A stretch of 39,059 bases of DNA. It comes from a virus. How positions within the stretch are numbered: the stretch's first letter is position 1; the number at the start of each line of letters is the position of its first letter. The DNA is taken from positions 1-39,059 of IMG/VR virus record IMGVR_UViG_3300034980_000151. The stretch is one strand, 5' to 3'. The notes below the pieces were generated by a model. That model was not told the origin of the DNA and did not search any database. It was given only the letters and a program-made list of their open reading frames with translations. Both the position numbers and the translations under genes were made by a program. Positions 1-39,059 of the stretch are shown here, piece after piece.

Positions 1-127
1 GTATTGGAAGAGATTATAGTATCTCTCTTTATGCCAGGTTTGAAGCGTGACAGGGACCGCCAAGGGTGGTTAGGTGACACTACAAAAGAAACTATTACCA
101 GTTCTATCAGAACGGGCACACTTGATA
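1..127. repeat. Terminal direct repeat, copy 1 (circle overlap)
   Basis: These 127 bases are identical to 38933-39059. The repeat sits in the middle of a continuous reading frame (the capsid gene), and 127 is a common assembler k-mer length. It is therefore best read as the overlap of a circular contig, not as a physical phage terminus. Confidence 0.95.
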
Positions 128-999
128 CCGACTACAACATCTATCAAGGATGGTGGCCACGTATCATTGATGCTTTTGATGACTCAAGTATCCCCACAGC
201 ACAGAAAACGGATATGAACTCTACCACGTATCTCGATACGGCAGCGGTAGCACAGCGAGAATCTGCAACCCTTACGGGAACATCGGGAACGGCTAACATT
301 CCTATTAACGGGACGAACTACCTAGCCACATTCACAACCTCATTAACGGTAACAGCTACGAACTTTGTAACATCTCACGCGGCAACTATTCTCGCAAGAG
401 AAGGTAAATGTGTTGTAACCAGTTCGGGTGCTATTGTGATTGTAGATGCAGGAATAGCAGGATTTCAAATAGATGTATTGGCAGGTGTCAACGTATCAGG
501 AGACCTAGACTCGACTACAGCAGCCTCGACAGCAAACGTAGCTACTGGCGACATCAAAACAGACGGCGCTAAACTAGCATTTCAGGATATGTGGGACAAC
601 GCCACGCCAGAGCTTAGAAAGTTCAAAGGGCAAGGGCTACAAATCTACGTCACCGCTTCAATGGAAGAGAGCTACATTAGAACGCTTGAGGCATTAGGGT
701 CGGAACAGGCTCACACGATGCTTGTTGCAGGAACAATGCGGAACACGTGGAGAGGTATCCCTATAATCCCTGTCATTGATTGGGACACGCACATCGCTAA
801 TGACTTTGGAAGTGTAAGACCACACAGAGCGTTGATGACCATTCCTAAGAACCTCGTATGGGGAACCGATGGTAGCGACGATGAAACTAACATGGAATTC
901 TTCTACGAGAAAAAGGACGAAGAGAACTATTTTAGAGTGGCTTACATGGCAGGAACTCAATTTGTAGACGAAGAGTTAATCTCAGCGGCTTACGCATAA
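1..999 (+). CDS. Major capsid protein, C-terminal part (gene starts at 38585 across the circular join)
   Basis: This is the continuation of the gene that starts at ATG 38585. Joined across the repeat it encodes about 448 residues, of which the last 332 lie here. The TTG at position 4 is not a real start. The size, the position after a ClpP-like protease/scaffold gene and the end of the chain (EELISAAYA after a beta-rich part) fit an HK97-fold major capsid protein. Full-length residues about 205-285 (bases 265-505) are a Gly/Thr/Ser-rich beta segment with motifs such as GTANI and NFVTSHAA, unlike the flanking mixed alpha/beta sequence. It looks like an inserted surface domain. The capsid call rests on context and general character; no fold search was run. 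Confidence 0.8.
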   Translation, partial: VLEEIIVSLFMPGLKRDRDRQGWLGDTTKETITSSIRTGTLDTDYNIYQGWWPRIIDAFDDSSIPTAQKTDMNSTTYLDTAAVAQRESATLTGTSGTANIPINGTNYLATFTTSLTVTATNFVTSHAATILAREGKCVVTSSGAIVIVDAGIAGFQIDVLAGVNVSGDLDSTTAASTANVATGDIKTDGAKLAFQDMWDNATPELRKFKGQGLQIYVTASMEESYIRTLEALGSEQAHTMLVAGTMRNTWRGIPIIPVIDWDTHIANDFGSVRPHRALMTIPKNLVWGTDGSDDETNMEFFYEKKDEENYFRVAYMAGTQFVDEELISAAYA

Positions 1000-1020
1000 C
1001 CAAAAGAAAGGGACAAAACT

Positions 1021-1560
1021 ATGTGTTTAATAACAGCAGGACATACAAAAGCAACAGCATGCGACATTGAAGTGGTCCCAGGTATCAAATGGGATAAACT
1101 CTGGTTTGGAAACAAAACAGAAATGACGATGGGCGCAGCTACAAACAAGCGAATAGCGACCATCACAATGGACACGGGTAAAACCATGTTTAAAGTTGAT
1201 GTTCACCGTAACAGCGGTTCGTTTACGGACGTTATGCAGGTGAGTGAAAATAGCGGAGATACGTTTATGCAGACATTTATTGCGCGAACTATCGAAGATG
1301 AGAACACCACTATCGAGCAGTTTGAAGACTTCAAAGGAGCGGACTTGATTATAGTTGCCCAGACAAAGGGCGACGAGTTTGTGATAATTGGAGAAGAAGA
1401 CGGCGCGAGAATGACGGGCTGGGAATACGGCACGGGCAATAAAGGCGGCGATGATGCGGGCTTAGTGGTCACTTTTACGAGTGAGCAACAGTCAGCACAC
1501 AACCGTATGTTTATTACCGATACGGCAGGAACGATAGCCTACATGGACGCATTACTATAA
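1021..1560 (+). CDS. Virion structural protein following the capsid gene
   Basis: A 179-residue acidic, beta-rich protein starting 21 bases after the capsid gene and followed at once by a strong terminator. It is therefore the last gene of the protease-capsid transcription unit. The C-terminal half has Gly-rich turns (GEEDGARMTGWEYGTG). There is no signal peptide or membrane segment. Position and length fit a tail-tube-like or capsid-associated structural protein, but I recognise no family motif. A high-copy structural role is inferred from its place between the capsid gene and the terminator. Confidence 0.65.
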   Translation: MCLITAGHTKATACDIEVVPGIKWDKLWFGNKTEMTMGAATNKRIATITMDTGKTMFKVDVHRNSGSFTDVMQVSENSGDTFMQTFIARTIEDENTTIEQFEDFKGADLIIVAQTKGDEFVIIGEEDGARMTGWEYGTGNKGGDDAGLVVTFTSEQQSAHNRMFITDTAGTIAYMDALL

Positions 1561-1570
1561 ACCAATGATC

Positions 1571-1603
1571 GGGGGCGGGACTCGGCACTCGCCCCCCTTT
1601 TTT
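1571..1603 (+). terminator. Rho-independent terminator after the capsid operon
   Basis: GGGGGCG (1571-1577) pairs with CGCCCCC (1590-1596), with a 12-base loop, followed by a run of Ts to 1603. It ends the protease-capsid unit just before the gene at 1608. Confidence 0.9.
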
Positions 1604-1607
1604 AGCT

Positions 1608-1790
1608 ATGGAAAAAGAAAAAGAGACAGAATATACTTATACTTTAAAATTCCCTATCAACTGGCAAGGCGCTATTGTGCAGGCGGGTAGCATACCTGAC
1701 TATCTGGCAAAGGCTATCCTAAAAAAGAAGGGTCCAGGCGTATTTGCTACGATGGTAAGTAAGAGAAAAGTATCTAGCAAGAAAGACTAA
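1608..1790 (+). CDS. Small basic protein upstream of portal
   Basis: A 60-residue lysine-rich protein. It starts directly after the terminator and ends 4 bases before the portal gene. The middle (NWQGAIVQAGSIPDYLAKAI) reads as a small folded domain and the tail is KRKVSSKKD. It resembles in composition the 47-residue protein at 38370, which also has a lysine-rich end and sits next to a head gene. Function unknown; a minor head or assembly role is inferred from position only. Confidence 0.6.
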   Translation: MEKEKETEYTYTLKFPINWQGAIVQAGSIPDYLAKAILKKKGPGVFATMVSKRKVSSKKD

Positions 1791-1794
1791 AATA

Positions 1795-3072
1795 GTGGGC
1801 AAGTTTGGTGACGTAGCGATACGGTTTTTTAATGCGATTACCGACGATGCCCCGAAGCAGGACAAAGAGGCAGAGAGGCAAAAGAAGTATGTCTTCTACG
1901 GGGAGGATAACTTATTCCCTAAAGACTTGGTAACGCTAATGGACAATTCCGCTCTACACGGAGCGGCACTAGACAAAAAGGCACTATTCATAGCAGGCGA
2001 GGGTTTAGAATTTGTCAGCGAGCAACAGCAAAGAGCAGACGCGGCAACACAATTCTTTGAAGAGGCTACCAAGGGGCTTCAAGAGTTCCACAACAGAACA
2101 TCGAGAGACAAGGCTATCTTTAACGGCTTTGGGTGGCAGCTTATGTATGCTGGTGGGAACCTAGCGGAGTTACACCACAGGGACTTCACAACTATTCGAG
2201 CTACCAAGATGGGCGCTAGTGATGTAGAGATACAATCTTTTCACGTTAGTAATGACTGGGGATTAGCCACACCTAAACGATTTACATCTAATAGCAGCGA
2301 ATGGTATAAGCCTGAGATTATAACGGCTTACAACGCACTGGAAAGCCATTCAGAGCCCGAAATACTTTACAGCAGGGGATACAAACCAGGCAAACTATTC
2401 TATCCAGAGCCTACTTACTTGGGTGGGTTGAGGTGGATTGAGATAGATGCGGAGCTTTCTAGTTTCATCAAAGAAGATATTATACAAGGATTCACGGGAA
2501 CGGTTCGGATTCACGTATTTTCTACCAATGCTGATGACTCGGCAGAGATGAACAAGTTAGAGGGAAGGATAATAAAGAAGTGGACAGGCTCAAAGGGGCA
2601 AAGAATAGTCATGACAGCCTCACAGCCAGGCGTTGAAAAGCCCGATATAGAGGCAGTCCAAAGAAACTCGAACGAGAAGGTAATGACCTTTATAGCTGAG
2701 ACGGTAGATCAGAAAATAATGTTGGCAGACCAGATGCCGCCAAGGTTAATTAATAAGGCTATTGCAACGGGTTTAGCTAGTGAAGGAACAGACCAGAAAG
2801 AGACTATGCAAATCTTCCAGAATACGGTAATACAGCCGCCACAGAGCGATATTACCGCCGAATGGGGTAAAGTGTTGCAGTTGGCAGGATTCGAGGGCGT
2901 AGAGGCTAAGATAAAGGATTTGACACCTATTAGCTTTAATGCTAGTGATGCACTAAGAGAGAAGACAGAAACTATCAATGAGATAAGAAAGAGCAACGGT
3001 AAAGAAGAGATAGACGGTGGTGATGTGTTTCCAAGCGGGCAAATAACTTTAGAAGATGGCAATAACGAATAA
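1795..3072 (+). CDS. Portal protein
   Basis: A 425-residue protein starting at GTG 1795. The N-terminal segment YGEDNLFPKDL, followed by a Ser/His helix and a KALFIAGEG segment, is typical of portal proteins of Bacteroidetes phages. The length is usual for a portal. The portal is the dodecameric ring at the head vertex through which DNA is packaged and released. It is followed with a 17-base overlap by a connector-like gene. Its place after the capsid gene and far from terminase is unusual for a siphovirus. The next ATG inside the gene would remove the conserved N-terminus, so the GTG start is preferred. Confidence 0.85.
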   Translation: MGKFGDVAIRFFNAITDDAPKQDKEAERQKKYVFYGEDNLFPKDLVTLMDNSALHGAALDKKALFIAGEGLEFVSEQQQRADAATQFFEEATKGLQEFHNRTSRDKAIFNGFGWQLMYAGGNLAELHHRDFTTIRATKMGASDVEIQSFHVSNDWGLATPKRFTSNSSEWYKPEIITAYNALESHSEPEILYSRGYKPGKLFYPEPTYLGGLRWIEIDAELSSFIKEDIIQGFTGTVRIHVFSTNADDSAEMNKLEGRIIKKWTGSKGQRIVMTASQPGVEKPDIEAVQRNSNEKVMTFIAETVDQKIMLADQMPPRLINKAIATGLASEGTDQKETMQIFQNTVIQPPQSDITAEWGKVLQLAGFEGVEAKIKDLTPISFNASDALREKTETINEIRKSNGKEEIDGGDVFPSGQITLEDGNNE

Positions 3073-3559
3073 CTTTGTAATGACCATCGACGAGGTAAAG
3101 GAAATTTCTCCTATTACCCGTAACGTCAACGAGACAACCTTAAAAGATTCTATGCGATACGTTCACCGCATGGAACTGCAAAACCTTTTAGGCAAATCGT
3201 GCTATGATGATCTAGTTGCACAGGTGTTAGCCGATACGGTAACGGCGGTAAACCAAACCCTTTTAGATGACTATGTAAAGGACTACGTAGCACAAAGGAT
3301 GGTAGTCCATTCCGCTAGTAAGATAGCCAAGAAGATGACCCAAAAGGGTATAGGCAGAGGGCCCAGCGACCAGAATACAGCGAGCGCAGACGAGGTAAGA
3401 GGCATCACAGCGGACGCAGAATTCAAGTCTTTAAGGTGGAAAAAGAGGCTTATTAAATACGTGCAGGACAACCAGACAGACTACCCTTGTTGGGATGACA
3501 CCGACGAAACGATTGAGAAATTTAGAACTGACGGGAATATAGGAGGCTTTGTGATATGA
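3056..3559 (+). CDS. Head-tail connector / adaptor-like protein
   Basis: A 167-residue mainly helical protein. It overlaps the portal gene by 17 bases and the next gene by 4 (ATGA). Features such as MELQNLLGKSCYDDL followed by LLDDYVKDYVAQRM and a C-terminal KKRLIKYVQDN match the helical connector proteins (gp6-like; DUF6712-like in Bacteroidetes phages) that dock under the portal. The call rests on this helix pattern plus its place next to the portal. Confidence 0.65.
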   Translation: MAITNNFVMTIDEVKEISPITRNVNETTLKDSMRYVHRMELQNLLGKSCYDDLVAQVLADTVTAVNQTLLDDYVKDYVAQRMVVHSASKIAKKMTQKGIGRGPSDQNTASADEVRGITADAEFKSLRWKKRLIKYVQDNQTDYPCWDDTDETIEKFRTDGNIGGFVI

Positions 3560-4107
3560 GTATAATTACCAACTTATCAAAAGACATTCTTTTTGAGGTC
3601 TCAGGAACGCTGACACTGATAGAAAAGCAGAGCAGCAGCGGCGGTTATCCTGCTATCACTATGCAGGACAATATAATAACGGTAGGTGGTGTATCGTTTA
3701 GTTACGGGGAGATTACCTCTCCCTCGCTAGGCAGTCCTTCGCTATTAGTCCAACACCTATACGCATGGATACACGATGGAGATGCCGAGGTAGTAAAACC
3801 TGTAACCCAAAACTTGGTAGGTGATGGAACAGATACTTTAGACTTTTCCGTTTATGATATAATCCACTACACATTCACAGTAAACGCGGCCTTTACTATT
3901 GTCTTACCGACCTATGCTAAGAACTGGCAACTACAATTAACCCAAGGCGGCGTAGGTAGTTTCACCGTATCAGATTGGGATGATATGCAATGGTATGGAG
4001 GTGGAACAGCGCCAACACTATCCACGGCGGCGGGTTCGGTTGACCTTGTTTCGGGTAATTTCGATGGCTCAATAATGGGCGGCGTATTTAGCGATGACAG
4101 ACAGTAA
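3556..4107 (+). CDS. Tail-fibre or adhesin-type structural protein
   Basis: A 183-residue beta-rich protein. Residues about 95-180 show the pattern found at the ends of many phage fibres: a repeated beta block, then WDDMQWYGGGTAPTLSTAAG and DLVSG, i.e. a Trp-Gly-Gly-x-x-Pro-x-Leu-Thr type turn. The N-terminal 90 residues probably attach to the virion. It overlaps its neighbours by 4 bases and 1 base, in a run of adhesin-like genes. The structural role is well supported by context; receptor binding is inference. Confidence 0.6.
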   Translation: MSIITNLSKDILFEVSGTLTLIEKQSSSGGYPAITMQDNIITVGGVSFSYGEITSPSLGSPSLLVQHLYAWIHDGDAEVVKPVTQNLVGDGTDTLDFSVYDIIHYTFTVNAAFTIVLPTYAKNWQLQLTQGGVGSFTVSDWDDMQWYGGGTAPTLSTAAGSVDLVSGNFDGSIMGGVFSDDRQ

Positions 4108-4877
4108 TGTTAAATCTATTGCCACCAGGATTATTAGGAGCCACCATCGCAGCGGGGTGGTCTAGCGACCTATCTACCGATTTTGATGGAACGGATGACT
4201 ATGCAAACATTGACGCTGCATTAACGCCACTAGCGACTACAACCAAAGGCATGTGGTCGGCATGGACCAAAGGAACAGACGTAGAGACTTCGGGTTCGCG
4301 TGTTATTATTGGGGCACACGGGACAACGGTAAGCACACGGTTTTACCTCTTTATCAATGCTGGTAAGGTAGGTGCTTTTTGTGCTGAATCGGGTGTCACT
4401 CAATGGTATGTATTGACCGATGCGGTGGTATTGACTAACAACACATGGCAGCACATAGCCTTAGTGCAGGATGGTGTTTCTCCTGTTATTTATATAGATG
4501 GCGTTGCCGAGGCTCAAACCTTTAGCGTTACAACCGATAAAACATACTGGTTCAATGACTTTTCCACTATCGACAATTTTAGGATAGGTTGCAGGGACTT
4601 TAATAGTGGTGGTCAGACCTTGTTTTGGAATGGTGGTATAGATGATGTAACAATCTGGGACGATGATTTTACTTCGGGTGAAATAACAAGCTGGCGCAAT
4701 TCGGGAACACCTACCGACCCGCTGGTATTTTCAAAGAGTGCTAATCTCACCGCTCACTATTCCATGGGTGATGATGACACGCACCCCACATTAACAGACC
4801 GATCTACCAACGCTGACCACGGGACGCTGGTTAATGGAACATCGGGCGACTTTGTATCAGATACACCGCCGACATGA
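4107..4877 (+). CDS. LamG/concanavalin A-like lectin-domain virion protein
   Basis: A 256-residue protein. Residues about 20-200 form a LamG-type jelly roll: FDGTDDYANI at the start, then NTWQHIALVQDGVSPVIYID (the canonical W-x-H-x-A strand followed by the YIDG turn), then GGIDDVTIWDDDFTSGEI. Such domains bind glycans and are common in phage tail adhesins. No signal peptide. It starts inside the previous stop (TAATG). It probably forms part of the receptor-binding apparatus. Confidence 0.8.
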   Translation: MLNLLPPGLLGATIAAGWSSDLSTDFDGTDDYANIDAALTPLATTTKGMWSAWTKGTDVETSGSRVIIGAHGTTVSTRFYLFINAGKVGAFCAESGVTQWYVLTDAVVLTNNTWQHIALVQDGVSPVIYIDGVAEAQTFSVTTDKTYWFNDFSTIDNFRIGCRDFNSGGQTLFWNGGIDDVTIWDDDFTSGEITSWRNSGTPTDPLVFSKSANLTAHYSMGDDDTHPTLTDRSTNADHGTLVNGTSGDFVSDTPPT

Positions 4878-5116
4878 CAGACAAGACGCAAAGAAAATAC
4901 TATGTTATCCCTGTGGGTGATTTCGACACGGTTAAAACCGTCGAGGGGGTATGTGAACAAGTTCTAACAAGAAAATACACGGACGGAACGCACGGAATGA
5001 TAAAGGTAAATAGCTTAGATACTCCACCAGAGTTAAGCTCATACCCTTGTTTTGATTACGAAGGTGCAATAATAGAGTTGGAGAAAGTAGAATGGGTAGA
5101 ACCAGATGACCACTAA
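4874..5116 (+). CDS. Small acidic protein of the adhesin cluster
   Basis: An 80-residue protein with ATGA overlap to the LamG gene and a 1-base overlap to the next gene. No known motif. The size and place suggest a fibre-assembly helper or small virion component, but nothing in the sequence proves either. Confidence 0.6.
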   Translation: MTDKTQRKYYVIPVGDFDTVKTVEGVCEQVLTRKYTDGTHGMIKVNSLDTPPELSSYPCFDYEGAIIELEKVEWVEPDDH

Positions 5117-5913
5117 TGGAGATCACGAAAGGACAACTTAACCCGCTGATATTTTACGTAAAGAGTGAACTTACGACTCCTTACTATCTATTGAGTTTTG
5201 AGCATACGGTAACGGGCAATGTGTATAACTACGAGCCCACGAATTTAGCCGATGATGACACAGACTTTTACCGTGTTCAGTTTGATTTTACCGAGCCTAC
5301 TGATTTAGAACTGCCTTTATCTGGTGATTATGAGTTGCGGCTATACGATCAACAAGCGAGCGGAACGGACGTTACCAATACCCACAGTTTGCTAAAGAAA
5401 GTGTTTCTTAAAGTGTTGCCAAGGGTAGAGGATTTGGTAACTACCAATAGCCTTGTATATGCTGAGAACTTACAAGGGCCTAATGAGTGGAGTTATACCG
5501 AGGCGGGCGGGGGCACGGTAAACATGGATAACACAGCAGGCGACCCATTTGGGCTATACTCAATCGAGGCGAGCGGAACCGACCTTTTCAACTTTATAAC
5601 CTTCACGGTTCCCACAGGGACTATTGATACCAATATTTTCACCAAACTACAACTAAGGATAAAAAGTCAAAAGCAATGGGTTAACACCGTGGGAGAGCCG
5701 CAAATAGCTTGGACGGTAAGCGTTGTTCCTGCCGATGGTGCGGCGGGCGGTGGCCTTGTTAGTGACTCTCTTTCTGATTTCGATAGCTCAAATACTACTG
5801 ACTGGCAGACGGTCGAACTGTCTTTAACGGCGGGAAAACTGGTAACAGAAGTGCTTATCCACCACCAATACGACTGCGATTGCTACATTGATAACATAAA
5901 ATTTGTGCGATGA
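5116..5913 (+). CDS. Beta-sandwich virion protein, CBM-like C-terminus
   Basis: A 265-residue protein without signal peptide. Residues 1-105 form a beta-rich N-terminal module. Residues about 115-265 look like a carbohydrate-binding jelly roll: an NEWSYTEAGGGTVNMDN opening, DWQTVELSLTAGK, and the terminal Y-I-D-N-I-K-F strand typical of CBM-like domains. It lies between the LamG adhesin and small membrane genes. Glycan binding by the tail tip is a reasonable inference, not shown. Confidence 0.6.
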   Translation: MEITKGQLNPLIFYVKSELTTPYYLLSFEHTVTGNVYNYEPTNLADDDTDFYRVQFDFTEPTDLELPLSGDYELRLYDQQASGTDVTNTHSLLKKVFLKVLPRVEDLVTTNSLVYAENLQGPNEWSYTEAGGGTVNMDNTAGDPFGLYSIEASGTDLFNFITFTVPTGTIDTNIFTKLQLRIKSQKQWVNTVGEPQIAWTVSVVPADGAAGGGLVSDSLSDFDSSNTTDWQTVELSLTAGKLVTEVLIHHQYDCDCYIDNIKFVR

Positions 5914-6119
5914 ACATCTACCTAACCTGCATAATACTATACGTCTTTGCCTTTGGGTTTAGGGTTCTATTTGCTCGACAAAGGAGAAACAACACGGCAA
6001 CCGCATTTATATCTAATGGGCTCGTTACAGAGCTTGAGGTGAAGGAAAACCGCAGCGCAATGGTAAGGCTCACCGAGGAGGTAAAACTGCTTAGAATGGC
6101 TCTAAAAGAAACAGCATGA
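5910..6119 (+). CDS. Small membrane-anchored coiled-coil protein (lysis candidate)
   Basis: A 69-residue protein with a hydrophobic segment at residues 3-21, a positive stretch (RQRR), then a charged helix at residues 38-66. This single-span plus coiled-coil layout resembles inner-membrane spanins or holin partners. It overlaps its neighbours by ATGA. A lysis role is inference from topology and late position. Confidence 0.55.
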   Translation: MNIYLTCIILYVFAFGFRVLFARQRRNNTATAFISNGLVTELEVKENRSAMVRLTEEVKLLRMALKETA

Positions 6120-6313
6120 AAGACAGGGCTTTAATACAATGGATAGCGGCGGGTATATTTGCCGTAAATGCTACTTTAGCAGGCTACATGATTAGCGTAA
6201 ACAACAACCTGAATACAAAGTCAATCGAAGATGCAGAGTTTAAAGGCTTCGTAAAAGCCAATATCATAGAACTACACAACAGTATAAACGAAATAAAAGA
6301 AGATGACAAATAA
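6116..6313 (+). CDS. Small single-span membrane protein (holin-like candidate)
   Basis: A 65-residue protein with a transmembrane segment at residues 8-27 and a polar C-terminal helix. It lies between two other small membrane proteins and overlaps the next gene by 11 bases. Possible holin or antiholin. No family motif recognised. Confidence 0.55.
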   Translation: MKDRALIQWIAAGIFAVNATLAGYMISVNNNLNTKSIEDAEFKGFVKANIIELHNSINEIKEDDK

Positions 6314-6596
6314 AAAAGACAAAGTAAAATTTAAGGATTCAAGATTCTTTAAATTCGCAAAAGACACGGTATTGAATGTGGCGCAAGTTGTGCCAGGTTT
6401 AGCACCCATCGCTACCAGCATCAAAGAAAACACCAAAGAAAATCCAGCGGGTAGTATCAAGATCAGTAAGACAAAATGGATTAGGATTGCTCTAGGTTTA
6501 GTAGCTTTGATCGAAGTGATACAGGTAATTAGAAACGGGGGACAAGTAGAGGGGACTATGTTAGGGCCAATCATAGAGGCTTTCCAGAGCTTGTGA
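6303..6596 (+). CDS. Small membrane protein with C-terminal span
   Basis: A 97-residue protein. The N-terminal third is very lysine-rich, residues 23-40 are mildly hydrophobic (VLNVAQVVPGLAPIA) and residues 59-76 are a clear membrane segment (IRIALGLVALIEVIQVI). It ends in a GTGA overlap with the cytidylyltransferase gene, so it is translated in one unit with it. It could be a holin or a membrane anchor for the sugar genes. Undecided. Confidence 0.55.
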   Translation: MTNKKDKVKFKDSRFFKFAKDTVLNVAQVVPGLAPIATSIKENTKENPAGSIKISKTKWIRIALGLVALIEVIQVIRNGGQVEGTMLGPIIEAFQSL

Positions 6597-7273
6597 GAAC
6601 CATTTGCATCATACCTGCAAGGGGTGGTAGTAAGCGGATTCCCAAAAAGAACATAAAGGATTTTCGCGGTAAGCCTATTATATGCTATTCAATCGAAGTG
6701 GCGCAGATGTCGGGCATGTTCGAGGAGATAATTGTTTCCACTGATGACAAAGATATTGCAGAAATAGCTAGGCAATACGGCGTAACTGTTCATGAAAGAT
6801 CAATTGAAAACGCAAATGACACCGCATCGACCTTTAGCGTTATCGAGGAGGTATCTAGGATGCACCCTAGCGAGTTAATTTGTTGTTTGTATCCCTGTGC
6901 TCCACTTGTAACTACAAGGCACTTAAATCTATTGCATCGGCTTATGATGGCGGGCAACTTCGACTCTGTTTTTCCTATGGTAGAATACAGCCACCCTATA
7001 CAAAGGGCTTTAAAGCTCACTGGGAACAAGGTAGAGATGGTCCACCCTGAGAACATGCACGAAAGGACGCAGGATTTAGAGCCCAGATACCATGACGCGG
7101 GCCAATTTTACTGGTTAAGGACAAAGGAAATACTCAAAAAGGGTAAGTTGATGACCGACAACACCACGGGGGGGGTTGTAGACAACTTGCCCGACATAGA
7201 TAACGAAACGGATTGGAAACTAGCAGAACTACAACATGAAAGTAACGATCATAGCAGGCGGGCCGTCGCTTGA
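6593..7273 (+). CDS. pseF: CMP-nonulosonic acid cytidylyltransferase, PseF-like
   Basis: A 226-residue enzyme starting at GTG 6593. It activates a nonulosonic acid (pseudaminic, legionaminic or sialic type) with CTP to the CMP-sugar. The N-terminal CTP loop IIPARGGSKRIPKKN (7-20), IVSTDD (47-52), the tail motif HDAGQFYW (167-174) and DIDNETDW (201-208) are the family signature and fit the PseF subgroup best. The length is full. It sits in the late adhesin/membrane cluster and overlaps a DUF115/Maf-like gene by 38 bases. No genes for sugar synthesis are present, so the phage would use a host-made sugar. The substrate is inferred. Confidence 0.85.
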   Translation: MRTICIIPARGGSKRIPKKNIKDFRGKPIICYSIEVAQMSGMFEEIIVSTDDKDIAEIARQYGVTVHERSIENANDTASTFSVIEEVSRMHPSELICCLYPCAPLVTTRHLNLLHRLMMAGNFDSVFPMVEYSHPIQRALKLTGNKVEMVHPENMHERTQDLEPRYHDAGQFYWLRTKEILKKGKLMTDNTTGGVVDNLPDIDNETDWKLAELQHESNDHSRRAVA

Positions 7274-7865
7274 GGGATTCGATTTTAACACGATACAGGG
7301 CCCGATAATAGCGGTAAACCACTCCTATTTGCATCTGCCAAGGTTCGATATACTGTGCGTTTTTGATTGGAAACTAGCTGTAATATTGGCGCAGAATCCA
7401 GAGATCAAACCAAAACTACACACGCTAGTAAACTACCCTTTTGAGTGCGGCGGCAAATGGATAAATGAGGGTATAACACTAACGAACAACCCCGCCCAGA
7501 TTCTTAATTCGTCCTCAACTGCTGTATTCGCGCTCAATGTAGCATATCGGCTAGGGTTTACAGATATAACCCTACTAGGCTGTGACAACAAGATAGAAAG
7601 AGGTGGTAAGCAACATTTTTACGATGATATTTGGTGTCCTAAAGACGTTTACGAACGTGAGGTTGTGGGTAATACAAGGGACGTAATAGACCCAGCATAC
7701 AAGACTTTTGCCCATTTCTTTAGAATTTCCCGTCAAGAGATACCCAAGAGCGTAAAGATTACAGCCGTAGAGAGCGAACTAACCAAAAAGAGTTTCGGAA
7801 TAGACACAGGCTTAGACGCTATGACAATGGAGGAATACAAACAATCACTACTAACGCTAGTGTAA
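7236..7865 (+). CDS. DUF115/Maf-like Rossmann protein, putative nonulosonic acid transferase
   Basis: A 209-residue protein. The N-terminus KVTIIAGGPSLEGFDFNTI (2-20), followed by PIIAVNHSYLHLPRFDILCVFD, is the signature of the DUF115/MptE-like fold that also occurs in Maf flagellin glycosyltransferases. SSSTAVFALNVAYRLGFTDITLLGCD continues that fold. It lies directly after, and overlaps, a CMP-nonulosonic acid synthetase. That context suggests transfer of the activated sugar onto a protein or glycan. The fold call is fairly sure; the substrate is inference. Similar GGPSL proteins of unknown role occur in other phages. Confidence 0.65.
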   Translation: MKVTIIAGGPSLEGFDFNTIQGPIIAVNHSYLHLPRFDILCVFDWKLAVILAQNPEIKPKLHTLVNYPFECGGKWINEGITLTNNPAQILNSSSTAVFALNVAYRLGFTDITLLGCDNKIERGGKQHFYDDIWCPKDVYEREVVGNTRDVIDPAYKTFAHFFRISRQEIPKSVKITAVESELTKKSFGIDTGLDAMTMEEYKQSLLTLV

Positions 7866-8227
7866 TGGATGAAAAAGCCCCAGAGACTTCAAATAAAGGC
7901 ATCTTAGCCTACATCAAGTCGCATAAGGAGGTAATACTCATTTTGCTTGGTTTAACGGGTTACGAAGGCTATGACGCATACCAACCCGACGCAAAAGAAG
8001 ATACCATAAGAACCATACAGAACCACGTTAACGACATGGATAATGATGTTATGTTGAATAACGAGTTTAGGGTAAAGTATTGGGATCGCGAAGACTCACC
8101 AGAGAAAAAGGCAGAACAGAAAAAAGCTATCGAGGCAGATCAAATGGTAGAAATACTGGTCGATGTGGTGAATGAAAACAAGGCAGACATAAAAGACTTG
8201 GAGCGAGAAGTTCACAGTAAGCATTAA
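7865..8227 (+). CDS. Membrane-anchored coiled-coil protein closing the late operon
   Basis: A 120-residue protein. Residues 22-38 (EVILILLGLTGYEGYDA) form a short hydrophobic segment. Residues 75-120 are a charged helix that ends in KADIKDLEREVHSKH. It starts inside the previous stop codon and is the last gene before an intergenic hairpin. A spanin/holin-type or other late membrane role is possible. No motif recognised. Confidence 0.55.
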   Translation: MDEKAPETSNKGILAYIKSHKEVILILLGLTGYEGYDAYQPDAKEDTIRTIQNHVNDMDNDVMLNNEFRVKYWDREDSPEKKAEQKKAIEADQMVEILVDVVNENKADIKDLEREVHSKH

Positions 8228-8232
8228 GAAAA

Positions 8233-8260
8233 CAGCCCCGACGGGTTAGGGTCAGGGCTG
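8233..8260 (+). terminator. Hairpin ending the late operon
   Basis: CAGCCC (8233-8238) pairs with GGGCTG (8255-8260). An inner GAC/GTC stem extends it and the loop is GGGTTAGG. There is no long T run (CTAGGTC follows), so it may be an inefficient terminator or a 3'-end stabiliser. It is placed right after the stop codon of the last late gene. Confidence 0.6.
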
Positions 8261-8344
8261 CTAGGTCAATAAATGCAAGTAGAAGAATGAGTAGCAAATA
8301 TACGCTATTCTCCACACTCTTTTCTAAAAAGATTTTATCATTGT

Positions 8345-8375
8345 TTTGGTATATTGCAAATTGTTTATATATTTG
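8345..8375 (+). promoter_or_regulatory. Bacteroidetes-type promoter, early leftmost (P1)
   Basis: TTTG at 8345-8348, a 19-base spacer and TATATTTG at 8368-8375 match the Bacteroidetes consensus TTTG-N19-TAnnTTTG exactly. Transcription should start near 8379-8382, about 17-20 bases before ATG 8398. It shares the core ATTGTTTATA and the AACAAACAC leader with the promoter at 19763 and, less perfectly, that at 11587. Confidence 0.85.
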
Positions 8376-8397
8376 CAGGGAACAAACACTTAAAACA

Positions 8398-8700
8398 ATG
8401 AATTTCAGAAGCCGAGTATTTAAACAAGCACACCAAATCCGAAAAGAAACGGGTAAACTTATTAGCGTATGTCTGGTAAAGGCATGGGCCGCTTACAGGC
8501 TGGTAAAGAAGATGCGAACCAGTATAGTAAAGTTTTCCTTTGAAAAAAAAGACGGTTCTTTGAGATACGCTAACGGGACATTAACCCAAGGCGAAGTAAA
8601 AGGAACTGGTATCCCGAATTTTAAAACTGTGAATTACTACGATACCGATGCAAATGGATTCAGGAGCTTTCTGGTATCAAACCTTTTAACGATATATTAA
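8398..8700 (+). CDS. Small basic early protein
   Basis: A 100-residue basic protein, the first gene behind the promoter at 8345-8375. An in-frame ATG at 8287 would put the promoter inside the gene, so 8398 is chosen. It is preceded by the A-rich leader shared with the genes at 11640 and 19823. It opens MNFRSRVFKQAHQIRKETG. That is similar in style to the short HQIRKETG-type proteins of Bacteroidetes mobile elements, but no function follows. A hairpin lies after the gene. Confidence 0.65.
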   Translation: MNFRSRVFKQAHQIRKETGKLISVCLVKAWAAYRLVKKMRTSIVKFSFEKKDGSLRYANGTLTQGEVKGTGIPNFKTVNYYDTDANGFRSFLVSNLLTIY

Positions 8701-8712
8701 CCCATTGGAAGA

Positions 8713-8775
8713 GGTAGCCGACGCGTCAACTGTAATAGACTTTTTATTCGTTGATCTGAAACGTGATCGGCTACC
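8713..8775 (+). promoter_or_regulatory. Long inverted repeat before the helicase gene
   Basis: GGTAGCCGA (8713-8721) pairs perfectly with TCGGCTACC (8767-8775). Inside it TCAAC (8726-8730) pairs with GTTGA (8750-8754). The element ends 20 bases before ATG 8796. It could be a leader RNA structure, an operator or a weak terminator for the 8398 gene. Confidence 0.65.
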
Positions 8776-8795
8776 CGCCAATACAAACACAAGAA

Positions 8796-10163
8796 ATGGA
8801 AGATTACAATAAGTTTTTAGAATCCAAGCGCCACAAATCGTCGGACTTTGGTTTGCCCTCTGCTAATATACCTGATTATCTTTTTGACTTTCAGAAACAC
8901 GTAGCCGAGTATGCCATAAAAAAAGGCAGGTGCGCTGTGTTTCTTGACACAGGACTAGGTAAGACTATAATAGAGCTTGTTACGGCTACTAACTACATAC
9001 AGGCAACCAATAAGCCCGTATTGATAATAACGCCTTTAGCGGTGGCCTTTCAGTTTATTAAAGAGGCTGAGAAATTCGGTATTAATGATATTGAATATAG
9101 CAAGGACGGTAAATACAAGTCTAAAATAGTTGTCTGTAATTACGAGCGTTTAGAAAAATTCGATTCAAAAGACTTTGAGTGTGTTATACTCGACGAAAGC
9201 TCGATATTAAAGAACTTCGACGGGGCAATTAAGGCACACGTAACGAACTTTATGAGGCGGGTAAAGTATAGATACCTGTTCACGGCCACGCCTTCGCCTA
9301 ATGACTTCGTAGAGCTTGGAACAAGTTCTGAGGCATTGGGGTATTTAGGATATATGGAGATGCTGACCCGTTTTTTTGCTAACAACGAGAACAACATTAG
9401 GCCGCAAGATATTGGCTCTAAATGGTATTTAAAGCCACACGCTTATGATGATTTCTTTGAGTGGGTATCGGGCTGGTCTATCTCGATGCGTATGCCGTCT
9501 GACCTTGGTTACTCTGACGAAAAATTCAAGCTGCCGAGCCTAAACCTAAAATACCACCCTGTAAGGAATGTTAATAATTGGGTTGTTGATGGGCAGGTTA
9601 TGATGTTTAACATTGTTGCGAAGAGATTGGGAGAGGTCAGGGAGGAGCAAAAAATGACCATTGACCAAAGATGTGAACGAGCAATTGAATTATCCGCTAA
9701 CCATGACACCTCCGTGTACTGGTGTAACTTCAACAGGGAGGGTGATTTACTTGCGGAGCTAGATGAAGACGCACACCAGATAAGCGGGTCAATGAAACTC
9801 GAAAAGAAAGAAGAGTTGCTTTTAGCATTTGCCGCTGGAGAAATTAATAAGTTAGTGACCAAGGCGAAGATGACTGCGTTCGGGTTGAACTGGCAACACT
9901 GTAACCACACTGTATATTTCCCGACCTTCAGCTATGAGCAATACTATCAAGCTATACGTAGATTCTGGAGGTTTGGACAAACAAAACCCGTTACCGTTGA
10001 TCTGGTGTATTCAGATGGACAAAAAAGGGTATTAGATTCTATTTTAGGCAAAACAGAAAAGGCTAAAAAGCTATTTGAGAAACTCAACACAACCCTTAAT
10101 CAAGGGATTGAGGTAGACGGTGAGTCATTTGAAAACGAAATAAATCTACCGACATGGATATAG
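8796..10163 (+). CDS. SNF2-type DEAD-like helicase
   Basis: A superfamily 2 helicase of 455 residues from ATG 8796. A GTG at 8763 would add 11 residues but lies inside the inverted-repeat arm region, whereas 8796 follows an A-rich leader. Numbered from 8796: Walker A GLGKT (53-57), DESS (133-136), TATP (163-166) and QAIRRFWRFGQ (385-395), all SNF2-like motifs. It couples ATP hydrolysis to movement on DNA. It is followed by a small gene and a DNA methyltransferase. Such helicase/methyltransferase pairs recur in phages, and a role in replication, modification or counter-defence is possible. No nuclease domain is present. Confidence 0.85.
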   Translation: MEDYNKFLESKRHKSSDFGLPSANIPDYLFDFQKHVAEYAIKKGRCAVFLDTGLGKTIIELVTATNYIQATNKPVLIITPLAVAFQFIKEAEKFGINDIEYSKDGKYKSKIVVCNYERLEKFDSKDFECVILDESSILKNFDGAIKAHVTNFMRRVKYRYLFTATPSPNDFVELGTSSEALGYLGYMEMLTRFFANNENNIRPQDIGSKWYLKPHAYDDFFEWVSGWSISMRMPSDLGYSDEKFKLPSLNLKYHPVRNVNNWVVDGQVMMFNIVAKRLGEVREEQKMTIDQRCERAIELSANHDTSVYWCNFNREGDLLAELDEDAHQISGSMKLEKKEELLLAFAAGEINKLVTKAKMTAFGLNWQHCNHTVYFPTFSYEQYYQAIRRFWRFGQTKPVTVDLVYSDGQKRVLDSILGKTEKAKKLFEKLNTTLNQGIEVDGESFENEINLPTWI

Positions 10164-10396
10164 AACAAGAAAGGGCGCTAGAGAAATACGGCCACTTTAA
10201 CAGCACTCATGAAGTTTACGGTGTATTAATGGAAGAGGTAAACGAATTCTTTTCAGTCGTAATGGAGAAGCCCGCAAAAGACAATGCGAAACACTACGAC
10301 AAAGTAAACAGGATGACAGAAGAGTTAAACCAGATAAGGGCAATTGCAGAAAGAGCAATGAACGAGCTTAAAAATAATCAAATCAAACACGTATAA
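10154..10396 (+). CDS. Small helical protein, MazG-like character
   Basis: An 80-residue helical protein overlapping the helicase gene by 10 bases. The pattern EKYGHFNSTHEVYGVLMEEV plus a following NEFF, and a second TEEL helix, resembles small MazG-like nucleotide pyrophosphohydrolase relatives (EExxE motif) found in phages. It is too short to be a complete MazG enzyme. The family link is tentative. It lies between the helicase and the methyltransferase, probably in one operon with both. Confidence 0.6.
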   Translation: MDIEQERALEKYGHFNSTHEVYGVLMEEVNEFFSVVMEKPAKDNAKHYDKVNRMTEELNQIRAIAERAMNELKNNQIKHV

Positions 10397-10398
10397 CA

Positions 10399-11379
10399 AT
10401 GACAAAAGACCAATTAATTACCGATGACTTCGCAATTTACAATAGTGATTGCATGTATATTCTGCCGAAACTAGAAAAAGAAAGCGTTGATTTATCGGTA
10501 TATTCTCCTCCGTTTGCGGGGCTGTATAATTATTCCAGTTCAGAAAATGATTTTTCTAACTGCGAAACCCGCGAACAATTCATGGAACAATACGACTTTT
10601 TAATATCTGAGATATCGAGAGTTACGAAACCAGGTAGAATTTCAGCCGTGCATTGTCAAGATGTGCTGACAAACGTCACAAAAAATCACCTCTGGGACTT
10701 TCCGCATGAGATAATTAAACTGCATTTAAAGCATGGCTTTTATTATTGTAACCGCATCACAATCTGGAAAGAACCACTAGAAGTCCGCATGAGAACAATG
10801 GTTAGGTCATTAATGCACAAAAATATCGTGGAAGATACTACCGAGTGCATGACAGCCCAACCAGATTACTTAATCATATTTAAAAAGGCTGGAGAGAACC
10901 TGACTCCCGTAGTTCATCCACAGGGATTAAAATACTATGCTGGAGCAACACCAATGCTACCTGCAATGGAGAAAAAATACGGCTCTTGGCATGATATGAA
11001 TATTAAATTCAAGGGACACCCTGACCCCAAAACCAACAAACTAAGTCACGTTATATGGCAAAGATACGCCTCAAGCGTATGGGATGACATACGCGGAAAC
11101 AACGTGCTAAACTTTAAGGAAAGTCGCGACGAAGACGATGAGAAACACGTTCACCCGCTACAGTTAGACGTTATAGATAGGGTTGTAGAGCTTTATTCTA
11201 ACAAAGGCGAAACGGTATTAACGCCTTTTATGGGTGTTGGTAGTGAGGTTTACAGCCCTGTTTCTATGGGTCGAAAGGCAATAGGTATAGAGTTAAAAGA
11301 TAGTTACTACAAACAGGCTATAATGAATCTAAAAGGGGTAAAGGATAGATTTCAGGAAAACCAACTAACACTAATCTAA
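10399..11379 (+). CDS. Site-specific DNA methyltransferase (N4-cytosine/N6-adenine type)
   Basis: A 326-residue AdoMet-dependent DNA methyltransferase. Catalytic motif IV is SPPF (36-39) and AdoMet motif I is PFMGVGSE (276-283), followed by GIELKDSYY. Motif IV before motif I gives a beta-type order. SPPF rather than DPPY fits N4-cytosine methylation better than N6-adenine, but this is not decisive. It forms a unit with the SNF2 helicase upstream and overlaps an XRE regulator by 1 base. No cognate restriction nuclease is seen, so it is likely an orphan that modifies phage DNA. Confidence 0.88.
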   Translation: MTKDQLITDDFAIYNSDCMYILPKLEKESVDLSVYSPPFAGLYNYSSSENDFSNCETREQFMEQYDFLISEISRVTKPGRISAVHCQDVLTNVTKNHLWDFPHEIIKLHLKHGFYYCNRITIWKEPLEVRMRTMVRSLMHKNIVEDTTECMTAQPDYLIIFKKAGENLTPVVHPQGLKYYAGATPMLPAMEKKYGSWHDMNIKFKGHPDPKTNKLSHVIWQRYASSVWDDIRGNNVLNFKESRDEDDEKHVHPLQLDVIDRVVELYSNKGETVLTPFMGVGSEVYSPVSMGRKAIGIELKDSYYKQAIMNLKGVKDRFQENQLTLI

Positions 11380-11579
11380 TGACCATAGGAGAAAAGATAC
11401 GAGCAAAGAGAAAAGAAGAGGGGCTTACTCAGGTCGAATTAGGCCGTAGAATAGGCTCAGACCAGGTTTTTATTAGTTACTTGGAGAACGGCAACAGGAC
11501 GCCCACGATACGCACCCTGCAAAGGATTGCGAAGGGTTTGGGCTGCGAATTGACTGTTTTATTTGAAAATAAAAAGTAA
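11379..11579 (+). CDS. XRE-family helix-turn-helix regulator
   Basis: A 66-residue single-domain Cro/CI-type DNA-binding protein: EKIRAKRKEEGLTQVELGRR, then SYLENGNRTPTIRTLQRIAK, ending LTVLFEN. The whole chain is one HTH domain. It overlaps the methyltransferase stop by 1 base, the arrangement of controller proteins in restriction-modification loci. As no integrase or opposed repressor gene exists, a controller of early transcription is more likely than a lysogeny repressor. A promoter follows at 11587. Confidence 0.9.
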   Translation: MTIGEKIRAKRKEEGLTQVELGRRIGSDQVFISYLENGNRTPTIRTLQRIAKGLGCELTVLFENKK

Positions 11580-11586
11580 AAAGGGC

Positions 11587-11614
11587 TTGTTTTATTATAT
11601 TTTGTTTATATTAG
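11587..11614 (+). promoter_or_regulatory. Bacteroidetes-type promoter P2
   Basis: TTG (11587-11589), a 17-base spacer and TATATTAG (11607-11614; one mismatch to TAnnTTTG). The core TTTTGTTTATAT resembles the promoters at 8345 and 19763. The predicted start near 11618 makes the ATG at 11619 leaderless and puts ATG 11640 behind a 20-base A-rich leader. Confidence 0.7.
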
Positions 11615-11639
11615 CACCATGAAACAAACACAAAACAAG

Positions 11640-11894
11640 ATGGAAATAAAAGAGATACTAACAGACGGACAATGGGAGCTAACCCACGAAGAGGGCACTA
11701 TCCATGTAGAGTTTATGACAGAGACACACGGAGGCCCATACTGGAACGGCGGCGCATTGCATGACGATACTATGCCAGTAGTAGACGTAACGATCTTAGA
11801 TGTCTATTTTATAGACGAAAATGGCGATGCGGTTGGACCTACCACCACCAAGCAAGACAAAGAAATTGAATCACTAATCTCGGCAGAAGCATGA
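11640..11894 (+). CDS. Small acidic early protein
   Basis: An 84-residue acidic protein of unknown function. An in-frame ATG at 11619 would give 91 residues. I prefer 11640 because the 20 bases before it repeat the AACAAACAC plus A-rich leader found before the first genes behind the promoters at 8345 and 19763, and because the promoter would start transcription at about 11618. It overlaps the next gene by ATGA. No motif recognised. Confidence 0.65.
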   Translation: MEIKEILTDGQWELTHEEGTIHVEFMTETHGGPYWNGGALHDDTMPVVDVTILDVYFIDENGDAVGPTTTKQDKEIESLISAEA

Positions 11895-12079
11895 GCGACC
11901 TAAAAGAAATGTTCGACGATATGGGCAAAGCCCTAGTTAACACAGACGATATACAATACTGCGAGTATTGCGATGGTTTACGATACTCTTTCCACTTTAT
12001 CAATGATGAGGGCGGTTGCCAGAGAGAGCTAGAAGACAGGCAAGACGCTGTAATGATGAGAATGGAAGATGAAAGATAA
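11891..12079 (+). CDS. Small acidic protein with Cys pair
   Basis: A 62-residue protein with ATGA overlap to the gene before. It carries a CEYC pair and a single later Cys, so metal binding is possible but incomplete. Its end overlaps the next start by 11 bases. Function unknown. Confidence 0.55.
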   Translation: MSDLKEMFDDMGKALVNTDDIQYCEYCDGLRYSFHFINDEGGCQRELEDRQDAVMMRMEDER

Positions 12080-12239
12080 CTCACTAATGGACTTCCTCTG
12101 GCCGTTCTATCTGATGTATATTTTAGCAACGATAGTTCTGGCTGGGGTGATAGTTTCGGACCCTGCAAGGTGGGCAATCAAGAGATTTTTAAGAGGCAAA
12201 CAATTTATAACATCATACGCAAGAGAGATATGGGACTAA
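12069..12239 (+). CDS. 56-residue membrane protein
   Basis: It reads MKDNSLMDFLWPFYLMYIL, continues hydrophobic to about residue 30, then turns basic (RWAIKRFLRGKQ). A single transmembrane segment at 9-30 is likely. The start overlaps the previous gene by 11 bases and the stop overlaps the methylase start at 12230. This tight packing is the main evidence that it is a real gene. Function unknown. Confidence 0.6.
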   Translation: MKDNSLMDFLWPFYLMYILATIVLAGVIVSDPARWAIKRFLRGKQFITSYAREIWD

Positions 12240-12856
12240 AACAGCAACAATTATGGGCGGGTAAATTTGGGGAAAACTACGCCAATAGAAACTGGTCGTG
12301 GTTAGAATCTGACATAGTATATAGAACATCGACAGGTGTGTCAGCCACAAGGTTACTTGCAGAAACTATGCCCGACATACCGAGTGATTCGAGAATACTT
12401 GAGTTAGGATGTAACGTAGGTTTAAAGCTCGATGTGTTAGACTCTGTGGGGTTTACGAACTTGAAAGGCGTTGATATCAATAAATACGCCTGCGAAGAGG
12501 CACAAAAAAGGCTACCAAATGCAACCATTATAAACGACTCAATAGAGAACTTTGTGAAGAGTGGTGAAAAGTTTGACCTAGTGCTTGTTTGTGGTGTTTT
12601 GATACATATACCACCTCAAGAGTTGGAAAGTCTCTTAAAAGGCATCTTAGGGCTATCTAAACACTATGTAATGGGGTTAGAATACTACTCGGAACAATTA
12701 GAAGAGATAAACTACCGAGGCGAAAGTGAGGCACTATGGAAACAGGACTTTCCTGAGTTGTTCGAAAAACATGGTGCAAAAGTTATGAAAAAAGAGATCA
12801 TTGACTACAAAGAAAGTGATAACCAGGATGTAATTTATTTAATAGCAAAGCTATGA
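12230..12856 (+). CDS. Pseudaminic-acid-associated methylase-like AdoMet methyltransferase
   Basis: A class I methyltransferase of 208 residues from ATG 12230. An in-frame ATG at 12170 would run 70 bases into the preceding gene. Motifs: Q-x-L-W-A-G-K-F-G near residue 9, ELGCNVG (58-64, AdoMet), GVDIN (80-84), GVLIHIPP (122-129), then EYYSE (151-155) and NYRGESEALWKQDF (161-174). The last two are characteristic of the methylases associated with pseudaminic acid biosynthesis (TIGR03587-like). They fit the PseF-like and Maf-like genes at 6593-7865. The substrate, a sugar or glycan, is inferred. Confidence 0.75.
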   Translation: MGLKQQQLWAGKFGENYANRNWSWLESDIVYRTSTGVSATRLLAETMPDIPSDSRILELGCNVGLKLDVLDSVGFTNLKGVDINKYACEEAQKRLPNATIINDSIENFVKSGEKFDLVLVCGVLIHIPPQELESLLKGILGLSKHYVMGLEYYSEQLEEINYRGESEALWKQDFPELFEKHGAKVMKKEIIDYKESDNQDVIYLIAKL

Positions 12857-13125
12857 ACGTAAAAAGCACGCTATTCGACCAGCTACAATACGTTGATTGT
12901 ATTGAAAATCTATACAAAATGGGCGAGCCAGTATCAAAGTTACACCGCCTAAAAGACTTGGATTCCGACCAAATGTTACTATTTGCGACAATCAAAAAAG
13001 ATGGAGATTTTGCGGTGATCTCAGGCGAGGATTTAACATTTATGACTTACAGATACTATTCAGGCCCTATCGAATTCAGGGTATTTAGTGCGACAAAAAA
13101 AGAGCCCCACGAAGGGGCCCTTTAG
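12853..13125 (+). CDS. Small early protein of unknown function
   Basis: A 90-residue mixed alpha/beta protein. It starts in the ATGA overlap with the methylase gene and ends within a terminator-like hairpin. No motif is recognised. It shares an operon with the methylase, so it could act with it, but nothing else supports that. Confidence 0.6.
   Translation: MNVKSTLFDQLQYVDCIENLYKMGEPVSKLHRLKDLDSDQMLLFATIKKDGDFAVISGEDLTFMTYRYYSGPIEFRVFSATKKEPHEGAL
13099..13123 (+). terminator. Hairpin at the end of the methylase operon
   Basis: AAAG-A-GCCCC (13099-13108) pairs with GGGGC-C-CTTT (13114-13123) around an ACGAA loop, with one mismatch. It overlaps the last codons of the 12853 gene. The A-rich left arm and T-ended right arm suggest it could work as a terminator in either direction. 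The T run is short. Confidence 0.55.
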
Positions 13126-13128
13126 ACA

Positions 13129-14091
13129 ATGATTTCATCCGAGTGGATGAGATATAACAAACACTTAAAAGCAAAGATAATGGAAAAAGTAGCAATATTT
13201 GAGAAGATCGAAAAAAGGTTTACTGAACTGGTAGACGAAAAGACCTTTAAAAAAGAGTGCAGTTTTGCGCTCCAAGCGTTCAACAAAAACCCGTATTTGG
13301 ACAAGTCCACGGTAGAAAGTAAACTTCAAGCGGTGCTGAATGTCGCTCAGGTTGGCCTTTCTTTAAACCCCGTTCTAGGACTAGGGTATTTAGTGCCCCG
13401 TTACAACGGAAAAACAAAGGCGGTTGACTGTCATTTCATGCCAGGATACCAAGGACTAGCAAAACTAGCCACCGACACGGGTAGTGTAATTAGTATAGAG
13501 TCTCAGGTGGTTTATAATGGCGATGAGTTTAGGGTGTTACAGGGCACTAGTCCACAGATACACCACGAACCGAAATTTGAGAGCAAAGAGATTAAGCTGG
13601 TTTACGCTGTGGGGACTTTACAGGGTGGTTCCAAGATGATCGAGATAATGACAATTGAGGACTGTTACGATATACGGGAACACTCAGACGCGTATAAGGC
13701 GTATAAAGACGAATCTAAGCCCTTTATTAAGTCATGTATATGGGTAGACCATGAGGGCGAAATGTGCCGTAAAACGGTTTCTAAAAGGTTGTGTAAACGA
13801 CTACCACAGACCGACAAAAACGAGAAGTTAGCACATGCAATACAGTTAGACAATTCAGAATACGACATGCCCGCCGATTTTGGTCTGGTGAGCTATGCGG
13901 AATCGCTACTAAGAACCTGCTCAATTGGTGAGCCTGAACGCTCTAATCTTGAAAGTGAATTGATGGGAGAGATAACCACAAACGGGGCTTACCGAATGAT
14001 CGAGATGTTAAAACAAAATCAGTTAGACGGTATCGAGTCTGGTGAGAATTACACCCAAACTGATATACATAAAAAGCTAGATACAAAGTAA
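13129..14091 (+). CDS. recT: RecT-family single-strand annealing recombinase
   Basis: A 320-residue RecT-type protein. Key stretches: LQAVLNVAQVGLSLNPVLGL, YLVPRY, CHFMPGYQGLAKLATDTG and VVYNGDEF, which together form the RecT core. It anneals complementary single strands during phage recombination and replication. ATG 13129 follows the AGACA start signal used by seven other genes here. An in-frame ATG at 13180 also follows an A-rich leader and would trim 17 residues. No RecE, YqaJ or lambda-type exonuclease partner is found next to it, which is unusual. Confidence 0.88.
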   Translation: MISSEWMRYNKHLKAKIMEKVAIFEKIEKRFTELVDEKTFKKECSFALQAFNKNPYLDKSTVESKLQAVLNVAQVGLSLNPVLGLGYLVPRYNGKTKAVDCHFMPGYQGLAKLATDTGSVISIESQVVYNGDEFRVLQGTSPQIHHEPKFESKEIKLVYAVGTLQGGSKMIEIMTIEDCYDIREHSDAYKAYKDESKPFIKSCIWVDHEGEMCRKTVSKRLCKRLPQTDKNEKLAHAIQLDNSEYDMPADFGLVSYAESLLRTCSIGEPERSNLESELMGEITTNGAYRMIEMLKQNQLDGIESGENYTQTDIHKKLDTK

Positions 14092-14116
14092 TTATTAAAC
14101 ACTAAAAATTGAGACA

Positions 14117-14941
14117 ATGAAAGTAAAATCACAAGTAAGGGATATAACCCCACAAATGGCGGCAGAGCTGCTAAGTAAGAACACAAAAAACAGAGTTTTA
14201 AGGCCGCGAAATGTGAAGTTTTTGAGTCAGCAAATGGAGGACGGCGCATGGCATTTAACAGGATCAGGGATACAGATAGGTGTTTCTGGCAGAATACTAG
14301 ATGGTCAGCACAGGTTACAGGCTGTAATTGAAAGCGGTTGCACCGTCCCGATGTTTATAGTGAGCGGTATAGATGATGCGGCGATGTCTGTAATAGACAC
14401 GGGAATGAACAGGCGAGCAAATGACGTGCTAAGCATTAGTGGTATAAAAAACTCTGGAGCAATCGCGGGTGGAGTTAAGAAAATACTAGCCCACAAGAGG
14501 TCTAAAACTCATGGCGGTAAGCTACATAGATACGAACAGGCAACCAACCAGCAAGTATTAGATTTTGCTATCGAGAATAGTGAGTTCTTGAATGAGATAT
14601 TTAACAAGTCCCAGAAGTATTACCGCTCATTCCCAGCGGTGACTATATCGGGATATATGGCTCACTACCATCGGTTTTACGGTGAAGATAAAGATAGGGT
14701 AGATCAGTTCTTTATGTCTTTGGCCTCTGGCGTTGGTGATGGAATAAAAGACCCTGCCATTGTCCTTAGAAACAAGTTGATGCGGGACAAAATGACAGCA
14801 GGTGTATTGACACCAAAAGAGAAGGACGCTATAATTACTTCTGCATGGAAGTATTACAGAAAAGGCAAGAAAATCAACCACCTCACCGCGCCGTATAAGC
14901 GCAAGAAAAAGAGCGGTATATTGGCCGATATAGCAGTATGA
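14117..14941 (+). CDS. ParB-like DGQHR-motif protein
   Basis: A 274-residue protein. Residues 62-69 are DGQHRLQA, the ParB/sulfiredoxin-fold motif, preceded by a domain that matches the ParB N-terminus (VKFLSQQMEDGAWHLTGSGI). The rest is helical and basic, ending KRKKKSG. Phage relatives are thought to bind DNA or nucleotides, with partition unlikely in a lytic phage. It starts after AGACA and overlaps the next gene by ATGA. A role in early DNA metabolism is inferred. Confidence 0.75.
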   Translation: MKVKSQVRDITPQMAAELLSKNTKNRVLRPRNVKFLSQQMEDGAWHLTGSGIQIGVSGRILDGQHRLQAVIESGCTVPMFIVSGIDDAAMSVIDTGMNRRANDVLSISGIKNSGAIAGGVKKILAHKRSKTHGGKLHRYEQATNQQVLDFAIENSEFLNEIFNKSQKYYRSFPAVTISGYMAHYHRFYGEDKDRVDQFFMSLASGVGDGIKDPAIVLRNKLMRDKMTAGVLTPKEKDAIITSAWKYYRKGKKINHLTAPYKRKKKSGILADIAV

Positions 14942-15243
14942 GCCACTACAACAGATCAACCATAAACCCAGAGATAACCCCCGCAAGTTGGCACGAGATG
15001 AGAGAGCATTATACCAGGTTGACGGCTTTTTTAGAACGTGGTAAATCTGAGGCGGTGACAAGTTCAGCATCTAGGATAGACAATTCTCGCAAGGTAGGTC
15101 ATTTAAGATTTGAGCCTTATGACTTATTGGGACTAGAAAAAAGAATGGTAATGAACGAGCTAAAACGTGTAAGGCTGTGGTTAGATGAGCACTCTAATGT
15201 ATTTCTAATGCGGCCCTCAGATTTTAAGCGTATTAGCACTTGA
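14938..15243 (+). CDS. Small early protein of unknown function
   Basis: A 101-residue basic helical protein with ATGA overlap to the ParB-like gene. The end (LRFEPYDLLGLEKRMVMNEL) is helical, but I recognise no family. It is the last gene before the structured leader at 15244-15389. Confidence 0.6.
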   Translation: MSHYNRSTINPEITPASWHEMREHYTRLTAFLERGKSEAVTSSASRIDNSRKVGHLRFEPYDLLGLEKRMVMNELKRVRLWLDEHSNVFLMRPSDFKRIST

Positions 15244-15267
15244 TGTAAGGAATTATTGTTACTTTTA
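15240..15267 (+). promoter_or_regulatory. Possible promoter before the replication genes
   Basis: TTG (15240-15242), a 17-base spacer and TACTTTTA (15260-15267; mismatched at the last G of TAnnTTTG). Transcription would start near 15271, upstream of the leader ORF and of the hairpin. This is a weak match. Confidence 0.35.
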
Positions 15268-15286
15268 GCATGTTCAAAATTCGATA

Positions 15287-15397
15287 ATGACAAAAACAGA
15301 ACTATATAAATCCAGCGCGAGGCCCCCATTAAATTGGGAGGGTGGAGTCATTACCACCTTTGAACAGCCTTGCGCTGGTTTTTTACATAATGGCTGA
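15287..15397 (+). CDS. 36-residue leader ORF spanning a terminator-like RNA
   Basis: It reads MTKTELYKSSARPPLNWEGG and 16 further residues, and ends in the overlap AATGGCTGA with the start of the DUF6291 gene at 15390. The ORF runs through the whole three-way hairpin at 15312-15384. A ribosome translating it would unwind that structure, as in attenuation by translation. Coupling to the next start also fits this genome's style. It may have no protein function. Whether it is translated is unknown. Confidence 0.5.
   Translation: MTKTELYKSSARPPLNWEGGVITTFEQPCAGFLHNG
15312..15384 (+). promoter_or_regulatory. Three-way-junction leader RNA with terminator-like end
   Basis: An 11-bp closing stem joins CCAGCGCGAGG (15312-15322) to CCTTGCGCTGG (15368-15378) with one G-U pair. 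Inside are the hairpins CCCA/TGGG (15325-15338) and GGTGG/CCACC (15341-15358). Six Ts follow (15379-15384), then ATG 15390. It has the form of an intrinsic terminator or attenuator placed directly before the initiator gene. Confidence 0.7.
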
Positions 15398-16043
15398 GAA
15401 TAAAAAGTCATTTATACTCTACTCTGACCAGAGAGATATATTCGATGAACTGAGCAACGAAGATGCTGGCGAATTAATAAAACACATCTTTAAATACGTT
15501 AACGACGAGAACCCAATTACTGATAATTCGCACGTGAAACTGGCATTTATATCTATCAGAAACCAACTTAAAAGAGACCTTAAAAGATGGGAATCCACTA
15601 GGGCTGGTAGGAGTTTAGCGGGTAAAGCTAGTGCAGAAGCGAAGAGAAAAAAGAAACAAAGCTCAACAAAATCAACAAGTGTTAAAAGTGTGCAACAAAA
15701 TTCAACAAAATCAACTGTTAATGTAAATGATACTGTTAATGTTACTGTAAATGATATACAAACAAAGATCGAGTTTGCGTCTTTTTACAACCTATACGCT
15801 CATAAGGTGGGTGCGAAAAAAGCTAAAGCGAAGTGGGATAAGTTACCCTTAAAAACTCAAAAACTGATAATGGACTATTTGCCGAAATACGTTCTAGCAA
15901 CCAGCACCGATGGAACATACCCCACACGCAGACACCCTACAACGTTCTTAAATAACGATACTTGGCTAGATGCCATACCTGAGAAACCAGATAGGCCAGC
16001 AGACAAAAACACCGTATCAACACCCTACGAGCATCATGGCTGA
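15390..16043 (+). CDS. Replication initiator-like protein, DUF6291 family
   Basis: A 217-residue protein from ATG 15390. An in-frame ATG at 15342 lies inside the leader hairpin. Residues 1-85 (KKSFILYSDQRDIFDELSNE, LIKHIFKYVNDENP, IRNQLKRDLKRWE) are the DUF6291 domain of Bacteroidetes phage replication proteins. Residues about 95-130 are a Ser/Thr/Asn/Val-rich linker, coded by repeated DNA. A helical C-terminal domain (FYNLYAHKVGAKKAKAKWDK) follows. The layout matches phage initiators with an origin inside the gene. It is followed by a helicase-type ATPase. Confidence 0.75.
   Translation: MAENKKSFILYSDQRDIFDELSNEDAGELIKHIFKYVNDENPITDNSHVKLAFISIRNQLKRDLKRWESTRAGRSLAGKASAEAKRKKKQSSTKSTSVKSVQQNSTKSTVNVNDTVNVTVNDIQTKIEFASFYNLYAHKVGAKKAKAKWDKLPLKTQKLIMDYLPKYVLATSTDGTYPTRRHPTTFLNNDTWLDAIPEKPDRPADKNTVSTPYEHHG
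15663..15756 (+). repeat. Iteron-like direct repeats inside the initiator gene (candidate origin)
   Basis: TCAACAAAATCAAC occurs at 15663 and 15702, and its core CAACAAAAT a third time at 15693. ACTGTTAATGT occurs at 15714 and 15732. TGTAAATGATA occurs at 15722 and 15746. The block is AT-rich and codes for the low-complexity linker. Lambda-type phages carry the replication origin as iterons in the same place in gene O. Confidence 0.6.
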
Positions 16044-16980
16044 GATAGTAAAGATAAACGAGCTTAGATCGAAGTCACTCGATAGATTCACCCATGGCGT
16101 TAAGCGCGGTGAGCATGTGGGGTATAAATGCCTAGAAGACATTTACAGCGTAAAGCAGGGCACTACATTGTATCTCTACGGCTCTCCCCACTGTGGTAAA
16201 ACCGAGCTTAAATACGACTTGCTTATAAACCTCTCGCTGCAATACGGATGGAAGCACGCTATTTACGACCCCGAAACAGGCGATCCGTTAGACATTATCG
16301 AAACCATCGCAGAAAAATACGTTCAAAAAGACTACCACGCAGGCTACGGCAACCAAATGACTATGAAGGAACGCGTAAGCGCAGAAACTTGGATTGAAGA
16401 GCATTTTTACATAATCCACGCACCCGACGGTATAACACTACTGGAATTTTACGAGAAGTGCGAAGAGATCGAGCGAGAATTTAACATCTCACTACACACC
16501 ACCAGCATTGACCCGTGGGATGATGTAGACCATGATTACACAGAGTTTAACGGTTCTGGCAGAGATGACAGATACCTAGAGGGCGCACTAAAACACGTTC
16601 GCAGGATAGCCAAAACGCATAACTGGTATAATATCCTTGTAACCCACATACGAGATCAGGAATTGGTAAAAGACAAGGCCACGCAGCAAAGATACTACCC
16701 AGCACCAAGCCCGCGAGAGATCGCAAAGGGTCAGGTATGGTATCGAAAAGGCATGGCAATGGTTGGATTATGGAGGCCAAAGGTTGGGCTAAACGATATA
16801 AACGGAATCCCCTACGAATGGAACGAGATACACTTCATACCGAGCAAACAAAAACCCAAAGGGGTGGCGATACCAGGTGAGAAACCGCACCACGCCAGTT
16901 TATTTTACAATCCCAAAACGCACCGATACTATGAGAAAGACCCTATTGGAATAGATGTAGAACTAAACGCACCATTTTGA
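16036..16980 (+). CDS. RecA-fold ATPase, DnaB-like replicative helicase or loader
   Basis: A 314-residue protein from ATG 16036. An in-frame ATG at 15970 would run deep into the previous gene. Walker A GSPHCGKTE (49-57) and a Walker B-like strand ISLHTTSIDP (151-160) are followed by LVTHIRDQE, the conserved Thr-His of DnaB/RadA folds. It lacks the DnaB N-terminal domain, as do several phage helicases. It probably works with the DUF6291 initiator, whose stop it overlaps by 8 bases. Helicase versus AAA-type loader cannot be decided from sequence alone. Confidence 0.75.
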   Translation: MAEIVKINELRSKSLDRFTHGVKRGEHVGYKCLEDIYSVKQGTTLYLYGSPHCGKTELKYDLLINLSLQYGWKHAIYDPETGDPLDIIETIAEKYVQKDYHAGYGNQMTMKERVSAETWIEEHFYIIHAPDGITLLEFYEKCEEIEREFNISLHTTSIDPWDDVDHDYTEFNGSGRDDRYLEGALKHVRRIAKTHNWYNILVTHIRDQELVKDKATQQRYYPAPSPREIAKGQVWYRKGMAMVGLWRPKVGLNDINGIPYEWNEIHFIPSKQKPKGVAIPGEKPHHASLFYNPKTHRYYEKDPIGIDVELNAPF

Positions 16981-17291
16981 GCCCAGAAGAGAAAGAAATA
17001 TGGAAGTCAATACTTCGCCAACACGCGGGTATAACGGATGAAGACCAGACCGCTAACATGCACAACTTACAACAAGTCCACGGCTTTTTATCTTACCTTT
17101 CGACTGAAAAAGGTTGTCGGGATAAACCAGAAAACCACCAGATAAAAGCAAATAATATTTTGACCGTAACCGACAAAATGCAGGAATCTTTCGCAAGAGC
17201 TTGCAGGTATGCACAACTACAAAAGGCAATCGTTGAACGTCAAAAAGAAGAAATCGAAGAACTAAAAACAGAACTAAACACAAGGATATGA
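16977..17291 (+). CDS. Coiled-coil protein of the replication operon
   Basis: A 104-residue protein with a TTG start in a TTGA overlap with the ATPase gene. The C-terminal third (AIVERQKEEIEELKTELN) is a coiled coil. It overlaps the next gene by ATGA. A helper of the replication ATPase is possible; no motif is known. The rare start codon makes the exact N-terminus less sure. Confidence 0.55.
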   Translation: MSPEEKEIWKSILRQHAGITDEDQTANMHNLQQVHGFLSYLSTEKGCRDKPENHQIKANNILTVTDKMQESFARACRYAQLQKAIVERQKEEIEELKTELNTRI

Positions 17292-17770
17292 AACTAGAAG
17301 TAAAACGATTTAGCGACGATGGAGAAACCACGATAAGTGCATTTTTTATAGATGGCATTTTCCAGTGTTTCGGCATCGAAGACCAAGAGCAAAAAGGCTG
17401 CAAGATCAGCGGAGAAACCAGAGTCCCAAACGGCACTTTCAAGGTAGGACTACGAAAAGAGGGTGGTTATCATGCTAAATACGCTAAGAAATACGGCGCA
17501 ATGCACAAGGGAATGTTGTGTATTTACAACGCGGATAACTGGAAGATCGACACGGGCACGCATGATTTTCAGTATGTTTTAATCCACACGGGTAATACCG
17601 ATGACCATACGGCGGGGTGCTATCTGGTTAATTTCTTAGCTGACAGTTTAACCTTTACGGGCGGTAATAGTGTATCAGCTTACAGGAAAATCTATCCACC
17701 CATTGCAGAAGCAATTGAAAGTGGCGAAGAGGTGTTAATCACTTACACGGACATAGAGACAGGGAAATGA
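17288..17770 (+). CDS. DUF5675 L,D-transpeptidase-like protein (candidate endolysin)
   Basis: A 160-residue single-domain protein. RVPNGTFKV (45-53) and the active-site-like block IHTGNTDDHTAGCYLV (99-114), with His100 and Cys111, match the DUF5675 family, which resembles L,D-transpeptidases (YkuD-like HxGN...GC). It would act on peptidoglycan peptide links. It has no signal peptide, so a holin would be needed. It lies in the replication operon, far from the small membrane genes at 5910-8227. It is the only peptidoglycan enzyme seen here, so it may be the lysin. Confidence 0.75.
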   Translation: MKLEVKRFSDDGETTISAFFIDGIFQCFGIEDQEQKGCKISGETRVPNGTFKVGLRKEGGYHAKYAKKYGAMHKGMLCIYNADNWKIDTGTHDFQYVLIHTGNTDDHTAGCYLVNFLADSLTFTGGNSVSAYRKIYPPIAEAIESGEEVLITYTDIETGK

Positions 17771-18243
17771 AAACCTGTAAAAAGGAGGGCTGCGAGAATC
17801 CCCGCTTTGGTGGTGGCTATTGTAAGTGGCATCAACATTTAAGGCCAGACTATACGTTCGCGATGGCAAAGGCAAAGCAGGTTAAAACCATTAAACCACT
17901 GAAACGCACCCCGATAAAAAAGAAAGTCAAGGTAAGCGGAGAGGGTGAGCTATTTAAGCAGATCGAGAAGGAATTGCGAGCTAAAGACCCTGACGGGCTA
18001 CTTAGATCACAGGTTTCGGGAACGGTGATACACCTACCAGAGCCCGCTAACTTCTCGCACATTTTACCCAAAGGCAGTTATCCAGGTTACAGGCTTTACA
18101 AGCCTAACATCTACGTAGTAACCAAGCTAGAGCACTTTTTGTGGCATAACCGACCTTGGACTTTAGAGACCAAAATAGGCTGGACTGCGAAGTTTAGGCT
18201 GAGAGATAAATTGAGATTACAATACCACGAAGAGAGAAAATGA
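17767..18243 (+). CDS. NinG/HNH-like zinc-binding recombination protein
   Basis: A 158-residue basic protein. Cys4, Cys9, Cys19 and His22 form an N-terminal zinc knuckle. A KPLKRTPIKKK linker follows. FSHILPKG with Asn114, His123 and His127 resembles the His-Asn-His core of NinG-type nucleases. It lies in order with NinB-like and RusA-like genes, as in the lambda nin region. A structure-specific nuclease role in recombination is likely but inferred. Confidence 0.65.
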   Translation: MKTCKKEGCENPRFGGGYCKWHQHLRPDYTFAMAKAKQVKTIKPLKRTPIKKKVKVSGEGELFKQIEKELRAKDPDGLLRSQVSGTVIHLPEPANFSHILPKGSYPGYRLYKPNIYVVTKLEHFLWHNRPWTLETKIGWTAKFRLRDKLRLQYHEERK

Positions 18244-18662
18244 ACGCCAAAACACATCAAACGATACTAGAAATACTCGATAGGGTAGTTGGCGGGAACT
18301 ACTTTGACGCAAACGACACGATTAAGGGCATTCAGATAGCTTCTAAGGAACTTAAAGAAGATTTAAGGGGTAATTGTAAGGCGTGTGTCAAAAAGTCCTT
18401 AGAAACGCTCTATGGGCTTTTGGGTAAAAAGTCAACTGTGCCGAAAGTGGACAAGAAAAAGTCCGTTAAAAGGCTCTCGATATGTTTTAAGTGTCCTTAT
18501 GCTGTAATGAAACAACCGATAGTAGGGCCTAGAACAATATGGTGCGGGCCTCCATTACGGGGTAAAATGATAGAGCACAAAGGCAATTTTATAAAACTCT
18601 GCGGGTGCTGTATGGATATTAAAACCAAATTTAATCTACCGTGCCCAGCGGGTAAATTTTAG
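18240..18662 (+). CDS. Cysteine-rich zinc-binding protein
   Basis: A 140-residue protein with CKAC at 46-49, CFKC at 82-85, Cys102, CGCC at 121-124 and Cys135. These give two probable zinc sites. The C-terminal pattern C-G-C-C ... PCPAGKF is common in Bacteroidetes phage proteins of unknown role. It overlaps the NinG-like gene by ATGA. Nucleic-acid binding is inferred. Confidence 0.6.
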   Translation: MNAKTHQTILEILDRVVGGNYFDANDTIKGIQIASKELKEDLRGNCKACVKKSLETLYGLLGKKSTVPKVDKKKSVKRLSICFKCPYAVMKQPIVGPRTIWCGPPLRGKMIEHKGNFIKLCGCCMDIKTKFNLPCPAGKF

Positions 18663-18665
18663 ACA

Positions 18666-19073
18666 ATGGAAAAACTAACAATCACTACAAGAGTATTCGG
18701 GGGAAAAATCCCCGACGATATACGGCTGGTTATAGCCAAGAAATTACAGAGCGTAGACGATGACACTAGGATAAAGATCGAAATTTACGAGCCCAAGGAT
18801 ACCAGGAGCATCCAGCAAAACAAGCGACAATGGGCAATTTACACCCTAATAGCTAAAGACACAGGCCACACGCCACAGGATATACACGACTTTTACCGTA
18901 GGGAGTATCTAAAGACCGAAAAGGTGGACAAGATCACAGGCGAAGTTTACCCGTATATCAAGAGCACCACGGAACTAAACACCGAGGAACACGCCCAATA
19001 CACCGAACTAATCGAGCTACACGCTCAAGAATTTTTCAATTGTAAATTACCAGAAATAAACACAGAACCATGA
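18666..19073 (+). CDS. NinB-like recombination protein
   Basis: A 135-residue protein. The block YEPKDTRSIQQNKRQWAIYT (41-60) is the R-S-x-x-Q-N-x-x-x-W signature of NinB/Orf-type single-strand-binding recombination mediators, followed by HTPQDIHDFYRREYL and STTELNTEEHAQY. It is preceded by the AGACA start signal. Next to NinG-like and RusA-like genes it forms a recombination set with RecT. Confidence 0.7.
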   Translation: MEKLTITTRVFGGKIPDDIRLVIAKKLQSVDDDTRIKIEIYEPKDTRSIQQNKRQWAIYTLIAKDTGHTPQDIHDFYRREYLKTEKVDKITGEVYPYIKSTTELNTEEHAQYTELIELHAQEFFNCKLPEINTEP

Positions 19074-19357
19074 AAACACTAAGAATTACACTTATTAGCC
19101 TTTTACTAACAACAGGCGCAACATCTGCCATACTAGCAGTAAGAACCCACGTAATAGCAAACCAAACAACATGGACCGAGAAGGGCACAGTAACCACCGT
19201 AGGCGCTTATGACACGGATAAACGCGCTTACCCCCACATTATAACCCTAGAATCTGGAAACCAGGTAGGCTATTACCACCCGACCGAGCTACCAACAGGA
19301 ACCACCGTCACGGTAATACATTCTGATATTGGTGATGAGGTTGATATTTTAGGATAG
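19070..19357 (+). CDS. Small exported or membrane protein
   Basis: A 95-residue protein. Residues 1-24 are a signal peptide or anchor (KTLRITLISLLLTTGATSAI). The rest is Thr/Val-rich and probably beta. It lies between the NinB-like and RusA-like genes without an obvious link to recombination. It may act at the cell envelope, e.g. in superinfection exclusion, but this is a guess from topology only. Confidence 0.6.
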   Translation: MKTLRITLISLLLTTGATSAILAVRTHVIANQTTWTEKGTVTTVGAYDTDKRAYPHIITLESGNQVGYYHPTELPTGTTVTVIHSDIGDEVDILG

Positions 19358-19699
19358 TTGGACGAACCAATTACCATACGTATTAAACCGATGAGCGTTA
19401 ACCAAGCGTTCCAAGGCAGGCGATTTAAAACACCCGCGTATAAAGCGTATGAATCGGAGCTACTCTTAAAGTTAAAGCCGCTAGAGCTACCAGAACCGCC
19501 CTACGAGGTGACGTATGAATGGGGTTTTAGTAGTGCAGGTAGTGACATTGGCAACCCAGAGAAGCTATTTACCGACATACTATCCAAGAAATACGGCTTT
19601 AACGACAACCAGATTTACGAGATGCACCTACACAAAGTCAAGGTAAAAAAGGGCGCTGAGTATATTACATTCCAGATAACAGAATACGTAAAAGAATGA
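19358..19699 (+). CDS. rusA: RusA-like Holliday junction resolvase
   Basis: A 113-residue protein with a TTG start directly at the end of the previous gene. The signature is complete in spacing: Asp63, Asn66, Lys69 and Asp73, then Asp83 in SDIGNPEKLFTDIL and FNDNQIYEMHLHKVK. The first Asp-Leu-Asp-Asn of RusA is Asp-Ile-Gly-Asn here. N-terminal PMSVNQAFQGRRF is also typical. RusA cuts four-way junctions during phage DNA processing. The fold call is strong; activity with the altered motif is likely. Confidence 0.82.
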   Translation: MDEPITIRIKPMSVNQAFQGRRFKTPAYKAYESELLLKLKPLELPEPPYEVTYEWGFSSAGSDIGNPEKLFTDILSKKYGFNDNQIYEMHLHKVKVKKGAEYITFQITEYVKE

Positions 19700-19762
19700 G
19701 TATCTTTAGTAGGCTCTAGAAGCCCTATAAACGCTAGGAAAGTGAAAATAAATGCAAAAACA

Positions 19763-19795
19763 TTTGGTTGATATATATTAAATTGTTTATACTTG
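19763..19795 (+). promoter_or_regulatory. Bacteroidetes-type promoter P3
   Basis: TTTG (19763-19766), a 21-base spacer and TATACTTG (19788-19795; one mismatch). A TTG at 19768 gives a 17-base spacer. The core AAATTGTTTATA and the following AACAAACACAC-AAGACA leader match the promoter at 8345. It drives the accessory cluster from 19823. The 123-base gap 19700-19822 holds this promoter and a weak hairpin near 19713-19730, nothing else seen. Confidence 0.8.
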
Positions 19796-19822
19796 CAATA
19801 AGTTTAACAAACACACAAGACA

Positions 19823-20071
19823 ATGAAAACAGAGAAGATTTACCCAAACACAGGCGAAACGATTGCAGGCAAAATTTGCGTTCACTTTAAATGCACCTAT
19901 ATGGGCAAGACGCACACAGAAAATTTACCTAATTCGTTTGCTAAAAATGCGGTCACTTGCGAGGATATTCAGAAGTCCTTTTTCGATTCGAGGGGCGGTA
20001 ACTATGGTGCAGGATATACTAACTGCCAAGTAACTATGGTTCAATCGCGAAACTGGTCAGCAAGACCATAA
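19823..20071 (+). CDS. Small early protein behind P3
   Basis: An 82-residue protein, the first gene after the promoter at 19763, with the leader AACAAACACACAAGACA before ATG. Three Cys are present without a clear metal pattern. It is followed by three genes with the same AGACA start signal. Unknown function. Confidence 0.65.
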   Translation: MKTEKIYPNTGETIAGKICVHFKCTYMGKTHTENLPNSFAKNAVTCEDIQKSFFDSRGGNYGAGYTNCQVTMVQSRNWSARP

Positions 20072-20082
20072 TATCTAAGACA

Positions 20083-20316
20083 ATGAAAGACGCAAATACA
20101 ACACCTTATTCATTTTACTGGTATTGGGTTGCCGATGGACTAGATGAGAATCTAAGCTCAAATCGCAACTATCAATGGACTACGCTTGAAGTATCTAATG
20201 CAATATGTAATGGAGGTTTTGATGAAGAAGATTTGGACTTCATTGCTACGAAACTGAAGCCAGAAAATGCGACAGGCTTTATGTCTATTGAAATAGAATC
20301 TTGTAAACCAGTCTAA
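20083..20316 (+). CDS. Small acidic accessory protein
   Basis: A 77-residue acidic protein starting after AGACA. It is Trp/Tyr-rich at the N-terminus (YSFYWYWVADG), unusual for its size. Acidic small early proteins can be DNA mimics or inhibitors of host factors, but no motif shows this here. Confidence 0.6.
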   Translation: MKDANTTPYSFYWYWVADGLDENLSSNRNYQWTTLEVSNAICNGGFDEEDLDFIATKLKPENATGFMSIEIESCKPV

Positions 20317-20327
20317 ACACTAAGACA

Positions 20328-20663
20328 ATGAAAAAGAAAATTCTTAGAGAGCAAGACACTACGGAACTAAAAGGTAAATACTTCTTTAACTGTAGTGTAG
20401 GGCAATTCCAATACTGCTACGGAACCCACGAAAAGACAGGCTTTGTAATACTTGGAACATCTGACGAAGCATGGAAAGGATGGATAGGTCACGGCCACCT
20501 ACGAGACGATGTAAGCGTGATAGATGTAACCGACATAATCAACAAGCCAAGGTTACTGGCTGCGAGGGTGAACGACAACTTTAAGGTTAGCGCGTTCCCG
20601 TTTTTCAAGCCCAAGCAAGCTAAAGCGCAAATCCAGAAGCTAATTCAAACCACTAAAATCTAA
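20328..20663 (+). CDS. Small basic accessory protein
   Basis: A 111-residue protein with the AGACA start signal. Beta-rich middle and basic C-terminal helix (KPKQAKAQIQKLIQ). It sits in a series of similar-sized unknown genes behind the promoter at 19763. Function unknown. Confidence 0.6.
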   Translation: MKKKILREQDTTELKGKYFFNCSVGQFQYCYGTHEKTGFVILGTSDEAWKGWIGHGHLRDDVSVIDVTDIINKPRLLAARVNDNFKVSAFPFFKPKQAKAQIQKLIQTTKI

Positions 20664-20667
20664 GACA

Positions 20668-21045
20668 ATGAAAAACACGAAAGAATTTATTCCGAAAACA
20701 TCAGAAGACTGTGTCGGTTTTTACGAACAACACGAATGCGTTAGATTTCATGATACCATGGATTTTGAGCATATTTTAATCACCTGTAAATCTCCCTTAA
20801 CAGCCCCATCTTTATCAGAGGAGGAGCGAACAGATCAGCGAAAACAATTAGCTAATTTTCTCGCCCAAACCCTCAACGTCACCAACGAAACGGGCAAAAC
20901 GCCGAGAGAGTTATTAGAACTTTTAGTGAAACTTTCAGACCATTGCGGGGATATGGAATACCCCTTACCAATCGACCTACTTATGCCCATCGAGGACATT
21001 TGCAGAGAGCAAAGAGCAATCAAAGCCAAAAACGCTACAGCATGA
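20668..21045 (+). CDS. Accessory protein of unknown function
   Basis: A 125-residue mainly helical protein with the AGACA start signal. It overlaps the next gene by ATGA. The middle (PLTAPSLSEEERTDQRKQLA) reads like a linker and helix. No family recognised. Confidence 0.6.
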   Translation: MKNTKEFIPKTSEDCVGFYEQHECVRFHDTMDFEHILITCKSPLTAPSLSEEERTDQRKQLANFLAQTLNVTNETGKTPRELLELLVKLSDHCGDMEYPLPIDLLMPIEDICREQRAIKAKNATA

Positions 21046-21347
21046 AACACCTAAAATCTATTAAGAGAGCAGTAAGGGTAGCACTGGAAAACCACCCAGA
21101 ATACAGAGACAACGATAAGAAGTTAGTAGCGTATATCTACTATTGCACCATAGGCTCACAGAACATGCCTTACGTGTCAGCTATGGGCGTTTTAAACCTA
21201 ATAGCAGACGGAACCTTACCTTTCCCAGATCACATTACCAGGGTCAGGCGAAAATTACAGGAAGACAACCCAGAGTTAAGGGGTAAAACATGGGCCAAGC
21301 GTCATCAATTAGCCGAGGAATACAGACAAGAAATAATGGAACTTTAA
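21042..21347 (+). CDS. Small basic accessory protein
   Basis: A 101-residue basic helical protein from ATG 21042. A longer frame from 20943 would overlap the previous gene by about 100 bases and is not preferred. VPYVSAMG-like and RVRRKLQEDNPELRG parts resemble small winged-helix-type phage proteins, but the match is weak. A DNA-binding role is possible. Confidence 0.55.
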   Translation: MKHLKSIKRAVRVALENHPEYRDNDKKLVAYIYYCTIGSQNMPYVSAMGVLNLIADGTLPFPDHITRVRRKLQEDNPELRGKTWAKRHQLAEEYRQEIMEL

Positions 21348-21373
21348 CCCCCCAACAAAGTAAAGACTATGGA
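21337..21373 (+). repeat. Direct repeat, copy 1 (gene end plus leader)
   Basis: TGGAACTTTA, a C-run, AACAAAGTAAAG and CTATGGA recur at 22405-22439 with small differences. The two copies cover the end of one gene and the start of the next, and bracket the 21369 and 21534 genes. Confidence 0.7.
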
Positions 21374-21533
21374 AGAGACGAAGATAATTACAGAATACAC
21401 CTACCCGCCAATACCACTAAGACAATTTGATTGGGAGGCATGTCGAGACTATTGGGATGAAGGAGACCCGATAGGCTACGGAGCAACAGAGGCCGAAGCC
21501 ATAGCAGACCTGAAAGCAATTGAAGATTGTTAA
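21369..21533 (+). CDS. 54-residue phage protein with conserved tail
   Basis: It begins MEETKIITEYTYPPIPLRQF and ends in GYGATEAEAIADLKAIE. The pattern P-P-I-P-x-R-x-F-D-W ... G-Y-G-x-T-E-x-E-A-I-x-D-L occurs in small proteins of many unrelated phages, with no known function. It is preceded by the repeated leader and ends directly before the 21534 gene. Confidence 0.65.
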   Translation: MEETKIITEYTYPPIPLRQFDWEACRDYWDEGDPIGYGATEAEAIADLKAIEDC

Positions 21534-22415
21534 ATGAAACTAGACGGAGACATAATATGCTGGTGGAGTGGAGGGATAACTAGCGCCATTGCTTGTAAAT
21601 TAGCCATAGAACTGTATGGGCTTGATTCATGTAGAATAGTAATGATTGACACGTTTAACGAACACAATGATACATACCGTTTTCTCGCTGATTGTGAAGG
21701 GTGGTATGGTAAAAAGATTGAGCGAATTACAGCGCTTGGAGAAAATCAGAGCATCAAAGATGTTTGGTATAAGTTTAATTCTCTAAACGTAGCACATGGC
21801 GCAATATGCTCTAGCGAGCTAAAAAGAGACTTACGTAAACGATTTGAGAAGGAGAATAAATACGCGCACCAGGTTTTTGGATACGACATAAATGAAACCA
21901 AAAGAGCCAAATCCATGACATTAAACTATCCAAATGCCAAACCGATTTATCCACTTCTACTTCATGGGTATTCAAAGGAAATGTGCATTGAGATAGTTGA
22001 AAGTGAAGGAATAGAAATCCCAGATTCGTATAAGATGGGATACCACAACAATAATTGTTTAGGCAAAGAGTTTGGTTGCACACAGGGCGGCATTGGTTAT
22101 TGGCAGAAGATAGGGCGTGAGAACCCTGAGGCATTCAGGAGGCGGGCAAAGATCGAACACGAACTAACAGACCGAGCGGGCAAACCAGTAACCATGTGCA
22201 GAGATCAGGGCAAAACAGCGAAAGAGTCGGGTAACTTTCAGGTGTTCTTGATTAAGCACCCCGATTACCCAAGCCTTAAATGCCTAGCAGACATGGAGGG
22301 TAGGGAGCCAAAACCATTATTTGAGTGCAACGGGTTTGGTTGCGCTGTAAATGATTTAGAGGAGCCCAACGCCACGGAGGGCGAAATAAACAGACAAACA
22401 GAATTGGAACTTTAG
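21534..22415 (+). CDS. PAPS-reductase-like PP-loop ATP-pyrophosphatase
   Basis: A 293-residue PP-loop enzyme. SGGITS (12-17) is the ATP loop. GAICSSELKRDL (89-100), GYDINETKRA (116-125) and the Cys-rich HNNNCLGKEFGCTQGGIGYW (171-190) match PAPS-reductase/DndC-type phage proteins. Cys92, Cys175 and Cys182 could bind a metal or Fe-S cluster. It lies in an accessory cluster, not beside sulfate or DNA phosphorothioation genes. Substrate unknown; base or DNA modification and nucleotide metabolism are both possible. Confidence 0.8.
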   Translation: MKLDGDIICWWSGGITSAIACKLAIELYGLDSCRIVMIDTFNEHNDTYRFLADCEGWYGKKIERITALGENQSIKDVWYKFNSLNVAHGAICSSELKRDLRKRFEKENKYAHQVFGYDINETKRAKSMTLNYPNAKPIYPLLLHGYSKEMCIEIVESEGIEIPDSYKMGYHNNNCLGKEFGCTQGGIGYWQKIGRENPEAFRRRAKIEHELTDRAGKPVTMCRDQGKTAKESGNFQVFLIKHPDYPSLKCLADMEGREPKPLFECNGFGCAVNDLEEPNATEGEINRQTELEL

Positions 22416-22439
22416 CCCCTAACAAAGTAAAGCTATGGA
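22405..22439 (+). repeat. Direct repeat, copy 2 (gene end plus leader)
   Basis: Second copy of the repeat at 21337-21373. It includes the last codons of the PAPS-reductase-like gene and the start of the 22435 gene. Confidence 0.7.
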
Positions 22440-22665
22440 GATAACAACAAAATTCGACATCGCCCAAAATGTGTTTCTGGTTTGGAATAAAATCGAACTA
22501 CGAGAAGCCACAGTTGCTAATATCACAATCGACAAAAGGGGCTTACGGTATGGTTTAAACCCGCTCTTCGGGGGATTTAAATCAGAGGGCGAACTTTTTG
22601 AAAGTGCTGAAGAGGCAAAGCAAGCCATTAGGTACGCGTTGGAAGCAGAATTGAAAACCTATTAA
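22435..22665 (+). CDS. Small accessory protein
   Basis: A 76-residue protein with the repeated leader (see 22405). Beta-rich start, and LFESAEEAKQAIRYALEAEL as a C-terminal helix. Unknown function. Confidence 0.6.
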   Translation: MEITTKFDIAQNVFLVWNKIELREATVANITIDKRGLRYGLNPLFGGFKSEGELFESAEEAKQAIRYALEAELKTY

Positions 22666-22674
22666 TTAGAGACA

Positions 22675-22965
22675 ATGGAAGAACAAGAGAAAAAGATATT
22701 ACAAGAGTGCAAGATTCAGTTGGAATACCTAAACGAAAAGTTTGGAGAAACAGGAACAACGAACGCACTTTTACCAAAGATTAATAATGCTTTATCCCTC
22801 CCCCCGAAGGTAGAGCCAAAAGAGTTGAGCGAGGAAGAGAAAGACAGAATAATTTCATTGGTTCACACCACTCTTGGATTCTACATTGATGGCGAAAGCA
22901 CGGAGGAAACTTACCATAATCTATCCTGTCTCTTCACCCAAGAGAACAAACCTAAAAAGGAATGA
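22675..22965 (+). CDS. Small acidic accessory protein
   Basis: A 96-residue acidic protein with the AGACA start signal. It is helical with a PKVEPKELSEEEKDRI linker. It overlaps the next gene by ATGA. Unknown function. Confidence 0.6.
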   Translation: MEEQEKKILQECKIQLEYLNEKFGETGTTNALLPKINNALSLPPKVEPKELSEEEKDRIISLVHTTLGFYIDGESTEETYHNLSCLFTQENKPKKE

Positions 22966-23156
22966 GACAGAGCTTAGTATTTGAAAAGGTTAACACAGAA
23001 CCTTGCCCACACCACAAGACTCACAACATGGGGTATGTAGAGCGATTCGACTGGGCAGAGAAGCAAATAAAAAAAGGATTGGAACAAACTCAATGCGAGG
23101 AATGTAAGCGTTGGTATTTTCCATCCGAAATGGGCAAACCTAAAGAGAAGCAATGA
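22962..23156 (+). CDS. Small zinc-binding-type protein
   Basis: A 64-residue protein with CPHH near residue 15 and CEEC near residue 46. Two metal-ligand pairs in so short a chain suggest a zinc finger. It overlaps both neighbours by ATGA. Unknown target. Confidence 0.6.
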   Translation: MRQSLVFEKVNTEPCPHHKTHNMGYVERFDWAEKQIKKGLEQTQCEECKRWYFPSEMGKPKEKQ

Positions 23157-23392
23157 ACCACCACAAACAACGCGCAGAGCGCATAGAGAGAGCATGTAAG
23201 GAAGTAAGAACACTTACAGGAGCATCAGACCACAAATGCACAGGAACAACGCCTACCGAGGCTATGCTAAAGACCATTGAATGGGTATCAAAACAATTTG
23301 AGGTTGAGCCCGTATCCGTAACCAGGATACTCGGTTTTCGGATAAAGAAAGAGGCAGCACCAATCGAATCATTTATAGAACGGATGACATGA
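23153..23392 (+). CDS. Small basic accessory protein
   Basis: A 79-residue basic helical protein (HHKQRAERIERACKEVRTL) with ATGA overlaps on both sides. A nucleic-acid-binding role is possible but unproven. Confidence 0.6.
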   Translation: MNHHKQRAERIERACKEVRTLTGASDHKCTGTTPTEAMLKTIEWVSKQFEVEPVSVTRILGFRIKKEAAPIESFIERMT

Positions 23393-23703
23393 AAGAGAAC
23401 GAAGAAAAGGATAAAAAGTTTTGGGTTAACGAAAGCAAGTTTCTTCAGTGTGAGTGCGGAAACTGGATGCATGAGCAATATACGTTTTCGGGAAGCGAGG
23501 GCGAGAATATGTGCCCGATATGCGAACACGCATGGGTGAGTGATATGCTGAGAATGTATAAAAAGCTACTAAAGGAGCTTTGTGATCCGTCAATGTCAAG
23601 TGAAGATTTAAAAAACCGAATAAAAAAGGGGGTATCTGAGCTGCTAATGATAAGCCCTCAGGACTTTGATGGAATTGGGCTTGAGGTCTCTGATTACATG
23701 TAA
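23389..23703 (+). CDS. Zinc-ribbon-type accessory protein
   Basis: A 104-residue protein. CECG (21-24) and CPIC (43-46) form a probable zinc ribbon. The C-terminal half is helical. Overlaps the previous gene by ATGA. Such small ribbons often bind nucleic acid or RNA polymerase; the target is unknown. Confidence 0.6.
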   Translation: MKENEEKDKKFWVNESKFLQCECGNWMHEQYTFSGSEGENMCPICEHAWVSDMLRMYKKLLKELCDPSMSSEDLKNRIKKGVSELLMISPQDFDGIGLEVSDYM

Positions 23704-23714
23704 TATTTAAGCAA

Positions 23715-24116
23715 ATGGAAGAAAAGAGCAAAGTGAATCCCGTAATAAGAGAAGCAATGAAAATAGCGTCTAAAGACGTTAAGCCTCCCAAATGCGTAAG
23801 AGATGGTCTAGTAGACAAATCACCCCAACCCCTACTTAGTGAGGAAGAGATAGAAAAAGTTGTTAATGAGTATGTGGTAGATATTGGCGATGCTCATTAC
23901 ACAAAGGAAGTAATCAGAGAAAGAGACTTCGAGTTTTTAATTAAAGGTTTACATAAGGCGTTTGCCACCCCTCCCAGAGAGTTAACAGAAGATGACTTTG
24001 CGCACCAAGTTTTTGAGGTAGCAAACAAACTAGCGACCAAGGGATACGGGAATGTCGCAGTAATGATGCACGGAATACACAGAGAATTAGTAGAGACTCC
24101 AAACACAGAGACATGA
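23715..24116 (+). CDS. Accessory protein of unknown function
   Basis: A 133-residue helical acidic protein (EEEIEKVVNEYVVDI, ELTEDDFAHQVFEVANKLAT). It overlaps the next gene by ATGA. No motif recognised. Confidence 0.6.
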   Translation: MEEKSKVNPVIREAMKIASKDVKPPKCVRDGLVDKSPQPLLSEEEIEKVVNEYVVDIGDAHYTKEVIRERDFEFLIKGLHKAFATPPRELTEDDFAHQVFEVANKLATKGYGNVAVMMHGIHRELVETPNTET

Positions 24117-24307
24117 AAATAGCAGTAAGATATAGTGACGCTACTGCCGATTCAATTAGAACGGTTGTAGTTGATATTTCAGACGAAACACGACCAGATG
24201 AGGACGCTTATTGGGATGCCGCATGCGATGCTTTGGATGAGTTGGAGATAATAAGTAAATGGCATAGAGTGGAGGGCGTAGTTAAAATTTCACCAATACA
24301 ATATTGA
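24113..24307 (+). CDS. Small acidic accessory protein
   Basis: A 64-residue acidic protein with beta-alpha character (MKIAVRYSDATADSIRTVVV, then DEDAYWDAACDAL). Unknown function. The gap 24308-24359 holds only two very short frames of 8-9 codons. Confidence 0.55.
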   Translation: MKIAVRYSDATADSIRTVVVDISDETRPDEDAYWDAACDALDELEIISKWHRVEGVVKISPIQY

Positions 24308-24359
24308 GACATGAGCAAACCAAGAGAACAGAAGCCATGACAAAAGAGACTAAAGTATT

Positions 24360-24563
24360 ATGAAGGTAGAGTTTACAAGTATCGAGCTCGGTAAATTGTT
24401 GCACCGCCATAGGCAATGGATATTTGACGAAATCCGAGAAGTGTTAGAAAAGGACAACCCGAAGTTTGCTGAATACGTTGACGAGTTAGAGGCGAGAGTT
24501 GAGGGCCAAGAGTCACTAAATCTGATAGGCATAGAACCCTACCAACACGAAACCGAACCATGA
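24360..24563 (+). CDS. Small acidic helical protein
   Basis: A 67-residue protein with coiled-coil-like helices (IFDEIREVLEKDN, EYVDELEARVEGQ). Overlaps the next gene by ATGA. Unknown function. Confidence 0.55.
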   Translation: MKVEFTSIELGKLLHRHRQWIFDEIREVLEKDNPKFAEYVDELEARVEGQESLNLIGIEPYQHETEP

Positions 24564-24751
24564 ACACCAAGACTAAAGAACAGGTAATAGAGTGCGAGCA
24601 TTGTGATGGTGATGGATATACCGTAGAAATGACCCTTGATGGATACGATCAAGACGGCTGTCAAGAGTGGTGGCCCGTTCAAGTTCAATGCGAGCCATGC
24701 AAAGGAAATGGAACCATTGAAAAGGCAATAGAACAACTACGGAAAGAGTAA
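24560..24751 (+). CDS. DnaJ-type zinc-finger small protein
   Basis: A 63-residue protein with two C-x-x-C-x-G-x-G motifs, CEHCDGDG and CEPCKGNG, the hallmark of the DnaJ central zinc finger. It has no J domain. Similar mini-fingers are frequent in phages. It is the last gene of the accessory cluster, 20 bases before the late virion gene. Confidence 0.7.
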   Translation: MNTKTKEQVIECEHCDGDGYTVEMTLDGYDQDGCQEWWPVQVQCEPCKGNGTIEKAIEQLRKE

Positions 24752-24758
24752 TAATGCG

Positions 24759-24766
24759 TATCTTTG
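24759..24766 (+). promoter_or_regulatory. TAnnTTTG element of a likely late, leaderless promoter
   Basis: TATCTTTG ends 4 bases before ATG 24771, so the start of transcription would fall at or next to the start codon. No good TTG lies 17-21 bases upstream. It may need a phage factor. Confidence 0.5.
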
Positions 24767-24770
24767 TGGT

Positions 24771-25763
24771 ATGGCTATCACTATCACGAACAACACCCAT
24801 ACGATTGACCTTGTTTACGGAAACGGCAGCAGGCTATACTCGATACAAAAGAACGATTGCGGAATTGAATTAGAGGGAGATAAAGTCCTACTATACGATT
24901 CAGGGGTAAGCCCCAAAGACCGCCACGAAATAGATTACAGCGATGTCTCTGGTGAAACAAGCGGAACAACCCTATACACCACAATAAAGGGCTACATAAA
25001 CAGCCAAGCGACTGACTATAATCTTGAAGTGTTAAAAGGCAATGTAGAGGGCTCTACGATGGTAAGCATACGCGGCCATGACAACACAGTGCCCAACGGC
25101 GGTCCGTTTGGGTTATCTCAGGGCTTCGGAGGTGGTGGTTATCAATTCGATCAGAGTGCCATTGCCGCCGTAGCCGCATCGGTATCAGTAGCCAGCACAG
25201 ACAACACCAAGGACAATGTAGGCAATGTTGGAGCTCTAACGGTAAGGGTATTTGGTTTAGATTCTAACGGTGATGCTGCCACAGAGGACTTAACCCTAAC
25301 AGGACAGACAGAAGTAACCACATCCGCTAAATTCACAGCGGTTCATCAGTTGCTAGTATTAGCCACAGGCAGCGAAAACGACAATTCAGGCACGCTATGG
25401 TGCGGAACAGGAACCTTTACAGCGGGCGTTCCAGCGGTTAGAATGCTATCTATGACACCAGGCTTCAACATCTCTTTATCTGGTTACTACGTTGTCCCGA
25501 CAGGAAAGATTTTTTACCCTCGGCAATTCATAGCCACGGTAGGTTCATCTAATAAGGATGTTCAGGTGCATATTGTAACGAGCGCAAGCGGAATACAGCA
25601 CTACACGCAGATAGAATTCGGAATAGAAGGTGGAGACTTTACTACGGACATAATAGCACTACCAGGCATACCAGCGAGGACGCACATATCACTAAGGGCT
25701 GGCGGTGGTGCTGCCTCAACAGATGTAACGGCTATAATTGCAGGTGAATTGATAGATGTATAA
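24771..25763 (+). CDS. Beta-rich virion structural protein
   Basis: A 330-residue protein rich in Gly, Thr and Ser without signal peptide. The section ALTVRVFGLDSNGDAATEDL, then SENDNSGTLWCG, follows a beta-domain pattern frequent in capsid-decoration or fibre proteins of marine phages. It starts the late region and is followed by a promoter and the packaging genes. A capsid-decoration or minor capsid role is the best guess. Confidence 0.65.
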   Translation: MAITITNNTHTIDLVYGNGSRLYSIQKNDCGIELEGDKVLLYDSGVSPKDRHEIDYSDVSGETSGTTLYTTIKGYINSQATDYNLEVLKGNVEGSTMVSIRGHDNTVPNGGPFGLSQGFGGGGYQFDQSAIAAVAASVSVASTDNTKDNVGNVGALTVRVFGLDSNGDAATEDLTLTGQTEVTTSAKFTAVHQLLVLATGSENDNSGTLWCGTGTFTAGVPAVRMLSMTPGFNISLSGYYVVPTGKIFYPRQFIATVGSSNKDVQVHIVTSASGIQHYTQIEFGIEGGDFTTDIIALPGIPARTHISLRAGGGAASTDVTAIIAGELIDV

Positions 25764-25778
25764 AAAACACTAAATTTG
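25749..25778 (+). promoter_or_regulatory. Bacteroidetes-type promoter before the packaging genes
   Basis: TTG (25749-25751), a 19-base spacer and TAAATTTG (25771-25778) match the consensus fully. The ATG at 25784 lies 5 bases behind, so the transcript would be leaderless or nearly so. Confidence 0.7.
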
Positions 25779-25783
25779 TGTAG

Positions 25784-26047
25784 ATGGTGACAGAAATAAT
25801 CCTTTTCACGTTAGCACTGATCTGCATGAGCATAGGGCTTATCCTTCTCGGAATCTGGGTAAATGGAATGATTAACAACAGGAAGCCAAGGAAAACATTA
25901 CAGGACATTATCAACGAAGGTTCACCCCACATACCGCTAAAGACGCGGCAAAAGATCGACCAAGACAGATTTTACACGGAACACGTAAAGCCGCTAGACC
26001 TAGATTTTGGCGAATACCCAACAATAAAGGAACCAGTTAATGGCTAG
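25784..26047 (+). CDS. Small membrane protein, first gene of the packaging unit
   Basis: An 87-residue protein. Residues 3-26 (TEIILFTLALICMSIGLILL) are a transmembrane helix, followed by a basic NNRKPRK turn and a polar tail. It is probably transcribed without leader (TAnnTTTG 5 bases upstream). Holin-like topology is possible but one span with a polar tail proves nothing. Confidence 0.6.
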   Translation: MVTEIILFTLALICMSIGLILLGIWVNGMINNRKPRKTLQDIINEGSPHIPLKTRQKIDQDRFYTEHVKPLDLDFGEYPTIKEPVNG

Positions 26048-26061
26048 ACCTACCAAATACA

Positions 26062-26601
26062 ATGATTAAAAAACGCGTATACGTGATACTGAACCTAGAA
26101 ACCCTCAGGACTAAAATTGGGTTTTCTGGCAATACCAAAGTGCGTATGCAGTCGTTAATGGCCGCGAGTGGGTGCAAGATGAAGCTAATTTACCATACAA
26201 AACCAGTTGCAAACTTTGCGGAACTAGAACACGACATGCACGTTCTGTTCAGTGATAAGAGGTATTTAGGCGAATGGTTCACGATAGACCACAAGATTGC
26301 AGCCATTAGACTAAAGTCAATGGTATACCATCCCGACCAAATCACAGACCACTACAAAAACGGCAAATCTATATACGATCTTTCCGAAGCACTCAATGTA
26401 TCCAAGGACGGCCTAATGGCATACCTATATAGCAAAGGTGTTCGCATGCAGAAGTATAAGAGAATACCCGTAAAGCAGGGGAAAGAGCAAACAACCATAA
26501 AGGGAAAATCCTTATTAGAGATGGTAAAGGCTAACAATGAAAGGATTGCCAAAAAGAGGGAAGAGGCGAAAAAACAGAAGTTAATTATTGTAAATGCCTA
26601 G
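26062..26601 (+). CDS. GIY-YIG-like (T5orf172/MUG113-type) nuclease-fold protein
   Basis: A 179-residue protein. Residues 7-75 (VYVILNLE, TKIGFSGNTKVRM, AELEHDMH, GEWFTI) follow the T5orf172/MUG113 form of the GIY-YIG fold: KIG (18-20), Arg28, Glu54 and GEWF (70-73). Residues 95-125 form an HTH-like segment. It lies just before the terminase genes. Nucleases near terminase can be homing enzymes or take part in end cutting; which applies is open. Confidence 0.7.
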   Translation: MIKKRVYVILNLETLRTKIGFSGNTKVRMQSLMAASGCKMKLIYHTKPVANFAELEHDMHVLFSDKRYLGEWFTIDHKIAAIRLKSMVYHPDQITDHYKNGKSIYDLSEALNVSKDGLMAYLYSKGVRMQKYKRIPVKQGKEQTTIKGKSLLEMVKANNERIAKKREEAKKQKLIIVNA

Positions 26602-26686
26602 AAAACAATACTTTAACAACACATTAGTCTACTTGCTACACGGGGTGGAGACAACCGTTTTAAAAACGAAAAATAACGGTGGGTAA
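26594..26686 (+). CDS. Possible 30-residue ORF between nuclease and TerS
   Basis: It reads MPRKQYFNNTLVYLLHGVET and 10 more residues. It starts in the end of the 26062 gene and ends in the start of the TerS gene, so it fits the overlap style. It is very short and covers the inverted repeat at 26654, so it may be chance. Confidence 0.3.
   Translation: MPRKQYFNNTLVYLLHGVETTVLKTKNNGG
26654..26680 (+). promoter_or_regulatory. Inverted repeat at the TerS start
   Basis: ACCGTT (26654-26659) and AACGGT (26675-26680) are perfect complements around an A-rich core that holds CGTTTTAAAAACG. It overlaps the GTG start of TerS. It could be a translational hairpin, or a packaging (cos/pac) signal, as these usually lie at terS. 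Confidence 0.45.
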
Positions 26687-26969
26687 GTTTGAGAAAGGCA
26701 ATAGCGCAGGCAAGGGTAGGGGTAAGGGCGTTCCTAACAAAACAACAGCCGCTAACCGTGCTATGATACAGGCCATTATAGATAGTCAAGGAGACAGGCC
26801 CCAAAAGGAAATAGAGAAGCTAGAAGGGAAAGCGTATGTAGATGCAATCTTTGTCCTTTACGAATACGTAACACCGAAACTAGCGAGAACAGAAATAGCA
26901 GGGGACGGCAACGCGCCTATATCAATAAATATTACCAAGACGTATGCAGCTGACTCTAAAACAGACTGA
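26679..26969 (+). CDS. terS: Terminase small subunit-like protein
   Basis: A 96-residue basic protein with a GTG start. The N-terminus FEKGNSAGKGRGKGVPNKTT has the G-N-x-x-G-K-G-R-x-K-G-x-P-N-K-T-T pattern of phage small-terminase/DUF5681-like proteins. It lies directly before, and overlaps by 26 bases, the large subunit gene. The small subunit recognises the packaging site. Confidence 0.75.
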   Translation: MGKFEKGNSAGKGRGKGVPNKTTAANRAMIQAIIDSQGDRPQKEIEKLEGKAYVDAIFVLYEYVTPKLARTEIAGDGNAPISINITKTYAADSKTD

Positions 26970-28257
26970 GGCATTTGATTACTTGGAAGACAAGACAACC
27001 AACGAGCTATTATTTGGAGGAGGTGCAGGAGGAGCTAAAACAGTTCTTGGTTGTTTGTGGCAGTTAACACGTAGATTACAATACCCAGGCACTAGAGGAC
27101 TGGTAGGTAGATCAAAACTAAAGACCCTAAAAGAAACTACGCTGAATACCTTTTGGGAAGTATGCAAAATGCAGGGCATAACCTCAGACCATTACCAGTA
27201 TAACGCCCAGATGGGTATTATTGAGTTCAACAATGGGAGTCAGATTCTACTTAAAGATTTGTTTTACTATCCTAGTGACCCGAATTTCGACAGCCTTGGT
27301 TCATTGGAGATAACCGATGCCTTTATAGATGAGTGCAACCAAGTAAGCGTAAAGGCAAAAAACATGGTCAAGTCGAGAATACGATACAAGCTCGATGAGA
27401 ATGGATTAACGCCTAAGATGTTACTAACATGCAACCCCGCAAAGAACTGGACCCACTCAGAGTTCTACAAGCCGAGTAAGAGCGGAACACTACCTAAAGA
27501 CAAGAAATTCATACAGGCTTTATTGGGTGACAACCCGCATATATCAGAACACTATAAGGCCAATCTACTAACCCTAGACAAGAACAGTATCGAAAGGCTG
27601 TTACATGGCAATTGGGACTATGACGCAGACCCAGATACATTGATGGACTTCGACGCAATAAGCGACCTGTTTAGTAATGAAGGTGTAAAGGCGGGCCAAA
27701 AATGTATAACGGCCGATATAGCCAGAATGGGTAAGGACTCAACGGTATTGGGTGCATGGGATGGGTGGCGCTTAATAGAATACGAGAAATACCCAGTAAC
27801 GACTATTCCCGAATCAGTAAACCATGTTAGAGCAATGGCAACGCGTCACGGTATAGGTATGAGCCAAACGGTAGTAGATGAAGATGGCGTAGGAGGAGGA
27901 GTAAAAGACACGCTATACTGTCAGGGTTTTGTCAATAACTCAACACCACTACCTGAAAACGGTAACATACCCAACTATAAAAATCTCAAGGCCCAATGTC
28001 ACTATTACATGGCAATGAAGGTCAACGCAAGGGAGGTTTATACTGGATGTATTCAAGGTGTAGATCGAGACACACTAACCGAGGAGCTAGGAGCGGTAAA
28101 GGGCTACCATACAGACACGGACCAAAAGATACAGGTAATGCCAAAGGAGAAGGTAAAAGAGTTGATTGGTAGGAGCCCTGACATAGCAGACATGGTAATG
28201 ATGCGGGCTTTCTTTGATCTTAAAAACACGGGACAATGGCACGACAATCTAAAATAA
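26944..28257 (+). CDS. terL: Terminase large subunit
   Basis: A 437-residue packaging motor with both domains. ATPase: Walker A GGGAGGAKT (25-33) and Walker B DAFIDE (125-130), with the coupling motif LLTCNPAKNW (160-169). Nuclease: Asp258 (TADIARMGKDS), Asp312 (VVDEDGVGGG) and Asp413/Asp416 (SPDIADMVMM). It is full length, with the small subunit before it. It cuts the concatemer and pumps DNA into the prohead. The packaging type cannot be fixed from this sequence. Confidence 0.95.
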   Translation: MQLTLKQTEAFDYLEDKTTNELLFGGGAGGAKTVLGCLWQLTRRLQYPGTRGLVGRSKLKTLKETTLNTFWEVCKMQGITSDHYQYNAQMGIIEFNNGSQILLKDLFYYPSDPNFDSLGSLEITDAFIDECNQVSVKAKNMVKSRIRYKLDENGLTPKMLLTCNPAKNWTHSEFYKPSKSGTLPKDKKFIQALLGDNPHISEHYKANLLTLDKNSIERLLHGNWDYDADPDTLMDFDAISDLFSNEGVKAGQKCITADIARMGKDSTVLGAWDGWRLIEYEKYPVTTIPESVNHVRAMATRHGIGMSQTVVDEDGVGGGVKDTLYCQGFVNNSTPLPENGNIPNYKNLKAQCHYYMAMKVNAREVYTGCIQGVDRDTLTEELGAVKGYHTDTDQKIQVMPKEKVKELIGRSPDIADMVMMRAFFDLKNTGQWHDNLK

Positions 28258-28274
28258 AGACATACGCATACCTT

Positions 28275-28406
28275 ATGACTAATTACTATCTGGATTCAGA
28301 TACAGGGACCGCGTATAGGGTTATCATGCTAACCACCAATGAAGATTGGTTTATAGGACTAAGAGAAGAGCATAAGCAGGAAATACTACTAACACTACTG
28401 AATTGA
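28275..28406 (+). CDS. 43-residue ORF between TerL and the tail gene
   Basis: It reads MTNYYLDSDTGTAYRVIMLT and 23 more residues. It ends in a TTGA overlap with the TTG start of the next gene, which argues that both are translated in one chain of coupled genes. Acidic, unknown function. Confidence 0.5.
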   Translation: MTNYYLDSDTGTAYRVIMLTTNEDWFIGLREEHKQEILLTLLN

Positions 28407-29062
28407 TCGAAATAACAATAGAGGAAACAGTTTACGAGATACCACAGGTAAAGGAATTTACCATTGCTGATATAGTGCGGTTTGAAAAAGCTGATGAAAG
28501 CCATAAGAGCAGAGGTATTAAATACTGGGCTGAGATCACACAGATACCATACAAGGCACTCAGGAAGCTAGGCAACACAAACTACCAGGAACTAACCTAC
28601 CTAGTTCAGCAGGAATGGGACAGCTTTGGAGACAAGGCCACAGAAGAAGCATTGCAAGATATGAGTGTGGAGAAGGTAGACATAGGCGGTGAAGAGTATA
28701 GCATACCCCAGAACTTAGGCGAGTTACCAATAGGTAAAATATCTGATTGCGATTTGTATGCAGAGGCCAACGTGGATGGTGACGGCAACATAAAACCTTG
28801 GGCCTATTTTCCTTACATGCTGGCTATTATGTGCGAGCGTGAGGGGTGGGATTATGAAGAGGAGATAGGTTCCTTTCCAGAGAGCACGAAGGAAGTATTC
28901 TCCAAGGCCAACGCCCTACACGCCATGGCAATACATTTTTTTTTTCTAGGGATAGGGCAAGGCTACGAGATAAGCATCAGCGCAGGGTTAAAGGAGACAG
29001 TGACGAAGGAAAATATATTCGCGCAGGCGGGAACAAGCTTGAAGAACACTACAGTAGCATGA
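28403..29062 (+). CDS. Tail-assembly-chaperone-like protein, short form
   Basis: A 219-residue acidic protein with a TTG start overlapping the previous TGA. Codons 178-181 hold ten Ts (28936-28945). A -1 slip there opens a frame that runs without a stop to 29229 and gives a 275-residue long form. This short/long pair with a shared N-terminus is the pattern of the siphovirus tail chaperones gpG/gpGT. The family itself is not recognised from sequence. It lies at the start of the tail block, upstream of the tape measure. Confidence 0.7.
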   Translation: MIEITIEETVYEIPQVKEFTIADIVRFEKADESHKSRGIKYWAEITQIPYKALRKLGNTNYQELTYLVQQEWDSFGDKATEEALQDMSVEKVDIGGEEYSIPQNLGELPIGKISDCDLYAEANVDGDGNIKPWAYFPYMLAIMCEREGWDYEEEIGSFPESTKEVFSKANALHAMAIHFFFLGIGQGYEISISAGLKETVTKENIFAQAGTSLKNTTVA

Positions 29063-29229
29063 TGTTATTTAAACGATTAGCGGACAACCTAACAACGATA
29101 AACCGTATGTATCGCCTAGACGCTAAGTATGCAGAGGACGTGCCTTTAGAACAGGTGTTAATGTTTACATCTATGACGGGTGATATTGACCAAGTAAATG
29201 CTAACTTTAACAATCCAAAGCACAGGTAA
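28403..29229 (+). CDS. Predicted -1 frameshift product (long tail chaperone form, joined at about 28945)
   Basis: Codons 1-181 are those of the short form. After the T run the ribosome slips back by one and reads TCT AGG GAT from 28945 on, giving 94 further residues to 29229, in total about 275. There is no stop in that frame between the T run and the ATG at 29059. The extension contains KYIRAGGNKLEEHYSSMMLF, then the 29059 chain, and looks like real protein. An alternative is a length error in the T run. Confidence 0.6.
28936..28945 (+). promoter_or_regulatory. T10 slippery sequence for programmed -1 frameshift
   Basis: Ten Ts followed by C. In-phase codons are CAT TTT TTT TTT CTA. T-TTT-TTT allows perfect re-pairing of both tRNAs after a -1 slip. 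The zero frame goes on for 38 codons to TGA 29062, the -1 frame for 94 to TAA 29229. Confidence 0.65.
29059..29229 (+). CDS. Downstream part of the frameshift product; possible separate ORF
   Basis: A 56-residue frame starting ATGATG in overlap with the TGA of the short form. It is open upstream of this ATG as far as the T run, so it is more likely the tail of the frameshift protein than an independent gene. It could also be made by re-initiation. It ends in a TAATG overlap with the next gene. Confidence 0.55.
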   Translation: MMLFKRLADNLTTINRMYRLDAKYAEDVPLEQVLMFTSMTGDIDQVNANFNNPKHR

Positions 29230-29750
29230 TGTCTAGTTTCATTCAGTTAAAAGATTTATCAGACATTTGGTCCGAAATAGTAACGGATTGGAAAGAGAAG
29301 GACTTAAATTACTTCTACGGCATTCCTGCTAATGCTGATCTTGACGGTGAGGCATCCTACCCTATGTTGGTGTTTCAAGTTCCAAGATTGGTAGATGTTC
29401 CCAACCAAGACAGCCATAATTCTTACGGATCATGGGCTATTACAGTAGACGTTTTAGACATTGTGCATAGTGAGATAACCAACGAGGAGTTCGGTGAGCA
29501 TGTGAACAGAACAAACGACATGATACGGGCCCTAGTTCAGCGATTCAGGGACAACTACAGATACGATGGAGCCATCAACAGCAAGACAATTAGCTTTGAG
29601 ATAACCACACAACCGTCATATACAGACCTTTTTCAAGGTGCAACGGGTGGAGAAAGCCCTACGGCGGCTACTGCTGGGTGGCGTTGTGTGTTCACTATCC
29701 AAGATGTGGCGGCAACACAGGCATGTATCATTAACGATTTCTTTGATTAA
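29229..29750 (+). CDS. Tail terminator / minor tail-like protein
   Basis: A 173-residue alpha/beta protein. SYPMLVFQVPRLVDVP, then WAITVDVLDIVHS, then a MIRALVQRFRDN helix and ATAGWRCVFTIQDV form the N-to-C pattern of small tail-completion proteins in Bacteroidetes phages. It starts in the stop of the frameshift gene and ends in the start of the gp10-like gene. The exact role is inferred. Confidence 0.6.
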   Translation: MSSFIQLKDLSDIWSEIVTDWKEKDLNYFYGIPANADLDGEASYPMLVFQVPRLVDVPNQDSHNSYGSWAITVDVLDIVHSEITNEEFGEHVNRTNDMIRALVQRFRDNYRYDGAINSKTISFEITTQPSYTDLFQGATGGESPTAATAGWRCVFTIQDVAATQACIINDFFD

Positions 29751-30220
29751 TGGCATTTGAAGCAACAAGAGACGGAATAGAAAGGTTTGCCCAAGAGCTG
29801 ATAACGGGCATACAGAAGGATATGGTAGATCGTGGTAAGAACGCGAGCCATAACCTAATCAACAGTATTAAGCCACGCTTTATAGTATCCTTGGATGGAT
29901 TTACAACAGAGTTTGAAGCACTAGAATACTGGAAGGAAGCAGGTAGTGGCAGGAAACCAGGTAAAGTCCCTAAGAAATTCTACCAGACCATCCAACAGTG
30001 GATGGATGCCAAGGGTGGAATGACTCATTTGTCAGCCTTTTTGATTGCTCAAAAGATCGGTAGAGAAGGTAGCAAGGATTGGCGAGAGGGTAAACCAAAT
30101 ATATTTACCACGCGCATAGATCAGATGGAACCACAGTTACAGGGTCATATATCTGATGGCATGGAAATAGACATAACCAAGCCTGTCTTGCAGGCGTTAA
30201 AAGAAATGGAGAGGGTATGA
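29750..30220 (+). CDS. HK97 gp10-like neck/tail completion protein
   Basis: A 156-residue basic protein. An N-terminal helix with LINSIKPRFIV and a central EYWKEAGSGRKPGKVPKKFY segment resemble gp10-like tail-completion proteins (Leu-x-x-S-I plus a Gly-rich loop). Neighbours are tail genes on both sides. Overlaps the next gene by ATGA. Confidence 0.6.
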   Translation: MAFEATRDGIERFAQELITGIQKDMVDRGKNASHNLINSIKPRFIVSLDGFTTEFEALEYWKEAGSGRKPGKVPKKFYQTIQQWMDAKGGMTHLSAFLIAQKIGREGSKDWREGKPNIFTTRIDQMEPQLQGHISDGMEIDITKPVLQALKEMERV

Positions 30221-30435
30221 ACGCAGAAGAGTATTTAAAAAAGGCCAATGTAAACATGCGTAAGAAGCTGACGCGGCCTGAACTTAAGCAGCATTTAATT
30301 AACTTTGGGGAGCAGGTGCAGGAAGATGTGTTACAGGCTGTAATAGGTCTAAACAAAACGATGAGGGATAACCCAGAGATGGCCCAAAAAGTAAAAGAAG
30401 AAACAGAAAAAGAACAAAAAGAAAAAGATAATTAA
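30217..30435 (+). CDS. Small charged helical tail-operon protein
   Basis: A 72-residue protein that is lysine/glutamate-rich at the end (EETEKEQKEKD). Probably a coiled coil or disordered. Its place between tail completion and tail structural genes suggests an assembly helper. Unknown. The 65-base gap after it shows no clear signal. Confidence 0.55.
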   Translation: MNAEEYLKKANVNMRKKLTRPELKQHLINFGEQVQEDVLQAVIGLNKTMRDNPEMAQKVKEETEKEQKEKDN

Positions 30436-30500
30436 CCAACTATCCGCGCCCGCTACCTGTTAAGGTTTTAAAGCGATAAGGACGGACCAATAAAAAACCA

Positions 30501-30944
30501 ATGGCAGAAACATTTACAGTAAATACTACTTTTGAGTATTCAGATTCAAATGGTATTGCACATACGATAGAGGCGGTAGGATTCTCTATAGACACGGCAA
30601 CCAATTACGTTAAGCTGGACCAGAAGATACCCGTCAACAGTTCAACACATACAACGGTGCTAACTATGGGCGCTGATGCGGCGGGAGGTCTTACGTCCGT
30701 CAACTATGTAGTAATAGAAAACCTCGACACCACCAACGCGCTACAGGTAAAGGTATTCGATACGGGTGGCCACACGGCATACATCAAGATACCAGCCGAG
30801 GGGCATTATACATTAATGACATCTAACATGGAGGTCGACGAATCAGAAACAGCTTTTAGTGCTTATTCTACCACGGATACTATAACGGTATTGAATGCTG
30901 CCAGTGATACGGACTTTGTAAGAATCCTTGCAATAGGCACATAA
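30501..30944 (+). CDS. Beta-rich tail structural protein
   Basis: A 147-residue Thr/Ala-rich beta protein (YVVIENLDTTNALQVKVFDT, then EGHYTLMTSNMEVDE). It could be the tail-tube subunit or a small tail-tip protein. It shares the operon with two large tail proteins and the tape measure. Its stop overlaps the next start. Confidence 0.6.
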   Translation: MAETFTVNTTFEYSDSNGIAHTIEAVGFSIDTATNYVKLDQKIPVNSSTHTTVLTMGADAAGGLTSVNYVVIENLDTTNALQVKVFDTGGHTAYIKIPAEGHYTLMTSNMEVDESETAFSAYSTTDTITVLNAASDTDFVRILAIGT

Positions 30945-32470
30945 TGGCGCTAACTATACAAACATCTCCTCCGTCTTGGGGTGCTGTATATAGGCCGTTG
31001 GAGTTTGAGGTATCAAGCGACATTAACCCATCTACGCACCCTTACGACAATGTAAACATCATATCCGTAAGAAAGGCTAATAACTCGGACCAATCTTTGG
31101 GCGCTCAGTCTGATGACGTGGTAGTGGTTCATGCTTTCTCTCCTCTGTTTCCAACGAAGCAACATATTGAGATAGTTGATCTAACCGACGAACTATACAA
31201 AGGCGTGTATAGGGTGAAGCGCAAACTGAGCAACACCAAGTGCGTAATTGATACCTCTTACAATGGTGACGATTACGGCGGCACGATAAACAAGTATTAC
31301 AATCGTTTTGGTATTATCTGTAGAGTGTATCTAGGAACAGCAGCCACGGGCACACCGTTAGCGAAGTTTAAAGTTGATGTGAAAGACAGTAGCGATAACT
31401 ACCACTTTGACGTAAGCGGACTATTGCAAAAAGAGTTAGGCCCGTATTTCGCTACCTCACCACCTATACAGGGTCAAGATGGAGGCGATGTATATACCAA
31501 TTACATATGCACGTTCACAGAAGAGTATGACTTTTTACTTAACGATGGCACGTATCCGCTAACAGAAACAACAGGCAACAAGGTTACGAGTTCTGTGTTT
31601 ACGGCTGTTAATTCGGCCCCTCAGTTTGTCATGATGCGTAACCAAGTTCATGAGTCGGATATACGCGATGACTTAGCCTCCTTTGTTGTTGATCTGGTAG
31701 ACACCGATGCTCGGTTTTTAACCAACGCACCACAGGCTATTGACGTATGGCAGGACTTCGACACGGGTAATGAGAGCCCATTTCAGTTACAGGTATGCAT
31801 GGAGGGTGGTTTGGCAGCGGGCACGTATGACATGTATGTCATTGCTTACAATGCGGCTGGTGGAGTGGTAGCGTTTAACGGCATGGGATTTACTAAACCA
31901 ACAACGGATAGCGTTATCACTTTTAATGCAGGACCAGCGGGCTTTACACTAACAGAAGTCCCAGCCACAACGAGATACTACACCATACAGCTACGTAAGG
32001 ATGCTAGCGCAATAAGCGAATTACGGCGGTTTAACATCTTCTCAGACTGCAAACCAGGCGAAAAGCTCTTTCATTGGGAGAACGTCTACGGTGGTATAGA
32101 TACTTATTTGTTCAGGGGTGCAGAATCACAGCAGCTAAAACACAAAAGGAGTCTTGTTCAGAGCAAACTATCGGCTACACATTCCGATCTACAAGAGGCA
32201 GAGGTAAGCGTTAGCGAGGTATCGAGCGAGGAACTATTTACCAGCAACACCAGTATTCAGAGCTTAGAGTATCGGGAATGGCTCACGGGTATATTAAAGT
32301 CTCCGAGGGTATGGGTATCTATCAAGCGTAGTAGCGAGTTCGGGACAACAAGTAAGATACCAGTAGTAATAAAGGACGGCAATGTAAACGTATGGAACAG
32401 CCAGAAGTCAACAGGTAACTTTAGTTTTAAATGGAGGTTCGCACACGAACAAATATCTCAACGTGCCTGA
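30944..32470 (+). CDS. Large tail protein (tip/baseplate-like)
   Basis: A 508-residue protein. SPLFPTKQHIEIVDL, CVIDTSYNG and KVDVKDSSDNYHFDVSGLLQ match a family of tail proteins frequent in Bacteroidetes phages and prophages, where F-D-V-S-x-x-L-Q is a fixed stretch. The stop overlaps the GTG start of the next tail gene. Distal tail location is inferred. Confidence 0.65.
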   Translation: MALTIQTSPPSWGAVYRPLEFEVSSDINPSTHPYDNVNIISVRKANNSDQSLGAQSDDVVVVHAFSPLFPTKQHIEIVDLTDELYKGVYRVKRKLSNTKCVIDTSYNGDDYGGTINKYYNRFGIICRVYLGTAATGTPLAKFKVDVKDSSDNYHFDVSGLLQKELGPYFATSPPIQGQDGGDVYTNYICTFTEEYDFLLNDGTYPLTETTGNKVTSSVFTAVNSAPQFVMMRNQVHESDIRDDLASFVVDLVDTDARFLTNAPQAIDVWQDFDTGNESPFQLQVCMEGGLAAGTYDMYVIAYNAAGGVVAFNGMGFTKPTTDSVITFNAGPAGFTLTEVPATTRYYTIQLRKDASAISELRRFNIFSDCKPGEKLFHWENVYGGIDTYLFRGAESQQLKHKRSLVQSKLSATHSDLQEAEVSVSEVSSEELFTSNTSIQSLEYREWLTGILKSPRVWVSIKRSSEFGTTSKIPVVIKDGNVNVWNSQKSTGNFSFKWRFAHEQISQRA

Positions 32471-34511
32471 AACACTCTACATAAACGGTAGTAAGGTGGC
32501 CCTAGCAAAAGGGATGAAAGGAATAGTATCCTTTGATATATCTATTGATGACTACCGTAACCCCTCGGCACGTAGAGGCCATAGAAGTAATTCAGTAACA
32601 ATACCCAAGACCAAAGCTAACGAGGACGTTTTAGGATATACCGACCCAACCGTAACAGGTCAGGACTTCGACGATAAGGCACTCAACGAATACTACATAA
32701 CCGACCACGCAGGGGTAACAACTTCTAAAGGAATAGCCGATGTTGTAGAGGGTGGAGACTCTTACAAGGTTCGTTTGTATAGTAACAACGCCAAATGGAG
32801 TTTAAGGGGCGACATACGCGACCTAGACATGGGCGAGAAGTATTTTGATGAGAGCGAAGCGGTAGCCACCTTTGACAAAACAGGCTGGGACGTTAGATAT
32901 ACTATGATAGATTACGGTGTATTTGAGGACTTAAAAGGCGGCAAATTAGGCGATGCAATACGTATCAACGAGCTATTCCCAGCTATCAGCGTAAAACAAA
33001 TCTTAGATCGGGCCTTTGAAGAGATCGACCACACCATTAAATACGAGGGTATTTGCAAGAAATGGATCGATCGATTAGAGATACCTTACACTGGCAAGGG
33101 CATACAGATAACCCAAAGAGACAAGGATGACAATGTAGCTATTGCGGAGCGGGCTATGCAGTTATTTAGGGCCACTTGGACGGGTCACATGTGGCTAAAG
33201 ATTCCCATACCTGTAGAAACCTTTGACCCAGGTAATAATTACTTCGTACCACAGGCCCCGCCAAATATACCTCAATACAGTTGCCCCTTTGACGGTGACT
33301 ATGATATACACATTGAATTTGATTTAGAGGTAATTAACGTAGGTATGGGTAATCTCGGCGCTCCTCCCTTGTTAGGTGAGTGGGAATACACCTTTCAGCT
33401 ATGGCATAGCGTATGGACACCGACCCAGATAGCAGCGGAAAAAAAGCTAAAGCCCAACAATGGCATTCCTTTACTGCAATGGCAGACCACAAAAGAACAC
33501 GTAGACATACTGTTCACCGATGTTCCAGCTATTGTATTGCAGACATTTTGGTTTATGTTCTACATAGAGAACACCCCAGAGCATGGAACAGCGTCAAAGA
33601 TAGGCCCCGCCACGGTAATAAGGAACCTAAAATGCACCTACACGCCTAAAAACATACCACTAGGTGAGGGTGCGAGCTTCGATATAGCTAAGACATTACC
33701 CAAGATGAAGCAAAAAACGCTCTTTAGGTCCGTAACTCAGCTATTAAATCTGATGATTGACACGCCCGACGATAGCACAGAGATTACTTGCATGACCTAT
33801 GACGATTTCTATCTGAGCGAAACAAATGCAGACGACTGGGAAGACAAGGTAGATACGTCAAAGCCTGTTAAGTTCTCCAAGCTCAAAGAGCTAAAAAAAG
33901 AGTTAGAGTTTAGTTGGTTAGATGATGACGATTTATTGCTCACTGAGGCAGACAAAAAAGATTATGCTGATAGGACATATGAACTACGAGATGAGTTCTT
34001 AGAAGGGTCCGTAGACGTTGTAAAGATGCCTTTTGCAGCTACCAAGATGGGTAATTCGTTTGACAATACGATATATATGCCTTTGATGTATAAAGATGAG
34101 GACGAGATTTCCACCGAACGCAAACCACGATTACTACTAAACGGCGGTAAGGTATTGGGTGGATGGCGCAGCACCCGACACGGATACGAAGCATATCCTT
34201 TAAGCTACTTTATACCAGCTACCAGAGGAGACTTCGATATGAGTCTAGCAATGGGCAACCACGACAATCTAAAAGGCATTGTAGACAAACTACATTTAGA
34301 CAAGATAAGCAAGTGGGATAACTCAAAGATGATGCTTTGCCATGTGAGGCTGAACAGTAAGGACATGCTAAACTTAAACTTTCGCAATCCTAAGAAACTA
34401 CGTATGCCAAACGGCAATACGGCCTACTTCTTTTTAAACAAGATAAAAGGGTATTTACCAGGCGTTGACGGTAGCTACCCGTGTGAACTAATACAAGTGC
34501 CCAATGGCTGA
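32463..34511 (+). CDS. Large tail protein, Bacteroidetes tail-tip family
   Basis: A 682-residue protein from GTG 32463. The N-terminus LYINGSKVALAKGMKGIVSF, then IDDYRNPSARRGHRSNSVTI and PKTKANEDVLG follows a well-known pattern of Bacteroidetes phage tail proteins (a strand, a turn, R-x-x-x-S-x-x-x-x-I-P-x-T-x-x-N). The length suits a Dit/Tal-like tail tip protein. Overlaps the tape measure gene by 8 bases. It lies before the tape measure, which is unusual for tip genes. Confidence 0.7.
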   Translation: MPETLYINGSKVALAKGMKGIVSFDISIDDYRNPSARRGHRSNSVTIPKTKANEDVLGYTDPTVTGQDFDDKALNEYYITDHAGVTTSKGIADVVEGGDSYKVRLYSNNAKWSLRGDIRDLDMGEKYFDESEAVATFDKTGWDVRYTMIDYGVFEDLKGGKLGDAIRINELFPAISVKQILDRAFEEIDHTIKYEGICKKWIDRLEIPYTGKGIQITQRDKDDNVAIAERAMQLFRATWTGHMWLKIPIPVETFDPGNNYFVPQAPPNIPQYSCPFDGDYDIHIEFDLEVINVGMGNLGAPPLLGEWEYTFQLWHSVWTPTQIAAEKKLKPNNGIPLLQWQTTKEHVDILFTDVPAIVLQTFWFMFYIENTPEHGTASKIGPATVIRNLKCTYTPKNIPLGEGASFDIAKTLPKMKQKTLFRSVTQLLNLMIDTPDDSTEITCMTYDDFYLSETNADDWEDKVDTSKPVKFSKLKELKKELEFSWLDDDDLLLTEADKKDYADRTYELRDEFLEGSVDVVKMPFAATKMGNSFDNTIYMPLMYKDEDEISTERKPRLLLNGGKVLGGWRSTRHGYEAYPLSYFIPATRGDFDMSLAMGNHDNLKGIVDKLHLDKISKWDNSKMMLCHVRLNSKDMLNLNFRNPKKLRMPNGNTAYFFLNKIKGYLPGVDGSYPCELIQVPNG

Positions 34512-36942
34512 ACAGAAGGATATATTTTTTAGCGTAAAGATAGATGGCAAGGATACGGTAAAGACCATCGGCCAGATGACGGGCGAGTTGCAAAACTCTA
34601 AGAACCAGTTAACGAAACTCAACAAAGAGTTTAAGACGGGCAAGATAGGCCAAGAGGCCTACGGGAAAGCTGCTACCAAGCTACGAACGAACATTAAATC
34701 TTTATCGGGCAATCTGCGTGAGGCAGAGAACAAAATGTCGGGCCTCACTAAGCAGGGCTTACGGTTTCGGGATAAGATGGCGGGCGGGCTAACTAAGTCG
34801 ATAAAAGAGGTCGGGTTGCAGTTAGGTAAGGCATTTGCTGTGGGAGCTATAGTCGCGGGCCTTACTAAGATGGTAGATATTTTTAAGGACTTTGCAGCGG
34901 CTAACAGCACGCTAACGGCAATCTTAGGCGGCACAGAGGAGCAGATGAAAGCCCTGTCAGATCAGGCTAAAGCGTTAGGAGCATCTACGGCCTTTACCGC
35001 TTCTCAGGTAGTAGAATTACAAACAGAATTTGCCAAGTTAGGCTTTACGGCAGAGCAGATAGGTGATGTAACAGAGGCCACATTGAATCTCGCAGCGGCG
35101 AGCGGCACAGACTTAGCAACGGCAGCAGCAACAGCGGGTGGAACATTAAACGCATTCGGTTTAGCAGCGACAGAAACGGGTCATTTAACCGATGTAATGG
35201 CAGCTAGTTTTACTAAATCTGGTTTGGATATGACCAAGTTTAGCGAGACAATGAAGTCAGCGGCCCCAATTGCAAAGGCGGCGGGTGTAAGCCTAGAGGT
35301 AGCAACAGCGGCAGCGGGTAAACTGGCAGACGCCAATATCTCAGGCTCGGTAGCTGGAACAGGACTAAAGAAAATCTTTGCAGAGCTAGTAAAAGACGGT
35401 AAGCCTTTAGAGGAAAGCCTAGACGATATAGCGCAAGAGATGGAAGGTGCAAGTAGCAACGCTGAAAAGTTAGCTATTGCCGAGGGTAGGGTAGGAAATA
35501 TTGCAAAGGGTTCTTTATTGGTTCTGGTAGAGCAAAGAAAAGAGCTTGGTGCGTTGGCGGGCGAACTAGAAAACGCCGACGGTAGTGCACAAGCAATGGC
35601 TGACACTATGCTAGACAACTTAGCGGGTGATATTACTAAGGCTGGCAGCGCATGGGAAGGCTTTGTATTGAGCCTTGAAGATGGAGAAGGTGTTATTAGT
35701 GACGTTTTACGGGGTGTTACACAAGGCACTAGCGAGTTGTTAGCCAGGTTAACGGACCTAAACAGTCTCGGTTTTAGCGGGACCATAGCCAAGAACACCA
35801 AGGAAGGCCTAGAGGAGCAATTTGGTATAACTGACAAGATTGTAAAACTAAGGAAGGCGGCAGCAGACGGTGATGAAGAGGCCGCAAAGAGGCTTGAAAC
35901 GCTTGTATTAGGACTTAGGGGTAAGGTAGAGGGCTTGATTGGTGAGGGTGAATTAACAGCAGCACAGGCGCTATCTGATTTAGTAAAAGAAGCTGGCGCA
36001 GTAGGTATTGGAGGTGAGCCCGTAGAGGGTGGTGCAGCGGTAGAGGGTGAAGGTGAAACGGGCGGCGGTGGCGGTGCGGTATCTCCAAAGGTAGAGGCAG
36101 CACAGACAGAGGCCCAGATGTTAGCGGAGATTAAAGCCATTGAAGATCAACTAGCTTTAGACGCATTACTAGCCACAAAGGAAAAAGAGCAAGCTATATT
36201 AGATGCCCAGCTAGAGCACAACAGGGAGCGCGACGAAAACGACCTAGGCGATAGGGTTGCTGCAAACGAAGCAGAAAAAGAAACTAACCAAGACAGGATA
36301 GACCAGTTAGCAAAAGACCAAGAAGCAGAGGCAAACATAAGACTAGCAAGGGTGGCAAGCGCACATAGCGCACTAGGCAGTATAGCGAGAATAGCAGGAG
36401 AAGAGACAAAGATAGGTAAGGCGGCACTCGCAGCGCAAAAGGCAGTAGCCCTAACACACATAGGTATTAATCTAGGTAAGGAGCTGTCCGCGATTGGCAC
36501 AAATGCAGCAGCTAACCCCCTAAACATACCTACAGCAGGTATAGCGGGCGTAACTCAAACGGCAATACTTAGCGCGCTTGCAATAGGAAAAGCCGCAGTA
36601 AATACGGGTCTGGTATTAGCCGCAGCGGGTGGTGCTGACTTCGTGACAACAGGCCCGCAGATGATGATGGTAGGAGATAATCCAGGTGGCCGAGAGCGGG
36701 TAACAGTGGAGCCATTGTCAGGAGCAGGAACAACACGAATGTTAAACGGTGTTCCTCATTTGGCAGGGGGTGGTAGCGTAACCACAGGAGTAGGGCAGAG
36801 CTTTGTAAGCGATAACGGCCAATCTCAGATGGCAGACCAGATACTTGAGGGAATGAGTAACATGAATATAGGATTGAATATACATGAGTTAAACGCGGCC
36901 CAAGCTGATTTAAGTAACGCCGTTGAAATGTCAGAAGTATGA
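34504..36942 (+). CDS. Tail tape measure protein
   Basis: An 812-residue protein. Residues 1-85 form a coiled coil. Residues about 110-340 are the TP901-type tape measure core (LSDQAKALGASTAFTASQVV, EFAKLGFTAEQIGDVTEATL, AGVSLEVATAAAGKL). Residues 540-640 are a charged coiled coil, and the region 655-720 is hydrophobic. The low-complexity Ala/Gly part near 510-530 is a linker. As a rule of thumb of about 0.15 nm per residue the tail would be near 120 nm. It has an ATGA overlap with the next gene. Confidence 0.9.
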   Translation: MAEQKDIFFSVKIDGKDTVKTIGQMTGELQNSKNQLTKLNKEFKTGKIGQEAYGKAATKLRTNIKSLSGNLREAENKMSGLTKQGLRFRDKMAGGLTKSIKEVGLQLGKAFAVGAIVAGLTKMVDIFKDFAAANSTLTAILGGTEEQMKALSDQAKALGASTAFTASQVVELQTEFAKLGFTAEQIGDVTEATLNLAAASGTDLATAAATAGGTLNAFGLAATETGHLTDVMAASFTKSGLDMTKFSETMKSAAPIAKAAGVSLEVATAAAGKLADANISGSVAGTGLKKIFAELVKDGKPLEESLDDIAQEMEGASSNAEKLAIAEGRVGNIAKGSLLVLVEQRKELGALAGELENADGSAQAMADTMLDNLAGDITKAGSAWEGFVLSLEDGEGVISDVLRGVTQGTSELLARLTDLNSLGFSGTIAKNTKEGLEEQFGITDKIVKLRKAAADGDEEAAKRLETLVLGLRGKVEGLIGEGELTAAQALSDLVKEAGAVGIGGEPVEGGAAVEGEGETGGGGGAVSPKVEAAQTEAQMLAEIKAIEDQLALDALLATKEKEQAILDAQLEHNRERDENDLGDRVAANEAEKETNQDRIDQLAKDQEAEANIRLARVASAHSALGSIARIAGEETKIGKAALAAQKAVALTHIGINLGKELSAIGTNAAANPLNIPTAGIAGVTQTAILSALAIGKAAVNTGLVLAAAGGADFVTTGPQMMMVGDNPGGRERVTVEPLSGAGTTRMLNGVPHLAGGGSVTTGVGQSFVSDNGQSQMADQILEGMSNMNIGLNIHELNAAQADLSNAVEMSEV

Positions 36943-37145
36943 CCGATAAGTTAAACATTACCGACCCTGAACAGTTAAAAGCCTTAATTCCTGAGAAGGT
37001 GGTAAGAGACTACACGTTAGCCCAACAGGTAGAGGAAAAGATAAAAGAGGGTAACAGTCGACACGCCGCTATTGAATCGGTAGAGATTGAGCGAAACAAA
37101 GAAAGTTACGACACTATCAAAAGGGCGCACGAAAAGCATTCATAA
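36939..37145 (+). CDS. Small protein closing the tail operon
   Basis: A 68-residue charged helical protein (VRDYTLAQQVEEKIKEGNSR) with ATGA overlap to the tape measure and a terminator directly after. Unknown, possibly a tail assembly factor. Confidence 0.6.
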   Translation: MTDKLNITDPEQLKALIPEKVVRDYTLAQQVEEKIKEGNSRHAAIESVEIERNKESYDTIKRAHEKHS

Positions 37146-37167
37146 TTCTTTCTTCCCTCTCTTGTAG

Positions 37168-37203
37168 CGCCCGATGTTAGTTCTCTTTCGTCGGGCGTTT
37201 TTT
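37168..37203 (+). terminator. Rho-independent terminator after the tail operon
   Basis: CGCCCGA (37168-37174) pairs with TCGGGCG (37191-37197) around a 16-base loop, followed by six Ts (37198-37203). Confidence 0.9.
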
Positions 37204-37240
37204 ATGCACAAATAGCGTAATAACACGGCTTAACCTGTTG

Positions 37241-37248
37241 TAATTTTA
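37241..37248 (+). promoter_or_regulatory. TAnnTTTG-like element before the protease gene
   Basis: TAATTTTA ends 4 bases before ATG 37253, the same spacing as at 24759. It differs from TAnnTTTG in its last base, and no TTG lies at the usual upstream distance. The preceding terminator requires a new promoter hereabouts, so this is the candidate. Confidence 0.4.
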
Positions 37249-37252
37249 TAGA

Positions 37253-38377
37253 ATGGAGATAAAGAACGCGGCCACAGACACCTCAGAGCTTTCTATCTAC
37301 GGTGATATAGGCGAGGATTGGTTTGGCGATGGCCACACGATGAACAGCCTTAAAGACCAGTTAAGCGAGATCAGCACGGCAAATATCAATGTTCGTATCA
37401 GTTCTTTAGGTGGAGACGTAGACGACGGGTTAGTAATGTATAACCTATTACGCACCAATGCAGCGCACGTAACGACCTTTATCGAGGGTATGACAGCCTC
37501 GGCAGGGACAATAGTTGCCCTTGGTGGTGATCGTGTAGAGATAGATGAGAACGCTTTATTTCTAGTCCATAATGCTTGGACCCTAACAATGGGCAACGCT
37601 GACGAACTACGCAAGACAGCCGAGGACATGGATAAGATTGACGCGGCACTAATCAATATATACAAGAAACAAACGGGGAAAAGGAAGAGCCAGATTAAAA
37701 GCTTAATGGCAGAGGAGAAATGGCTAACAGCAGACGAGGCGAAAGAGTTTGGCTTTGTTGACGCGGTTATACCTACTAAACTAAAGGCCGCTGCAAGTGT
37801 AAAGAGCATCAAGGGAATAGAGGGCTTGATTACCGAAAAGAAACTACCAGAAATACCAACGAATTACATAAATAAATTGAATGAAATGACTGAAAACAAA
37901 GAAGAGGCGCAAGGCATCCTAGAAAACATCAAGGCTGCAATGGGCTTCAAAAACGATGCAAAGCTCAAAGAAGAGTTAAAAGCATCACAGGAAGAGGTGA
38001 CTACCTTAAAGGCCAAGATTGATGAGCTTGAAGGCGACACCGATCAGGCTAAACTATTAGAGACAGCCGAAAACGATCTAAAAGAAGCTAACACGAAAGT
38101 AGAAGCATCTGCAAAAGAGGTAGAGACTTTACAAACTTCTATTTCTGAGTATGACACTAAGGTAGCAGCACTACAGGCAGAGATTGAAGAGGCTAATTCT
38201 AAGGTTATCGGCGACCCGCCAAGCGGAAAGAGCGAAGCAGGTAAGCAGAATCCAGGCGACAACGAAGAGCCACAAAAGCTCACAGCAAGCGCACAGATCG
38301 TTCAGAACATGATCGAAGAGAATCGCGAATGGATTGATATCAACACACCAACAAAGAAGGAGGTAGAGAATGTCTAA
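37253..38377 (+). CDS. ClpP-like prohead protease fused to a scaffold
   Basis: A 374-residue protein. Residues 1-175 are a ClpP/S14-type head-maturation protease: ISSLGGDVDDGL (50-60), active-site Ser83 in GMTASAGTI, His106 in FLVHNAW, and WLTADEAKEFGFVDAV as the C-terminal end of the fold. Residues 215-320 are a long coiled coil, which fits an internal scaffold. Protease and scaffold are one chain, and the scaffold would be cut out during maturation. It precedes the capsid gene by about 200 bases. Confidence 0.88.
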   Translation: MEIKNAATDTSELSIYGDIGEDWFGDGHTMNSLKDQLSEISTANINVRISSLGGDVDDGLVMYNLLRTNAAHVTTFIEGMTASAGTIVALGGDRVEIDENALFLVHNAWTLTMGNADELRKTAEDMDKIDAALINIYKKQTGKRKSQIKSLMAEEKWLTADEAKEFGFVDAVIPTKLKAAASVKSIKGIEGLITEKKLPEIPTNYINKLNEMTENKEEAQGILENIKAAMGFKNDAKLKEELKASQEEVTTLKAKIDELEGDTDQAKLLETAENDLKEANTKVEASAKEVETLQTSISEYDTKVAALQAEIEEANSKVIGDPPSGKSEAGKQNPGDNEEPQKLTASAQIVQNMIEENREWIDINTPTKKEVENV

Positions 38378-38513
38378 GATGGTAACAATGCAACGCCCTG
38401 ACGGAGAGTATAAAGATGTCCCCGCTGGCATGGTGAAGCATTACGAAGGCTTGAATTGGTCTAAATCAGATCGACCAAGCGCAAAGAAAACAACAAAATC
38501 TAAAAAGAAATAA
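38370..38513 (+). CDS. 47-residue basic protein between protease and capsid
   Basis: It reads MSKMVTMQRPDGEYKDVPAG, then 27 more residues ending in a run of lysines. ATG lies 8 bases inside the end of the protease gene. Its lysine-rich end resembles the 1608 protein. A head-related role is inferred from place only. Confidence 0.6.
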   Translation: MSKMVTMQRPDGEYKDVPAGMVKHYEGLNWSKSDRPSAKKTTKSKKK

Positions 38514-38522
38514 CTAAAAAAA

Positions 38523-38574
38523 CGGGGCTGACGCTGCACCTATAACAAGGTATCAAGACAGCTAACGCAGCCCG
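38523..38574 (+). promoter_or_regulatory. Structured leader before the major capsid gene
   Basis: GGGCTG (38525-38530) pairs with CAGCCC (38568-38573), then CG/CG and CTG/CAG continue the stem past bulges. Inside, ACCT (38538-38541) pairs with AGGT (38548-38551). It has no T run after it, and ATG 38585 follows. It may stabilise the capsid mRNA or be a processing site. Confidence 0.5.
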
Positions 38575-38584
38575 ACTATAAACA

Positions 38585-39059
38585 ATGGCAAATTTAATTA
38601 CGCACAGTCTGAGCTTCACCAAAGAGTTAGCTACAGAGCTGTTTTTCCAACCCCTATTTGTAAATGACCTAGAGTTCAAGTCTATGGTCACGGTGATTAC
38701 AAATGTAAAGGGCTCAAGGGCACTAAATCAGATTAGCGCACTTGACAAGATCACCAAAGTTTACCAACAAGGAACTAGTTTCACATCTAGTTCAGGCGTA
38801 ACAATAACCCAGAAGACGCTAACAGTAGGCCGCTTGAAGGCAGAAGTTAAGCAGAACGGCCGCGCACTATATGACTCTGTAATGGAGGAGTTGGTAGCTC
38901 AAGGCATAGACTCAAACAACGTAGAAGGAACGGTATTGGAAGAGATTATAGTATCTCTCTTTATGCCAGGTTTGAAGCGTGACAGGGACCGCCAAGGGTG
39001 GTTAGGTGACACTACAAAAGAAACTATTACCAGTTCTATCAGAACGGGCACACTTGATA
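38585..39059 (+). CDS. Major capsid protein, N-terminal part (continues at position 1)
   Basis: ATG 38585 follows AAACA. The first 116 residues are coded up to 38932, after which the circle closes at position 1. The bases to 39059 repeat 1-127. The chain starts MANLITHSLSFTKELATELF. Residues 60-80 (TKVYQQGTSFTSSSGVTITQ) look like an extended arm, and 93-113 like a spine helix. See the entry at 1 for the rest of the protein and its inserted domain. Confidence 0.8.
   Translation, partial: MANLITHSLSFTKELATELFFQPLFVNDLEFKSMVTVITNVKGSRALNQISALDKITKVYQQGTSFTSSSGVTITQKTLTVGRLKAEVKQNGRALYDSVMEELVAQGIDSNNVEGTVLEEIIVSLFMPGLKRDRDRQGWLGDTTKETITSSIRTGTLD
38933..39059. repeat. Terminal direct repeat, copy 2 (circle overlap)
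   Basis: Identical to 1-127. Removal of one copy gives a circle of 38,932 bases with an uninterrupted capsid gene. Confidence 0.95.

What the first reader, a model, noticed from the sequence alone, without database searches (positions are those of the whole stretch)
28930..29229. Programmed -1 frameshift on a T10 run in the first tail gene
The gene at 28403 contains ten Ts at 28936-28945. The zero frame stops at 29062, while the -1 frame is open from the T run through the ATG at 29059 to 29229. A -1 slip would give 219- and about 275-residue proteins with one N-terminus, the pattern of gpG/gpGT tail chaperones. The slip site is a homopolymer, not the lambda-type GGGAAAG, and the gene lies just behind terminase, seven genes before the tape measure.
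Basis: partly seen in the sequence, partly recalled or inferred. Interest (0 to 1): 0.75.

Follow-up and report, generated by a model that had tools for sequence, protein, structure and literature searches.

The report
Conserved T9/T10 slip in tail chaperone
A run of ten Ts inside a phage tail-assembly gene lets one gene make a short and a longer protein; hundreds of related aquatic phages keep a run of almost exactly nine Ts at this spot, which suggests that RNA polymerase slips there, not only the ribosome as in textbook phage lambda.

Summary
T10 lies at 28936-28945, the 219-codon zero frame ends at 29062, and the -1 frame is open to 29229 (275-residue fusion). It is not chance or an assembly slip.

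I collected 66 relatives (50 clusters at 90% identity, 9 at 50%). Every one carries an uninterrupted T run at this site: 65 T9 and one T10, the window being the second T10. The -1 frame is open for 240-295 nt beyond it. Relatives include two cultured phages, Nonlabens P12024L/S, annotated as two separate hypotheticals. Codon-position variability and pN/pS switch from the zero frame to the -1 frame at the run. 28 of 67 sequences have no ATG from which the second frame could start independently.

The run stays T9 in all three codon phases, exceeds what a -1 ribosomal heptamer needs in most of them, and has no conserved downstream RNA structure. I therefore favour transcriptional slippage (about 0.65) over ribosomal -1 frameshifting (about 0.3); RNA data are needed.

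A gpG/gpGT-like tail assembly chaperone role is likely but rests on weak profile hits, position and the two-form architecture. New variant of a known kind; the open PMC papers searched do not describe it.

The parts
28403..29062 (+). Zero-frame ORF, short product (219 aa); gpG-like tail assembly chaperone candidate; TTG start overlaps the stop (28404-28406) of a 43-codon ORF starting at 28275
   Evidence: N part homologous to relatives' N parts, hhalign E 9e-6; weak Phage_TAC_7
28936..28945 (+). T10 slip site (CAT TTT TTT TTT CTA, run starts at codon position 3)
   Evidence: T9 in 65 and T10 in 2 of 67 family members including the window, in all three codon phases
28946..29229 (+). -1 frame extension, reached by one extra nucleotide in the mRNA or a -1 ribosomal slip; gives the 275-aa long product
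   Evidence: homologous -1 frames in relatives; pN/pS 0.36-0.45 in the relatives' overlap
28946..29062 (+). Overlap: tail of the short product (38 codons and stop) in the zero frame, start of the extension in the -1 frame
29059..29061 (+). ATG in the -1 frame overlapping the zero-frame TGA (ATGA): possible reinitiation, not conserved throughout the family
26944..28257 (+). Terminase large subunit, upstream neighbour
   Evidence: PHROG E 9e-27, Terminase_3 E 1.5e-13
29229..29750 (+). Conserved downstream neighbour (173 aa, tail module; terminator-like by position only)
   Evidence: homologues in the same order in L027, L067, L081
29750..30220 (+). Conserved tail-module gene (156 aa)
   Evidence: homologues in the same order
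30944..32470 (+). Conserved tail-module gene (508 aa), used as a frameshift-blind anchor to fetch relatives
34504..36942 (+). Tail length tape measure protein
   Evidence: PHROG E 4e-59

Best explanation
The gene at 28403 is a two-product tail assembly chaperone gene. Standard decoding gives a 219-aa gpG-like short form. At the T10 run some transcripts acquire one extra U (or lose two) because RNA polymerase slips on the weak rU:dA hybrid; ordinary translation of those mRNAs enters the -1 frame and yields the 275-aa gpGT-like long form with a different C-terminal domain. As in lambda, the two forms in a set ratio would bind the tape measure and recruit tail-tube protein. Shown by sequence: conserved run, conserved -1 relation, selection on the -1 frame in relatives. 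Inferred: that slippage is at transcription, the ratio, and the chaperone role.
For: Run kept in 67 of 67 sequences (65 T9, 2 T10) across 10 clusters at 50% identity, also in cultured Nonlabens phages P12024L/S. The run starts at codon position 1, 2 or 3 in different members yet stays at 9. TTC is 25% of Phe codons elsewhere and absent from the run; codon resampling gives a product of about 10^-9 over 12 lineages treated as independent. Third-position wobble moves to the -1 frame after the run; overlap pN/pS 0.36-0.45 in the -1 frame against 0.70-0.97 in the zero frame. No downstream RNA structure (mean z -0.2 to -0.4). Run length 9 is where selection against A/T runs sets in for many bacteria (PMC1088944); Tn with n>8 is the motif listed for transcriptional realignment (PMC3711429). 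Chaperone role: 3 of 49 members hit the PHROG 'tail assembly chaperone' (best E 1e-4), Phage_TAC_7 weakly, position in the tail module, short plus C-extended form.
Against: No RNA, protein or read data. Every member also contains a U_UUU_UUU heptamer in the right frame, so ribosomal slippage is possible. The window is a very diverged member: its -1 extension matches the relatives' profile only weakly (E 0.026-0.028; 2-3 of 200 shuffles score as high), and in its overlap the zero frame looks more coding. Reported transcriptional slippage of 15-55% (PMC4256274) is higher than lambda's roughly 1:30 GT:G (PMC5009743). No PDB fold match.
Confidence: 0.6

Rival explanations
1. Classical ribosomal -1 programmed frameshifting on U_UUU_UUU inside the run, as for lambda G/GT but with a poly-U site.
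For: Tail chaperone frameshifts described in the papers read are ribosomal (PMC5009743). A U_UUU_UUU heptamer in frame is present in every member, and the direction is always -1 in this family.
Against: The heptamer needs 7 Ts when the run starts at codon position 3 and 8 at position 2, yet those members also keep exactly T9. No stimulatory structure. Bacteroidetes use Shine-Dalgarno pairing little (general knowledge), so an SD-type stimulator is unlikely.
Confidence: 0.3
2. Two independent or translationally coupled genes: the second frame is made as its own protein by reinitiation at ATG 29059 (ATGA), or at TAATG in relatives.
For: Window has ATGA; 31 of 67 members have TAATG at the zero-frame stop; GenBank annotates P12024L gp40/gp41 this way.
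Against: 28 of 67 have no ATG in the -1 frame from the run to 30 nt past the zero-frame stop, and the -1 frame between run and stop is conserved as protein. It does not explain the T run.
Confidence: 0.05
3. Assembly or sequencing error, or a broken gene: true length 11 (one ORF) or 9.
For: Homopolymers are error-prone and no reads are available.
Against: T10 gives the same -1 relation as T9 in the relatives. Two other contigs (L135, L177) also have T10 followed by C. None of the 67 sequences tabulated is a single ORF.
Confidence: 0.03

Closest known systems
Phage lambda gpG/gpGT and the conserved dsDNA-phage tail chaperone frameshift (Xu, Hendrix, Duda 2004; reviewed in PMC5009743)
   Same: Short protein plus a C-terminally extended -1 form from one gene in the tail module
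   Different: T9/T10 homopolymer instead of GGGAAAG; position behind terminase, six genes before the tape measure, instead of directly before it; unrelated sequence; likely transcriptional
Transcriptional slippage genes: Thermus dnaX (A9), Shigella mxiE and spa13, Citrobacter tssM1 (A11; PMC4256274)
   Same: Homopolymer of about 9 or more, no RNA stimulators, two length variants from one gene
   Different: A phage tail assembly gene; T run conserved in length over many viruses; slippage not yet measured
Nonlabens phages P12024L gp40/gp41 and P12024S gp38/gp39
   Same: Homologous family members: T9, -1, same place behind terminase
   Different: Annotated as two hypothetical proteins; run starts at codon position 2
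Pfam Phage_TAC_7 (P2 gpE, Mu gp41) and PHROG 8963 tail assembly chaperone
   Same: Weak profile similarity of the N part
   Different: Below the curated Pfam cut-off; no structural match to solved chaperones

Membership tests
gpG/gpGT-type tail assembly chaperone | One gene, short form plus -1 extended form with shared N-terminus | tested here: met
   Arrangement in 67 of 67 sequences, selection on the -1 frame; protein products not measured
gpG/gpGT-type tail assembly chaperone | Lies in the tail module, normally just before the tape measure gene | tested here: inconclusive
   In the tail module, but directly behind terminase with six genes before the tape measure; same place in P12024L and L085
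gpG/gpGT-type tail assembly chaperone | Sequence or fold related to known chaperones | tested here: inconclusive
   PHROG 8963 E 1e-4 in 3 of 49; Phage_TAC_7 E 0.016 at best; no PDB match; one viral-library chaperone at E 0.57
gpG/gpGT-type tail assembly chaperone | Binds tape measure and tube protein; both forms required; absent from virion | not testable with these tools
   needs protein work
Programmed transcriptional slippage | A/T homopolymer of 9 or more at the frame switch, conserved | tested here: met
   65 T9 and 2 T10, three codon phases
Programmed transcriptional slippage | Heterogeneous mRNA length at the run | not testable with these tools
   no RNA data
Ribosomal -1 programmed frameshifting | In-frame X_XXY_YYZ heptamer | tested here: met
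   U_UUU_UUU lies inside the run in all phases (follows)
Ribosomal -1 programmed frameshifting | Downstream stem-loop or pseudoknot | tested here: not met
   mean z -0.2 to -0.4 over 64 sequences, no better than control windows; pseudoknots not modelled, and not every site needs one
Pfam Phage_TAC_7 | Score above the curated cut-off (25 bits) | tested here: not met
   about 15 bits

The most novel reading that the evidence does not exclude
A large clade of aquatic phages, probably infecting Bacteroidetes, sets its tail chaperone short:long ratio by RNA polymerase slippage on a fixed T9 run, and sister lineages do the same with A9/A10 runs: a transcriptional counterpart of the textbook G/GT ribosomal frameshift.
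Probability: 0.55. Interest if true: 0.75.

Novelty: new variant of a known kind. Interest (0 to 1): 0.62.

Why it matters
The G/GT frameshift is a textbook, near-universal ribosomal recoding event. A whole phage family with a rigidly kept T9 in three codon phases suggests that the decoding level was swapped while the two-protein output was kept, as known for dnaX. It would give names to hundreds of unannotated protein pairs, offers a simple marker for tail chaperone genes in aquatic phage genomes, and cultured phages exist (Nonlabens P12024L/S) in which it can be tested directly.

Tried and rejected
Close-relative scans with the window's own protein and terminase found nothing; phage-collection tblastn with the window fusion gave only two unannotated Listeria-labelled contigs at E 0.02-0.03, ignored. 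Phages 11b, phi10:1, Versailles and P12002L have portal/head genes behind terminase, a different gene order. PDB fold searches were empty. The zero-frame control used a wrong frame and is replaced. Two family-search calls failed on input. Rejected: independent second gene, assembly error, stimulatory RNA structure.

Full report
Observation. The window is one IMG/VR virus contig of 39,059 bases. T10 lies at 28936-28945 and is the only A/T homopolymer of nine or more in it. The zero-frame ORF 28403-29062 starts at TTG, overlapping the stop of a 43-codon ORF, and encodes 219 residues; the -1 frame is open past the run to 29229 and gives a 275-residue fusion. Terminase (26944-28257) lies upstream; the tape measure gene begins at 34504 with six genes between.

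Relatives fetched without using the frameshift. The window's own proteins found no close relatives. A terminase profile built with phages 11b, phi10:1 and Versailles found 80 loci. L027, L067 and L081 among them share the window's tail module in the same order. In each, the gene before the 29229 homologue has a T9 run, a zero-frame stop 179 nt on, and an open, conserved -1 frame. A scan anchored on the 30944 homologue, blind to the frameshift, and a scan with the fusion proteins gave more; every homologue in which the site was located had T9. Diverged members among the terminase loci (L056, L062, L063, L068, L084, L085, L086) also have T9 and -1. One of them, L085, led to two cultured phages, Nonlabens P12024L and P12024S, where the pair is annotated as two hypothetical proteins directly behind terminase.

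The wider family. A profile of the L085 group matched at least 549 IMG/VR stretches; the best 80 were kept. Of the distinct ones, counted with one bacterial MAG locus, 64 are T9 and one (L177) is T10; L135, whose upstream part is broken, is also T10. Combined and reduced: 67 sequences including the window, 51 clusters at 90% and 10 at 50% identity; 65 T9 and 2 T10 (the window and L177). The run starts at codon position 1 in 8 sequences, position 2 in 45 and position 3 in 14. No T7, T8 or T11 was seen.

It is not chance. Phe is TTC in 25% of cases elsewhere in these genes and never in the run. Resampling synonymous codons gives a product near 10^-9 over 12 lineages treated as independent. In 1.2 Mb of loci, which include repeated fetches of the same contigs, T9 runs (64) outnumber T8 runs (27).

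The -1 frame is the selected frame after the run. In 13 near relatives the variable position is zero-frame position 3 before the run (90% of sites vary) and -1-frame position 3 after it (81% in the overlap, 88% past the stop). pN/pS in the overlap is 0.45 and 0.36 for the -1 frame in two groups and 0.70 and 0.97 for the zero frame; before the run and after the zero-frame stop it is 0.22-0.33. So the short form's tail looks mostly like a by-product, and the long form's extension is what selection sees. The window itself is very diverged: its N part matches the relatives' profile at E 9e-6, its -1 extension only at E 0.026-0.028 (2-3 of 200 shuffles score as high), its zero-frame tail not meaningfully. 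Codon usage supports the -1 frame after the zero-frame stop (+0.27 per codon) but is ambiguous in the overlap. For the window the case therefore leans on the shared run, the shared -1 relation and synteny.

Independent second gene. The window has ATGA and 31 relatives have TAATG at the zero-frame stop, so reinitiation may add a free C-terminal piece. But 28 of 67 have no ATG in the -1 frame from the run to 30 nt past that stop, and the stretch between run and ATG is conserved as protein.

Mechanism. A -1 heptamer U_UUU_UUU needs 7 Ts when the run starts at codon position 3, 8 at position 2 and 9 at position 1. All three groups hold T9, so something other than the heptamer seems to fix the length. 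No RNA structure follows the run (mean z -0.2 to -0.4, like control windows). Nine A or T is the length at which selection against such runs appears in many bacteria (PMC1088944), Tn with n>8 is listed for transcriptional realignment (PMC3711429), and the experimentally shown tssM1 case lacks RNA stimulators (PMC4256274). I therefore favour transcriptional slippage; this step is inference. Supporting but separate: tail chaperone candidates at the usual place before the tape measure in other terminase relatives carry A9/A10, among them cultured Flavobacterium phage 11b; one group (8 contigs) has A10 and needs +1 instead of -1, which slippage in either direction explains and a -1 ribosomal site does not.

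Function. Two forms with a shared N-terminus, location in the tail module, no other chaperone candidate just before the tape measure (the preceding gene is 682 aa), weak hits to Phage_TAC_7 (E 0.03-0.04, about 15 bits), PHROG 8963 'tail assembly chaperone' in 3 of 49 members (E 1e-4). AlphaFold models of the N part are fair (pLDDT 83 and 88) and match no solved structure; in the viral library the L085 model matches uncharacterised proteins and P12024S's own. So it works like a gpG/gpGT chaperone with probability about 0.75; membership of a named chaperone family is not shown.

Novelty. Paper searches for tail chaperone with transcriptional slippage, and for frameshift in Bacteroidetes phage tails, found reviews and methods but no such case. 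The library holds only open-licence PMC papers, so absence there is not proof.

Noticed in passing
L002 13674 (Flavobacterium phage 11b, PHG11b_38/39); L012 9433; L015 18836; L031 14658; L065 12446; L071 9257; L077 18074; L048 10094: Tail chaperone candidates at the usual place near the tape measure switch to the -1 frame at A9 (A10 in L048) runs; 11b's pair is annotated as two hypotheticals.
   Followed up: partly
L029, L030, L032, L046, L050, L052, L058, L061 (A10 run): A homologous chaperone group has A10 and its second frame is +1, not -1, in eight separate contigs: consistent with slippage in either direction.
   Followed up: partly
L003 about 12880-12900 (Cellulophaga phage phi10:1): A8 at the frame switch, second frame at +1 with its own ATG just upstream; gp085 is missing from the annotation where the first frame lies.
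   Followed up: partly
L041 1436-1444: T9 within an ATPase-like ORF; the -1 frame stays open 512 nt and reads like an acetyltransferase: another possible slippage fusion.
   Followed up: no
window 37253-38377: ClpP-type protease (prohead protease candidate) lies after the tape measure, so head genes seem to follow tail genes; no portal or capsid gene was identified before the contig ends.
   Followed up: no
BFVD entries such as A0A6J5NT35 (268 aa), A0A6J5N6C8 (263 aa): Some fold matches have the length of the long form as a single ORF; natural fusions or homopolymer sequencing differences, not checked.
   Followed up: no
L131 (MAG labelled Pseudooceanicola, PAPR01000004.1): A family member with T9 on an alphaproteobacterial MAG contig, probably a mis-binned phage contig.
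   Followed up: no
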